Origin: Clostridia bacterium | GTDB lineage: Bacteria > Bacillota > Clostridia > UBA1212 > UBA1255 | Reading direction: 5' to 3' | NCBI GenBank assembly: GCA_017620915.1 | Contig: JAFZSK010000052.1 | Location: forward strand, 1 to 57,949 | DNA length: 57,949 bases | In this document: in pieces, positions 1 through 57,949 of the stretch | How positions within the stretch are numbered: position 1 is the first letter of the stretch | How the letters are laid out: every line of letters starts with the position of its first letter | Position numbers and translations under genes: made by a program | Notes under the pieces: generated by a model | What the model was told of the DNA's origin: nothing | Seen by the model: only the letters and a program-made list of their open reading frames with translations | Database searches by the model: none

Positions 1-1417
1 GGTCTTATTCTTTTGCGACGAATTGCCGCCGTTCTCATCATCCACCGGCACCCCCGCCTTGGCGTCCGACGTGAACGCGAAGGTGAAGCGCGCGCCCGGC
101 GCCGCGTCGCCCTCGGTGTAGAGGGTCATGATGTCGCCGTCGGTGAGGTTGTTGTCGCACCACTTGAAGCCGAAGCAGAGGGGCTCTGCCGTGTTGTCCA
201 GGCCCAGGGCCGCGCGGGGCACGCTGAGCTGGAGGATGTTGCCGCTGACTTTGTACGCGGCCTCGCCGGTCTGCTCCCAGTTCCAGCCGCCGAGGCTCTT
301 TTCCACGGTCATCGTGCCGCCGGGAGAGGTGCGGTTGATGATGTACTCAAACTCTTCCCAGTCCGTCGAATCCGCCGTCGCCGCGCCGGTGTCCAGCAGG
401 AGCATCATCCAGTTGGCGTCCGTTGACGGCGTGATGGGGTCAACGGTCTCCACGTAGAAGTAGATATTGTCATCGTCAAAGGAGACTTTCGCGGTCTTGA
501 AGTCGTTGCGGACCGGATCGCCGGTGTACTTCACGCCCCAAGTCTTGATGTCGCGCGCGTACGTGTTCTTAGTATAGTGGTTGTAGGTGACAATGCCCGC
601 GTCGTTCCACTGCTCGCTGCCGCCCGCGATGTCAATGGTCTTGGCCACCGTCTGCACGTTGACCGGCGACACGCCTTTGAAGCGGCGGATATTGGCCACC
701 AGCTGGTAGTAATAGTAGTCCTTCAGCGCGCCTTTGCTGGGCTCGCAGTCGCGGGAGTTCTCGTCGTTGAACTGGTCCGGGAACGCGTTTTTGACGCCGC
801 ACCACTCATCGTAGCGGCCCATGATCCACTCATTCCAGCCCGTCACGAAAATGATCTCGGGGTCAACGGAGATCGCGTAATCCCACTGCTCCTGGAAGTT
901 GAGGCCGTAGAACGAAACATTTTCGATGTTTTTGTCAACGGTGACCGTCTGGCCCCGGTACTCGTAAGTGTAGTTGAAATCCGCGTTGCGCGTGTAGCTG
1001 CGGCCCATGTTGTGGTCGCCGTTCTGCGCGGAAAGCTGCATCTTTTTCCAGTCGGCGTTCATGCAGACGCCCACGGTGGTCATTTCCACTGTGCCGTCGG
1101 CGTTCTTATACAGCGCCTGCGGATTGATATGCAGCCAGCCCCAGTAGTCGTCGCTCATATCGCCTTCAAAGTAGGAGGGCTGACCGGCGCGCCAGGTGAA
1201 GAACTGGTATATTTCTTCTTCCAGGATGTCTTTGTGGTTGAGGCCGCTGCTCGGGCACATTACCAGCGGCTTGCCTTCCCAGTAGAACCACTGATCCTGG
1301 TATTTGCCGTCGCGGTAGATGGCGTTGTACACCTGCTTCAGCGAGGACGGTGTGTTGGTGTCGTTCCACCAGAACTGCATCATGAAACCGATCTGCGGCG
1401 TGTTGATGCCCTGCTCC
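1..1417 (-). CDS. Glycosidase-like lipoprotein, C-terminal part (frameshifted, runs off window)
   Basis: Downstream continuation of the lipoprotein that starts at 2468, read one frame over after a break near 1417-1421 and still open at base 1. The first stretch (EQGINTPQIGFMMQFWWND) continues a TIM-barrel-like region begun before the break. Further on, FVTGWNEWIMGRYDEW (around 785-855) resembles the conserved GWNEW segment of GH99/GH71-like glycosidases; that family link is an inference. The last part (roughly 1-600) is beta-rich and looks like a CBM9/DOMON-type carbohydrate-binding module (SFDDDNIYFYVETVDP). No stop or independent start with a ribosome site was seen, so this is the second half of one gene rather than a separate gene. 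It should act outside the membrane on a polysaccharide. The substrate is unknown. Confidence 0.7.
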
Positions 1418-2468
1418 CGGCTTCCGCCCAGACTTCCAGCAGATTCAGATACGCGTCTTCCCAGGTGAAGTCGCCGTTGGTGCAGTCGAACAGCACGAAG
1501 TCAACGCCCGCGTCCGCCAGCAGCTCCGCGTGCTTGCGCAGCACGTATTTGTCCGCTTCGGTGTAATAGCCGTATATCGGCTCGTTCCAGAAATAGGAGC
1601 CCACCGTGTTGGTCTTCCAGATCTTGTGCTTGTAATCGTGCAGCGCGTCGGGGTTTTCCAGAATGATGTTGTTGACGTTGACCGCCTTGCTGGCCATATT
1701 GCCCTTGTGCCAGGTCCAGTAGAAGATGCCTACGACTTTATTGTTCTTGGCGCCCACCTGCTGATAGCCCGGCATCGTACGGCCCAGACCGTCTACGGCG
1801 CTCCACTGCGTGGGATCGATGCCCAGCTGCACCACCGGCGAATCCTCCGGGTAGGTGTATGCTTCCGGCGCCTTGTGGTACGGATAGTTTTTATTGGCGG
1901 ACACTTTGGTGAACGGATCGTCCCCCGGCTCTGCCAGCGTGATCGTGCCTTTCGGCGCGCCGCTCACCGTGTAGCCGCCGGCATACACCTGTAGCCCGGT
2001 CTTGGCCTTTTTTTCCAGCTTGAATCCGGCTTTGCCTTTTCCGGTGTCCGATTCGGTGAAGTCCAGCTGCGCCAGGTATTCGCCCGCCGGGAAATTGCCC
2101 GTGAGCGTCACTTCTTCGCCGCTGCCCCAGTTGGCCAGGTCCATCCGCGCCAGCGCCGTGCCTTTCGCGCTGTCAATTACATTCTGGTCCCACACATACA
2201 GGGACAACACGGCTTTCTTTCCGTCGCCCGCCGCGCTCATCGTGAACGTCAACGCCGTAAACGCCGCCTTCGTATTGAACTGCACCGCTACGCTCTCGCC
2301 GGGGCCAACGGTCGCCGACGACGAACCGCCGCCGTTGCTGAGCGAATAGCTGTCCGCCGCGGCCACCGCGCGTCCGGGTCGGATGCCGGCGCTCATGCAG
2401 CCCGCCAGCAGTACTGCCGCCAGTACCAGCGCCGCGATCTGTCTCGCCATTGTTGCTTTTGCTTTCAT
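1380..2468 (-). CDS. Glycosidase-like lipoprotein, N-terminal part (ends at a frameshift)
   Basis: Secreted lipoprotein. It has a basic start, a hydrophobic helix and a lipobox LLAGC with Cys24 as the lipidation site. ATG at 2468 is preceded by GAGGGAGG at good spacing. Residues about 35-190 are beta-rich and would suit a carbohydrate-binding module. From about 215 a catalytic-like barrel begins (VVGIFYWTWHKGN, LLADAGVDFVLFDCTNG). The open frame ends artificially at 1380 after about 351 meaningful residues. Inserting one base near 1417-1421 restores a continuous protein into the entry 1-1417. The break may be a sequencing error in a GC-rich run or a real mutation. The start lies 20 bases downstream of the ackA stop, so it is probably cotranscribed with ackA. 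Confidence 0.75.
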   Translation of the reverse strand: MKAKATMARQIAALVLAAVLLAGCMSAGIRPGRAVAAADSYSLSNGGGSSSATVGPGESVAVQFNTKAAFTALTFTMSAAGDGKKAVLSLYVWDQNVIDSAKGTALARMDLANWGSGEEVTLTGNFPAGEYLAQLDFTESDTGKGKAGFKLEKKAKTGLQVYAGGYTVSGAPKGTITLAEPGDDPFTKVSANKNYPYHKAPEAYTYPEDSPVVQLGIDPTQWSAVDGLGRTMPGYQQVGAKNNKVVGIFYWTWHKGNMASKAVNVNNIILENPDALHDYKHKIWKTNTVGSYFWNEPIYGYYTEADKYVLRKHAELLADAGVDFVLFDCTNGDFTWEDAYLNLLEVWAEAGSRASTRRRSVS

Positions 2469-2488
2469 GGTCTACCTCCCTCGGGCGC

Positions 2489-3694
2489 TTACAGCCCGTG
2501 TTTTACGATCCGTTCTGTGTCGGACGCGATAACAAGTTCTTCGTTGGTGGGTATCACGTACACCAGGACTTTGGAGTCCGGCGCGGAGATGCAGACGTTA
2601 TCGTTCTGCTTTTTGGTGCGTTCGTTGACTTCCGCGTCCAGCTTGATGCCGAGCCAGTCCAGGTCGCGCATTGCCGCCGCCCGGATCTCGTCCCGGTTTT
2701 CGCCGATGCCCGCGGTGAATACTACCGCATCGAGGCCGTTCATTGCCGCCGCGTAGCCGCCGATGAATTTTTTGATCTGGTATGTGAGGATGTTGACGGC
2801 GAGCGCCGCGCGTTTGTGTCCCGCTTTCACCGCTTCGCCCAGGTCGCGGCAGTCCGGGGACAATCCGGAAACGCCCAGCAGCCCGCATTCCTTGTTCATG
2901 AAGTTGCTCATTTCATCCGGCGTGAAGCCTTCCTTCGCCATGATGAACGGCACGATAGCGGGGTCAATGCCTCCGCACCGCGTGCCCATCTCCAGCCCGT
3001 CCAGCGGCGTGAAGCCCATGGAAGTGTCAATGACTTTGCCGTCCTTCACCGCGGAGATCGAAGAACCGTTGCCCAGGTGGCACGTTACGATCTTCGAGCC
3101 TTCCGTTCGACCCAGTATCTTGCACATCTCCCCCGCTACGTACCGGTGCGAGGTGCCGTGGGCGCCGTACCGCCGGATCTGGTACTGCTGCGCCATTTCG
3201 TAGGGGATCGGGTAGGTGTACGCGTAGTCCGGCATGGTCTGATGGAACGCGGTGTCGAACACCAGCACCTGCGGCGTATCGGGCATGGCGGCAATACACC
3301 CCCTGATCCCCATCAGATGCGCCCCGGTGTGGAGCGGCGCCAGGTCGCGGCAAAGCTCGAGTTTGTCAATTACTTCATCCGTCACACGCACGGATTCGCT
3401 GAAATACGCGCCGCCGTGCACTATGCGGTGTCCGACCGCCTCTATCTCGCTCATATCCTTTATGCACCCGACCGCGGGATCCGTGAGCACGCGGATCAGC
3501 ACCTTCGTGGCTTCCGTGTGGTCGTGCATCTCCACCGACTCTTTATAGTCCGGCCGCCCGCTGATCTTGTGGGTGATCTCGCCGCCGATGCCGATGCGTT
3601 CGCATATGCCTTTGGCCAGAACGGAGTTGTCCGACGTGTCGAACAGCTGATATTTGAGCGAGGAGCTCCCCGCGTTGACAACAAGTACCTTCAT
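2489..3694 (-). CDS. ackA: Acetate kinase
   Basis: Acetate kinase interconverts acetyl phosphate + ADP and acetate + ATP, a cytoplasmic step of fermentative energy conservation. The 401-residue product has the usual family length and order of motifs: N-terminal VVNAGSSSLKYQL, the HRIVHGG and AFHQTMPDYAYTYPIP segments, HGTSHRYV, the phosphate-binding HLGNGSSI, GLEMGTRCG and the C-terminal FTAGIGENR. The start at 3694 gives MKVLVVNAGSSS and has GAGG/GAGGT just upstream; an in-frame start at 3751 would add 19 basic residues that the family lacks. The usual partner pta is not in this window. A sigma-A-like promoter sits about 130 bases upstream. The lipoprotein gene follows after 20 bases. Confidence 0.97.
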   Translation of the reverse strand: MKVLVVNAGSSSLKYQLFDTSDNSVLAKGICERIGIGGEITHKISGRPDYKESVEMHDHTEATKVLIRVLTDPAVGCIKDMSEIEAVGHRIVHGGAYFSESVRVTDEVIDKLELCRDLAPLHTGAHLMGIRGCIAAMPDTPQVLVFDTAFHQTMPDYAYTYPIPYEMAQQYQIRRYGAHGTSHRYVAGEMCKILGRTEGSKIVTCHLGNGSSISAVKDGKVIDTSMGFTPLDGLEMGTRCGGIDPAIVPFIMAKEGFTPDEMSNFMNKECGLLGVSGLSPDCRDLGEAVKAGHKRAALAVNILTYQIKKFIGGYAAAMNGLDAVVFTAGIGENRDEIRAAAMRDLDWLGIKLDAEVNERTKKQNDNVCISAPDSKVLVYVIPTNEELVIASDTERIVKHGL

Positions 3695-3824
3695 ACCTCG
3701 ACCTCTTTTTCTTTGTTTATTTATAACTGTTTGCTTTTTTATTTTGCGCATATTGATCTGTTTACCGCTGCCTTTGCCGCTGCTATCGTCGACTCGGTCA
3801 ACGATCCGCCTTTCACTACTTTTT

Positions 3825-3854
3825 ATTATAACATAGCCGGCGGGGATTGGTCAA
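3825..3854 (-). promoter_or_regulatory. Sigma-A-type promoter for ackA
   Basis: On the minus strand, TTGACC (3849-3854), an 18-base spacer and a perfect TATAAT (3825-3830). It would give a leader of roughly 120 bases before the ackA ATG at 3694. Confidence 0.65.
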
Positions 3855-3939
3855 ACCAGGCGACTTTACTCACTCAGTTTTATCCGTACTATCGTCTTTT
3901 TCATTTAAATCTCTCCTTTCTCTTTTTTTGAGCCTTGTT

Positions 3940-3976
3940 TGGTATAAACAGCCCGAACTTGCTTGGTTTAATACCA
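3940..3976. repeat. Inverted repeat in the ackA-pgi spacer
   Basis: TGGTATAAAC (3940-3949) is mirrored by GTTTAATACCA (3966-3976) with one bulged base and a 16-base loop. A T-rich stretch follows on the plus strand. It could be an operator or a weak hairpin; no plus-strand gene ends here. Confidence 0.4.
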
Positions 3977-4145
3977 GTTTTTCTTTGCTCTCGCTCATTT
4001 TCAAAAACGCAAAACTCATATTATGGTATAAAATCATTGGCTTGGATTAAAATAATCCTGCCTTTTGCTGTTCTCGTGGCATAAAAACTTTAATCTAATG
4101 ATATTTTGTCCTAAACGAACCAGATACGATAGAGCCGGTAACCAG

Positions 4146-4254
4146 GAGAAGGCGCCCAATCTAGTATAAAATGATCTTATAGTTATAGTTTTGTCCAGAA
4201 AATGAAAAACCAAAACTCATAAACTGCTCGAGAAGGCGCCCGGCATGGTATAAT
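4146..4254 (+). repeat. Duplicated promoter-like unit GAGAAGGCGCCC-N7-TATAA(A/T)
   Basis: The exact 12-mer GAGAAGGCGCCC occurs at 4146-4157 and 4230-4241. Each copy is followed by exactly seven bases and then TATAAA (4165-4170) or TATAAT (4249-4254). The second has an extended -10 (TGGTATAAT). Neither has a good -35, and the 12-mer sits where the spacer would be, so activator-dependent promoters are possible. Confidence 0.45.
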
Positions 4255-4322
4255 AGAACAAGAAAAATGCATTTTTGTCCAAATCCACATGCCGAATAAG
4301 CGAGCGTCCTCGGTCGTGCGGC

Positions 4323-4351
4323 TTGCCACCGCGGCGCTTCTGTGCTATAAT
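4323..4351 (+). promoter_or_regulatory. Sigma-A-type promoter for pgi
   Basis: TTGCCA (4323-4328), 17-base spacer, TATAAT (4346-4351). The start point would be about 35 bases before the pgi ATG. Confidence 0.75.
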
Positions 4352-4393
4352 TGACCGCACAAAACCACGCAAAAGCAAGGGGAAATACGGGCA

Positions 4394-5749
4394 ATGGAAT
4401 ACATCAGATTTGACGCCTCGAGAGCGTCGGAATTTGTTAAAGAATATGAGCTGGCGGCGTTGCAGCCGGCGGTCAACGCGGCGCACGCCACACTTCACGG
4501 CAAGACCGGCGCGGGAGCGGATTTCACCGGCTGGGTGGATCTGCCGCTCATGTACGACCGCGCGGAGTTTGCGCGCGTTAAAGAGTGCGCCGCGCGGATC
4601 CGCGAAGACTCGGACGTGTTGATCGTCGTGGGCATCGGCGGCTCGTACCTGGGCGCAAAAGCGGTGATCGAGGCGTTGTGCCCGTCGTTTTATAATATAG
4701 AGCGCATTGCCGCCGCGAAAGCGCACGCCGGAGACCGCAAGAACGGCAAAAACCGCGGCAAAGGCGTGGCGGTGCTGTTTGCAGGCAATTCCATCAGCGC
4801 CTCGTATCTCGCCGATCTGACGGAACTGATCGACGATCTGGACGTGTCGGTCAACGTTATTTCCAAATCCGGCACCACCACCGAACCCGCCATCGCGTTC
4901 CGCGTGCTGAAAGCGCACATGGAGGCTAAATACGGCAAAGCCGGCGCCGCGAAGCGCATCTACGCCACCACCGACAAGGCCCGCGGCGCGCTGCGCCAGA
5001 TGGCGACGGAAGAGGGCTACGAGACCTTCGTGATACCCGATGATGTGGGCGGAAGGTATTCGGTGTTGACGCCGGTGGGGCTGCTGCCCGTTGCCGCCGC
5101 CGGGATCGATCCCGACAAACTGCTGGCCGGCGCCGGCGCGGCGCACGCGCGGTATATTGACCCCGACCTCGCCAAAAACGACTGCTACACCTACGCCGCC
5201 GCCCGCAACGCGCTCCTCGCCAAGGGCAAACTCATTGAAATCCTGGTCAATTACGAGCCCGCGCTCCATTACCTCACCGAATGGTGGAAGCAGCTGTACG
5301 GCGAAAGCGAAGGCAAGGACGGCAAAGGGCTGTTCCCCGCGGGCGTTGACTTCTCCACCGATCTGCATTCGATGGGACAATACATTCAGGACGGCCGCCG
5401 CGCGCTGTTTGAGACGGTGCTGCTGGTGGATGCCCCGATCCGCTCGCTCACGATCGCGCCCGACGCCGCAAACCTGGACGGGCTCAACTATCTGGCGGGC
5501 ATGGACGTGGACTACGTAAACAAACAGGCCGCGGAAGGCACCTACCTCGCCCACAAGGACGGCGGCGTGCCCAACCTGTTCCTGCATCTGCCGGCGCTGG
5601 ATGAATACAGTCTCGGCCAGGCCATCTATTTCTTTGAAAAAGCCTGCGGCATCAGCGGCTACCTGCTGGGCGTGAACCCGTTCAACCAGCCCGGCGTTGA
5701 GGCATACAAAAAGAATATGTTCCGGCTGCTGGGCAAGCCCGGATATTGA
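4394..5749 (+). CDS. pgi: Glucose-6-phosphate isomerase
   Basis: Interconverts glucose 6-phosphate and fructose 6-phosphate in glycolysis and gluconeogenesis; cytoplasmic. The 451 residues match the short bacterial form (about 450). Visible motifs include the sugar-phosphate-binding [18 protein letters not shown], the [14 protein letters not shown] segment, the family signature [14 protein letters not shown], and [14 protein letters not shown] near the C-terminus. ATG at 4394 follows AAGGGG about a dozen bases upstream and lies just after a good promoter. It is first in a plus-strand series with moxR and its partners 11 bases later, an operon that points towards the replication fork. There is no functional link I can see to the downstream genes. 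Confidence 0.97.
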
Positions 5750-5760
5750 GGATAGACAAT

Positions 5761-6723
5761 ATGGACAACGCAAACGAAAACCGGGCGCCCGCCATCAACA
5801 GCGCGGCCGCCGTCGCGATCATCCGCAACATTTCCAAATATTACGCGGGCAATAACCGCACCGTGCTGCTCACCGTTGCCGCCCTGCTGGCCGGCGGGCA
5901 TCTGCTGTTCGAAGACGTGCCCGGCGTGGGCAAGACCACGCTGGCCCGCGCGCTCACCGGCAGCGTCAACGGCACCTTCCGCCGCCTGTCCATGACCCCC
6001 GACGTGCTGCCTTCGGACCTGACCGGCTTCTCTGTGTACAACCGCAAGACCGAGTCCTTCGAGTTCCGCAAAGGCGCGCTGGACTGCAACTTCCTGCTGG
6101 CGGACGAGATCAACCGCACCTCTCCCAAGACCCAGTCGAGCCTGCTGGAGGCAATGCAGGAGGAACGCGTGTCCGTCGAAGGTATCACGTACGCATTGCC
6201 GCAGCCGTTTATGGTGATCGCCACCCAGAACCCCGTGGAGCTCGCGGGCACCTACCCGCTCCCCGAGGCGCAGCTGGACCGGTTTTTAATGAAATTGTCC
6301 CTGGGCTATCCGGACGTGGAGAGCGAGAAGCGGGTCATTGCCGCCGGTTCGTCGGTCAAGCGCGACCCCGAAGCGCAGGCCGTGGCCAGCTGTGAGGACG
6401 TGCTCCGGATGCAGGACGAGGTCAATCAGATCTTCCTCTCCGACGAGATCACGTCGTACATACTGCGCCTCCTGGAGGCAACGCGCAAAGACCGCGACAT
6501 CAAACTCGGCCTCAGCCCCCGCGCGGGCATCTCGCTGGCCAAAGCCGCCAAAGCGCTGGCGTATCTGAACGGCCGGTTCTTTGTGCTGCCCGACGATGTC
6601 AAACAACTGTTCGAACCCGTGTGCGCCCACCGGCTCATGCTGGAGCGCGAAGCGGTGCTGACCGGCATCACGCCCGAACAGAAACTGCGCAGTCTGATCA
6701 GCTCCGTACCGGTAGAGAAATAA
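5761..6723 (+). CDS. MoxR-family AAA+ ATPase
   Basis: MoxR-type AAA+ ATPase of 320 residues. Walker A GVGKTT is at about 55-60 and Walker B LLADEINR at about 112-119, followed by the sensor-like MVIATQNPVE segment and the C-terminal lid. ATG at 5761 has GAGGA eight bases upstream; a TTG at 5746 overlapping the pgi stop is less likely. MoxR ATPases typically act as chaperone-like partners of von Willebrand-type or DUF58 proteins. The next two genes, DUF58 and a membrane transglutaminase, form the well-known MoxR-DUF58-transglutaminase trio. The exact client is not known. Confidence 0.93.
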   Translation: MDNANENRAPAINSAAAVAIIRNISKYYAGNNRTVLLTVAALLAGGHLLFEDVPGVGKTTLARALTGSVNGTFRRLSMTPDVLPSDLTGFSVYNRKTESFEFRKGALDCNFLLADEINRTSPKTQSSLLEAMQEERVSVEGITYALPQPFMVIATQNPVELAGTYPLPEAQLDRFLMKLSLGYPDVESEKRVIAAGSSVKRDPEAQAVASCEDVLRMQDEVNQIFLSDEITSYILRLLEATRKDRDIKLGLSPRAGISLAKAAKALAYLNGRFFVLPDDVKQLFEPVCAHRLMLEREAVLTGITPEQKLRSLISSVPVEK

Positions 6724-6765
6724 CTCCGCGCCGCGAGCCGCGCACGTCTCCGCCGTTCTGTTCTC

Positions 6766-8124
6766 ATGAAAAAGAAAGCGTCGCCAAAGCCAAGACCCGG
6801 AAAAAACGATCCCCTCAGAGCGTACCGCTTCAGCGGCGCTTTGCGGCATATCCTTTCCGCGCTGTACGGCATCGTGCTGGGCTACGCGCTGATGTCGGGC
6901 AATGAGGTCGTGAACTTTTTCGCCACGGTATTGACCGCGATTTTTATTTATGTGGTGCTGAAAACGCTCTCGGGCAAACTGCTGGTCAAGATCACGCTGC
7001 ACAGCGAATCGGAGCGGATCTATCAGGGTGAGAACGTCAAGGCGTGGGCAACGGTCCGCAACCGGTCCCCGTTCATCTTCCCCGTCAGCTATCTGGCGCT
7101 GCCGGAAGGCGCGGCGGGCGGCGCGGACAACGACCCCCGGCTGTTCTTTTTCCTGAAGCCCTTCTCAAAGCAGCACATCTCGCTGCCGGTGTCGTTCCGG
7201 CATTGCGGCCGGTATTGCCTGCGGCTGGAGTCAACGCGCCTCATGTCCGCGGGCGGCCTGGTAAACGTGATCAAAAAACCGCCGAAAAAAGCACTGCCGG
7301 AAGTAGCGGTATTGCCTGCGCCGCTCAGCCTGGACATTCGGTTCAATTCGGATTTTTCCACGGATTCCGGCGTTGCCACCACTAAGACCTCCACCGAACC
7401 CACCGATTCGTCCTACCTGCGTCAATACGTCCCCGGCGACGATCCCCGCTTCATCCACTGGAAGCGCTCCGCTACCCGGGAAGACTGGCTGATCCGGGGC
7501 TTCTATCTGGACGACCGCAGCCGCTGCACCGTGTATTTCGACGCTCTGCAGCCGGGCGGCCTGCACCGCGATCTGCGCGCGGAGACCGATCCGTTCGAGC
7601 TGCAGGCGGAGGCGGAAGCCGATTATGCCCGGGCCGATGCCCTCTCCCGCGCCGTGCTGGGCGTAGGCCGGACGCTGCTGGCGCGGGGCTGTGCGTTTAA
7701 TTTCATATATCCGGCCGTTGACGCCGCGGGCAGACTGGAATACGCCGTCGCGGCGTGCGAGGATGAGCTGGCGTTCCGCCGCATCGAAGAGCTCGCGGGG
7801 ACAATGGATCTCGCCGACACCGCCGCACTGCCGCCGGAGGAACGGCCCGCCGTCACCGCCGCAGCCGCTTCGGGAACCAGCGTATCGGGCAACGTCCCGA
7901 CGGAAGCCGCGAGCATTGCCGCCGCCAACGCGGAGCTTCTCCGCCCCGGCTGGCTGAAGCTGGCAACTCCCGGCGACCCGATCGTTGCCGTCACTGCCGC
8001 GCATGCTTCCCCGGGGCGTTCCGCCGCGTCCGACGCCTTCCGCGCCGAATACGGCTTTGCGCTGATGTTCCGCAGTGAACGAGCATCCGGCAGTGAGATC
8101 GTTATCGCGGAGGTGAGCGTATGA
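6766..8124 (+). CDS. DUF58 domain protein, membrane-anchored
   Basis: 452-residue protein with two hydrophobic segments near the N-terminus (about 20-65), then a beta-rich region and the hallmark DUF58 core YLRQYVPGDDPRFIHWK followed by SATREDW (around 7415-7485). DUF58 proteins are found beside MoxR and transglutaminase genes, and several have a von Willebrand-like fold, here probably from residue 200 on. A low-complexity Ala/Ser/Thr-rich stretch lies around 7840-7930. ATG at 6766 has no clear ribosome site and is the weakest start in the operon. The stop overlaps the next gene's ATG (ATGA), indicating translational coupling. Confidence 0.88.
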   Translation: MKKKASPKPRPGKNDPLRAYRFSGALRHILSALYGIVLGYALMSGNEVVNFFATVLTAIFIYVVLKTLSGKLLVKITLHSESERIYQGENVKAWATVRNRSPFIFPVSYLALPEGAAGGADNDPRLFFFLKPFSKQHISLPVSFRHCGRYCLRLESTRLMSAGGLVNVIKKPPKKALPEVAVLPAPLSLDIRFNSDFSTDSGVATTKTSTEPTDSSYLRQYVPGDDPRFIHWKRSATREDWLIRGFYLDDRSRCTVYFDALQPGGLHRDLRAETDPFELQAEAEADYARADALSRAVLGVGRTLLARGCAFNFIYPAVDAAGRLEYAVAACEDELAFRRIEELAGTMDLADTAALPPEERPAVTAAAASGTSVSGNVPTEAASIAAANAELLRPGWLKLATPGDPIVAVTAAHASPGRSAASDAFRAEYGFALMFRSERASGSEIVIAEVSV

Positions 8125-10772
8125 ACACCCGCCGCGTTATTTATAATATATTGCTGTTCCTGCTGGACCTGTTGTACGCGACCGCGCTGGCGTTTGCGAC
8201 GACGATGCTTTTCTCCAACGTGCTTTTACATGATCTGCCGTGGCGTACGGTCCTGCTGATCACGCTGCCGTCAACGTTCTTTGTACTGCTGCTCCTGCGC
8301 AGCAAGCTGCTGCGGCGGATAATGCTGCTGCTGGTGCTCGTATTTGTATTTTCCGTGGTGGTACTGGCGGTCTGCTGTCTGGTGAGCAAGCGGTTCTCCG
8401 TGATGTGTCGCGCCACGCTCACAGACCTGGGCGCGTGGGTCTCCGGAGTTGATATTGCGATCGTTGCCCCGGTGCTGGTGGCGATCGGCGCGGTGATATT
8501 GTCCGCACTGATCGTAACGTTCGGCCGGCGTACGCTGTGCTGGGCGGTCTTGTTGCCCCCGATTGCGCTGGCGATCCTCTCCCTGTTCGGCGCACGGTTC
8601 CCGATGTGGCAGCTGGTGATGTACGCCGCGTTCGCCATCGCGCTGATCCTGCGCCGTAAATTCGATCTGTTCCTCGAGCTGCTGAAAAAAGCCCGCGGTT
8701 CGACAGGTTCAAAGCCCCTTAAGGGTGCCCCGCATCCGCTGCTGCGCGGCGCGTGTCTGCTCGCCGCCGCGATGATCATTACGCTGGTGCTGCATCCGAA
8801 GCCGGTGGAAGGGCCGCTGTTCGGCAGCAAATTCAGCGAATCTATCAGTTCCGGTTTTGAAAACTTCATTTTGAGCCACCCGAAACTGAATGACTTTTTT
8901 GTGAATAAGCTCGGGATAGAGATCGAATCCCGGAACGGCGGCAAAAGCATGAACGGCTGGTTCAACAGCAAACTGGGCGGCGCGCGGGTGGATTCGAATG
9001 AGCCGATGCTGGAGGTATTGTCCTCGCAGCCGAAGGAGTATCTGCGCGGTTTCGTGTACACAGACTATCGCGGAGACCGCTGGGTGATCGATGAGTTTAC
9101 CGACGATTATCCGGGAATGACCGCGTTGACTTCTGCCGTTTCCGACGGAAATGTTGAAATTAAATTCAAGACCGCGACGTACGTTCACGCGATGATGCCT
9201 TCGATCGGGGAAAAAATATCCTATGCCTCCTCCGTTTCGATCCCGGTGTACACAACGCTGGTCCGGCGCCGTACGTTTGTGCGTTATGTCAACGGTTACG
9301 ATCCCCGCTCCGGTGTTTATCTGCCGGAAGGGACCGTAACGATGTCTCTGTACGGCGACAAAGCGCTGGCATATCCGACCGACGCCAACCGCATATGGCT
9401 TTCACGCGGTCTGCAGGCCGCGACCCGCTCCGGCAAAGCTCCGGAATGGAGTTCTTACGGCGCAGATTATTATACCGTTACGGCGGAAATGATCGAATCG
9501 TACCGGCTGTATGAGACCTGCGTGCCGGGGTACTATTCAAACGGAAAAAGCTTTACCGCAATAAGCGGGATCCCCCCGGAGATCGTTTCCGACATATCGC
9601 AGTATTACAAAATGCTGCAGTACCAGTACAAACAACTTCCGGCGAATCTGCCGCAGCGGGTGTCGGTGCTGGCGGAAGTGCTTACACGGGGTTGTTCGGA
9701 TGACTGGCACAAGGCGCTGGCGATCCGCAACTACCTCTGCTCCGGTCAATACAAATACACCCTGACTCCCGGCGATCTCCCCGCCGGCCGCGATTTTGTT
9801 GACTACTTCCTGTTCGATTCCAAAGAAGGGTACTGCACGTATTTCGCGTCGGCAATGACGGTGCTTGCCCGCGCCGCCGGCATCCCCGCCCGCTATGTGG
9901 AAGGCTTCCTGCTTTCGGATAACCGCGGGACCGTTGACAACATTCCCGGCGTTGAGGTCACGTCGAACGGATGGCGGGTGCTGACTGGCGCCAACCAGCA
10001 CGCCTGGTGCGAGATCTACATGGAAGGTCTGGGGTTTGTCACAATGGAAGCCACCGTAGGCTACGGCCCCGAGCCCGCGCCGTCCACTGCCGCGCCCACG
10101 ACAGCACCGACCGTCACACCAGAGCCGACCGCAACGCCCGTACCTACCGCGACGCCCGAACCGACTTTGCAGCCGGTCGAAACACCGGTTCCGACTACAA
10201 CGCCCAGAGCATCTTCCGAGCCGGGAATTTCTCCTACTCCGGATCCGCAGATTCGTTCCAAACCGTTCAACAGGCGGCTGCCGCTCATCATTCTGCTGTT
10301 GATTATTCTGGCGGCGTCGGGTATACTTACCTATGTGATACTGCGCGCGCTGTTCCGCGCCTCTAACCGGATCCCCGGCAGCGGCGCCAAGGAACCCGGC
10401 GAACAAACAGTAGCAATATACCGGCGCAGCGCCAGGCTGCTCGGTGAAATAACGCGCGTCCGCCGCGGCACCGAAACGCCCGGCGAGTATCTCGCGGCGC
10501 TGAAGCCGTATCTGTCGGAGAGCCGCGGGAAAAACAAACCGCCGGTGTTGACCGATGCGATGCGGGCGCCGTTTGCCGAATTGTCCGCGATGTACGAACT
10601 GGCGGAGTACGGGGACAACGTTGACGGCACCTCCCCGCGCAGCCACCGCGCCGACGCCGAAACCGACGCCTCCGCCCGCACCGAATGGCAACTCCTCGTC
10701 ACCGCGCTGCGCGCCCGCCTGGGCAAATTCCGCACGCGCCTGCTCCTGATCAAAACCATGGGAAAAGAGTGA
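8121..10772 (+). CDS. Transglutaminase-like membrane protein (TgpA type)
   Basis: 883-residue membrane protein. Several transmembrane helices lie within the first 200 residues and another at about 210-225. A large extracytoplasmic domain follows, with a transglutaminase core: Cys in EGYCTYFASAMTVLARAAG, His in NQHAWCEIYMEG, and an acidic third position in FVTMEATVGYGP, where Glu replaces the commoner Asp. After it comes a Pro/Thr-rich linker (bases about 10075-10250), a final helix (PLIILLLIILAASGILTYVI) and a cytoplasmic tail. GGAGGTG precedes ATG 8121, which overlaps the DUF58 stop. TgpA-like proteins are thought to modify or process surface proteins or peptides; the substrate here is unknown. 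A linker of this sort usually spans the cell wall or separates the domain from the membrane. Confidence 0.9.
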   Translation: MNTRRVIYNILLFLLDLLYATALAFATTMLFSNVLLHDLPWRTVLLITLPSTFFVLLLLRSKLLRRIMLLLVLVFVFSVVVLAVCCLVSKRFSVMCRATLTDLGAWVSGVDIAIVAPVLVAIGAVILSALIVTFGRRTLCWAVLLPPIALAILSLFGARFPMWQLVMYAAFAIALILRRKFDLFLELLKKARGSTGSKPLKGAPHPLLRGACLLAAAMIITLVLHPKPVEGPLFGSKFSESISSGFENFILSHPKLNDFFVNKLGIEIESRNGGKSMNGWFNSKLGGARVDSNEPMLEVLSSQPKEYLRGFVYTDYRGDRWVIDEFTDDYPGMTALTSAVSDGNVEIKFKTATYVHAMMPSIGEKISYASSVSIPVYTTLVRRRTFVRYVNGYDPRSGVYLPEGTVTMSLYGDKALAYPTDANRIWLSRGLQAATRSGKAPEWSSYGADYYTVTAEMIESYRLYETCVPGYYSNGKSFTAISGIPPEIVSDISQYYKMLQYQYKQLPANLPQRVSVLAEVLTRGCSDDWHKALAIRNYLCSGQYKYTLTPGDLPAGRDFVDYFLFDSKEGYCTYFASAMTVLARAAGIPARYVEGFLLSDNRGTVDNIPGVEVTSNGWRVLTGANQHAWCEIYMEGLGFVTMEATVGYGPEPAPSTAAPTTAPTVTPEPTATPVPTATPEPTLQPVETPVPTTTPRASSEPGISPTPDPQIRSKPFNRRLPLIILLLIILAASGILTYVILRALFRASNRIPGSGAKEPGEQTVAIYRRSARLLGEITRVRRGTETPGEYLAALKPYLSESRGKNKPPVLTDAMRAPFAELSAMYELAEYGDNVDGTSPRSHRADAETDASARTEWQLLVTALRARLGKFRTRLLLIKTMGKE

Positions 10773-10776
10773 TCTT

Positions 10777-12687
10777 ATGCGTAACATGATCCGCGGCGCC
10801 GCCGCTTCTTCAAATAAATACCGCAGTTTCCGCTTCCGGCGGCTGTTTGTGTTGACCGTGGCGGTCGCGCTTTCCGTGCTGGCGCTGTGCGTGGCGGCCG
10901 GCTGCCGAAAATCTTCCGGCGGCACCGGGAACTACGCCTCCGACTCCAAAAACGCCGCGTTCATCAGCGAAATGAAGCCGGTATTCTCCGACCTGGGCGG
11001 CTTTTACACGGGCGATCTCAAGCTGAACATCTCGCTGCCCGCGTATTTTGACGGAGATAAATACGACATCCGCATCACGTTCAACGGTTCGGAGCCCGCC
11101 GGCGGCAGCGATAAATACAACGGCAAGACCATCACTCTGCCCAACGAGTACTCGGTGACCACGGATTTTGACGACCCGTCGCAGAACGTGACCGTGACCG
11201 TGGTACGCGCCGCCTGCTTCAATTCCGACCGGCAGCTGGTGGGAAAAGTTGCCACCGCCACGTACATTCAGGTAAAAGACCTCTCCCGCTTCAAACTGCC
11301 GGTGATCGCGCTGGCCACGAATTCCAACAATCTGGACGGCAGTACAGGTATTTTCACAAACTCCTGGGGCAAAGGCTCCGCCTGGGAACGCCCGGTATTC
11401 GTACAGTATTTTGAGACCGACGGCACACTGTGCCTCTCCCAGGACGCCGGCATGCGGCTGTTCGGCGGCAGTTCCCGCGGCCTCTCCCAGCGCTCTATCC
11501 GGCTCACCGCCCGCACGACCGATTATTTCAACACCACGATCTACGACGGCGACACGAAATTCCGGTACAAGCTGTTCGACGACCGGCTGAAGGCCAACGG
11601 CAAAAAGCTCAAATCCTACGACAGCTTCGTTCTGCGCAACGGCGGCAACGACTCTCTCCTCACCCCCACCGAAGCCACCCGCGCCACGTTCTTGCGCGAC
11701 GGTGTTGCCGCCATGATCTGCCAGAAAGCCGCGCCGGAGATCCCGAACATGAACTACAAACCGGTGATCGTGTTTCTGAACGGCGAATACTACGGCATCC
11801 TGAACATGCGCGAACACGAGAACGATAATATGATCCGCAACGTGTACGACATTGACGACAAAGAAAACATCACCATCATTGCCTCCGAGCTGGACACGTC
11901 GCGCAAAGGACGGTACGACGGCGAGTGGTTCTACTACGAGCAGAGCAGCGGCCCCGCCAATGAATTAAAAATCTATGAAAACCTGCTGGACGACATTCTG
12001 GCGGGCAAATATACGTACGCTCAAGCCGCGGCACGCATCGATATGGACAATTTCATGAAATTCTGCGCGCTGAACCTGTTCCTGTGCAACACCGACTGGC
12101 CGCACAACAACATCAAGGTCTGGCGCTACGCCGGCACCGTGGGCGACGGCTATCTCGACGGCAAATGGCGCTTCATGTTTAAAGACCAGGATCTGGGCCT
12201 GGGCCGCTACACCTGCGGCAAGCTGGAGGGCTACCCGATCGAATTGTACACCCGCGCCGATTCCAAAAACTTCCGGCTGATGCTGGCGGGGTATATTGAC
12301 TACGACACAGACGGGGGCTGGCCGGATATTTCGGTCAATTTCTACCCCGACTCCCTGCGCCTCCAGGGCCTGTTCGCGTTCTGCCTGAAGGACAACGGCT
12401 TCCGCTCCGCCTTCGCCGATTACTGCCGCGAGCTGGCAACCGAGATCTGGCCCGCAGACGCTCTGGAAAAACTGATCACCGACGCGTACAACACCGTCAA
12501 ACCGGAGATGCGCAACTACATGAACAAGCAGTATTTCGGCGGCTGGCCGTTTGATATCACCACGACGCTGAAGGATTGGGAGCAGGCGGTGCTGGGTTCG
12601 GACTCCCTGCTCAGCTGGGCGAAGGACCGCACCGGCGCGGACGGCGAGTTCATGAAGCAGGTCAATGAACTGATAGCAAAATTCTAA
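10777..12687 (+). CDS. CotH-type kinase domain lipoprotein
   Basis: 636 residues. It starts with a basic segment, a hydrophobic helix and a lipobox-like VAAGC (Cys43), so it is probably a membrane-anchored lipoprotein outside the cell. A beta-rich N-terminal region precedes a CotH kinase-like domain: GMRLFGGSSRG, FVLRNGGNDS, FLNGEYYGILNMREHEN, NLFLCNTDWPHNNIKVWRY and WRFMFKDQDLGLGRY. Asp in NTDWPHNN and the Asp pair in KDQDLG fit the catalytic and metal-binding positions of CotH, which phosphorylates spore-coat proteins in Bacillus. It lies four bases after the transglutaminase gene and ends three bases from the convergent mrdA, with no terminator visible. The start could also be ATG at 10786. 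The substrate is unknown. Confidence 0.88.
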   Translation: MRNMIRGAAASSNKYRSFRFRRLFVLTVAVALSVLALCVAAGCRKSSGGTGNYASDSKNAAFISEMKPVFSDLGGFYTGDLKLNISLPAYFDGDKYDIRITFNGSEPAGGSDKYNGKTITLPNEYSVTTDFDDPSQNVTVTVVRAACFNSDRQLVGKVATATYIQVKDLSRFKLPVIALATNSNNLDGSTGIFTNSWGKGSAWERPVFVQYFETDGTLCLSQDAGMRLFGGSSRGLSQRSIRLTARTTDYFNTTIYDGDTKFRYKLFDDRLKANGKKLKSYDSFVLRNGGNDSLLTPTEATRATFLRDGVAAMICQKAAPEIPNMNYKPVIVFLNGEYYGILNMREHENDNMIRNVYDIDDKENITIIASELDTSRKGRYDGEWFYYEQSSGPANELKIYENLLDDILAGKYTYAQAAARIDMDNFMKFCALNLFLCNTDWPHNNIKVWRYAGTVGDGYLDGKWRFMFKDQDLGLGRYTCGKLEGYPIELYTRADSKNFRLMLAGYIDYDTDGGWPDISVNFYPDSLRLQGLFAFCLKDNGFRSAFADYCRELATEIWPADALEKLITDAYNTVKPEMRNYMNKQYFGGWPFDITTTLKDWEQAVLGSDSLLSWAKDRTGADGEFMKQVNELIAKF

Positions 12688-12690
12688 TTA

Positions 12691-14898
12691 TCATTCTGCC
12701 GGTTTTATTTTTTCTTCATACGGCGCAAACACCAGCGACTGCCAGCCGAAGCGGTAGCCGCTGAACGCCTTTTGACCCAGTTCCGTGTCGGTGTGGAAAT
12801 ACGCGTCGAAGATCTTGCCCGCGGCGGGAGAGGAATTACTGCCGGAAGCGCCGTGCTCGATCAGGATCGATACCGCGATCACCGGATCGTCCGCCGGCGC
12901 GTAGCAGATGAATACGGAATGCGAGCTTTCGCCGAACGCCTCCATACCGGTCTCCGGCGTGCCCGTCTTGGCGCATACGAAGCCTTCCGGGAAACTCTTG
13001 AACGCAGCGGTTGCAGTTGCGTTCTGCTTGACCATCTCCGTCATGCCCTCTTTGACAAGCTTGAGCGTGCGGGCGCTGACGCCGGTGTGAACGCGGTCTG
13101 CGTTGGCCGCTTCGTCGGTGTAGACCACCTCACCATCGCTGTTCAGCACTTTGGCCAATACGTGCGGCGTGTTCAGCCAGCCGCCGTTGGACAGCGCGGA
13201 GGCGTAATTGCACAGCTGAAGCGGCGTGAACAACGTGTACAGCTGCCCGATGGACGACTGCGCAGTGTCGGAATCGCTCCAGATGTGGTAGCGGTCGCGC
13301 TCGCGGAGCTTCATCGTTGTGGGATTGCTCCGGTAGCCCGCGTATTCCGCGATCTCGATGCCGGTCTTTTCGCCCAGTCCAAACGCCTTCGCCCAGTAAT
13401 CGATCGTGTCGATACCGGTCCCGATGCCCACCGTATAGAAGTATATATTACAAGATTTGGCCAGTGCGCGGATCAGTGACACCTCGCCGTGACGGCTCAG
13501 ACAGGAGTGGGTGCGGCCGGCAATTTCCATGCGGCGCTGACAGTTGACAACGGTCTTTTCGGTGATCGTGCCGCTTTCCAGGCCCGCAATGGAAATCAGC
13601 GGTTTTATCGTGGAGCCCACGGGATACAGGCCCTGCGTGGCGCGGTTCAGCGCGGGCGACGTGGGATCCTGGAACAGGTCAATGATCGCCTGCTGGGCGT
13701 CCGCGTCCGTTGACGGCGCCGCGAAAATGTTGTTGTCGTAGTACGGGAAGTTGGCCAGCGCCAGTATCTCCCCGGTCTTGACGTTCTCCACCACGGCGGA
13801 AGCGGCGCAGGCGTCGCCGAAGTTTTTGACATCGTCGCGGGCGGCAACGATATCCGCAATGGACTGCTCCAGTATCTGTACCGTCTTGGACTGCAGCGAG
13901 TAGTCGATGGTCAGATACACATCGCCCCCGGCCACCGGCGGCGTGTAGGAGAGGGTTTTAATTGTCCCGTCGGTGTCGCGGTAGACGACGCGCGTGCCGT
14001 TGACGCCCTTCAGATACTCCTCCGCGGCCTTTTCCACGCCGGTCTTGCCGATCATGTCGTCGCGGGAATAGCCCTTATCCTTGAGTTCTTCGTATTCGCT
14101 CTGGCTGATGGCGTGCACGTAGCCCACGATGTGGCTGGCGGAGGCGTCGTCAACGTACACCCGGAAATACACTTCCTCGGTGGAAATGCCGGGAAACTCG
14201 TAACTGTGCGCCGTCAGATACTCCATCGTGGCGCGGCCCGCGTCCGACGCCAGCTCCATCGGCACCAGCGAGCTGAGACCGTACGCGAAGGTGGCGTAGC
14301 GGATGATCATGATCTTGTACGCCTGCTCTTCGGTGTAGCTCTCGTCCAGTTCGAATACGGTGTTGCGCAGATAATTGAACGCATCGCGGGCGGTGAGGAT
14401 GTTGTCCCGGTCGGATTTGCGGCGGCCGCTGACCAGCGTGTTGATCCAGTTGCTGCGGGCGGCGGCTTTTTCGTCGCCGGCGAGCGCGGAGCCCCACTCC
14501 AGTTCGGGCGTGATGTAGCGGCGGAGCAGGTTGGAGTAGGTGTCGTTGTCCGCTTCGAACAGCTCGATCAGGCGCAGGTACATGCGGTCGCGGGTGGGCT
14601 GGTCGTCGGGGGTGTTGACCATATTGACCTTGTATGCGGTACGGGTGGTGGCAAGCAGCACGCCGTTGCAGTCGTAAATGTTGCCCCGGCGCGCCTTTAC
14701 GGTGAGCTCGGCGGTGGTCAACACGGTCTCTGTAGCCTTCTTTTTATACTCGTCGCCGCGGACAATTTGCATATCGTACAGCTTCCAGAGCAGCACGCCG
14801 GTAAGCCCCGCCACCAGCAGCACCACGTACAGGCTGCGGCTGCGGAGGAACTTCAGCAGATAGTATTTGAATCCCCGGAATTCTACGTCGTCACGCAT
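12691..14898 (-). CDS. mrdA: Penicillin-binding protein 2 (elongation transpeptidase)
   Basis: Class B penicillin-binding protein of 735 residues that cross-links peptidoglycan during side-wall growth. There is one N-terminal membrane anchor (about 22-40), then the dimerisation domain with RRGNIYDCNG, then the transpeptidase domain. Active-site motifs are all present: S429-TIK (YPVGSTIKPL), SCN at 482-484 and KTG at 644-646. It is longer than many PBP2 proteins because of an insertion of roughly 100 residues between about 95 and 200. It is last in the radC-mreB-mreC-mreD-mrdA series and its start overlaps the mreD stop by eight bases. That context assigns it to the elongasome rather than to division or sporulation. 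Confidence 0.94.
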   Translation of the reverse strand: MRDDVEFRGFKYYLLKFLRSRSLYVVLLVAGLTGVLLWKLYDMQIVRGDEYKKKATETVLTTAELTVKARRGNIYDCNGVLLATTRTAYKVNMVNTPDDQPTRDRMYLRLIELFEADNDTYSNLLRRYITPELEWGSALAGDEKAAARSNWINTLVSGRRKSDRDNILTARDAFNYLRNTVFELDESYTEEQAYKIMIIRYATFAYGLSSLVPMELASDAGRATMEYLTAHSYEFPGISTEEVYFRVYVDDASASHIVGYVHAISQSEYEELKDKGYSRDDMIGKTGVEKAAEEYLKGVNGTRVVYRDTDGTIKTLSYTPPVAGGDVYLTIDYSLQSKTVQILEQSIADIVAARDDVKNFGDACAASAVVENVKTGEILALANFPYYDNNIFAAPSTDADAQQAIIDLFQDPTSPALNRATQGLYPVGSTIKPLISIAGLESGTITEKTVVNCQRRMEIAGRTHSCLSRHGEVSLIRALAKSCNIYFYTVGIGTGIDTIDYWAKAFGLGEKTGIEIAEYAGYRSNPTTMKLRERDRYHIWSDSDTAQSSIGQLYTLFTPLQLCNYASALSNGGWLNTPHVLAKVLNSDGEVVYTDEAANADRVHTGVSARTLKLVKEGMTEMVKQNATATAAFKSFPEGFVCAKTGTPETGMEAFGESSHSVFICYAPADDPVIAVSILIEHGASGSNSSPAAGKIFDAYFHTDTELGQKAFSGYRFGWQSLVFAPYEEKIKPAE

Positions 14899-15475
14899 TG
14901 TCGATTACTATATCCTTGTCTCTTCGGTACCGGATGGCGGGTTTTGGGCGCCGGATCAGCACCACCAGCAGCAGTATCAGGTAAAATAGCACCGCCACGG
15001 CCAGGTTGTACGCCGCACCGGGCAGTATGCGCACCCGGAAATGCTCCGCGTACGGGTAGTGGTACAGCGGCCCGCCGCCGGCAACATACACCGCCACGAA
15101 CCGCACCAGCAGGCTCTCCCCCATTTCGTACAGCAGGAACAGCGGCGGCAGCAGCGGCAATCCGGCCCATTTATACTTGTCTGTGAGCCGCCGGAGAGAG
15201 AGGGACACGATCACGCAGAAGACCAGGTACAGGAGCGCGTAGATGCCCACATAGCGGCCGTATACGATGTCGATGTACAGTCCCGCCAGGAAGCCCGTGA
15301 GCCCCGCCCGGAGGCTGTGCGCGCGCACCGCCAGGATCGCCACGAAGCACAATACCAGCTCCGGCTTACAGTTCATTATCTTCAGCCGGTCAAAAAAACC
15401 CGCCTGTATCAGGCCCAACAGCACCACGCCCGCGGCGATCAGCGCACCTTTGATTATCCGGCCCCGCCACTTCAT
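14891..15475 (-). CDS. mreD: Rod shape-determining protein MreD
   Basis: Small integral membrane protein of 194 residues with about five or six predicted helices. MreD is part of the elongation complex with MreB, MreC, RodA and PBP2. Sequence conservation is poor in this family. The call rests on the helix pattern, the length, a typical segment (GLYIDIVYGRYVGIYALLYL) and the position between mreC and mrdA. It overlaps both neighbours by a few bases, indicating coupled translation. Confidence 0.92.
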   Translation of the reverse strand: MKWRGRIIKGALIAAGVVLLGLIQAGFFDRLKIMNCKPELVLCFVAILAVRAHSLRAGLTGFLAGLYIDIVYGRYVGIYALLYLVFCVIVSLSLRRLTDKYKWAGLPLLPPLFLLYEMGESLLVRFVAVYVAGGGPLYHYPYAEHFRVRILPGAAYNLAVAVLFYLILLLVVLIRRPKPAIRYRRDKDIVIDNA

Positions 15476-16314
15476 TTGTTGTCCGGCTCCGCAGCCGTTT
15501 TGGGCACCATCACCGTGACGGTCGTGAGCGAAGTGAAATTGACGTCGGAACTGACCGTGGCGAAGCGGTTGCCGTCTTCGTCAACGCCCACCTCCGTCAC
15601 CACGCCCACCACGATCCCGGGCGGATACACGCCACCGCTGTTGGCGGTGACAATTACGTCGCCCACATACAGCGCCGCCGTCTTGGCGATCCGGTCCGCT
15701 TTCAGCCCCGCGGTGAAGTTTTCGTTGGACGTGCCGCGCACCCGGAGCAGTTCATCGTTGCGCTGGATGCGGCACATGAGCTCGCTCTGTTCGTCAATAA
15801 TGCAGCGGACTTTGGCGCTGCTGCTGCCGGCGTTGTACACGATACCCACCAGGCCGTACGACGTGATGACAACGGTGCCGTTCACCACTCCGTCCCGCGT
15901 GCCGAGGTCAATCGTAAACTCGTTGAACCAGTCGGTCACGTCCCGGGTGATCACCGCCGCCTGCAGCAGTTCGTATCCTTCGGTGCGGTCCCGCATTTCC
16001 AGCAGCCGCCGCAATTCCTCGTTTTCGGCTTTTATCTGATTAAACTCGCGCTCTTTCTGGCGCAGTTCCTCGTTTTCGCGCGTGAGCCGCTCGATCTCCT
16101 CCTGCACCGCGTCGTATTCCCGGCGAACGGAGGCTTTTTTGCCCCAATTGTCGCCGAGCTTCGTTATTCCGCGCTGGATCGCCCGCACCGGCGTCCCCAG
16201 CGCGCGGAAAAACCCGTCCAGGCGGTCGCTGCTGGTGGAGATCACCACCAGCGCCGCGGCGGCAACTGTCAGCAGTATCAATATGAAAATAACGATCTTT
16301 CTCTTGCGCGTCAT
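15472..16314 (-). CDS. mreC: Rod shape-determining protein MreC
   Basis: Bitopic membrane protein of 280 residues. It has a basic N-terminus, one membrane helix (about 7-24), a coiled coil rich in Glu/Arg/Leu (about 60-105) and a C-terminal two-barrel region with the family-like GVVNGTVVITSYGLVGIVYN. MreC links the cytoplasmic MreB filaments to the periplasm-side enzymes, including PBP2. It begins nine bases after the mreB stop and overlaps mreD by four bases. No strong ribosome site is seen close to the ATG. Confidence 0.94.
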   Translation of the reverse strand: MTRKRKIVIFILILLTVAAAALVVISTSSDRLDGFFRALGTPVRAIQRGITKLGDNWGKKASVRREYDAVQEEIERLTRENEELRQKEREFNQIKAENEELRRLLEMRDRTEGYELLQAAVITRDVTDWFNEFTIDLGTRDGVVNGTVVITSYGLVGIVYNAGSSSAKVRCIIDEQSELMCRIQRNDELLRVRGTSNENFTAGLKADRIAKTAALYVGDVIVTANSGGVYPPGIVVGVVTEVGVDEDGNRFATVSSDVNFTSLTTVTVMVPKTAAEPDNK

Positions 16315-16323
16315 TGAGCGGGA

Positions 16324-17340
16324 TCAGACTCCCATGTTGCGGTTTTTGTAGATCAGGCGGCGCAGTTTGGCGTCTTCCAGGCATTTGCCCGCGCCGAGCG
16401 CCACGCAGTCCATGGGCTTTTCCGCCACCGTGACCGCGATGCCCGTCTCGATCTTGATCCGGCGGTCCAGGCCGCCCAGCAGCGCGCCGCCGCCCGTGAG
16501 CATGATGCCGTGGTCCATAACGTCCGCGGACAATTCCGGCGGCGTCTCCTCCAGCGATTCTTTGACCGCTGCGACAATGGTATTGACCGGCTCGGTGATC
16601 GCCTCGGAGATCTCGGTGGACGTGATCTTGATGTTCTTCGGCAGGCCGGTCTTCAGGTCGCGGCCCTTGACTTCCATGTATTCTTCCTGCGGCTTCGGGT
16701 ACGCCGCGCCGATGGTGCATTTGATGTCCTCCGCGGTGCGTTCGCCGATCAGCAGGCTGCGTTCGCGTTTGACATAGTTGATGATCGCCTCGTCCAGCGC
16801 GTCGCCCGCGGTGCGCAGCGACTTGCACAGCACTACGCCGCCCGCGGACAATACCGCCACTTCCGCCGTACCGCCGCCGATGTCGACCACCATGCTGCCG
16901 GACGACTCTTTGAGGTCAATGCCCGCACCGATCGCAGCCAATACCGGCTCCTCAAACAGTATCGGGTGCCGCTTCGCACCGGCCTTTTCCGCGGCCTGCT
17001 CCACGGCCATGAACTCCACTTCCGTCACGCCGGAGGGCACGCTGATGATTATGTTCGAGCGTCCCACGCCCGCCGCGGACTGCGCCTTTTTCAACGTATA
17101 CCGCAAGAGCTGCTCTGCCATGTCGTAATCGGCGATCACGCCTTCTTTTATCGGCCGCACCGACACGATGCTGGCCGGGGTGCGGCCCAGCATTTTTTTG
17201 GCCGCGTTGCCCACTGCCAGCACTTCGCCGGAATAGCGGTTGACCGCGACCACCGACGGTTCGCGGATCACGATGCCCTTGCCCTTCAAATACACCAGTA
17301 TGTTGGCAGTGCCTAAATCAATTCCGATATCTCTCGCCAC
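16324..17340 (-). CDS. mreB: Rod shape-determining protein MreB
   Basis: Bacterial actin homologue of 338 residues that positions cell-wall elongation. The phosphate-1 loop IGIDLGTANILVYLKGKG, the phosphate-2 segment SMVVDIGGGTAEVAVLS and the adenosine loop ITEPVNTIVAAVKESLEETP are clear, and length is normal. The start is GTG at 17340 with GGAGGAG about ten bases upstream. It begins inside the end of radC, with a 23-base overlap. The promoter at 18113-18141 probably drives the whole radC-mre-mrdA operon. Confidence 0.97.
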   Translation of the reverse strand: MARDIGIDLGTANILVYLKGKGIVIREPSVVAVNRYSGEVLAVGNAAKKMLGRTPASIVSVRPIKEGVIADYDMAEQLLRYTLKKAQSAAGVGRSNIIISVPSGVTEVEFMAVEQAAEKAGAKRHPILFEEPVLAAIGAGIDLKESSGSMVVDIGGGTAEVAVLSAGGVVLCKSLRTAGDALDEAIINYVKRERSLLIGERTAEDIKCTIGAAYPKPQEEYMEVKGRDLKTGLPKNIKITSTEISEAITEPVNTIVAAVKESLEETPPELSADVMDHGIMLTGGGALLGGLDRRIKIETGIAVTVAEKPMDCVALGAGKCLEDAKLRRLIYKNRNMGV

Positions 17341-18058
17341 TGTTATCCTGCTCCTCCGGATATGCCAGTTTCAGCATATCCCCATGCTCAAAAAAGCTGT
17401 AGTACGTGTTGCCGCCGAACACCAGATGGTCCACCAGCTTGATGCCCAGCAGTTGTCCCGCCCGGTACAGACGGGCGGTGGTCTCAAAATCTTCCCGGCT
17501 GGGAGAGGGGTCGCCGGCGGGGTGGTTGTGCATCACCGCGATCGTCGCCGCCCGGTGCTCCAGCGCAGGTAGAAACACCTCTTTCGGATCCACCGGCGCC
17601 CGGTCGGAAGTCCCCATCGACACCAGCTCGTCCTTTATTATTCGCGATCGGATGTCGAACATCACCACGCGGAACAGCTCTTTCGGGCTGTTCATTTCGG
17701 CGCGGTACATTTCGACCAGGTCTCCGACTCCCGAGATTTGCACGCGGGCGATCCGGTGCTCCCGGCTCACTCTCGTGCCCAGTTCAAACGCGCATTTCAG
17801 GGTAAGCGCTTTGACGCTCCCTATGCCTTGGGTCTCGGACAACCGCGCTATGCTCTGCTCCGCCATCCGGCGCAGTCCGCCGTAGCGGGCAAGCATTTCC
17901 TGCGCCGTTTCCAGCGCTTTCTTTTTCCTGGTTCCGGTCTTGATCAGCACCGCCAGCAGTTCGGCGTCGGACAATTTGTCCGCTCCCAGCGCCATCGCTT
18001 TTTCGTACGGTCTGATCTCCGCGGGAAGCTCCCGCATCGTTCCTTCGTTTCCGTTCAT
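17318..18058 (-). CDS. radC: RadC/UPF0758 JAMM-domain protein
   Basis: 246-residue member of the RadC family. The N-terminal helix-hairpin-helix-like region (KLSDAELLAVLIKTGTRKK) is followed by a JAB/MPN metallopeptidase-like domain with VMHNHPAGDPSPSRED, the His-x-His...Asp metal site. Despite the name, no repair role has been firmly shown; the location ahead of mreB is common in Bacillota. ATG at 18058 has GGAGGA seven bases upstream. A GTG at 18160 would extend the protein by 34 residues but lies upstream of the predicted transcription start, so I reject it. Confidence 0.93.
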   Translation of the reverse strand: MNGNEGTMRELPAEIRPYEKAMALGADKLSDAELLAVLIKTGTRKKKALETAQEMLARYGGLRRMAEQSIARLSETQGIGSVKALTLKCAFELGTRVSREHRIARVQISGVGDLVEMYRAEMNSPKELFRVVMFDIRSRIIKDELVSMGTSDRAPVDPKEVFLPALEHRAATIAVMHNHPAGDPSPSREDFETTARLYRAGQLLGIKLVDHLVFGGNTYYSFFEHGDMLKLAYPEEQDNSGERYRN

Positions 18059-18112
18059 TCGGCCTTCCTCCGCTTTCCGGCCGATTTGCCCCGCCGCGTT
18101 CGCAGCAGGGAG

Positions 18113-18141
18113 AGTATAGCGGTTTTGGGCCGAAAACTCAA
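18113..18141 (-). promoter_or_regulatory. Promoter for the radC-mreBCD-mrdA operon
   Basis: On the minus strand, TTGAGT (18136-18141), 17-base spacer, TATACT (18113-18118). The start point would lie about 48 bases before the radC ATG. Confidence 0.65.
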
Positions 18142-18196
18142 TAGCGCGGAGGCCCTTCACGCCATTTCCCGGACTCTACTGTCAGTAGAATCGGAT

Positions 18197-19876
18197 TTAG
18201 AACAGGCCGGAGATGCGGCCGGTGTTGTCCACGTCGATCTTTTCGGCGGCGGGGACGCGCGGCAGGCCGGGCATCGTCATGATGTCGCCGGTGAGGGCAA
18301 CGATAAATCCGGCGCCGGCGCTGACCTTGACGTTGCGCACGGTGACGGTGAAGCCTTCCGGCGCGCCGATTTTGAGCGGATCGTCGCTGAAGCTGTACTG
18401 GGTCTTTGCCATGCATACGGGCAGCTTGCCGAAGCCCAGCTCGGTCAGCCGGGTGATCTGCTTCTGGGCCGCGGGCAGGATATTGACGTCGCTGCCGCCG
18501 TATACACGCTTCACGATGGCTTCGATCTTGTTTTCGATCGTGTCGTCCAGTTCGTACGAGAATGTGAACGCCTCTTTCGGCTCGCTCTCGCACAGGCGGA
18601 CAACTTCCCGGGCCAGCGCCTCGCCGCCCTTGCCGCCTTCCGCCCAGACAGTGGAGAGGATGACGTTGACGCCCAGCGCGCGGCATTTGTCAATTATAAA
18701 CTCGATCTCGCGGTCGGTGTCCTGGGGGAAGCGGTTGACCGCCACGACACAGGGGCGGTGGTACACGTTTCTGATGTTGGCCACGTGGCGCAGCAGGTTG
18801 GGCACGCCTTTCTCCAGCGCGGCGAGGTCTTCCTCCGCCAGCGCCGCCTTGGGCTTGCCGCCGTGCATCTTGAGCGCGCGTACCGTTGCCACCACGACCA
18901 CCGCATCCGGCGTGAGCCCCGCCGTGCGGCACTTGATGTCCAGGAATTTCTCTGCGCCGAGGTCCGCGCCGAAGCCGGCTTCCGTGACAGTGTATTCGCC
19001 CATCTTGAGCGCCGTGCGGGTGGCAATTACCGAGTTGCAGCCATGGGCAATATTCGCAAACGGCCCGCCGTGCACGAACGCGGGCGTGCCTTCCAGCGTC
19101 TGCACCAGATTGGGCTTGAGCGCGTCTTTGAGCAGCGCAGTCATCGCGCCCACCGCTTTGAGTTCCGCCGCGGTCACCGGCCGGTCGTCGTACGTGTAGC
19201 CCACGATGATGCGTCCCAGCCGCGCCTTGAGGTCCTCGATAGATTCCGCCAGGCAGAACACCGCCATGATCTCGCTGGCAACGGTAATGTCGTAGCCGTC
19301 TTCCCGCGGCACGCCGTTGGCTTTTCCGCCCAGGCCGTCGACAATATACCGGAGCTGCCGGTCGTTCATATCCACGCAGCGCCGCCACGTGATCTTGCGG
19401 GGGTCAATGCCCAGCGCGTTCCCCTGATGGATATGGTTGTCCAGCATGGCCGCCAAGAGGTTGTTGGCCGCGCCGATCGCGTGAAAGTCGCCGGTAAAGT
19501 GGAGGTTGATGTCCTCCATCGGCACCACCTGCGCGTATCCGCCGCCCGCGGCGCCGCCTTTGACGCCGAACACCGGGCCCAGCGACGGCTCCCGGAGCGC
19601 CACCGTGACTTTTTTGCCGATGCGGCTGAGGCCGTCCGCCAGTCCGATCGTGGTGGTAGTCTTGCCCTCTCCCGCCGGTGTCGGCGTGATGGCGGTGACC
19701 AGCACCAGCCGGCCGTTCTTCCGGCTCTGGTCGCGCATCATCGCGAGGTCGATCTTCGCCTTATACTTGCCGTACGGCTCCACGTACTCTTCCGGAATGC
19801 CCGCTTTAGCGGCGATCTCATATATCGGCCGCATCTCGCACCGCTGCGCGATCTCAATATCGCTCAAATAACCCAT
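18197..19876 (-). CDS. fhs: Formate--tetrahydrofolate ligase
   Basis: Joins formate to tetrahydrofolate with ATP, giving 10-formyl-THF for one-carbon metabolism or the acetogenic pathway; cytoplasmic. The 559 residues match the family. Visible motifs are the ATP-binding [20 protein letters not shown] and [20 protein letters not shown], followed by [17 protein letters not shown] at 19876 follows a GGGGGAG ribosome site about eleven bases upstream. The frame stays open far upstream, but that part is antisense to pckG and does not belong. A 12-bp inverted repeat stands in the leader. No other Wood-Ljungdahl genes are in the window, so acetogenesis cannot be inferred. Confidence 0.97.
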
Positions 19877-19923
19877 TTTGTGCCACGCTCCCCCTGAAAA
19901 ACTGACGATCCGGGACTGCCCGC

Positions 19924-19955
19924 GCCGGACCGCGGTTCGTGCCCCGCGGTCCGGC
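19924..19955 (-). promoter_or_regulatory. Strong inverted repeat in the fhs leader
   Basis: GCCGGACCGCGG (19924-19935) pairs perfectly with CCGCGGTCCGGC (19944-19955) around an 8-base loop. It lies between a candidate extended -10 (TGG-TAGAAT, attcta at 19972-19977 on the plus strand) and the fhs ATG. No T-run follows directly, so it is not a simple terminator. It could be a leader hairpin or a protein-binding site. Confidence 0.55.
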
Positions 19956-20043
19956 AATGTCCTCTCCGCTAATTCTACCATAATTCGGGCGTCAATAACA
20001 GTATTAATTTGCCGTTTGCCCTTTGCAATTTGCAAGGCGCTTC

Positions 20044-20073
20044 TTGCATTTTGCCTTGCTTTTGGGATATAAT
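20044..20073 (+). promoter_or_regulatory. Sigma-A-type promoter for pckG
   Basis: TTGCAT (20044-20049), 18-base spacer, TATAAT (20068-20073). It is followed by a strong AAGGAGGG ribosome site before ATG 20111. Confidence 0.7.
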
Positions 20074-20110
20074 GTATCCGTTCGAATATTGACCTTAAGG
20101 AGGGAAAGAA

Positions 20111-21901
20111 ATGACCACGAACATCACGATACTCAGCTGGCTCAAAGAAGTTCAGGCGCTGGTCAATCCCGATAAAGTCGTCTGGATCGACGGCAGCAAC
20201 GAGCAGATCGAAGCGCTGCGCGCGGAGGCCGTTGCCACCGGCGAAATGATCAAACTGAATCAGGATCTGCTTCCTGACTGCTATCTGCATAGAACGAAGC
20301 CCAACGACGTTGCCCGCGTCGAAGACCGCACCTTCATATGCTGCCGCGAAAAAGAAAACGCCGGCCCCACCAACAACTGGTGCGATCCGAAAGAAATGTA
20401 CACGAAGCTGTACGACATTGCCCGCGGCACGTACAAAGGGCGTACAATGTATATAATCCCCTACTCCATGGGCCCGATCGGTTCTCCGATCGCCAAAGCC
20501 GGCATCGAAGTGACCGACTCCATATACGTTGTCCTCAACATGTGCATCATGACCCGCGTAGGCAAAAAGGTGCTGGATGTGCTGGGCGACAGCAACGACT
20601 GGGTGCGCGGCCTCCACTGCAAGTGCGACGTTGACCCCGAAAAGCGCTACATCTGCCACTTCCCCGAGGACAATGCCATCATCTCCGTCAACTCGGCGTA
20701 CGGCGGCAACGTCCTGCTGGGCAAAAAATGCTTCGCGCTCCGCATCGCGTCCTACCAGGGTTGGAAGGAAGGCTGGATGGCTGAGCACATGCTGATCCTG
20801 GGCCTCGAAGATCCGCAGGGCAAGATCACCTACATCGCGGCGGCATTCCCCTCCGCATGCGGCAAGACCAACCTGGCCATGCTGATCCCGCCCAAGTACC
20901 TCAAGGAAAAAGGCTACAAAGTCTGGACCGTGGGCGACGACATCGCCTGGATGAAGATCGGTCCCGACGGCCGGCTGTACGCGATCAACCCGGAGAACGG
21001 CTTCTTCGGCGTTGCTCCCGGCACCAACGAAAAATCCAACTTCAACGCCCTGGCCAGCACCCGCCGCGGCGCGATCTTCACCAATGTGTGCCACAACCTG
21101 ACCAACGACACCGTTTGGTGGGAAGGCCTGGACAAGAATCCGCCCGAATTCGCGGTGGACTGGAAGGGCTATCCCTGGAATCCGTCCATGTTCAACAAAG
21201 CGGACAAAACCACCTACGCCGCCCATCCCAATTCCCGTTTCACCGCCCCGGCTAAGAACTGCCCGTGCGTGTCCAGCGAGTTTGACAAGGGCGAAGGCGT
21301 GCCGATCTCCGCGCTGATCTTCGGCGGCCGCAGAGCAAAATGCGCGCCGCTGGTGTACCAGTCCAGAGACTGGGAGAACGGCGTGTTCGTAGGCTCTACG
21401 ATGGCTTCCGAGACGACGGCGGCCGCGGCCGGAGCCGTGGGCGTTGTGCGCCGCGACCCGATGGCAATGCTCCCCTTCTGCGGCTACAACATGGGCGACT
21501 ACTTCCAGCACTGGCTCGACATGGGCAAACGGCTGGGCGACAAAGCGCCGAAGATCTTCAACGTCAACTGGTTCCGCACCGACGACGACGGCAATTTCAT
21601 CTGGCCCGGCTTCGGCGAGAACGCCCGCGTGCTGAACTGGATCGTTGCCCGCTGCGAAGGCAAGGCGGACGCCGAACTCACACCGATCGGCTACATTCCG
21701 CGGCCGGAGGACATTGACCTCACCGACCTGGACATCGATCTGGACACGCTCAAAGGCCTGCTGAAAGTGGACAAAGCCGTCTGGACCAAAGAAGTCGAAG
21801 AGATCGAAGTGCACTTCCGCAAGTTCGGCGACAAGCTGCCGCAGGAATTGCGCGACCAGCTCGAGAAACTGCGCCAGGGCATCGCGGCGATGAAGGATTG
21901 A
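20111..21901 (+). CDS. pckG: Phosphoenolpyruvate carboxykinase (GTP)
   Basis: Interconverts oxaloacetate + GTP and PEP + CO2 + GDP, either for gluconeogenesis or, in fermenters, for CO2 fixation towards succinate. The 596 residues and the kinase-1a loop [16 protein letters not shown] with the hyper-reactive Cys mark the GTP-dependent family, not the ATP family. The kinase-2 metal site [10 protein letters not shown] follows. ATG at 20111 has AAGGAGGG immediately upstream. It is a single-gene unit bounded by its own promoter and a bidirectional terminator, and it faces the replication fork while its neighbours do not. Confidence 0.97.
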
Positions 21902-21934
21902 TCGCCCTAAGGGCCGCAGCAATATATAAGATAT

Positions 21935-21974
21935 AAAAACACACCCGGTCGATCATCAGGCCGGGTGTGTTTTT
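21935..21974. terminator. Bidirectional intrinsic terminator between pckG and the PrsA-like gene
   Basis: AAAAACACACCCGG (21935-21948) pairs with CCGGGTGTGTTTTT (21961-21974) around a 12-base loop, giving a 14-bp stem with T-runs on both strands. It suits both pckG (plus) and the convergent gene ending at 21998 (minus). Confidence 0.9.
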
Positions 21975-21997
21975 GTGTTAGTTTTGTGTCGTCAGGA

Positions 21998-23515
21998 TCA
22001 GAACTGCTCTTTCATGATATTGCTGATGAGCTTGTCCTTCACTTTTCTGAGCGCGTACTTGTTGCCCGCGGCGGCGACTTTCTCTTCCAGTTCCGCAACG
22101 GCTTTCTCTTCGAGCAGCGTGGATTTAATGCTGCTCTGGATGGAGTTGAGCTCTTCGCCTTCCTCCGGCGCGGTGCCGATATCGGTGATGTCCTCAACTC
22201 TGACCAGGTACAGCGCAGTCAGCACGCCGTTGGCGTCAGTAACTTTGATGATCTCGATGTCGGACGGCTTCACTTTGGCAGCCGCTTCCCCGGTGGTCTC
22301 GCCGGTGGTCTCGGTCTCGCTGCCGGTCGCGGTCACATCGCTGCCGTCAGTGCTGGACGAGCTCGCGGAATCGGTCTCGGTGTTGTCCCCTTCCTCGGCC
22401 GGCGCCGCGGTCACTACGAAACCGGTGCGATCACTGTTCCACTGTACGCGCAGTACGAATTCGTCAATTTCTTCCACACCGCTGGAGTTGGAGTGGTTGA
22501 TGCTGACAATGCCCTTGTTGCTGCTGGCGGAAGACCACTTAGACACGGACGTGCACAGCTCTTCAAATGTGGCGTTTTCCGCAACGATCTTATCCTTGTC
22601 GGTCTCATTGCCTTCTTCGTCGGTCTCTTTCTTCGGCGTCAGCGTCGAATAATCATAATCATACAGCGTATACTTTTCGCCGGCGTCGAACGCGGCCTTC
22701 ATCTGTTCCGCCACTTTGACGTAATTTTCCAGCTTGGTCATATGATCCTGGTACGCCGTCTTGTCGGCGGTATCCTCTGAATCCGGTTTCACCGCAGCGC
22801 CGTTTTTGTCTGTCGGCATAGTGGGCAAATCGAATTTGAATACTCGGGCGGACAATGTACGGTAATCGTCCGGGTCTTCGTCGTATTTTTTCTGAATATC
22901 GTCAGCCGTGACGTTATACCCTTCCTTCAGCGCCGCTTTGTAGTTTTCAATAGCGCTCTGCTCGATGACCCATTTCTTGTACTCGGAAAGCGTCATGCCG
23001 GTGCCGCCGGTGAGGTAATATTTGGCCATATCATCGGACAGCCCCATATTGCGGTAGTAGTTGTAATAAGAGTCAACGTTCGCCTTGACCGTTGTCTTCT
23101 GCTTGGACGTCAGTTTGTATCCGTTCTTGACGGCCAGCGCGTATTCCGCTTTAAACACGCGCGCTTTTTCCAGCGCCGCGGCCTTTATCTTCTCCTGACG
23201 CGCATCGTCAAAGAATTGATCGATAATTTTATTCTTATCTTCGTCGGAAAGCGAGTCATAATCCTCGGGCTTGCCTTCAAAATTGTCAAATTCCGCGTTA
23301 TACTCCTCGTAGATCGCCTGGCTGAGGAAATACTCAAACTCGAATGTGTAAATCTTTTCGGTACCGGCTTTCGCGACGTAGCTGCCGGATACATTTACAA
23401 TTATGATCGCCGCTACGATGATGGCAACCAGCGCCGCCAGCCCGATCGCGATCCACTTGATCAGCTTGTTGTCGTAAGAGCCTTTTTTCTTTTTTGCCTT
23501 AATGTTCGTGGCCAT
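21998..23515 (-). CDS. Membrane-anchored PrsA/SurA-like foldase with degenerate parvulin region
   Basis: 505 residues. A Lys-rich N-terminus and one helix (about 21-45, WIAIGLAALVAIIVAAIIIV) anchor it in the membrane with the bulk outside. Residues 55-215 are helical and charged and look like the SurA_N/trigger-factor-like chaperone fold of PrsA-type proteins. A parvulin-like segment follows (YRTLSARVFKFD ... FEELCTSVSKWSS ... ALYLVRVEDI), but it is interrupted by an acidic Ser/Thr-rich stretch (bases about 22270-22410), so isomerase activity is doubtful. There is no lipobox, unlike classical PrsA. ATG is at 23515. It has its own promoter and shares a terminator with pckG. Role inferred: folding of exported proteins. 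Confidence 0.7.
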   Translation of the reverse strand: MATNIKAKKKKGSYDNKLIKWIAIGLAALVAIIVAAIIIVNVSGSYVAKAGTEKIYTFEFEYFLSQAIYEEYNAEFDNFEGKPEDYDSLSDEDKNKIIDQFFDDARQEKIKAAALEKARVFKAEYALAVKNGYKLTSKQKTTVKANVDSYYNYYRNMGLSDDMAKYYLTGGTGMTLSEYKKWVIEQSAIENYKAALKEGYNVTADDIQKKYDEDPDDYRTLSARVFKFDLPTMPTDKNGAAVKPDSEDTADKTAYQDHMTKLENYVKVAEQMKAAFDAGEKYTLYDYDYSTLTPKKETDEEGNETDKDKIVAENATFEELCTSVSKWSSASSNKGIVSINHSNSSGVEEIDEFVLRVQWNSDRTGFVVTAAPAEEGDNTETDSASSSSTDGSDVTATGSETETTGETTGEAAAKVKPSDIEIIKVTDANGVLTALYLVRVEDITDIGTAPEEGEELNSIQSSIKSTLLEEKAVAELEEKVAAAGNKYALRKVKDKLISNIMKEQF

Positions 23516-23603
23516 GAATAACCAACCGCCTTCAGTATTTTATTATTTGCATCCGCTGCCCGGTTTTTTGTTCCGGGACGTGGCGAAAAAATTCGCATTT
23601 TTC

Positions 23604-23632
23604 ATTATACCGCTTTCGCGGCCGTTTGGCAA
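23604..23632 (-). promoter_or_regulatory. Sigma-A-type promoter for the PrsA-like gene
   Basis: On the minus strand, TTGCCA (23627-23632), 17-base spacer, TATAAT (23604-23609): the same hexamers and spacing as the pgi promoter. It gives a leader of about 80 bases. Confidence 0.75.
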
Positions 23633-23656
23633 TGCTTTTTTTCTGCCCGTGGCCGC

Positions 23657-26458
23657 TCAGCCCTGCTCGACAGTGATTTCGTATTCCCGCGCCTTGTCCA
23701 TATCCACGTTAAAAGCGAAGGAGTACGTGCCGTCCGCGTCGCGGTTCACCTGGTAGCCGTCGTAACCGTTGACCCCCGCCAGCCGGATATCCGTATCCCG
23801 GCCGTCCGCCTTGAACCGGAACGCCGGCGGAGCGTAGTTCTCAAACCCGTACACTTTTACCGCCGCGGTGCTTCTGCCGCCGGAGATCCGGAACACCGCC
23901 CGGCCGCGTTTCGCGCGCACCGAGGGGACAAACCGGTCGCCTGCCGGCTCGCCTTCAATGATCGTTATCTTATACGGGTCAATGCAGCTGTCTTCGCGCA
24001 CGCGACGCACGTTGCCGTCGTCAACGCTGGTACTGTACCCCCACGGCATCAATATGAGCTCCAGCTCCAGCACGTCGCCCTTCCTGAGCGTCGTTTCGCC
24101 CAGATCCAGCGAGAGCGCCATGTAGTTCTGCATGCCGTCGTACCGGTCCCGCACGATGAAATTGCCGTCAAACTTCCGGCCGCCGATGCGGAGGTCGCTG
24201 CGCCGCACGATGAGGCCGAAATTGACCGCTTCCGTCTGGCTGGCGCCGAAATAATCAAAGTACGGATAGTCTTTGCCCAGCCGTACGATACGCTCGCCGG
24301 GCCGTAAGTTTTCGTTGACCGGCTTTCCGCCGGCGTCAAGATACCCCGCCTTCGCGAACCCTAACGTATAGCTGTCGAACGCGAAAAACGCGAAATCGTT
24401 CCGGAAATCTTTAATATGCACGTCGTCAACGACCTCCAGCCGCATCGCGTAAAACGTCCGGTTCTCGTCGGTCTGCGCCATTTCCACGTGGCGGTACACC
24501 GCTTTGATATTGCCGTCGTCGGACAAATACTCCATCTCCACGTCCGCGTACACCGGCCCGTGGGAGGCAACGCGCGCCCGCTGCGATTCGGTGAGACAAA
24601 GCTCCCCCGCCGCGTTCCGATACCGCAGAAAATACAGCCGGCCCACGCTGGTGTGCTGCACGCCGTCCGGCCAGAACGGCGCCGAGTTGGCCCGGAAATC
24701 CGGCAGCATCCAGCCGTCCTTGCCGTAAACGAAATACGGCGTGATGCAGTTCGTTTCGGTGACGCCCACGGACAAGTGATAGTATGGTATGTGGAACGCG
24801 ATGAACGAGAGCTGCTTCAGCGGGAAATTGCCCCAGTTCTGGTACAGGTGCAGCATCGAGAAGCGCTTGCACTCGTCCTTGCCCACGGTGAGCGGTACAT
24901 AAACTTCACCGTACGCCGCAGCACCGGTGCCCTTTTCGGGAAAATACAGCGGTTCCTCGTTTTCGCCGTCAAAGTTTTTGCCCACTTCCAGCGGGAGCGG
25001 CAGCAGCCGGCCGTTTTCGTCCAGCATTGCCGCACATTCGAGCCGGCCCCGGCGCGTGGCCAGATTTTCTTCGGTCTTAATGTATATTGTCCGGTCTGCC
25101 GCACCGTCGCCGCGGACAACGGCGTTGATCCGGAAATGCTTGTCCGGCAGATAATAGTGCGCGTCGTAGAACTCCGTCGCGTCCACCGAGAACGTGTAGC
25201 AGCCCGCCAGTGCGTCGTAACCTTCAAATTTGGCGCTATCCGCCGCGTTTTCGACGCTGACGTCCGAAAGCGGATGCCGCTCGATATACACTTCTTTGAG
25301 AAAACCGTCAAAACCGTGTTCCGCGGACGTGTACAGCCGGTGGCCGAACTGCAGTTCCTCTCCCGGCCTTACCCGGCGCGGGATATCCGTTCCGCGGGTA
25401 ATGACGTAATTGCCGCCGGTAAGCTCGACTTTGAGCTCGCCGTTGTCCGCGATCGCCGGCAATATGATCCCGAACACCCCCGCGTCCTTTATATCGAACG
25501 CCGCGTATGTATCGGTCAGCAGCGCGTCCTGCACCCAGTCCGCCGGAAGCGTGAGCCGCGTCTCGAACCGCCCGCCGTCAACATACTCCGCCGTAGCCAC
25601 CGCGCGCACCGCCTCGTGCATTTTTTCTGAATATGTATGGAACGTGTGCTCGAAGGCAAACGGTACAGTCCCGCCGCGCCGGATCGCCTTGAGTTCCTTG
25701 ATTTCGACGCGCTCGCCCGCTTCGCTGCCGCAATCGATCCGGAAGCCGCGTAAGGCGCCGGTGTAGTCCGGCACCGGCGTGAGCGGCACGTACAGCGTGG
25801 TCCATTTGCCCGCGACGAACTTAACGTTCGTGATCTGCTTCTGGTTGAACTGTGTATGTGCACCTGCAATAATATAAAAATACGCGATCGTCGACAATTC
25901 CGCTCTGATCGTGATCTTGACCGTATCAAACTCGCTCACCGGCAGATCCACCGCCGTATACACGTGGGGATCCGTAGCGTCTTTGACCGTGAACGATATG
26001 CCGTCGGCGTCCGCGGAGAGCGCTTCCACGTCGTTGCTGCCCCAGCCCGCGGCGTTTTTCAAAAAGTCATAGCACTCTTTGTCCGGGTCGGCGCGGTCCG
26101 GGCGTACGAATTCCTGATCTCGGAACCGGAAATCGTAGTAATAATACCCGATCCGGTGGCTGTTCATCCGGCCGTTTACCGGCGAGCAGGCGGCGCTGAA
26201 GCGGTTGCCCGCGGCATCGACGATATACGCGTCCTCCGCATGCTCAAAATACGGTCTCCCGGCCTTGTTGTACAGCCCTTCGACCCGCTTCCTGCCCGGC
26301 GTGGTGAGGTCGTACACCAGCTTCGCCGCTTCGTTTTCGATAACGAATTTGTGCCGCGCCGCGTCGGTGAACCGGCCTTCAACGCCGTTGGCGCGTGCAT
26401 TTGCGTACAATATAGTACTGTTCCAGTCAGCGTTTGTGGTCAACATATCTTTGCCCAT
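23657..26458 (-). CDS. Unidentified 933-residue beta-rich protein
   Basis: I do not recognise this gene. The product has no signal peptide and no membrane segment, so it looks cytoplasmic. It is rich in aromatic residues and alternating beta-strand patterns throughout. Segments such as KITIRAELSTIAYFYIIAGAH and FVAGKWTTLYVPLTPVPDY resemble carbohydrate-binding beta-sandwiches, and the C-terminal half (HVEMAQTDENRTFYAMRLEV) is similar in style. This suggests a sugar-related function, but no catalytic motif is evident. The start at 26458 overlaps the mfd stop by 19 bases, with GGAG eleven bases upstream; ATG 26446 is an alternative. It is probably the last gene of the serS-pth-mfd operon. A separate promoter for the next gene lies just downstream. 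Confidence 0.8.
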   Translation of the reverse strand: MGKDMLTTNADWNSTILYANARANGVEGRFTDAARHKFVIENEAAKLVYDLTTPGRKRVEGLYNKAGRPYFEHAEDAYIVDAAGNRFSAACSPVNGRMNSHRIGYYYYDFRFRDQEFVRPDRADPDKECYDFLKNAAGWGSNDVEALSADADGISFTVKDATDPHVYTAVDLPVSEFDTVKITIRAELSTIAYFYIIAGAHTQFNQKQITNVKFVAGKWTTLYVPLTPVPDYTGALRGFRIDCGSEAGERVEIKELKAIRRGGTVPFAFEHTFHTYSEKMHEAVRAVATAEYVDGGRFETRLTLPADWVQDALLTDTYAAFDIKDAGVFGIILPAIADNGELKVELTGGNYVITRGTDIPRRVRPGEELQFGHRLYTSAEHGFDGFLKEVYIERHPLSDVSVENAADSAKFEGYDALAGCYTFSVDATEFYDAHYYLPDKHFRINAVVRGDGAADRTIYIKTEENLATRRGRLECAAMLDENGRLLPLPLEVGKNFDGENEEPLYFPEKGTGAAAYGEVYVPLTVGKDECKRFSMLHLYQNWGNFPLKQLSFIAFHIPYYHLSVGVTETNCITPYFVYGKDGWMLPDFRANSAPFWPDGVQHTSVGRLYFLRYRNAAGELCLTESQRARVASHGPVYADVEMEYLSDDGNIKAVYRHVEMAQTDENRTFYAMRLEVVDDVHIKDFRNDFAFFAFDSYTLGFAKAGYLDAGGKPVNENLRPGERIVRLGKDYPYFDYFGASQTEAVNFGLIVRRSDLRIGGRKFDGNFIVRDRYDGMQNYMALSLDLGETTLRKGDVLELELILMPWGYSTSVDDGNVRRVREDSCIDPYKITIIEGEPAGDRFVPSVRAKRGRAVFRISGGRSTAAVKVYGFENYAPPAFRFKADGRDTDIRLAGVNGYDGYQVNRDADGTYSFAFNVDMDKAREYEITVEQG

Positions 26459-29400
26459 ACTTTCAACAACTCCAGTGTGTCATGCAGATAGTCTTTTTCT
26501 TTCGCGCCGGGCGTGAACGTGAACGTCACGATGGCGCCGGTCCTGGTGCGGGAGATCCGCAGCCGTTTGCGGTAAAGTTCATAGAATTTCAGCAGATCCG
26601 GGTCGTTCTCGGAGATGCCTTCGCGGACCAGGGACTGATTGGCGTTGTGCACCGCGCCGGAAGCGCCGTTCGCATTGCCGCCGTCTCCGGTCCCGGTGTA
26701 CAGCATTACTCTGTTGTCCGCGCGCTTTTCGATGACCGACGTGAAGCCCACCTGCTCCGCGTAGTGGCGGATGCGGGAGACGGTCATCAGGTTCAGCACG
26801 TTGTCCGGCACGTCGCCGAAGCGGTCCACCAGTTCGTCCGTGAGCTCCATAACGTCCTCGTCGTTCTCCACATTGGCGATCTTTTTGTATATTTCGAAGC
26901 GCGCCGCTTCGTTTTCGATGTATCCGGGGTCAATATAAGCCCCCAGCCCCATCTCCACGCTGCACTTGCCCGGCGCGGTATGCTTCACGCCGCCGTTCTG
27001 CACTTCCTCCAGCACCTCGGCCAGCAGGCGGCAATACGTTTCGTACCCCACCGCCGCGATCTGCCCGTGCTGCTGTTCGCCCAGCACGCTGCCCGCGCCG
27101 CGTATCTCCAGATCCCGCAGCGCGATCTTGAAACCGGAGCCGAATTCGGTGTTCTCGCGGATCGCTCTCAGGCGCTTTTCCGCCACCTCTCCCGGCTCGC
27201 CGCCCTGGCGGTAGGTGATGTACGCGTACGCCTGCCGCGTTGACCTACCGACGCGCCCCCGCAGCTGGTACAGCTGGGAGAGGCCCATGCGTTCGCCGTT
27301 TTCCACAATTACTGTATTGACGTTGGGCATATCCAGCCCGGATTCGATGATGGTGGTGCACAGCAGCACATCGAACTCGCCGTGGTAGAACTCCAGCATG
27401 ATCTGCTCCAGCTCGCGCTCGCCCATCTGGCCGTGGGCGGCAACGATCCTCGCCTCCGGCACCAGCTCCCGGAGCTCCCGCAGCTTGGAATCCATCGTCT
27501 GCACCCGGTTGTACAGGTAAAACACCTGCCCGCCGCGCGCGAGCTCGCGGTAGATCGCGTTTTTCACCATCCCGCCGTCCCATTCGGCCACATATGTTTG
27601 CACCGGCAGCCGGTCGCGGGGCGGATCTTCCAGCACCGAAATGTCCCGGATCCCCGACAGCGACATGTGCAGCGTGCGGGGTATCGGTGTTGCGGACAAC
27701 GCCAGCGTATCCACCGCGGGATATTTCTCCTTGAGTTTCTCTTTATGTTTCACGCCGAAGCGCTGCTCTTCGTCAATGACCACCAGCCCCAGATCCTTGA
27801 ACGTGATCTTGTCGTTGACCAGCGCGTGGGTGCCCACAACGATATCCAGGCTCCCGTCCGCCAGCGCCGCCATGATCTGCTTGCGCTCTTTCGCGGAGCG
27901 GAACCGGCACAGATAATCCACTTTGATCGGGTATTTCTTAAAGCGCTCCACAAAATTGTTGTAGTGCTGCTGCGCCAGCACGGTCGTGGGTACCAGAAAC
28001 GCTACCTGTTTGCCCTCTACCACCGCTTTGAACGCGGCCCTGAGCGCCACTTCCGTCTTGCCGAACCCCACGTCGCCGCACAGCAGGCGGTCCATTGGGT
28101 TCGGTTTTTCCATATCCGTCTTGATCTCTTCGGTGCAGCGCAGCTGGTCGTCGGTCTCCTCGTACGGGAACTCCGCCTCGAAATCCTTCTGCCACTCCGT
28201 GTCCCGGTCGAACGCAAAGCCGCGCATCTGCGAACGGCGGGCGTACAGTTCCACCAGTTCCCGGGCGTATATGCGGAGGTTGCCCTTCACGCGGCCGGTG
28301 ACTTTCTGCCACTCGGAGCTGCCCAGTTTGCTGAGCTGCGGCTCGGATTCGTCGGTATTGATGTACTTCTGCACGCTGTCCAGCTGGTGCGTAGGCACGA
28401 AAATCACGCCGTCGTCGCGGTACAGGATCTTGATGTAGTCTTTTTTATTGCCGTCAACGATGATCGGCTCGATCCCGGCGAACCGCCCGATGCCGTGCAC
28501 GTCGTGGACGACCAGATCTCCCACGTGCAGATCCGCAAACGAGGTCAACGCGGCGCCCCGCAGCTTCTTTTTGGCCCGCGCTTTGGCGTGGCGGAACACC
28601 AGCCCGTCGCCGACGGCAACGACTTTAAGCTCGGGATAAACGAACCCCTCAGACAGTGTGCCGCGCTTCACGGTAATTTTGTTTTCAAGGGCGTTATCTG
28701 TCAAAAACGCATTAAAATACCGTAATCTGCCCTCGGATTCGCTGAAAATACATACAGAATATTGCAGATCCAGCCATTTCTGCATGGTGGCGAGAAGCTG
28801 GTCCGCGTTGTCCGCCAGCGCCTCCGGCGTGCGGCAATTGACCCGAATCACCCGGCCCTGCGCGCCGCCGCCGACGGATGCATTGTCGAACGGCTCCAGA
28901 AACGCCGTTGACAACGCGCCGCCGCGCAGCATTGCCAGCGCCTCATCGCCGCTCTGCACGTAGTTTATTGTGCGGTCCGGCAGCCCGGAATTGTCCCGCA
29001 CCGTCTCGCAGATGCGCACGTACTCGTCCTGCGCGCGGTTAGCCGCCTCCACGCCTTCCCGCACGTCGAAAAACAGCACGGGCACGCGGCCGGTGTAGTC
29101 GAAGATCGTGGTGTTGGTACCGGTGATGTACGCCAGATACCGGTCGTACCCGCCGAAACTCGCAAACGGCTTGATCCGCTCGATGTCCGCGCGCAGTTTG
29201 GACGCCGCCGAAGACCGCGGATCCAGCCCCAGAAGTTCCGCCTTCAGGTCGGTGCGCACGTGGAGCGCCTGCTTTTCGTCCCAGATATATGTTTCACGCT
29301 CCGGCAGCACCGTTAACCGGCCTTCCGGCGCGATCGTGCGCTGACTCACCACGTCAAAGGCGCGCAGCGTGTCTATTTCGTTGTCAAAAAACTCTATCCG

Positions 29401-29976
29401 GTACGGATTCGCCGCGCCGCAGGGATAAATATCCAGAATATCGCCCCGGACCGCGAACTGCCCTTTGCCATCCACCTGAGTCACGCGGATATAGCCGAGC
29501 TGCGTCAGCCGGTCCGCCAGTTCCGCGGGTTCGTGAATATCACCGGGGGCAACGGTCAGCGCCGCGCTTTCGATATACCGCTTTTCCGGCAGATGCTGCG
29601 CCGCGGCGGCGGGGGTCAATATCAGCACATCCCACGCGCCTGTTGCCAGGGCGTACAGAGTCTTGACCCGCTCCCCTTCCGTTTCGCTGCTGCGGGCGTC
29701 AACGTCGTACAGCATGTACTCCAGCGGCCGCAGCGTCAATATCCGCTCCGCGCCGAAGTCCCCAAGCGTCAGCAGATCGCTCTTTATTTTGCCCACGGAC
29801 AGCTCGTTCGGGGCGACTACGATGAATTTTGACCCGGTCTCCGCAAAAAACGCGCACGCAAAATGCGCTGACGCGCCGCTCCCCGGCCCCGTCAGCGTTA
29901 TATTGCCGCCGCGTATTTTCAACCCGGCCAGCGCGTCCCTGAACGCCACTGAGCCGCGTATCTGGTCAAATATCAA
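26440..29976 (-). CDS. mfd: Transcription-repair coupling factor
   Basis: DNA translocase that removes stalled RNA polymerase at lesions and recruits UvrA. The 1178 residues have the full family layout. The N-terminus is UvrB-like. The CarD-like RNA polymerase-interaction domain has GDLVVHDVHGIGRFAGIEPI. The helicase core has Walker A GDVGFGKTEVALRAAFKA, VIDEEQRFG, LSATPIPRTL and the downstream QLRGRVGRS. The C-terminal TRCF domain includes ERPV-type segments around MELTDELVDRFGDVPDNV. The start at 29976 overlaps the pth stop (ATGA). It lies in a serS-pth-mfd run, a common pth-mfd pairing in Bacillota. Confidence 0.97.
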   Translation of the reverse strand: MIFDQIRGSVAFRDALAGLKIRGGNITLTGPGSGASAHFACAFFAETGSKFIVVAPNELSVGKIKSDLLTLGDFGAERILTLRPLEYMLYDVDARSSETEGERVKTLYALATGAWDVLILTPAAAAQHLPEKRYIESAALTVAPGDIHEPAELADRLTQLGYIRVTQVDGKGQFAVRGDILDIYPCGAANPYRIEFFDNEIDTLRAFDVVSQRTIAPEGRLTVLPERETYIWDEKQALHVRTDLKAELLGLDPRSSAASKLRADIERIKPFASFGGYDRYLAYITGTNTTIFDYTGRVPVLFFDVREGVEAANRAQDEYVRICETVRDNSGLPDRTINYVQSGDEALAMLRGGALSTAFLEPFDNASVGGGAQGRVIRVNCRTPEALADNADQLLATMQKWLDLQYSVCIFSESEGRLRYFNAFLTDNALENKITVKRGTLSEGFVYPELKVVAVGDGLVFRHAKARAKKKLRGAALTSFADLHVGDLVVHDVHGIGRFAGIEPIIVDGNKKDYIKILYRDDGVIFVPTHQLDSVQKYINTDESEPQLSKLGSSEWQKVTGRVKGNLRIYARELVELYARRSQMRGFAFDRDTEWQKDFEAEFPYEETDDQLRCTEEIKTDMEKPNPMDRLLCGDVGFGKTEVALRAAFKAVVEGKQVAFLVPTTVLAQQHYNNFVERFKKYPIKVDYLCRFRSAKERKQIMAALADGSLDIVVGTHALVNDKITFKDLGLVVIDEEQRFGVKHKEKLKEKYPAVDTLALSATPIPRTLHMSLSGIRDISVLEDPPRDRLPVQTYVAEWDGGMVKNAIYRELARGGQVFYLYNRVQTMDSKLRELRELVPEARIVAAHGQMGERELEQIMLEFYHGEFDVLLCTTIIESGLDMPNVNTVIVENGERMGLSQLYQLRGRVGRSTRQAYAYITYRQGGEPGEVAEKRLRAIRENTEFGSGFKIALRDLEIRGAGSVLGEQQHGQIAAVGYETYCRLLAEVLEEVQNGGVKHTAPGKCSVEMGLGAYIDPGYIENEAARFEIYKKIANVENDEDVMELTDELVDRFGDVPDNVLNLMTVSRIRHYAEQVGFTSVIEKRADNRVMLYTGTGDGGNANGASGAVHNANQSLVREGISENDPDLLKFYELYRKRLRISRTRTGAIVTFTFTPGAKEKDYLHDTLELLKVWAKIC

Positions 29977-30692
29977 GCGTTATCACCCACTGTCCCGGCA
30001 TCAGGTGCCGCTTTTGACGCGCTGTGGGGCGAGTTGAAGGCGCTCATGGTCTTCTCGCAGCCGTTGTCCACGATGGACAGCACCGCGTCCGCCGCTTTTG
30101 CCTCCGCCACCGCCACGGTTGTCCGCTCTTCCTCGCTGAACCGGCCCAGCACGAAGTCTTTCATGTCCATCAGCACCGGCTTTTTGCCGATACCCACCCG
30201 GACGCGCGGAAAGCTGTCCGTATTGGTGTAACCGAGCACTGATTTCATGCCGTTATGCGTCCCCGCGCTGCCTTTCGCGCGCACGCGGATCGCACCGGTC
30301 TCCAGATCGCTGTCGTCGTATATCACGATCAACCGCTCTTCGGGCAATTTATACCAGCTGAGCGCCTCGGCCACGCTTTCGCCGCTGGCGTTCATGTACG
30401 TGTACGGCCACAACAGCACCAGCCGCGCGTCTCCGTGATCCGCCTCGCGGACAACGCCCTTGAACCGGTGCTTCGCCGCCCCCGCGTTCAGCTTGTCCGC
30501 CAGCTTGTCCAGCGCCCGGAAACCGCAATTGTGCCGCGTATCCGCGTATTCCGGCCCGAAATTGCCCAGACCGGCCACAAGCCACACCGTTTTGGCCGGT
30601 GTGGCTTCGTTTTTCTTTGCCTCCGCCTTGGCCGCGCGGGCCGCCGCGAGACGTTCTATATGCTTCTGTTTACACTTTTCCCAGAAACTCAT
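29973..30692 (-). CDS. pth: Peptidyl-tRNA hydrolase
   Basis: Releases peptides from prematurely dropped peptidyl-tRNAs. The core from residue about 36 on has the catalytic His region [18 protein letters not shown], the YMNASGES loop, and [19 protein letters not shown] followed by THNGMKS. At 239 residues it is about 45 longer than usual. The excess is a Lys/Ala-rich, probably helical N-terminal extension ([19 protein letters not shown]) and a short tail. The start at 30692 overlaps the serS stop and ends by overlapping mfd, so all three are translationally coupled. Confidence 0.95.
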
Positions 30693-31954
30693 TTGATCAC
30701 ATCGGTGCCCATGTACTTTCTGAGCGCCTCGGGCACGACCACGCTGCCGTCCGCCTGCTGGTAATTCTCGAGAATTGCCGCCGTGGTGCGTCCGATAGCC
30801 AGGCCGGAACCGTTCAGCGTATGCACAAACTGCGCTTTGTCCTTGGGCCCGTTCTTGTATCTAATGTTGGCCCGGCGCGCCTGGAACGCCTCAAAGTCGC
30901 TGCAGGACGAGATCTCCACATAACGGCCGTAGCTGGGCATCCAGACTTCGATATCGTACGTCATCGCGGACGAGAAGCCCAGGTCGCCGGCGCACAACCG
31001 CACCACGCGGTACGGCAGTTTCAGCTCCTGCAGTATCATCTCGGCTTCGTGCGTCAAGTCTTCCAGCTCCGCATAGGACGTCTCCGGCGTGGTGAATTTG
31101 ACCAGTTCGACTTTATTGAACTGATGCTGACGCACCAATCCGCGGGTGTCGCGGCCGGCAGACCCGGCTTCCTGACGGAAACACGCGGAATACGCGCAGT
31201 ACTTGATGGGCAATCTGCTGCCGTCCAAAATCTCGTCGCGGTGCATATTGGTGACCGGAACTTCCGCCGTGGGGATCATGAAGTAATCCGTGCCGGTGAT
31301 CTTGAACGCGCCGTCTTCAAATTTGGGCAATTGACCGGTGCCGGTCATGCTGGCGCGATTGACCATAAACGGCGGGAAAATCTCGGTATAGCCGTGCGCG
31401 GTGTGGTAATCCAGCATGAAGTTGCCGATGGAGCGCTCCAGCCGCGCGCCGAGGCCGCGGTAGAACGTGAAACGCGTGCCGGTAACTTTGCCGGCGGTCT
31501 CCGGATCAAGAATGTTCAGCGAGGCGCCGAGATCCCAGTGCGCTTTGGGCTCAAAGTCGAACTTGGTAGGCTCGCCGAAACGGCGGATCTCCAGATTGTC
31601 CCGATCGTCAACACCGTCAGGCACCAGAGGATTAGGCATATTCGGAATAGTCAGCATAATGCCTTCCATGCGGGTGTCAACATCCTTGATCTGCGCGTCC
31701 AGATCTTTTACTTTGTCGGCAATTTCCTTCATCTCCGCCATCAGTCCGGAGATATCTTTGCCTTCTTTTTTATAACCCGGGATCAGCTTGGAAGCCGCGT
31801 TCCGCTTGCTCTTCAGACTCTCGGTCTCTGCAATGAGTTCACGACGCTTTTTGTCCAGTCCCAGAAACTCCGACAGATCTATCTTGGAGTGGCGTTTTTC
31901 AAGCGCTTTTACCAGAATGTCCGGATCCTGTCTGATTGCCTTAATGTCTAACAT
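30689..31954 (-). CDS. serS: Seryl-tRNA synthetase
   Basis: Charges tRNA-Ser with serine. The 421-residue class II synthetase has the N-terminal helical tRNA-binding arm (about 30-100), motif 2 ([16 protein letters not shown]) and motif 3 ([16 protein letters not shown]). ATG at 31954 follows AAGGAAG. Only 44 bases separate it from the DUF4446 gene, too short for a T-box leader; no T-box is seen. It heads the serS-pth-mfd run. Confidence 0.97.
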
Positions 31955-31998
31955 TTTAAAAACTTCCTTTCAAAAATGTTGTTAATATATTGCTAATA

Positions 31999-32484
31999 TT
32001 ATAATATTTTTGTTACCTTGCTGCGGGAAACCGCTTCTTTTTCCTCGTCCGAGAGCGGATAGTCGCTCACACCGTCTTCTATTTGTTTTACATATAGGTT
32101 CATTCCGTTGCGGTACATCAATGCGGTCAATACGAGTCCGTCTTTCTTTGCGTTGGTAATTCCGACGGAATAACTGGCTCTGCCCTCGTTTTTGTCGGCA
32201 GCAAAATACCGGACAACATTCACCTTGTCCAGACTGCTTTGCTGCTTTGTTTCCAGCGTATCCAGCCGTTCGTCTATATCGGTCAATTTATTGTTGAGTT
32301 CGAGCTCGGTCATATTGCCGTTATACTTGCCGCGGCCGCGCAACTGCTCGATTGCGCTATCCAGCTCGTTGATCCGCTGCTGCGCTCGTCTTAGCCGGAG
32401 CGACTGCACTATCAGAACAAATAAAACGACCAGAAACAGCAGCGCGATTATCGCTGCGGACAATATCAGTGTTTCTTTGTTCAA
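31999..32484 (-). CDS. DUF4446 membrane protein, parB-linked
   Basis: 161-residue protein with one N-terminal membrane helix (about 7-28), then a coiled-coil-like charged stretch (QRINELDSAIEQL, LNNKLTDIDERLDTLETK) and a compact C-terminal domain beginning VNVVRYFAADKNEGRASYSVGITN. This matches DUF4446, a family usually encoded just downstream of parB in Clostridia; no function is established. The start is TTG at 32484 with GGAGGG nine bases upstream. A parS site lies in the 44-base gap from parB. Confidence 0.85.
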   Translation of the reverse strand: MNKETLILSAAIIALLFLVVLFVLIVQSLRLRRAQQRINELDSAIEQLRGRGKYNGNMTELELNNKLTDIDERLDTLETKQQSSLDKVNVVRYFAADKNEGRASYSVGITNAKKDGLVLTALMYRNGMNLYVKQIEDGVSDYPLSDEEKEAVSRSKVTKIL

Positions 32485-32504
32485 TTCTGCGTCCCTCCTT
32501 TCAT

Positions 32505-32520
32505 TGTTTCACGTGAAACA
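32505..32520. promoter_or_regulatory. parS site 1
   Basis: Perfect TGTTTCACGTGAAACA, the conserved ParB-loading palindrome, in the parB-DUF4446 gap. Confidence 0.95.
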
Positions 32521-32528
32521 ATTTCATT

Positions 32529-33425
32529 TCACGGTTTCCTCAGTAAGTATTCCAATAAACGCTCGCGTTCGTCTTTAGAATAATATTCTATAACGATCTT
32601 GCCCCGGCCGCCGCGGTCGTCCAGTTTAACTTTGGTACCCAGCGAGGACCGCAGCTGGTTCTGCATATATTCAATATCGCGGCTGATTGAAGCGTTTACG
32701 TTAGAATCTGCGGTGTCAAGCGCTTTATCTACCGCTTTATCGTCATCTTCAGTTGATTTGCCGCGTTTTTGCAGCTGTTTGACAAGCGCTTCAATCTGAC
32801 GAGCGTTTAAACCACGTTCTACAATAGCATTGGCAACGGTAATCTGCTGTTCCGGTGTCAACGCCAGCAACGGCCGCGCCTGTCCGGCAGTTAATTGACC
32901 GTTTATAATCAGTTCCTGCACTTTTTCATCCAGATTCAACAGACGCATGCGGTTGGCGATCTCACTGCGGCTCTTATTTCCAACAATTCCGGCTAGTTCC
33001 TCTTGAGTGAGTTCATAATCAACTACTAATTGGCGGTATGCAAGTGCTTCTTCGATAGGATTTAAATCTTCACGCTGAATATTCTCTATCAGAGCCAGCT
33101 CGCGCATCTCTTTAGGTGTTACATCTTTAATTATTACCGGAATTTTTAGCAGTCCGGCCATACGCGCCGCTCGCCAGCGGCGTTCGCCGGCAATAATTGT
33201 ATAGCCATTTGTGCTTTTATTTACAACAATTGGCTGGATGAGCCCGTGTTCACGTATAGAATCAGCCAGATCTTCGAGTTTTTCCGGGTCAAAAACTTTA
33301 CGCGGCTGGTCCTTAGCCGGTTCCACGGACATTATATCCACTTCAGTAATTCCGGTATCAATGGAATTTTCCACCAGCAAAGCGCCCAATCCTTTGCCTA
33401 AACCGCCTTTTTTAACAGTAGCCAT
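32529..33425 (-). CDS. parB: Chromosome partition protein ParB (Spo0J)
   Basis: CTP-dependent DNA clamp that loads at parS and spreads to organise origins. The 298 residues keep all canonical motifs: an N-terminal ParA-stimulating KGGLGKGLGALL, CTP-binding GERRWRAA (80-87) and ENIQRED (114-120), the helix-turn-helix at about 139-165 that reads parS, and a C-terminal dimer domain ending LDDRGGRGKIVIEYYSKDE. AGGAGG precedes ATG 33425. It sits 17 bases after parA. Three parS sites are within 2 kb. Codon use here is more AT-rich than in neighbouring genes. Confidence 0.97.
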   Translation of the reverse strand: MATVKKGGLGKGLGALLVENSIDTGITEVDIMSVEPAKDQPRKVFDPEKLEDLADSIREHGLIQPIVVNKSTNGYTIIAGERRWRAARMAGLLKIPVIIKDVTPKEMRELALIENIQREDLNPIEEALAYRQLVVDYELTQEELAGIVGNKSRSEIANRMRLLNLDEKVQELIINGQLTAGQARPLLALTPEQQITVANAIVERGLNARQIEALVKQLQKRGKSTEDDDKAVDKALDTADSNVNASISRDIEYMQNQLRSSLGTKVKLDDRGGRGKIVIEYYSKDERERLLEYLLRKP

Positions 33426-33442
33426 ATAAAAACCTCCTGAGA

Positions 33443-34210
33443 TCAGCGCTTAGATGCCGCTAAAAATTCTTCTGTAAACTTCTGATAGGCCTTAGCGCCT
33501 TTAGAGTTTTTATCATATAAAACGATCGGTAAGCCGTAACTGGGTGCTTCGGAAAGTCTAACGTTACGCGGGATCGCGGTTTTGTACACTTTAGCATCAA
33601 AATGATTTCGCACTTCATCTGCAACTTCAACAGAGAGCCTGGTGCGGTTGTTGAACATTGTCAACAGCACACCTTCCAGATAAAGTGACGGATTCAGGCG
33701 GCGCTGCACGATCTTGACCGTCTCCATCAGTTGAGTGAGGCCTTCCAGCGCAAAATATTCGCTCTGAATAGGAACCAGCACAGAATTGGCCGCGGTCAAT
33801 GCATTCAGCGTCAACAAGCCAAGCGACGGGGGACAGTCAATAATAATGAAATCAAATTCGTCCGTTGCTTTACTTAGCGCATCTTTTAAAATAGACTCTC
33901 GCGAGATCTGACTGACCAATTCGACCTCGGCACCGGCCAGATCCATACTGGAAGGACAGAGCATCAGACGATCCTGGGGTGTTTTGACGACCGCGTCCTG
34001 TATAGCCACGTCATTTATGATCACATCATAGATCGAACGACCAATCGATTTCTTTTCTACGCCCAGGCCGGTAGTAGAATTGCCCTGGGGATCCATATCG
34101 ATCAGCAGCGTCTTTTTTTTATGATAAGCCAGACACGCGCTCAGGTTTATGGCGGTAGTTGTTTTGCCGACACCGCCTTTTTGGTTCGCTATTGCCACTA
34201 TTTTTGCCAT
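33443..34210 (-). CDS. parA: Chromosome partition ATPase ParA (Soj)
   Basis: Deviant Walker-type ATPase of 255 residues that segregates origins with ParB and, in Bacillus, also modulates DnaA. The P-loop QKGGVGKTTTAINL with the signature Lys begins at residue 10; DPQGNSTTGLG and IIDCPPSLGLLTLNA follow. The start at 34210 gives MAKIVAIANQKGG and has GAGG about nine bases upstream. An in-frame ATG at 34225 would add five residues and has no ribosome site. A promoter and a parS site lie directly upstream. Confidence 0.97.
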   Translation of the reverse strand: MAKIVAIANQKGGVGKTTTAINLSACLAYHKKKTLLIDMDPQGNSTTGLGVEKKSIGRSIYDVIINDVAIQDAVVKTPQDRLMLCPSSMDLAGAEVELVSQISRESILKDALSKATDEFDFIIIDCPPSLGLLTLNALTAANSVLVPIQSEYFALEGLTQLMETVKIVQRRLNPSLYLEGVLLTMFNNRTRLSVEVADEVRNHFDAKVYKTAIPRNVRLSEAPSYGLPIVLYDKNSKGAKAYQKFTEEFLAASKR

Positions 34211-34252
34211 AGTGAATGCCCTCATTTCAGACTGTCATACACACCGAGCAAA

Positions 34253-34268
34253 TGTTTCACGTGAAACA
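34253..34268. promoter_or_regulatory. parS site 2
   Basis: Perfect TGTTTCACGTGAAACA in the predicted 5' untranslated region of parA, so ParB loading here could affect parAB transcription. Confidence 0.95.
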
Positions 34269-34285
34269 CTCCATTCGGTTCTTAT

Positions 34286-34314
34286 AGTATACTCTGTTTT
34301 TTGATCAATTTCAA
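34286..34314 (-). promoter_or_regulatory. Promoter for parA-parB
   Basis: On the minus strand, TTGAAA (34309-34314), 17-base spacer, TATACT (34286-34291), with parS site 2 a few bases downstream of the expected start. Confidence 0.65.
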
Positions 34315-34368
34315 TAAAAACCAATCAATTCGCTCGCTATATTATATATAATAATGTTGCGTTTGGAG

Positions 34369-34384
34369 TGTTTCACGTGAAACA
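34369..34384. promoter_or_regulatory. parS site 3, in an extended palindrome
   Basis: Perfect TGTTTCACGTGAAACA; the symmetry continues outward so that 34365-34388 is a 24-bp perfect palindrome (half-site GGAGTGTTTCAC). It lies between parA and the gyrB stop. The rest of 34226-34484 is AT-rich and holds no gene. Confidence 0.95.
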
Positions 34385-34484
34385 CTCCGATTATCTGACG
34401 CAGTTATGTTGTTAATAATTTGTTTTTTCGACGGCCGGCAATTTATTTTAGTAAATTTTGTATTGTCTGCTCGAAATTTATTGC

Positions 34485-36467
<1,983 letters not shown>

Positions 36468-36755
36468 TTAATTTATCCTCCGTAAAAGCGTGCGGCGGCT
36501 GCCGCCGGTGACGCGTTTGTAAAGTGTCATGGTGGAAACGGGGGAAATATATACGCGGCTGACGCCTTCGGTGTCGGCCAGTATGAAAGATTTGGGCATT
36601 TCGCCGCGGTCAACGACGTTCACGGTGAAGCCTTCTTCCTGCGATGCCAGCAGAAATTCGGCGGTGCTTTTCATCGTGGTGGTCACTTCCAGATCGAAGA
36701 TACCGACGATGTCCGTGTCGCGTATGCAGCCGTTGTCTCCTATATGCAAATACAC
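36468..36755 (-). CDS. remB: RemB-like DUF370 protein
   Basis: 95-residue DUF370 protein. MYLHIGDNGCIRDTDIVGIF and SFILADTEGVSRVYISPVST match the small RemB/YaaB protein encoded between recF and gyrB in Bacillus, where it has been linked to extracellular-matrix regulation. GTG start at 36755 with GAGGGG eight bases upstream. The stop abuts the gyrB start. Its promoter overlaps the recF stop codon. Confidence 0.88.
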   Translation of the reverse strand: MYLHIGDNGCIRDTDIVGIFDLEVTTTMKSTAEFLLASQEEGFTVNVVDRGEMPKSFILADTEGVSRVYISPVSTMTLYKRVTGGSRRTLLRRIN

Positions 36756-36842
36756 AAAAAAGCCCCTCGTTTTGTTTTGAAGGCGGGTTCCGGTTTTTAT
36801 GTATCTTTGTACCGATAAAACACAAAGCGCCTTACAGAGGCA

Positions 36843-36871
36843 ATTATACCACTTTTTTTAAATTATATCAA
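36843..36871 (-). promoter_or_regulatory. Promoter for remB-gyrB
   Basis: On the minus strand, TTGATA (36866-36871), 17-base spacer, TATAAT (36843-36848). The -35 hexamer lies at the very end of recF and the spacer covers its stop codon. Confidence 0.7.
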
Positions 36872-38038
36872 CTGTATCTCGCCGGATTTTACAAAAAAGA
36901 TTTTGGCGTCGCGCTTCACGTGGCCGGGCAGTTCGCCGAGGGAGGCGGTGGTGATGAATGTCTGGTATCCTTCGATACTGCTGAGCAGCAGGCTGCTGCG
37001 TTTTTCGTCCAGTTCCGAGAACACGTCATCCAGCAAAAGGACGGGTTTCCGGCCGGTCTTGCGGTATAAAAGCAGGATCTGGGCGAGCTTTATCGACAGC
37101 ACCGCGGTGCGTTTCTGGCCCTGAGAACCGAACCGGCGCAGTTCCATGCCGTTCAGCTCGATCTGCACGTCATCGTTCTGCGGACCGTACAGCGAGTGCT
37201 GGCGTTCGATTTCGCGGCTCTTGCGGGCGGTCAATAATTCTAAAAACTCTGTTTTTATTGCGTTCTGCACGGCGGCGGGGTCAATGTTTTCGGCTTCCGG
37301 CACATCCGTCGCGGTCTCCGGGGAAGGCGCGGGGGCGGAAGCACGGAAATTCGGCACATATTTGAGCGTCAACGCCTCTCCGCCGGAGATCTGCCCGTTT
37401 TTTTCAGCGGCCAGCTGCTCCAGTTCCGCACAGAAGCGGGCACGTTTTTCGGCAATTGACGCACCATAAGCAGCGAGCTGCTCGTTGTACACGTCCAGCA
37501 GCGCGTCGGCGGAAGATCCGGTGCTTCCGGTTCTGCCGCAGTCACGCAGCAGGAAGTTCTTCTGCGCCAGCGTTTTGTTGTACTGCTGCAGGTTGAAATA
37601 GTGGGACGGATGGAGCTGGGAGATGACAATGTCCAGCATTTTCCGGCGGACGGAGGGACCTTCGTTGACGATGTCCAGGTCTTCCGGCGAGAAAATGACG
37701 GACAGCAGGCTGCCCATCAGATGACCGAGTTTGCGGAGGTAAAGGCCGTTGACCCGCGCCGCTTTTTCGCCGGTCTCCTTGAATAAGACCGCGATGTTTT
37801 CCGTGATATCGTCGCCGAGTTCGGCAGAAATGCGAAAGTGGTCCGTGCCAGTGAGGATCAGGTCGTTGTCCTTGCTGTAGCGGAAGGAGCGGCCGATAGC
37901 GCAGTAAAAAATCGACTCTATAATATTAGTTTTGCCCTGACCGTTGTCTCCGTAAAAGATGTTGACACCGGGGCCGAATTGCGCGTCGAGGGTGCTGTAA
38001 TTACGGAAATTTGTCAGGGCAAGCCGTTTTACGAACAT
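36863..38038 (-). CDS. recF: DNA replication and repair protein RecF
   Basis: SMC-like ATPase of 391 residues that helps load RecA at gaps. Walker A is GDNGQGKTNIIESIFYC (about 31-47). The signature region contains DLDIVNEGPSVRRKMLDIV, and Walker B is LLLDDVFSELDEKR near 330. A Pro/Ala-rich insertion (ASAPAPSPETATDVPEAEN) is unusual. It starts two bases after the dnaN stop; the small S4-domain gene (yaaA/rlbA) often found between dnaN and recF is missing. Confidence 0.96.
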   Translation of the reverse strand: MFVKRLALTNFRNYSTLDAQFGPGVNIFYGDNGQGKTNIIESIFYCAIGRSFRYSKDNDLILTGTDHFRISAELGDDITENIAVLFKETGEKAARVNGLYLRKLGHLMGSLLSVIFSPEDLDIVNEGPSVRRKMLDIVISQLHPSHYFNLQQYNKTLAQKNFLLRDCGRTGSTGSSADALLDVYNEQLAAYGASIAEKRARFCAELEQLAAEKNGQISGGEALTLKYVPNFRASAPAPSPETATDVPEAENIDPAAVQNAIKTEFLELLTARKSREIERQHSLYGPQNDDVQIELNGMELRRFGSQGQKRTAVLSIKLAQILLLYRKTGRKPVLLLDDVFSELDEKRSSLLLSSIEGYQTFITTASLGELPGHVKRDAKIFFVKSGEIQLI

Positions 38039-38040
38039 GA

Positions 38041-39141
38041 TTATCTGGTGCGGATCGGCATTATCAGATAAGTGAAGGACGGGTCGCTTTCGCCGGTGAT
38101 GATGCAGGGGCTCACGGGAGAGAGCAGCGACAGCACGATCTTCTCATCTTCGATCACGCGCAGGCATTCGATGAAGTTGCGAGCGCTGAAGCCTATGGTA
38201 AGTTCATCGCCGGAAACGCGGGCGCTGACTTCCTCTTTGATCGCGCCGACTTCGGTGGTAACGGAGACCGTGAGGGTATCGTTGCCGGAGAAATACAGCG
38301 TGACGGGGAAGCGCTTTTCGTCGTTGATCACCAGCGCCGCCCGTTCGAGCGCGTTCAGGAACGCTTTTGTCTCAAGCACTACGGAGGTCTTGAAATCTTT
38401 CGGGATCATGCGCTTATAGTCGATGTAATCGCCTTTGTAAAGCTTTGACACCATGCGGTAGGTATCGGTATAGAACATGATCTGGTTCGCGTTGCAGCAG
38501 AACTTCAGTTTTTCATCGGTGGGTTTAAGGGATTTGACAAATTCATTGAGGATCTTGGTGGGGACAATGACGCCGTAGTCGTTCTTTTCGGCCATTTCGG
38601 CGGTCTTAAGCGCCAGCCGGTAGCCGTCAATCGCCACACACCGCATCTCATTCTCGCGCTGCTCCATGAATACGCCCTGCAGAATGATGCGTTTGTCGTC
38701 CTGGCTGGTGGCGAAGGAGGTCTCTTTTACCATTGCCTGGAAAACGTCGGATTTGAGTTCGATGGCGTTGTCGGTGTTCAGGAAGGAGACCGGCGGATAG
38801 TTCTCGGGCGAGATGGTCTTTAATTTATAGTTGGCTTTGCCGCTGGAGATCATCAGAATGTTGCCCGTATTGTCCGTTTCCAGCGAGACATACACGTCGG
38901 GAAGTTTGCGGATGATATCGCCGAAGGTCTTGGAGTTGACAACGATGCTGCCGATCTCCTCGATGATTCCGGGGACTTCATATACGATGCCGAAGTCGCT
39001 GTCATTGCCGGTGAGCCGTACTTCTTCGCCCACTTCGATCAGAATGCCTTCGAGAATACTGATGGTAGATTTAGAGGGAACTGCCTTTTGTACGATGTTG
39101 ATGCCTTCAATCAAATTGTCCCGGTTGCAAGTCAGTTTCAT
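38041..39141 (-). CDS. dnaN: DNA polymerase III beta clamp
   Basis: Sliding clamp, 366 residues, three repeated clamp folds of the standard length. The start MKLTCNRDNLIEGINIVQKAVPSKSTISIL and the C-terminal end LSPVSPCIITGESDPSFTYLIMPIR (in two parts) are typical. GGGAGG stands about eight bases before ATG 39141. It is separated from dnaA by the origin spacer and runs directly into recF. Confidence 0.97.
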   Translation of the reverse strand: MKLTCNRDNLIEGINIVQKAVPSKSTISILEGILIEVGEEVRLTGNDSDFGIVYEVPGIIEEIGSIVVNSKTFGDIIRKLPDVYVSLETDNTGNILMISSGKANYKLKTISPENYPPVSFLNTDNAIELKSDVFQAMVKETSFATSQDDKRIILQGVFMEQRENEMRCVAIDGYRLALKTAEMAEKNDYGVIVPTKILNEFVKSLKPTDEKLKFCCNANQIMFYTDTYRMVSKLYKGDYIDYKRMIPKDFKTSVVLETKAFLNALERAALVINDEKRFPVTLYFSGNDTLTVSVTTEVGAIKEEVSARVSGDELTIGFSARNFIECLRVIEDEKIVLSLLSPVSPCIITGESDPSFTYLIMPIRTR

Positions 39142-39180
39142 TGTGCGCGCCTCCCGCTGCTTCTTCTTTGTTTTATCTTG

Positions 39181-39374
39181 TATAATTTAGTAATAGTAGT
39201 AGGGCCTGTGGATTATGTGGAAAAGTGCCGCAAAGCCTTATTTTATAACGCTTTTTGCTTGTGTAAAAGCCTGTTGAAATTTTATCCGGGTTTTCCACAG
39301 TTTCCACAGGGCATTTTTGTACACAAGTTTTCCACAAAAAGTTTTCCACTTATCCACAGATTTTTGTGGAAAAC
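39181..39374. other. oriC: Replication origin core: DnaA boxes and DnaA-trios between dnaN and dnaA
   Basis: DnaA boxes: perfect TTATCCACA at 39350-39358; near-matches at 39291-39299, 39300-39308, 39328-39336 and 39342-39350 (plus); and on the minus strand at 39207-39215 (TAATCCACA), 39216-39224 and 39365-39373. Next to the minus pair stands GGCC (39203-39206), then TAG-TAA-TAG-TAG-TAG (39188-39202) and an AT-rich stretch. That is the box / GC clamp / DnaA-trio order described for the Bacillus unwinding element. Gene orientation flips around this region, which supports bidirectional replication from here. Confidence 0.92.
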
Positions 39375-40715
39375 TCAGCGAAGCACCCCGCTGTTGATGT
39401 ATTTTTTCAGTTCGTCCATGGTCTTACGTAGCTCGGGGTTGGTCTCGACCTGGCCGGAGACCTGTTCGACCGCATACATGACGGTGGAATGGTCTTTGCC
39501 GTTGAACGCCTTGCCGATGTTCGGGAAAGACATATCCAGCAGCGTGCGGCACAGATACATCGCGATCTGGCGGGGAAGTACCAGCTCTTTCGTACGTTTT
39601 TTAGAAAGCAGGTCTTCTACGCTGATACCGAAGTATCTGGACACCGAGTCAATTATAACACCCTCGGAGATTTCATGCAAACTGTCGTCGGAAATATGTT
39701 TGAGGGCTTCTTTGGCAAGGTTGATGTTGATCTCCTGGCCCTGATGGAGGGCAATGGAGAGGTGATTGATCACGCCTTCCAGCTCGCGGATATTGTCGCC
39801 GGTATAGGAGGCAATATAATCCAGTACCTCGTTTTCGACTTCCAGCGCCTTTTCTTCCGCTTTGCGGTTGAGGATGGCAACTTTCGTTTCGTAGTCGGGC
39901 GCCTGCACGTCGGCGATCAGCCCCCACGCGAACCGCGTGCGCAGCCGGTCTTCCAGTACTTCCAGTTTGCTGATAGGCGAATCGCAGGAAATTACGATCT
40001 GATGCTTGGCTTCGTACAGCGCGTTGAAGGTATAGAAGAACTCTTCCTGCGTGCGCTCCATTTTAGAGAGGAACTGTATATCGTCAATAAGCAGCACGTC
40101 GATATTCCGGTACTTGTTCCGGAATTCTTCGTTGGTCTTATGGGTGATGGCGTCGACGAACTCGTTGGTAAAAGTCTCGGAGGTCACGTACAGCACTTTT
40201 TTGGTGGGGTCGTTCTCGAGGATCTTGTTGCCGATGGCGTGCATAAGGTGGGTCTTGCCCAGACCGGATTGACCGTAAATGAAGAACGGATTGTACGCGT
40301 TGCCCGGGGAGTCGGCGATGGCAACGGCGGCTGCGCAGGCCATGCGGTTGCTGTTGCCCACGATGAATGAATCGAAGGTGTACTGCTTGTTCAGATGCGA
40401 ATCGAAATTGCTGGCTTTGAGCGCGGATTCGCGGACTTTCGGGAATTTTTCTTTATCATAAAACTGCAGCGTGAGATAATTCTTCGTACAGTCCATTATA
40501 ATGCGTTTGATGATGGCGTGGTACTTCTTCTCGATCTGATCGAGGTAAAATTCTCCGGGAACCGTGAAATACGCGGTGTTGTCGACTATATCTTCCAGCA
40601 CGATCGGCTTTATGAATGATTCAAATTCAGCAGAGGATACTTCGTTTTTCAGTTCTTCTAAGCATTTGGTCCAGACGGCACAAAGCTGCTCATCGGTGTA
40701 ACTCGATGCTACCAT
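39375..40715 (-). CDS. dnaA: Chromosomal replication initiator DnaA
   Basis: AAA+ initiator, 446 residues. Domain I is N-terminal (about 1-85), with a short linker. Domain III has Walker A GQSGLGKTHLMHAIGNK (148-164) and Walker B VLLIDDIQFL. Domain IV has the DNA-binding signature FNGKDHSTVMYAVEQV. ATG at 40715 is chosen because AAAGGA lies ten bases upstream; a TTG at 40724 is in frame but only two bases from that site, and an ATG at 40720 is out of frame. DnaA boxes upstream suggest autoregulation. Confidence 0.97.
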   Translation of the reverse strand: MVASSYTDEQLCAVWTKCLEELKNEVSSAEFESFIKPIVLEDIVDNTAYFTVPGEFYLDQIEKKYHAIIKRIIMDCTKNYLTLQFYDKEKFPKVRESALKASNFDSHLNKQYTFDSFIVGNSNRMACAAAVAIADSPGNAYNPFFIYGQSGLGKTHLMHAIGNKILENDPTKKVLYVTSETFTNEFVDAITHKTNEEFRNKYRNIDVLLIDDIQFLSKMERTQEEFFYTFNALYEAKHQIVISCDSPISKLEVLEDRLRTRFAWGLIADVQAPDYETKVAILNRKAEEKALEVENEVLDYIASYTGDNIRELEGVINHLSIALHQGQEININLAKEALKHISDDSLHEISEGVIIDSVSRYFGISVEDLLSKKRTKELVLPRQIAMYLCRTLLDMSFPNIGKAFNGKDHSTVMYAVEQVSGQVETNPELRKTMDELKKYINSGVLR

Positions 40716-40922
40716 TGCATCCAAGTCCTTTCGTTAATATGCGAGTTCAACCTGACTACCCGGACCGACACGCGTCCCGGAAGCTTTATCATTGGAATAT
40801 GGCATATTTCGACGGCAGCAATACCGTAAAAAAGCGAGGATCACGGCTGAACGGAGGGCAATTTCGACTTTGTCCGGTGCAGGTCCGGTGTCCGTGCGGA
40901 GGCCCGGGTTCAGCGTGCGTAG

Positions 40923-40951
40923 AATATACCAAAGGGCAAGCCCGAATGCAA
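40923..40951 (-). promoter_or_regulatory. Promoter for dnaA
   Basis: On the minus strand, TTGCAT (40946-40951), 17-base spacer, TATATT (40923-40928). It gives a leader of about 200 bases. DnaA boxes lie about 75 bases further upstream. Confidence 0.6.
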
Positions 40952-41022
40952 CAACGGATTTTTTTGGACAACTATATACTAAAAAGCAAGATTACGGGTT
41001 TTTCACAACTTGTTGATATTGC

Positions 41023-41039
41023 CTGTGGAAAACTCCACA
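41023..41039. promoter_or_regulatory. DnaA-box pair between dnaA and the flippase gene
   Basis: TGTGGAAAA (41023-41031) and ACTCCACAA (41031-41039) are opposed near-match boxes, with a weaker TTTTCACAA at 40998-41006. They lie between the divergent dnaA promoter and the promoter at 41098-41127. Confidence 0.65.
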
Positions 41040-41097
41040 ACATATTGGAATGTTAATTTTTTATTAAACCCGCAGATCGCCCCGGCCCGGAGGCTAT

Positions 41098-41127
41098 TTG
41101 CAATTTGCCGCTGTTGTGTGGTAAACT
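41098..41127 (+). promoter_or_regulatory. Candidate promoter for the flippase-glycosyltransferase operon
   Basis: TTGCAA (41098-41103), 18-base spacer, TAAACT (41122-41127). The expected start is around 41134, which is one reason to prefer the GTG at 41163 over ATG 41139 as the first codon. Confidence 0.5.
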
Positions 41128-41162
41128 ACCCCCGTAAAATGGCTGTGAAAGGAAGCCGCAGG

Positions 41163-42221
41163 GTGAAGACGAGAAAACTTGAATTATTCATATGCATCTC
41201 TTGCGGAATTGCGGTCATAGGGTTCATTTTTTTCACAACGAAGCCGTCGGTGCTGGCAAAGGCATTGTCAGAACTTAGTGTTTTGCCGCTGCTGGCCGCG
41301 GTGTTGTGCATGATTTTCTATTGGCTGGGCGAGACGCTCACGGTACATGTGCTGCTGAAAGAACATTTTGAGGACCAGAAGTTCGGCGATTCGCTGTGCC
41401 TGACTATGGGCGGGTTGTATTTCGGCGCGATAACGCCGTTTTCGTCCGGCTGCCAGCCGTTCCAGGCGTACTATCTGTCCAAAAAAGGGCGGGACGTGGG
41501 CGTTGCCGCCAGTGTTTTGCTGACTAAGTTTATTGTGTATCAGAGTGCGCTGGTGGCGTTGTCAACGGCGCTCCTGCTCATGCGCTGGAAGTTCTTCCGC
41601 GCGGCAGTGCCGGGCTTTTATAAACTGGTGCTGGTGGGGTACGCGATCAATCTGGCGATCCTGTTCTTTCTGATCTTTTTAGGACTGTTTCGCGGGATCT
41701 CGGACAATATCTGCCGTTTTATCATCAAACTCGGCGCTAAGATCCGGCTGGTCAAAAAGCCGGAGGAAACGCTGGCAAAGGCGGAAAATGCGCTGGAAAT
41801 GTTCCATAACACGTTCCGGGATATGCGGAAGCATGTGCCGGCGCTGCTGCTGGCGTTTGCGTGTTCCGTGATGGAATTGTGCGCGTTCTTTTCGGTGTCG
41901 TATTGCGTGTACCGCGCGTTCGGCCTGTCCGGTGCGGATCTGATCACAGTGGTGGCGGCGCAGGGTTTTGTGCTGGTCATTGCTTCGTTCATTCCGATCC
42001 CGGGCGCGGGCGTCGGCGCGGAGGAATCATATTATTTTCTGCTGCGGAATTTCTATCCGGAAGAGGGGCAGATCAAAGTTGCCATCATAATATGGCGGCT
42101 GATAAGTTATTATTTGACATTGCTGACGGGCATGTTTTTCGCGATGCACATAAGGCGGGTGAAGGACGCCGCGGCGCGGCCGACAGAGGAGGATACAGAA
42201 GATGAAAATAGGGTTGTTTAA
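41163..42221 (+). CDS. Flippase-like integral membrane protein (UPF0104 / LPG-synthase TM domain)
   Basis: About 352 residues with roughly seven or eight membrane helices and the family-typical segments GALYFGAITPF-like (MGGLYFGAITPFSSGCQPFQ) and FIPIPGAGVGAEESYYFLL. These belong to the UPF0104/PF03706 family, which includes the membrane part of MprF and YbhN-like proteins, thought to move lipids. GTG at 41163 has AAAGGA nine bases upstream; ATG 41139 has no ribosome site but is possible. The gene overlaps the first glycosyltransferase by 20 bases. Its context suggests flipping a glycolipid or lipid-linked precursor made by the two downstream enzymes; this is inference. Confidence 0.85.
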   Translation: MKTRKLELFICISCGIAVIGFIFFTTKPSVLAKALSELSVLPLLAAVLCMIFYWLGETLTVHVLLKEHFEDQKFGDSLCLTMGGLYFGAITPFSSGCQPFQAYYLSKKGRDVGVAASVLLTKFIVYQSALVALSTALLLMRWKFFRAAVPGFYKLVLVGYAINLAILFFLIFLGLFRGISDNICRFIIKLGAKIRLVKKPEETLAKAENALEMFHNTFRDMRKHVPALLLAFACSVMELCAFFSVSYCVYRAFGLSGADLITVVAAQGFVLVIASFIPIPGAGVGAEESYYFLLRNFYPEEGQIKVAIIIWRLISYYLTLLTGMFFAMHIRRVKDAAARPTEEDTEDENRVV

Positions 42222-43413
42222 CGACTCTTTCCCGCCGACAATCGACGGCGTGGCCAATACAATGATAAATTACGCCCAGATCCTGCACGGGATGGGGGAC
42301 AATGTGACCGTTGTCACCCCGAAATACCCCAACGTGATCGACGAATATCCGTTCAACGTGTACCGCTACAGTTCGATTCCCGCCAAATTTGTCCATAACC
42401 TGCCATACCGCGTGGGCAACCCGTTCTCGCCGGTCACCGTGCGCAAAGTGTACAAAATGGGCTTCGACATCATGCACATCCATTCGCCGTTCGTGTCGTC
42501 GCTGCTGGTGAACCAGGTGCTGGACATGAGCCACAAAGAGATCCCGCTGGTGATCACGTATCATACGAAATATGACGTTGACATCAAACGCTACCTTTCG
42601 ACACGCAACCTGCAGCGGCTGCTGGAACGCATCGTGCTGGGCAACATCAAAAAAGCGGACGAGATCTGGACGGTGTCAAAAGGGACGATCGACAGCCTGC
42701 GCGCGCTGGGCTACAAGGGCGATGTGCAGATCATGCCCAACGGCACGGATTTTCCGAAGGGCAAAGCGCCGCAGGCGGCGGTGGCGGAGATCGACCGGGT
42801 GTACCGCACGGAGAACGATGAACTGGTGTTTCTGTACTGCGGCCGCATGATGTGGTACAAAAATCTGAAGATCATACTGGACGCATTGCAGATCCTCAAA
42901 AACGAAGGAATAAACTATAAAATGTTTTTTGTGGGCGATGCCCCGGACCGTCCGTCGGTGGAGGAGTACGCCCGTAAGCACGGCCTTATGGACCGGTTGT
43001 TCTTTACCGGCGGGATCACGGACCGCGAGAAAGTGCGGGCGTTCTTCAGCCGGGCGGATCTGCTGTTGTTCCCGTCCACGTACGATACGGCCGGGCTGGT
43101 GGTGAAGGAAGCGGCGGCGTGCGAGTGTCCGTCTGCGTTAATTGCCGGCAGCTGCGCCGCGGAGGGCGTTGATGACGGTTTCACCGGGATTCTGGCGGAA
43201 GAAGAGAACGCGGAGAGTTTTGCCCGCGCGTTGCTCCAGGCGGTGAAGCAGCCGGGATTGCTGAAACAGCTGGGCGAGAACGCGCAGCGGCACATATACT
43301 CGTCGTGGGAGGATTCGATCGCCCTCGCGCGCGCCCGTTACGACGTGGTGGTGCAGGAGAAGAAAGCAAAACTGGCGGCGTCGAAGAAAAAGGGGAAAAA
43401 GAGTAACAAATGA
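42202..43413 (+). CDS. GT4 glycosyltransferase, probable diacylglycerol glycosyltransferase
   Basis: 403-residue retaining glycosyltransferase with GT-B fold. The N-terminal acceptor domain has GLFNDSFPPTIDGVANTMIN, typical of glycolipid synthases of the alpha-monoglucosyldiacylglycerol type. The C-terminal donor domain has YCGRMMWYKNLKIILDAL and FPSTYDTAGLVVKEAAACE, an EX7E-like motif with Asp at the first position. The tail is Lys-rich (KKKGKKSNK) and could touch anionic lipid. GAGGAGG precedes ATG 42202. It overlaps both neighbours. The likely product is a monoglycosyl-diacylglycerol; the sugar cannot be read from sequence. Confidence 0.85.
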   Translation: MKIGLFNDSFPPTIDGVANTMINYAQILHGMGDNVTVVTPKYPNVIDEYPFNVYRYSSIPAKFVHNLPYRVGNPFSPVTVRKVYKMGFDIMHIHSPFVSSLLVNQVLDMSHKEIPLVITYHTKYDVDIKRYLSTRNLQRLLERIVLGNIKKADEIWTVSKGTIDSLRALGYKGDVQIMPNGTDFPKGKAPQAAVAEIDRVYRTENDELVFLYCGRMMWYKNLKIILDALQILKNEGINYKMFFVGDAPDRPSVEEYARKHGLMDRLFFTGGITDREKVRAFFSRADLLLFPSTYDTAGLVVKEAAACECPSALIAGSCAAEGVDDGFTGILAEEENAESFARALLQAVKQPGLLKQLGENAQRHIYSSWEDSIALARARYDVVVQEKKAKLAASKKKGKKSNK

Positions 43414-44423
43414 AGATACTGCTTTATACTGAATTTGAAAAAGCGCTGTCAAAATCCGGCCTGGGCAAGGCGATCCGCCACCAGATGCGCGCGCTGGAGG
43501 AGAACGGCATCCCGTACACGACTTCGCCGAAAGACGCGCACGATATAATTCATATAAACTATTACGGTCTGCGCTCGTACCGGCTGGCGAAAAAAGAGCA
43601 CCGCCGCGGGGGCAAAGTGGTGTACCACGCCCATTCCACCGAGGAGGATTTCCGCAATTCGTTCGTGTTTTCGAATCTGATCGCGCCGCTGTTCAAAAAA
43701 TGGATCTGCAAATGCTACCGCACGGGCGACGTGATCATAACGCCTACGCCGTATTCGAAGCGGCTGCTGGAGGGGTACGGGCTGAAGAATATCGTTGCCC
43801 TCTCCAACGGGATCGATCTGGAGTTTTTCCATCCGGACGCCGCGGCGGGAGCGGAATTCCGCGCGAAATACGGCTTCAGACCCGAAGACAAGGTGGTCCT
43901 GGGCATCGGCCTGTACCTCGAACGCAAGGGAATACTGGATTTTGTGGAACTGGCAAAGCAGCTGCCGCAATACAAGTTTATCTGGTTCGGCTACACGAAT
44001 CCGGCGCTGGTGCCGCGGAAGATCCGCAAGGCGGTCCGGACGAAACTGGACAATCTGCAGTTTCCGGGCTATGTGGAACCGGCGGAGATCATGCGGGCAA
44101 TGAACGGCGCAAACGTGTTTCTGTTCCCGACGCTGGAGGAGACGGAGGGGATCCCGGCGCTGGAGGCGTGTGCGTGCCGGCGGCAATTGCTGGTCCGCAA
44201 TATCCCGGTGTTTTCGGGCTGGCTGGAGGACGGGGTCAACGCCTATATGGCTGATTCCCTTGCCGGCTTCCGCGAGAAGCTGTGCGGCATTCTGGAGGGC
44301 GAGCTGCCGGATCTGACGGCGGCAGCGGTGCCGGTCGCCGAAAGCCGCGAGATCCACAAGGTGGGCCGCGAACTGATCGAAGTATATCGCGGCGTGCTGG
44401 GTGAAAACGGGGATAATTTTTAA
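43410..44423 (+). CDS. GT4 glycosyltransferase, probable second glycolipid glycosyltransferase
   Basis: 337-residue GT-B enzyme. The donor domain has VVLGIGLYLERKGILDFVEL and FPTLEETEGIPALEACACR with an intact EX7E motif. The length, and the pairing with a roughly 400-residue GT4 protein, resemble the CpoA-type enzyme that adds a second sugar to monoglycosyl-diacylglycerol in streptococci. That assignment is by analogy. ATG overlaps the upstream stop (ATGA). Downstream are DnaA boxes and the rpmH promoter; no clear terminator separates them. Confidence 0.82.
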   Translation: MKILLYTEFEKALSKSGLGKAIRHQMRALEENGIPYTTSPKDAHDIIHINYYGLRSYRLAKKEHRRGGKVVYHAHSTEEDFRNSFVFSNLIAPLFKKWICKCYRTGDVIITPTPYSKRLLEGYGLKNIVALSNGIDLEFFHPDAAAGAEFRAKYGFRPEDKVVLGIGLYLERKGILDFVELAKQLPQYKFIWFGYTNPALVPRKIRKAVRTKLDNLQFPGYVEPAEIMRAMNGANVFLFPTLEETEGIPALEACACRRQLLVRNIPVFSGWLEDGVNAYMADSLAGFREKLCGILEGELPDLTAAAVPVAESREIHKVGRELIEVYRGVLGENGDNF

Positions 44424-44498
44424 GATTAGTCTTTGATTTCGGGCAATTTTGACCGTTTTTTATTTGAATTGTGGCAATAGTTGCCGCTCCGGCGCGAG

Positions 44499-44530
44499 TT
44501 TTCCACAGTATTTGCGGCGAGTTTTCCACA
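44499..44530 (+). promoter_or_regulatory. DnaA-box pair upstream of rpmH
   Basis: TTTTCCACA at 44499-44507 and again at 44522-44530, about 30 bases upstream of the rpmH -35. Their presence here recalls the ancestral rpmH-oriC-dnaA arrangement. The rest of 44424-44682 holds no gene. Confidence 0.65.
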
Positions 44531-44560
44531 GGTTGGGGAAAACTGCCGGGTTTTTCCATG

Positions 44561-44589
44561 TTGACATCGCCGCAATTTGGTGTTATACT
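44561..44589 (+). promoter_or_regulatory. Promoter for rpmH-rnpA
   Basis: Consensus TTGACA (44561-44566), 17-base spacer, TATACT (44584-44589). Confidence 0.85.
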
Positions 44590-44682
44590 CTAATTTGCTG
44601 TTTTCTGCACTCCGCGCGGGATACCGCAGCGGTGCAGGCGATCAGCACAGAACCGGACGAGAAAAAACAGGGGGTGTAATAT

Positions 44683-44817
44683 ATGATCAGACCTTTCCAA
44701 CCTAAGAAAAGACAGAGGAAAAAAGTTCACGGATTCAGATCCAGAATGAGCACTGCCAACGGCAGAAAAGTACTCGCGAGAAGACGCCTGAAAGGCAGAA
44801 AAGTGCTTTCCGCGTGA
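44683..44817 (+). CDS. rpmH: 50S ribosomal protein L34
   Basis: 44-residue ribosomal protein, very basic, with the family-defining core [13 protein letters not shown] and [20 protein letters not shown]. The N-terminus [12 protein letters not shown] deviates slightly from the usual MKRTFQPSNRKR. A strong AGGGGGTG ribosome site stands seven or eight bases before ATG 44683. It is the first gene of the conserved rpmH-rnpA-yidD-yidC-khpB-mnmE-mnmG-rsmG series and has its own promoter. Confidence 0.97.
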
Positions 44818-44879
44818 TTACGCAGTGAAGTGCGCGCCGGCGATCGACCGCGCGGCCGCATTTAAAAGCGCGTGACAAC

Positions 44880-45245
44880 ATGAAAGCTACGCTTAAGCAA
44901 AACCGCGAATTTCAAAGAGCGTATAAAAAGGGACAGTATAAGGCCGGAAGGTATATCGTGGTCTATGTTGTCCCAAACAAGCTCGGGCACAACCGTACCG
45001 GCATCTCGGTCGGTCGGAAGTTCGGCAACAGCGTTCAGCGAAATCGCATCAAGCGGCTCATACGCGAAAGCTATCGCAGCCTGCGCCCCGGAATAGCACA
45101 GGGATACGATCTGGTGTTTATGGTGAGGGCGGCCCGGAAGACCGCGCCGACGCCGAACCGTAAACTCAAGGCAGAGACTATGCCGTGCTACCGGGACATA
45201 TACGGCGAAGTGGAACGGGCGCTGAAAAAGCTGGGACTGATATAA
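44880..45245 (+). CDS. rnpA: Ribonuclease P protein component
   Basis: 121-residue basic subunit of RNase P, which trims tRNA 5' ends together with the RNA subunit (not in this window). The RNR motif is present as [19 protein letters not shown], preceded by GISVGRK. It begins 62 bases after rpmH in the usual order. The stop is followed five bases later by yidD. Confidence 0.96.
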
Positions 45246-45250
45246 CGGAT

Positions 45251-45463
45251 ATGTTAAAAAAAGCGTTTATATTGCCGATCAAATTTTATCAGAAACACAT
45301 TTCGCCCCTGAAGCGGCCGTGCTGCAGGTTTTATCCGTCGTGCAGCGAATACGCGGTCCAGGCGATCAGCAAACACGGCGTCGTAAAAGGCTGCGGACTC
45401 GCGGCATACCGTATTTTACGGTGCAATCCGTTCTGCAAGGGCGGGATAGACCCGGTCCCTTAG
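45251..45463 (+). CDS. yidD: Membrane protein insertion efficiency factor YidD
   Basis: 70-residue protein. [20 protein letters not shown] and [14 protein letters not shown], then [13 protein letters not shown], are the conserved cysteine-rich core of YidD, which assists YidC-dependent membrane insertion. Its N-terminus is amphipathic. ATG at 45251 is chosen because the family begins just before the hydrophobic FILPIKFYQ segment; longer in-frame starts would overlap rnpA. Confidence 0.95.
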
Positions 45464-45479
45464 AAAGGTTCAACACCAC

Positions 45480-46358
45480 ATGATGGACTTTATTGCAAGG
45501 CCTTTCGGGGCTTTGATGGAATTCATTTATAATAACCTGGCGTTCCACAACTACGGCGTTGCGATCATTTTCTTTACGCTGTTTGTGAAGATCCTGCTGT
45601 TGCCGCTCACCGTCAAACAGCAGCGCAGCATGGAACGGCAGCAGATCATCCAGCCTGAACTCGAGGCGCTCCAGAACAAATACAAAGACGACCGCAAGAA
45701 ACTGCAGGAAGAGCAGATGAATCTGTACACAAAGTACAACATCAGTCCGATGAGCGGTTGCCTGCCGATGCTGATCCAGCTGCCGCTGATCCTGGTCATC
45801 TACCAGATCGTCAGACGGCCGCTCACGTATATTGCCGGCCTTTCGTCGGATGTGATCAAATCGCTGACGGGAGTTGCCAACGAAAGCTGGGTCAAAAGCT
45901 GGACCAACTACGAGATCCAGACCAACAAGCATTTTCTGGACAAAACGGCGGAGTTTTTTGAATTGACCGGCGGTGCCGGACAGCAGATCAACATGAGATT
46001 CCTGAAGATCTTTGACCTGGGCGAGACTCCAAAGTGGAAGTTTTGGGAGTTCGGCGATCAGTGGAAAGTTTACCTGCCGCTGATGCTGATACCCGTTCTG
46101 GCGGTGGCCACGTCTTATCTGCAGATGTTCATCACCAACCGCCTCAACAATATGAATAAAAAGAATGAAAACGGCAACAGTTCCGCGCTTGCCGGAATGA
46201 ACGGGATGCTGAAGATACTGCCGCTGATGACGCTGTTCATTGCGTTCGTAGTACCCGCGGGTCTCGGTTTTTACTGGATCGTAAGCAATATTTTCGGTAT
46301 CCTGCAGACGATCCTGCTAAAAAAGCTGTTTAGTATAAAGAAGGAAGGAAGTGCCTGA
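45480..46358 (+). CDS. yidC: Membrane protein insertase YidC/OxaA
   Basis: 292-residue insertase for membrane proteins. About five helices: one near the N-terminus (YGVAIIFFTLFVKILLLPLT), a cytoplasmic coiled hairpin (QQRSMERQQIIQPELEALQ, NKYKDDRKKLQEEQMNLY), then GCLPMLIQLPLILVIYQIV, a short extracytoplasmic loop and three more. The hydrophilic-groove Arg lies in the first helix region of most monoderm YidC; here VKILLLPLT carries Lys at that place. There is no lipobox. It is shorter than the Gram-negative form, as usual in Bacillota. Confidence 0.95.
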   Translation: MMDFIARPFGALMEFIYNNLAFHNYGVAIIFFTLFVKILLLPLTVKQQRSMERQQIIQPELEALQNKYKDDRKKLQEEQMNLYTKYNISPMSGCLPMLIQLPLILVIYQIVRRPLTYIAGLSSDVIKSLTGVANESWVKSWTNYEIQTNKHFLDKTAEFFELTGGAGQQINMRFLKIFDLGETPKWKFWEFGDQWKVYLPLMLIPVLAVATSYLQMFITNRLNNMNKKNENGNSSALAGMNGMLKILPLMTLFIAFVVPAGLGFYWIVSNIFGILQTILLKKLFSIKKEGSA

Positions 46359-46359
46359 A

Positions 46360-47022
46360 ATGGCAAGATCCGTAGAAAAAAGCGCCAAGACCGTAGAAGA
46401 AGCGATCGAACTCGCGCTCACCGAGCTCGGGCTGGATCAGGAAGACGTGGACGTGGAGATCATTGACAGCGGTTCCAAACCGATGCTGGGACTGATCGGC
46501 GGGCACGACGCCGTTGTCCGCGTGACCGAAAGTGTCTCGGCGCTGCGCAAGGTTTCGGATTATCTTGACACGCTGCTGGAAGCCAGCAAGGATTCCGATG
46601 ACAGTGACGTTAAATACTATATCCGTGAAGAAGAGGAAGACGGGCAGCCCGTGATCAAAGTTGACATCAGCGGCACCGACGTGGCGTACCTGATCGGCAA
46701 GCACGGCGACACGCTGTACGCGATCAATACGCTGGCAGGTATCATTGCCAACCGCGACGCCGACGAGTATACGCGCGTTGTCATCGACGTGGCGGACTAC
46801 CGCAAACATCGCGAACAGACGCTCATCAGCATGGCCAACCGCGCCGCTTCCAAAGTGGTCAAATTCAAGAAGCCGGTACCGATGGCCGCGATGCCCGCGT
46901 CCGAGCGCCGGATCATCCACACCGCGTTGCAGGGCAACAGCCGCGTGATCACCGAGAGCGAAGGCGAAGAGCCCAACCGCTACGTGGTGGTCAAACCCAA
47001 GCCCTACGTAAAGGTATTCTGA
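46360..47022 (+). CDS. khpB: RNA-binding protein KhpB (Jag)
   Basis: 220-residue RNA-binding protein with the Jag N-terminal domain (about 1-50), a KH domain containing the GxxG loop GKHGDTLYAIN, and an R3H domain (PASERRIIHTALQGNSR). In streptococci and others KhpB works with KhpA in RNA binding linked to cell elongation. ATG at 46360 has AAGGAAGG upstream; a GTG at 46351 is too close to that site. It starts one base after the yidC stop. Confidence 0.94.
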   Translation: MARSVEKSAKTVEEAIELALTELGLDQEDVDVEIIDSGSKPMLGLIGGHDAVVRVTESVSALRKVSDYLDTLLEASKDSDDSDVKYYIREEEEDGQPVIKVDISGTDVAYLIGKHGDTLYAINTLAGIIANRDADEYTRVVIDVADYRKHREQTLISMANRAASKVVKFKKPVPMAAMPASERRIIHTALQGNSRVITESEGEEPNRYVVVKPKPYVKVF

Positions 47023-47030
47023 TAACCGCA

Positions 47031-48485
47031 ATGAACAGCGATACTATCGGCGCGATCTCCACACCGCCCGGAAACGGCGGCATCGGGATCATCCGTGTCA
47101 GCGGGCCTGCCGCGATAGAGACGGTTGATGCCATCTTCGCGTCGCGCCGGCAAAACAGCGAAACATATAACATACGGACCGCACACGAGGTGGTCCGTAT
47201 GTCTGCTTTTACCATGAAGCACGGCTACATCTTCGATCCCGACACGGACAACGGCGCCGGGACACCCGAATTCGCCGACGAATGCCTCGTGTCCGTGATG
47301 CGCGCCCCGCGTTCGTACACCGGCGAAGATGTGGTGGAGGTCAACACCCACGGCGGCACCGCGGTGATGCGGCGCGTGCTGGGGATACTGTTCAAACGCG
47401 GTGTGCGGCCCGCGGAACCCGGCGAGTTTACGAAGCGGGCGTTTTTGAACGGGCGGATCGACCTCACCCGGGCGGAGGCGGTGGCGGAACTGATCCGGGC
47501 GCGCACCGAAGAGAGCCGCAAAGCCGCGATGGAGCAGATGACCGGAGCGCTGGCGGCGCTGATCGACCGCCACATCGAGCGTATCGGCGAAACGCTGGCC
47601 CGGCTGGAAGTGGCCATCGACTACCCCGAATACGATGAAGACGAGCAGATAATAAAAGAGGCGCTGGATTCGCTGGAAAGCACCGGGCGCGAACTGCGCG
47701 AGCTGGCGGCCACATACGAACGCGGCCGGCTGGTGCGCGAAGGCCTGCGGGTGGCGATCTCCGGGCGGCCCAACGCGGGCAAATCCTCGCTGCTGAACGG
47801 CCTTTTGGGGTTCGGGCGCGCGATCGTTACGGATATTCCGGGGACAACGCGCGACACCCTCGAAGAATCGATGGAGATCGCGGGATTTCCGGTGATATTG
47901 ACCGATACCGCGGGGCTGCGGGACGCGTCGGACGTGGTGGAGCAGCTCGGCTTGGAGCGCGCGCGGGCAGAGCTCGAACGGGCGGACGTGATCATTTTTA
48001 TGTTCGATGCGGGGGGCAATATTGACGAAGACCTACGCCTCCTCCGTTCTCTTACGGGCGAAACGGCCGGAAAACATCTTATCCTGGCGGTCAACAAATG
48101 CGATCTGCTCTCGGCAGACGCCCTGGCGGCATACAAGACGCGCTTTGAGGCGGAAATATCGCCGGAAAACGCGGCGGAGACCGTGTATATTTCGGTCAAG
48201 CAGGGCGGCGCAGCGGAAATATCCGACCGGATCGCCGCATATCTGGAGCGGCACGGCGCGGGGAGCGGCGGAGCGATATTGACCGGCGAGCGGCACAAAG
48301 CGCTGGTGGACCGGGCGATAGCGGCAATCGACCGCGCGACGGTATCGGCGGGAGAGGGAAGGCCGCTGGACTTTATTGCCTACGACGTGTGGGAGTGCGC
48401 AAATGCGCTCGGCGAGATCACCGGCCGCAACGTGACCGACGAGGTCGTTGACACTATATTCAGCAAATTCTGTCTGGGGAAATAA
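47031..48485 (+). CDS. mnmE: tRNA modification GTPase MnmE
   Basis: 484-residue GTPase that, with MnmG, builds the cmnm5 modification on wobble uridines. N-terminal THF-binding domain (ISTPPGNGGIGIIRVSG), helical domain, and inserted G domain with GRPNAGKSSLLNGLL, DIPGTTRDT, DTAGLRD and NKCD. It ends in FCLGK, the form of the C-terminal C[IL]GK motif that carries the catalytic Cys. mnmG follows after four bases. Confidence 0.97.
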   Translation: MNSDTIGAISTPPGNGGIGIIRVSGPAAIETVDAIFASRRQNSETYNIRTAHEVVRMSAFTMKHGYIFDPDTDNGAGTPEFADECLVSVMRAPRSYTGEDVVEVNTHGGTAVMRRVLGILFKRGVRPAEPGEFTKRAFLNGRIDLTRAEAVAELIRARTEESRKAAMEQMTGALAALIDRHIERIGETLARLEVAIDYPEYDEDEQIIKEALDSLESTGRELRELAATYERGRLVREGLRVAISGRPNAGKSSLLNGLLGFGRAIVTDIPGTTRDTLEESMEIAGFPVILTDTAGLRDASDVVEQLGLERARAELERADVIIFMFDAGGNIDEDLRLLRSLTGETAGKHLILAVNKCDLLSADALAAYKTRFEAEISPENAAETVYISVKQGGAAEISDRIAAYLERHGAGSGGAILTGERHKALVDRAIAAIDRATVSAGEGRPLDFIAYDVWECANALGEITGRNVTDEVVDTIFSKFCLGK

Positions 48486-48489
48486 CAGT

Positions 48490-50466
48490 ATGGCACAGGA
48501 ACGGCACTGTTTTGGAGAATATGATATTGCGGTGATCGGCGCGGGGCACGCGGGCTGCGAAGCGGCGCTGGCGGCGGCAAAACTCGGGCTCCGGACCGTG
48601 GTGTTTGCCGTAACGCTGGACGGGATCGCCAACATGGCGTGCAACCCCAGCATCGGCGGTACTGCGAAGGGCCAGCTCGTGCGCGAGATCGACGCGCTGG
48701 GCGGAACCATGGGCAAAGCCGCGGACGCGACGGCAATACAGGTGCGCTTTCTGAACCGGGCCAAAGGGCCGGCGGTGTATTCACCGCGGGCGCAGATCGA
48801 CCGCCGTCAATACCAGATATACATGAAGCACGAACTCGAACGGACGCCGAACCTGGATCTGAAGCAGGGCGAGATAGTAGAAATATTGACCGAGACCCCC
48901 GAAAACGGCGGCAGACCGCGCGTTTCCGGCGTGGTCACCCACCTCGGCGCGTATTACAAATGCCGCTGCGCAGTGGCGTGCACCGGCACGTACCTGAAAG
49001 GACGCGTGATAGTGGGCGAAAACTCGTACAGCAGCGGTCCCGACGGGCAGTTTCCGGCCAATAAACTTTCCGCCAGCCTCAAAGCCGCGGGCCACACTAT
49101 TATAAGACTTAAAACCGGCACGCCGCCGCGCGTCAACGGCCTCACCGTGGACTACTCGGCGCTGGAGATCCAGAACGGGGACGAACCGCCGTTTACATTT
49201 CAGTTCGATCCGGAGGACGCGGATCCCCGCGGCGTGGCGGGCGGCGGCAGCCAGATCCCGTGTTATCTTACGCACACCACTAACGAGACACATAATATAA
49301 TAAAAGCGAACCTTCACCGTTCGCCGCTGTTCAACGGGTCGATTGAGGGCGTGGGACCGCGGTATTGTCCGTCGATCGAGGACAAGATCATGCGGTTTGC
49401 CGACAAGGACCGCCATCAGATCTTCCTGGAGCCCCTGGGGCGCGAGACGGAGGAGGTGTATCTGCAGGGATTGTCCTCGAGCCTGCCGGAAGACGTGCAG
49501 CTGGATTTTGTGCACAGCATCCCGGGGCTGGAAAACGTCAGCGTGATGCGGCCGGCGTATGCTATCGAGTATGATGCTATTGACGCCACCGAACTGGAGC
49601 TGTCGCTGGAGAGCAAGCTGGTGGACGGCCTGTTCTGCGCCGGACAGATCAACGGGTCTTCGGGGTACGAAGAAGCGGCGGGGCAGGGCCTGATCGCGGG
49701 CATCAACGCCGCGCAGAAGCTCAAAGGCCGCGAGCCGCTCATTCTGGACCGCAGCGAGGCGTACATCGGCGTGCTGATCGACGATCTGGTGACGCGGGGC
49801 ACGAAGGAGCCGTACCGGATGATGACATCGCGGGCGGAATACCGGCTGCTCTTGCGGCAGGACAACGCGGACGCGCGCCTTACCGAAAAAGGCTACGCCG
49901 TGGGGCTGATCTCCGAGGCGCGGTACCGGCGGTTTACGGAACGTCAACAGCGCATCACGGCGGCAGCGGACGCGCTGGAGGCAACGCATTTGTCTCCCGG
50001 CGAAATTGTCAACACGTTTCTGGACAGGCAGGGCAGCTCCCGCGTCCACAGCGGCGTCAGTGCGGCGGACCTGCTCCGGCGGCCGGAATTGACGCTGGCG
50101 GCGCTGCAGGAAGTATTGCCCGCGGATGTGAAAGCGACGATTGAAGCATTGGCCCCGGTGGAAGCGGAGCAGGTGGAGATCTTAATTAAATACAGCGGGT
50201 ACATCCAGCGCGAACTGGTGCAGGTGGAACAGTTCCGCCGCCTCGAGAAACAGCGGATCCCGGACAATGTCAACTACGCCGATGTACCCAGCATCAGCAA
50301 CGAAGCGCGGGAAAAACTGGCGAAGATCCGCCCGGCGTCTATCGGGCAGGCCATGCGTATCACCGGTGTTTCTCCGGCGGACATTGCGGCGCTGATGGTT
50401 TATCTGCACCGGTTCGGCAGGGGAACAGACCCCGGGAACGGCGCGGAAGGCGGTGAGCGCGGGTGA
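48490..50466 (+). CDS. mnmG: tRNA modification enzyme MnmG
   Basis: 658-residue FAD enzyme and partner of MnmE. The dinucleotide fold is VIGAGHAGCEAALAAAKLG; the family segments CNPSIGGTAKGQLVREIDAL, SGYEEAAGQGLIAGINAA and SRAEYRLLLRQDNAD are all intact. The start at 48490 gives MAQERHCFGEYDIAVIGAGH and has GGGGA nine bases upstream; the frame extends further but into mnmE. It overlaps rsmG by four bases. Confidence 0.97.
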   Translation: MAQERHCFGEYDIAVIGAGHAGCEAALAAAKLGLRTVVFAVTLDGIANMACNPSIGGTAKGQLVREIDALGGTMGKAADATAIQVRFLNRAKGPAVYSPRAQIDRRQYQIYMKHELERTPNLDLKQGEIVEILTETPENGGRPRVSGVVTHLGAYYKCRCAVACTGTYLKGRVIVGENSYSSGPDGQFPANKLSASLKAAGHTIIRLKTGTPPRVNGLTVDYSALEIQNGDEPPFTFQFDPEDADPRGVAGGGSQIPCYLTHTTNETHNIIKANLHRSPLFNGSIEGVGPRYCPSIEDKIMRFADKDRHQIFLEPLGRETEEVYLQGLSSSLPEDVQLDFVHSIPGLENVSVMRPAYAIEYDAIDATELELSLESKLVDGLFCAGQINGSSGYEEAAGQGLIAGINAAQKLKGREPLILDRSEAYIGVLIDDLVTRGTKEPYRMMTSRAEYRLLLRQDNADARLTEKGYAVGLISEARYRRFTERQQRITAAADALEATHLSPGEIVNTFLDRQGSSRVHSGVSAADLLRRPELTLAALQEVLPADVKATIEALAPVEAEQVEILIKYSGYIQRELVQVEQFRRLEKQRIPDNVNYADVPSISNEAREKLAKIRPASIGQAMRITGVSPADIAALMVYLHRFGRGTDPGNGAEGGERG

Positions 50467-51161
50467 GGACAGAGCTGATAGGGCCGGAATTGTCGCCGGC
50501 ACAGGCGGAACAGTTTGAAAAATACTGCGCGCTGCTCGCCGAGTGGAACAAAGTGATGAATCTTACGGCGATCGTTGACCCCGACGAAGTGGCAGTCAAG
50601 CATTTCGCCGACAGCCTGACGCTGCTGCCGTATCTGGACCGGGCGGGAACGCGCACGCTGATCGACGTAGGTACCGGCGCGGGCTTTCCGGGCATTCCGC
50701 TCAAGATCATGCGGCCGGAGCTGGAAGTTACACTGCTGGATTCGCTGGAAAAGCGGGTGCGGTTTCTGGATACGGTGACCTGCGAGCTCGGTCTTTCGGG
50801 CATCCGGACGATACACGCCCGCGCGGAAGACGCCGGCCGCGACCGGAAATTACGGGGGCAATTCGATGCTTCTGTTGCCCGGGCGGTGGCGCCAATGAAC
50901 GTGCTGTGCGAGTATTGCCTGCCATTCGTGCGGCCGGACGGGAAGTTTTTTGCGATGAAAGGTCCTGCGCAGGAGGATTTCCGGCGGGCGCTGAAAGAGC
51001 TCGGCGGCGAGGTAGAGGCGGATGACGTGTTTGAATTGACGGGGGCCGCGGGAGAGGGACCCGCGCTGCAGCGCCGGATCATTTGCGTTAAAAAGAGCGG
51101 GACAACACCCGCGAAGTACCCGCGGCGGGCCGGGTTGCCCGCGAAGAAACCGCTGATGTAA
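50463..51161 (+). CDS. rsmG: 16S rRNA m7G methyltransferase RsmG
   Basis: 232-residue SAM-dependent enzyme that methylates the 530 loop of 16S rRNA. The SAM site IDVGTGAGFPGIPLKIMRP is typical, as are EWNKVMNLTAI and ARAVAPMNVLCEYCLP. GTG start at 50463 overlaps the mnmG stop. It ends with a basic tail (PRRAGLPAKKP). A good terminator follows, closing the rpmH-rsmG series. Confidence 0.96.
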   Translation: MRTELIGPELSPAQAEQFEKYCALLAEWNKVMNLTAIVDPDEVAVKHFADSLTLLPYLDRAGTRTLIDVGTGAGFPGIPLKIMRPELEVTLLDSLEKRVRFLDTVTCELGLSGIRTIHARAEDAGRDRKLRGQFDASVARAVAPMNVLCEYCLPFVRPDGKFFAMKGPAQEDFRRALKELGGEVEADDVFELTGAAGEGPALQRRIICVKKSGTTPAKYPRRAGLPAKKPLM

Positions 51162-51189
51162 ACGCGAGTGGAAAAATATAATGCATTCG

Positions 51190-51223
51190 GCCCCGGAGAC
51201 GATCCGGGGCTTTTGCTGTTTTT
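51190..51223 (+). terminator. Intrinsic terminator after rsmG
   Basis: GCCCCGGA (51190-51197) pairs with TCCGGGGC (51203-51210) over a 5-base loop, followed by TTTTGCTGTTTTT. Confidence 0.88.
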
Positions 51224-51263
51224 CGCGAAAAATACAGTAAAACGGCGCAATATATCTGCAAAA

Positions 51264-51302
51264 TTGTCGAAAAACGTTGATTTTTGTCGAAATTTGTCGA
51301 AT
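51264..51302 (+). repeat. Three TTGTCGAA direct repeats upstream of the noc-like gene
   Basis: TTGTCGAAA at 51264-51272 and 51284-51292, and TTGTCGAAT at 51294-51302. Spacings of 20 and 10 bases put all three on one face of the helix. An imperfect inverted repeat (TTGACAGCGGC / GCCGCGTTGTCA, about 51354-51382) lies between them and the gene. The same motif recurs downstream of the gene. Confidence 0.75.
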
Positions 51303-51431
51303 TATTTTGCTTCCTTTTTGCGAAAAAGCGGAGTATATTTGGGGCATAGAGATGTTGACAGCGGCGCCCGGGCCGCGTTGTCATATGTCAAAAACCTGAA
51401 TCATAACATAAGAAGCAAAAGGATGATCGGA

Positions 51432-52310
51432 ATGGAAAAAGAAGAACTGAAGCTGGCGGTCAATATTCCGCTCAATATGATACGGATCGGGGTGTTCGTT
51501 CAGAATCTTACTATAGGGAGAGGGATGCGGGCGCTGGTGCGCTCAATCGAGAAAAACGGCGTGCTCTCGCCGATCTGTGTATCCGCCGAAAGCAACGGAA
51601 TGTATGAACTGATCACCGGCAAACGCCGGGTGCTGGCGGCAAAGAAAGCCGGTCTCACAGAGATTCCCGCGGTGGTGTACAATCCGAGTTCCGGCGACGC
51701 CGGGCTGGTCAAAATGCTGAGAGACGGTATCGAAGGGATGCACTATTTTGATGAAGCCGAGAGCTACCGGAACATTATTGAGTCAATGGAGGTCTCTCAG
51801 GCGGAACTGGCCCGGACGCTGGGCAAGAGCCAGGGGTACATTTCAAACAAAGTGCGGCTGCTGACGCTGGCGCCGACGGTGCGGCGGCTGATCGAGGACA
51901 ATAATATTTCCGAGCGCCACGCGCGGGAGGTGATGAAGATCTTTGATGAAAGAATGCAGAGAGCGGTGGTGATCAGCATAATCGAAAATGAATTGACCGT
52001 GAAAGAGACGGAAGAGGAAGTTGACCTGATACTGAAAGACAGCGGAGATCTGCGGCGCAGACTGGCGCGGAAAGTCGCCGATTACGAACTCTGGAACCGG
52101 GAGGTCGAAAGCAGCAGCCGGGAGATCCTCGCGTCGGACAAAATGCGGCAACTGATAATAGTCACTAAAAGCATCGTGGATATTGCCCGGAAAAGCGGAC
52201 TGCGGGTGCTGTCGGGGCAGAACAACACGGAAAAATATCTGGAGATCAAGTTACAGATACTGAAGGGCGGCGAGAGCGCACCCGTCGAAAACACGCAAAA
52301 AGCCGCGTAA
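51432..52310 (+). CDS. Noc-like ParB paralogue with altered CTP-binding motifs
   Basis: 292-residue ParB/Noc-family DNA-binding protein in the usual noc place, directly after rsmG. The ParB fold is visible (MRALVRSIEKNGVLSPICV) and the helix-turn-helix is good (VSQAELARTLGKSQGYISNK, about 121-140). The nucleotide-binding motifs are altered: GERR is GKRR (63-66), and the ENIQR motif is replaced by LRDGIEGMHYFDE (about 96-108). The N-terminal amphipathic helix of Bacillus Noc is not obvious. ATG at 51432 has AAGGA eight bases upstream. TGTCGAA repeats flank the gene on both sides and may be its own sites. It could be nucleoid-occlusion factor, or a local regulator. parA and parB are elsewhere in the window. 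Confidence 0.8.
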   Translation: MEKEELKLAVNIPLNMIRIGVFVQNLTIGRGMRALVRSIEKNGVLSPICVSAESNGMYELITGKRRVLAAKKAGLTEIPAVVYNPSSGDAGLVKMLRDGIEGMHYFDEAESYRNIIESMEVSQAELARTLGKSQGYISNKVRLLTLAPTVRRLIEDNNISERHAREVMKIFDERMQRAVVISIIENELTVKETEEEVDLILKDSGDLRRRLARKVADYELWNREVESSSREILASDKMRQLIIVTKSIVDIARKSGLRVLSGQNNTEKYLEIKLQILKGGESAPVENTQKAA

Positions 52311-52328
52311 AATGCAAACTGTGTTTAA

Positions 52329-52360
52329 TTTCGACATTATGTCGAAAACGAATGTCGAAC
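52329..52360. repeat. 19-bp palindrome plus a third half-site after the noc-like gene
   Basis: TTTCGACATTATGTCGAAA (52329-52347) is a palindrome with one central base; a further ATGTCGAAC stands at 52352-52360. It contains the same TGTCGAA core as the repeats upstream of the gene and lies about 65 bases upstream of the gyrA -35. Confidence 0.8.
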
Positions 52361-52423
52361 AGCTTAAACAGGCAAATAACGCGGTTTTTTAAGACAGAGG
52401 CGGATTTTGACGCCAAAAACCGG

Positions 52424-52453
52424 TTGAAACGCGGCATCGAAAAATGGTATAAT
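52424..52453 (+). promoter_or_regulatory. Promoter for gyrA
   Basis: TTGAAA (52424-52429), 18-base spacer, TATAAT (52448-52453) with an extended TGG before it. An AAGGAG ribosome site follows at about 52524-52529. Confidence 0.7.
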
Positions 52454-52538
52454 CATCGGGAAGACCGGCTCGCGGCACCGGGAGGCGCGGCGGCAGGTAC
52501 AAAAGCAACACAACAGTTATTCTAAGGAGACCGGACCG

Positions 52539-55064
52539 ATGATCAAACAGGAAGAAGACAAGAACTCTGAGGCGTTTCGCGTACAGCACAAAGTCGTACC
52601 CAGAGATATAGAAAAAGAGATGAAACAGTCGTTCATAGAGTATGCTATGAGCGTTATCGTGGACCGCGCGGTCCCGGATGTACGGGACGGTCTGAAGCCG
52701 GTGCACCGGAGGATCATCTACACGATGTTCGAAGAAGGGTACACGCCGGACAAAGCGTACAGAAAATGCGCGACGACGGTCGGTGTGGTCATGGGTAAAT
52801 ACCACCCCCACGGCGACGCGGCGATATATGACGCGCTGGTGAGGCTGGCGCAGGATTTCTCGATGCGCGCGGTGCTGGTGGACGGCAACGGCAACTTCGG
52901 TTCCCGCGACAACGACCCGCCCGCGGCCATGCGTTATACCGAAGCGAGATTGACGAAGATCGCGCTGGAAATGGTTGCCGACATCAATAAAAACACAGTC
53001 GACTTCAAACCCAATTTCGACGAGCACGAAGAAGAGCCGGTGGTATTGCCCTCGCGGTTCCCGAACCTGCTGGTCAACGGGTCTTCCGGTATTGCCGTCG
53101 GTATGGCCACGAACATCCCGCCGCACAACCTGGGCGAGGTCATTGACGGCGTGGTGGCGCTGATCGACGATCCGGAGATCTCGGTGGACGGCCTGATGCA
53201 GTACATCAAAGGCCCCGATTTTCCCACCGCGGGCAACATCATGGGCAAGCAGGGCATCCGCGAAGCGTACATGACGGGCAAGGGCCGGATAATCGTCCGC
53301 GCCAAATGCGATATAGAGGAACTGCCCAACGGCCGGCAGCAGATCGTGATCAGCGAGCTGCCCTACATGGTCAACAACGCCGCGCTGGTGGCGCGCATCG
53401 CCGATCTGGTCAAGGATAAGCGCGTTGACTCCATCAGCGGCCTCCGCGACGAATACAGCAAAGCCGGCATCCGCATCGTCATCGAGTTGAAGAAGGACGC
53501 CAACGCAAACGTACTGCTCAACCAGCTCTACAAATATACCGACCTGGAGACGGCGTTCTGCGTCAACATGCTCACCTGCGTCCCGGGAGAAGGCGGCGGA
53601 TACCAGCCCCGGATCGTCAACCTCAAAGAAGCGCTGGAATACTATATCAGACACCAGGAATCCGTGGTGCGCCGCCGGACGCAGTTCGATCTGGACAAAG
53701 ACCTGGACCGTGCGCACATACTGGAAGGCACGCTGATCGCGCTGGATCATATTGACGAAGTGATCCGGATCATCCGCGAATCGCGCACCGAGCCGGACGC
53801 AAAAGCCGGATTGATGGCGAGATTCGATTTCACCGAGCGGCAGGCGCAGTACATCGTGGATATGCGGCTGGGCCGGTTGACCGGGATCGAAAAGGACAAA
53901 GTACTGGAAGAGTATAAAGCCAAACAGGAGGAGATCGCGTATTTCCGCGGCCTGCTGGAGGATGAGAAAAAACTGATGGGAGTTGTAAAAGACGAAATTC
54001 TGGCGGTCAAAGCGCAGTACGCGGACGAGCGCCGGACCCGGATACTGCCGTACGAGGGCGAGATCGATCTGGAAGACCTGATCAACGAGCACGATATCGC
54101 CATTACGCTGACGCATCTGGGATATATCAAGCGCACTTCGGCGGATACGTACAAGGCGCAGCACCGCGGCGGCAAGGGCATCACCGGCGCCGGCACCCGC
54201 GAAGAGGACTTCGTGGAGCAGCTGATGATCACATCGTCCCACGATACGCTGCTGTTCATCACGGACAAAGGCCGCATGTACTCGCTCAAAGGGTACGAGA
54301 TTCCGGACGCGGGCCGCACGGCCAAGGGCACCGCGGTGGTGAACCTGCTGAGATTTACGGAGGGCGAAAAGGTCGCGTCGGTAATTGCCATCCGCAGCTT
54401 TGAGGACGCAAAGTACCTGATCTTCGGCACGCGGAACGGTTTGATAAAGAAGACGGCGTTGTCCGCGTATGCGAATGTGCGGGCATCGGGCATCATTGCC
54501 ATCGACCTGCGCGAAGGCGACAAGATCGTCAACGTGCGCCTGGCCAACGACGAAGACATCATGATGGTGACGCACGGCGGCATGTCGATCCGCTTTGAGC
54601 AGGAAGATGTGCGCGAGACCGGCAGAGCGTCAATGGGTGTACGCGGCATTACGCTGAAAGAGAACGACTACGTGATCGGCATGGATCTGTGCAAAGAAGG
54701 CAAGACGCCGCTGCTGATCAGCGAATTCGGCTACGGCAAACGCGGCCGCATCGACGATTACCGGCTGCAGGGCCGCGGCGGCAAAGGCATCATCACGTAC
54801 AAGATCTCCGAGAAGACCGGCAGCTTGGTCAGCATGCTGATGGTAGACGACGACAACGATGTGATGATCATCACCAGCAACGGCACGATCATTCGCGTGC
54901 ATGTTAAGGACATCAGCATTTTCGGGCGGGCAACGCGCGGCGTGACGCTGATGCGGGCGACGGCGGACAATTATATTGCCGACTGCGCCGCCACGACTTT
55001 TGACGAAGGCGAGGAGAGCGCAGTGCCGGAGACAGACGCCGCCGAAGACCGGACCGAGGAGTAA
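52539..55064 (+). CDS. gyrA: DNA gyrase subunit A
   Basis: Breakage-reunion subunit of gyrase, 841 residues. The winged-helix region, the catalytic Tyr133 ([10 protein letters not shown]) and the C-terminal beta-pinwheel with the GyrA box QHRGGKGI are present. The quinolone region reads [16 protein letters not shown]: the position of E. coli Ser83 is Ala94, while Asp98 keeps the Asp87 position. The acidic C-terminal tail ([20 protein letters not shown]) is usual. It has its own promoter next to the noc-like gene. The 5' end lies 228 bases after that gene's stop. Confidence 0.97.
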
Positions 55065-55068
55065 GTAA

Positions 55069-55974
55069 ATGCACGTTTGCGCGCTGGTCGGCGCCAGCGG
55101 GACGGGCAAAAGCCACCGCTCGCTGTGGGTCGCGAAAGAGCATAATATCGAGTACGTCATTGACGACGGCCTGCTCATAAAGGGCAATTCGGTGCTGGCG
55201 GGGCGCTCCGCCAAAGCGGAAAAGACCCGGGTGGCCGCCATCAAGACGGCGGTATTGACCGATGACGCCCACGCGTTCGAACTACGCAGCGCACTGAAGG
55301 AAAACAAGGCGGAAAGCGTGCTGATCCTCGGCACGTCGGACGCCATGGTGCAGAAGATCGCGGCGCGGCTGGGACTTGGCGAGATCAACGAAACGATATA
55401 TATTCAAGACGTTTCCAGCCCGTACGAGATCCAGCAGGCGCTGAATACGCGGCGGATGGAGGGCAAGCACGTTGTACCCGTCCCCACGATGGAACTTAAG
55501 AAAAACTTTTCCGGCGTAATGCTGGATCCGCTCAATATCCTGCGGCGGCGCGGTGCGGGCAGCTTCGAAACGATGGGCGAAAAGTCGGTGATCCGGCCGA
55601 CATACAGTTATCTGGGGAGATTCACGATCTCGGACTACACCATCTATCAGCTGGCGGAGCACGCGGCCCGGGAGAACCCGGCGGTGTCACGGATCACCCG
55701 CTTCCGGGCGGACAAAGCCGAAGACGGCATCCGCATCGAGATGGATATAGTACTGTATTACGGGCACCGGATCCCATCGGTTTTCGCCGAACTGCGGCGC
55801 CAGATCGCCGAAGAGATCGAAAAATACACGTCGCTGAATTCGGTGGCGGTGATATTGACGGCAAAAAACATTATAGTTAAGAAGGCCGCTAAGCCGGAGG
55901 AGGCATTGACCCCCGCCGCGACTGAGGGAGGAAACGCAGATGCAAGACACGATATACACAATTCCGGTAACTGA
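55069..55974 (+). CDS. P-loop protein with C-terminal Asp23-like domain
   Basis: 301-residue protein. The N-terminal P-loop VGASGTGKSHRS (Walker A at 8-15) suggests ATP or GTP binding. The C-terminal region from about 200 (ISDYTIYQLAEHAAREN, then IEMDIVLYYGHRIPSVFAEL and SVAVILTAKNIIVKK) resembles the Asp23/Gls24 (DUF322) fold, which is often tied to the cell envelope or stress. It starts four bases after the gyrA stop, so it is probably read with gyrA, and its end overlaps the DUF6062 gene by 35 bases. The function is not known. The Asp23 link is by visual pattern and should be confirmed. Confidence 0.72.
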   Translation: MHVCALVGASGTGKSHRSLWVAKEHNIEYVIDDGLLIKGNSVLAGRSAKAEKTRVAAIKTAVLTDDAHAFELRSALKENKAESVLILGTSDAMVQKIAARLGLGEINETIYIQDVSSPYEIQQALNTRRMEGKHVVPVPTMELKKNFSGVMLDPLNILRRRGAGSFETMGEKSVIRPTYSYLGRFTISDYTIYQLAEHAARENPAVSRITRFRADKAEDGIRIEMDIVLYYGHRIPSVFAELRRQIAEEIEKYTSLNSVAVILTAKNIIVKKAAKPEEALTPAATEGGNADARHDIHNSGN

Positions 55975-56704
55975 AGTATATGAGGAACCGTGCGAATGCC
56001 CGCTATGCGCGCTGGAGGCCCGCTTTGAGAACGACCGGGTCAATTATTACCTCGGCCCGTCGCTGATGGAACCGGACAACCGCATCGCCACTAACGACAA
56101 AGGCTTCTGCGGCCGCCACTTTAATATGATGTATGCTACTCAGACCAACCGGCTGGGTCTGGGCTTGATATTGGATACGTACATGACGGAGCAGATCGCG
56201 CGCATGCGAAAGTACGCGGGAGAGGCGCCGAAAGACGACGGCAGCGGCACAAAGGGGCTCGGCAAACTGTTCAAGGCCAAAAGTAAAGGCGGTCAACGTT
56301 CCGCCGAAGCGATCTGCGAGTACTGGCACAAGCACGAACGCGGCTGCTGCATCTGCGAGGACCTGGAGCGGACGATGGAACGCTACATCGACGTGATCTT
56401 CCACCTGTACTTTACGCAAAAGGATTTCCGCGAGCGGTTTGACGGCGGTCTGGGCTACTGCATGCGCCACTTCGAGCTGCTCTGCGACAAAGCGGGGACA
56501 ATGCTCTCCGCCGGCAAACAGGACGAGTTTCTGACGGCGCTGGTGCGGCAGCAGCTGGACAATCTGGACCGGATCCAGGACGAGGTCAACTGGTTCACTA
56601 AAAAATTCGATTACCGCAACGCTCAGGAGCCCTGGAAGAATTCCCGGGACGCGCTGCCCCGCGGCATGCGCAAAATGACCGGACTGCGGGACATCGGCAG
56701 CTGA
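55940..56704 (+). CDS. DUF6062-like cysteine-rich protein
   Basis: 254-residue cytoplasmic protein with no signal peptide. Four cysteine patches recur: CECPLC (about 13-18), FCGRHF, CCICEDLE and YCMRHFELLC, arranged as two CxxC...CxxH pairs that could bind two metal ions. This fits the DUF6062 family known from Clostridia; function is unknown. GAGGGAGG lies upstream of ATG 55940. It overlaps the P-loop/Asp23 gene, which suggests the two products work together. Confidence 0.72.
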   Translation: MQDTIYTIPVTEVYEEPCECPLCALEARFENDRVNYYLGPSLMEPDNRIATNDKGFCGRHFNMMYATQTNRLGLGLILDTYMTEQIARMRKYAGEAPKDDGSGTKGLGKLFKAKSKGGQRSAEAICEYWHKHERGCCICEDLERTMERYIDVIFHLYFTQKDFRERFDGGLGYCMRHFELLCDKAGTMLSAGKQDEFLTALVRQQLDNLDRIQDEVNWFTKKFDYRNAQEPWKNSRDALPRGMRKMTGLRDIGS

Positions 56705-56741
56705 ATTTCTACTATATATAATATAAGAGGTCAAAAACAAC

Positions 56742-57620
56742 ATGGCAAATACAGAGTTTTTTACGGTCAAAGCGGATCACTTTGATTGTTATCAGATCTT
56801 TACCTGCGGGCAATGTTTCCGCTGGCGCCCGGAAAACCCGTCGAACGCGGCCGGGGGCTGGTGGAAGGGAATCGTTCGCGGAAGACTGCTTAAGATAAAA
56901 AGCTACAGCGCCGTCGGGCTGGTGTATGTTGCCGGCTGCGACCGCGCGGAGTTCGACGCGGTCTGGCGCGACTATTTCGATCTGGACACGGATTACGGCG
57001 CCATCGGAGAATACCTGAGCGGCATGGACGAAAAACTCGCGGCCGCGGTGCGGTACGGTTCAGGCATCCGCATACTGCGGCAGGAGCCGTTCGAGACACT
57101 GATCTCGTTCATCATCTCCGCAAACAACAATATTCCGCGCATAACCAAATGCATAGAGGCGCTGTGCCGGCGGTTCGGCGAGGCGATCGGCGTTGACGAC
57201 GCGACCGGCGAAGTGCTGTACGCGTTTCCGACGCCTGAAGCGCTGGCGGCGGCAACACCCGAACAGATATCCGACTCAACTCATTTGGGATACCGTTGTC
57301 CGTATATCGTTGCGGCAGCGCGTCAATACATTGACCGCGGCGGAGATCTTTCTGACCCCGAGAGCTACACCGGCGTGGGCCCGAAAGTCGCGTCGTGCAT
57401 TCAGCTGTTCACCGGCGTCAACACCGATTCCTTCCCCGTCGATGTCTGGGTCCGCCGCCTGATCACCGAACTGTACTTTCCCGGCGCGGCTGAACCGTCG
57501 CTGGCGGAGATCAACGGCTTTATAAAATCATATTTTACAAAATACGGCGGATACGCGCAGCAGTACCTGTTTTTCTGGCGGCGCGGCATCGAAAAGGGCG
57601 GCGCGGACAACGCAGACTGA
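56742..57620 (+). CDS. ogg: OGG1-type 8-oxoguanine DNA glycosylase
   Basis: 292-residue helix-hairpin-helix glycosylase with AP-lyase chemistry that removes 8-oxoguanine. The N-terminal OGG domain has YQIFTCGQCFRWRP, the middle has SFIISANNNIPRI, and the hairpin GVGPKVASCIQLF holds the catalytic Lys215. FPVDVWVRR holds Asp234, 19 residues later, the spacing found in OGG1. The stretch before the hairpin (YIDRGGDLSDPESYTGVG) looks about 15 residues shorter than usual, lacking the normal helix. AGAGGT precedes ATG 56742. It is the last gene before the rRNA operon. Confidence 0.9.
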   Translation: MANTEFFTVKADHFDCYQIFTCGQCFRWRPENPSNAAGGWWKGIVRGRLLKIKSYSAVGLVYVAGCDRAEFDAVWRDYFDLDTDYGAIGEYLSGMDEKLAAAVRYGSGIRILRQEPFETLISFIISANNNIPRITKCIEALCRRFGEAIGVDDATGEVLYAFPTPEALAAATPEQISDSTHLGYRCPYIVAAARQYIDRGGDLSDPESYTGVGPKVASCIQLFTGVNTDSFPVDVWVRRLITELYFPGAAEPSLAEINGFIKSYFTKYGGYAQQYLFFWRRGIEKGGADNAD

Positions 57621-57644
57621 CCCCGAAAACGCCTGTTTGACGCT

Positions 57645-57717
57645 CGTAAAATTTCCAAAAAATTTTTTAAAAAAAGTGAAAAAAGTTGTTGACAACACCG
57701 GAACGCGAGAGTATAAT
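57645..57717 (+). promoter_or_regulatory. Consensus rRNA promoter with AT-rich upstream element
   Basis: Perfect TTGACA (57689-57694), 17-base spacer, perfect TATAAT (57712-57717). The preceding 40 bases are A/T tracts suited to an UP element. Confidence 0.93.
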
Positions 57718-57915
57718 GGCAAAGCTGTCGCTCAAGAGAGCACCGCGAAAACGGGGCTGCGACAGCGGATGGACCTTGAAAAAAGAACAGCGTAAAAATA
57801 ACATGTAACTCGTCAAAATTTGAGTTTAAGAGCAAGAAAAGCTCGTTAAAAAATCACAAGCCAGTGCACCGAGAGGTGCTAAAGTAAAGAGCTAAGCTAA
57901 AAGCTTGCAGATATT
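57718..57915 (+). other. rRNA operon leader
   Basis: About 200 bases of leader with no gene. It contains CCTTGAAAAAAGAACAG (about 57772-57788), like the leader segment common in Bacillota rRNA operons, and a small hairpin GCACC-GAGA-GGTGC (57866-57879). Confidence 0.75.
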
Positions 57916-57949
57916 TAATCTGAGAGTTTGATCCTGGCTCAGGACGAAC
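57916..57949 (+). rRNA. rrs: 16S rRNA, 5' end only
   Basis: AGAGTTTGATCCTGGCTCAG (57923-57942) is the conserved 5' segment of 16S rRNA, corresponding to E. coli position 8 onward. The gene starts at about 57916 and runs off the window. Confidence 0.97.

Follow-up and report, generated by a model that had tools for sequence, protein, structure and literature searches.

Background

The action of ParB and Noc is regarded as centred on clamps operated by CTP. What, then, is the part played by a chromosomal protein whose gene occupies the classical position of noc and whose product has no canonical CTP boxes? The question is raised by an open reading frame in the window (the whole 57,949-nucleotide stretch of DNA that was analysed) from a genome (G000) belonging to a genus of uncultured, mostly rumen bacteria, of which seven species were compared. 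A chromosomal Noc that has its sites but not its switch, with canonical relatives at hand, offers a direct test of the purpose of the switch and a case for how spreading can be replaced.

Genomic context and assignment to Noc

The frame and its neighbours are as follows.

50463–51161, forward strand: rsmG, the upstream neighbour that marks the noc position
51432–52310, forward strand: noc, an open frame of 292 aa encoding a Noc orthologue without canonical CTP boxes
52539–55064, forward strand: gyrA, the downstream neighbour

Situated between rsmG and gyrA and following rsmG immediately in the mnmG-rsmG cluster, the gene lies where noc is classically found, as an earlier note on this DNA had recognised, and the rsmG-noc order is identical in the genus-mates whose contigs extend far enough. 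An upstream start (GTG, 51168) was rejected, as the added N-terminus is not conserved. The N-terminus of the product itself (MEKEELKLAV) is of low model confidence, is not conserved in the genus alignment, and shows no recognisable conserved amphipathic helix of the membrane-targeting kind.

Two domains were delimited downstream of the N-domain.

51732–52043, forward strand: DNA-binding domain HTH_ParB, with Q134, K140, and R162 (Pfam; match to Noc-NBS 6y93)
52119–52262, forward strand: putative C-terminal dimerisation domain (helix-strand-strand in the secondary structure of the model), its role assigned by analogy with ParB/Noc

Pfam recognised HTH_ParB (1.4e-27), in keeping with the clean helix-turn-helix described in the earlier note, and ParB_N only in part (residues 32–85, 3.5e-12). 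Among the NCBIfam models the top score was that of Noc (TIGR04285, 167 bits, below the cut-off of 315), and the nearest solved chains are the Noc proteins of Geobacillus and Bacillus. The AlphaFold2 model (pLDDT 84) has its best match in the Noc-NBS DNA-binding domain 6y93 (Z 16.1, 2.2 Å over 115 residues), and the ParB/sulfiredoxin-type N-domain is still present in it. An alignment-based search for relatives yielded 77 loci, and a search of genome contigs with the single protein found no relative.

By position, fold, and sequence, the product is the syntenic orthologue of Noc. It has in common with the Noc of Bacillus subtilis and Geobacillus (TIGR04285) the place after rsmG, the fold, the Q/K/R residues of the HTH domain, and the scattered ATTTCCCGGGAAAT sites, whereas the loss of Boxes I and III, the half-site arrays, and a score of 167 bits against 315 set it apart. 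It thus qualifies as a Noc in position, fold, residues, and site, yet departs from the family in the CTP boxes that define it, and for this reason we filed it as a Noc variant rather than as a standard member.

The window also contains parA, parB, and parS.

32505–32520, forward strand: exact parS, a site of ParB and not of Noc
32529–33425, reverse strand: canonical ParB with intact CTP boxes (motifs, Pfam)
33443–34225, reverse strand: ParA (homologues adjoin parB in relatives)
34253–34268, forward strand: exact parS
34369–34384, forward strand: exact parS

The motifs GERRWRAA and ENIQRED, which the earlier note had read in this ParB, were confirmed, and exact parS sites, three in all, lie on either side of parAB; segregation is therefore served separately from Noc. 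The noc product resembles ParB/Spo0J (TIGR00180) in domain order and fold and differs from it in its Noc-type specificity residues, in having no parA neighbour, and in that a separate canonical ParB, with parS, is present in the genome. As its residues are Noc-type rather than parS-type and parA is not adjacent, it does not belong with the ParB proteins of parABS systems.

Loss of the CTP boxes

The three box positions were located by alignment.

51492–51503, forward strand: Box I position, VFVQ replacing xQPR
51618–51629, forward strand: Box II, GKRR, in which GxxR is kept (G63 and R66, invariant in the genus)
51717–51737, forward strand: Box III position, LRDGIEG replacing IENLQRE, one residue shorter

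When the proteins are aligned with those of canonical relatives, neither Box I (QPR) nor Box III (ENxxR) is found in any of the seven genus members, and the Box III position is shortened by a deletion of one residue. The E of GERR is also gone in the source genome, and the first arginine of Box II is additionally lost in three of the seven species. The stretches of B. subtilis Noc that served as a reference in this alignment match the PDB alignment of 7ol9, and the canonical relatives aligned with them give an identical result. The motif loss is no effect of chance or annotation, being the same in six further species of the genus, while QPR, GERR, and ENLQR are retained in g2, g3, and g4, further genera of its family. 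The GxxR of Box II (G63 and R66) is invariant in 7/7 genus members and in A2. Thus the earlier claim that the CTP motifs were lost applies to Box I, the E of GERR, and all of Box III, and does not extend to Box II, where GKRR retains GxxR.

Caulobacter ParB loses CTP binding, or binds CTP more weakly, when any one of R60, R103, R104, N136, and R139 is changed to alanine, R60, N136, and R139 belonging to Boxes I and III (PMC8367383). The R89A variant of B. subtilis Noc does not bind CTP and N121S binds it weakly, and neither spreads nor reaches the membrane (PMC8429893); Bacillus ParB-box mutants are non-functional and spreading mutants cannot act in division (PMC4331003). Because box mutants of Caulobacter ParB and Bacillus Noc lose binding or spreading, a loss of CTP clamping is to be expected in the Noc of this genus, and the sequences suggest that its CTP switch was probably lost in evolution. 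The invariant GxxR arginine contacts phosphate, so that the protein may bind another ligand, or CTP weakly.

Purifying selection acts on the gene, which is not dying: dN/dS against the nearest relative (75% identity) is put at about 0.15–0.28 and, over the gene, at about 0.16–0.2, with about 0.1 in the HTH domain. The N-domain diverges faster than in the canonical set (pairwise identity 0.39 in the genus vs. 0.64).

No CTP-less Noc was found in the literature searched. CTP independence has its closest precedent in ParT of the Streptomyces plasmid SCP2, another HTH protein of ParB-like type that works on DNA with no need of CTP (PMC12260392). In contrast to the protein described here, ParT is missing the whole CTPase domain, has a ParA partner on the plasmid, and diffuses from one 18-bp site (PMC12260392), whereas the Noc of this genus keeps the domain fold (ParB_N residues 32–85, model), is encoded on the chromosome, and has sites that form arrays.

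Noc sites and their arrangement

Noc and parS specificity are distinguished by Q173, K179 and/or K184, and R201 in Caulobacter numbering (PMC7383237). The product of the source genome has the Noc-type residues Q134, K140, and R162, with T at Caulobacter position 184. Its genome contains six perfect Bacillus-type Noc sites (NBS), ATTTCCCGGGAAAT, vs. none for the reversed control, and 24 vs. 2 within two mismatches; these and the following site statistics come from pattern searches and retrieved sequence stretches. Four genus-mates have 10, 4, 3, and 1 perfect sites (reversed control 0), and the genome pattern search found no perfect NBS in G001 and G004. The per-genome counts overlap those of canonical relatives, and class genomes in which only one ParB-type protein was found have mostly 0–1 NBS within one mismatch. 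In the 57,949-nt window itself, no Noc site was found beyond chance. As predicted from residues and sites, the DNA addressing of the protein is that of Noc. The earlier note had entertained something other than Noc, i.e., a new type of nucleoid protein, which does not agree with a syntenic Noc orthologue and a Bacillus Noc site that is present and enriched; this site had been named beforehand as speaking against the proposal, as had close homologues with canonical motifs, which occur only outside the genus.

Around these palindromes, additional half-sites have accumulated. Within 100 bp of a perfect NBS, 26 extra half-sites were counted at 12 of 19 sites in three species with the box-less Noc (3.4 expected from local background), whereas in the ten canonical relatives 4 of 48 sites carried five between them (4.1 expected). 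The difference in sites (Fisher p 9e-6; p 0.016 without G002) owes most of its signal to G002, and because the genomes compared are related, few independent events lie behind these statistics. The source genome has extra half-sites at only 2/6 perfect sites, plus two separate tandem pairs. The offsets are periodic, at about 10.25 bp (p 4e-5, with seven candidate periods examined). Tandem 11-bp half-sites were searched as ATTTCCCGG-NN-ATTTCCCGG, with one mismatch, in 391 genomes of the class and 31 of the order: in the class set, more than one occurred only in this genus (G000, G002) and in g11 (G023), in the order set G003, G006, and G026 likewise have two or more, and all other genomes with any have exactly one each.

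The addresses of the sites are shared. In the genus, NBS are found upstream of both comM/yifB and recA, in the gap between rnc and the gene that follows it, and next to gpmI (gene names being a reading of the sequences, not curated annotation). All four addresses are common to several genus members and to canonical-Noc relatives of the same family, and those at recA and beside rnc also occur in G018 of family f4; these Noc addresses are kept. The canonical species have one perfect palindrome there, often inside att-NBS-aat, while in box-less species half-sites are often added, e.g., ATTTCCCGG-ct-ATTTCCCGGGAAAT in G002, ATTTCCCGG-ac-ATTTCCCGGGAAAT in G006, and, at the rnc address of G004, roughly five units in succession. 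Single Noc sites have been turned into helically phased half-site rows at several addresses, which suggests, from sequence, that repeated sites may replace the nucleotide-driven clamp. Phased Noc half-site arrays were not found in the literature searched. Iteron centromeres such as ParR/parC, where a row of DNA-binding protein is loaded onto direct repeats roughly one helix turn long, may resemble them in their one-turn repeats and differ in an unrelated protein fold.

In one species, G005, Noc (L004/L052) has lost R201 and R204 of the HTH domain, Noc sites are few, and a long row of drifted TTTTCC units is present (L233, 764–1158), a possible co-drift of protein and site.

Sites and promoters

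Promoters were scored on both sides of each site with generic −35/−10 hexamers. With this scoring, promoter-like pairs start 1–4 bp from the site at 7/22 sites of the box-less set (0.7 expected) and at 13/48 sites of the canonical set (3.3 expected), the latter having a second peak at 10–11 bp. Many of the box-less genus sites lie 2–3 bp upstream of −35 boxes, and the −10-only profile of this set peaks at 26 bp. At recA, the spacings in three species are 14, 24, and 36 bp, differing by approximately whole turns. Since closeness to promoters also occurs with canonical Noc, it is not a product of the loss of CTP boxes; it characterises the Noc sites of this order whether or not the boxes have been lost, canonical relatives included, and hints at a promoter role for canonical Noc as well. 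The earlier idea of a conventional DNA binder gains support from these sites at fixed distances from putative −35 elements. A promoter-linked role for Noc was not found described in the literature searched. KorB and VirB, also ParB-like, regulate genes at promoters as well; both are reported to use CTP and have other operators (PMC11790492, PMC10770331).

Among individual loci, two paralogous genes of unknown function in the source genome (L173, L174) both show a strong −35/−10 pair with a perfect Noc site 3 bp ahead of it. In canonical-Noc relatives (L236–L275), whose Noc boxes are intact, sites are found 2 or 10–11 bp upstream of −35-like hexamers.

Possible explanations

We lean, if only slightly, towards a Noc that has lost its CTP switch, relies on site arrays instead of CTP-driven spreading, and probably acts at promoters. 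Without CTP, the N-domains would not close into a clamp, and the protein would not slide but stay where it is bound. The C-terminal dimer would bind the palindrome as a seed, and further copies would bind neighbouring half-sites at whole turns, on one face of the DNA. The number of sites in a row, and not CTP, would then set how much protein accumulates, so that accumulation would be written in the DNA itself, and at promoters the static complex could contact or exclude RNA polymerase. Part of what the protein does would probably be to regulate housekeeping genes locally, either in addition to marking the nucleoid or in place of it.

Much of this could also be expected of an ordinary regulator of housekeeping promoters with no nucleoid role, an activator at about −45 for which the rows are upstream tandem operators. 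The 7/22 promoter-like pairs at 1–4 bp and the recA spacings fit such a protein, which we nevertheless consider rather unlikely, given that the sites are scattered over unrelated housekeeping genes and come equally close to promoters (2 or 10–11 bp) in canonical-Noc relatives. It is less likely again that the protein still switches via a nucleotide or another phosphate ligand, with the kept GxxR, a remodelled pocket, and a different trigger. Neither G63 nor R66 varies in the genus or in A2, the N-domain fold is kept and under selection, and, according to a survey, proteins of the ParB-CTPase fold with divergent boxes can have ATP or GTP as ligand, and sequence is an unreliable guide to the nucleotide bound (PMC12704722). 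Against this, the asparagine and arginine of Box III and the arginine of Box I are gone in 7/7 species and the other Box II arginine in three, the arrays suggest less need for spreading, and the retained arginine could serve packing.

The remaining two explanations appear improbable to us. If Noc were a decaying remnant whose sites persist by inertia or for another binder, the faster divergence of the N-domain, the few or no perfect sites in G001, G004, and G005, and the loss of R201 and R204 in the last of these would follow naturally, but not the low dN/dS, especially in the HTH domain, or the maintenance of perfect sites and phased half-sites. Equally doubtful is that the arrays are minisatellite-like tandem repeats unrelated to Noc: their linkers vary from unit to unit, layouts at one address vary between species, the seed palindrome is the common element, and the reversed control has almost no arrays, although the longest arrays belong to G026, in whose 79% complete assembly no Noc was found, a g11 profile search included.

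Box loss elsewhere in the order

In g11, which belongs to another family (f4), a Noc-like protein has lost all CTP boxes and kept the HTH domain, and the sites take two forms: palindromes that overlap with an 11-bp offset in G023, and in G026 long rows of as many as about 18 half-sites, with a period of 11 bp. The best protein tree separates the box losses of g1 from those of g11/g12, and a single clade of box losses is not rejected (AU p 0.29), so that "independent" refers here to the tree and taxonomy and not to the rejection of one clade. We therefore suggest only tentatively, as something possible and short of probable, that two or more lineages of one order lost the Noc CTP switch independently of each other, with single sites becoming half-site rows of one-turn spacing in both and ancestral addresses kept, i.e., that nucleotide-driven spreading was traded for site multiplicity.

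The five g11 proteins (L034–L038, from G030, G024, G025, G027, and G023, respectively) have long variable N-termini and no CTP box, with a Noc-type HTH remaining. The overlapping double palindrome of G023, ATTTCCCGGAAATTTTCCGGGAAAT, is recurrent (L220–L223), and the iteron-like rows of G026 (L216, 2136–2324; L217, 1750–1837; L214, 1224–1290) are apparently intergenic. Two more Noc-like proteins of the order, L029 (G028) and L050 (G017), are also without ENxxR.
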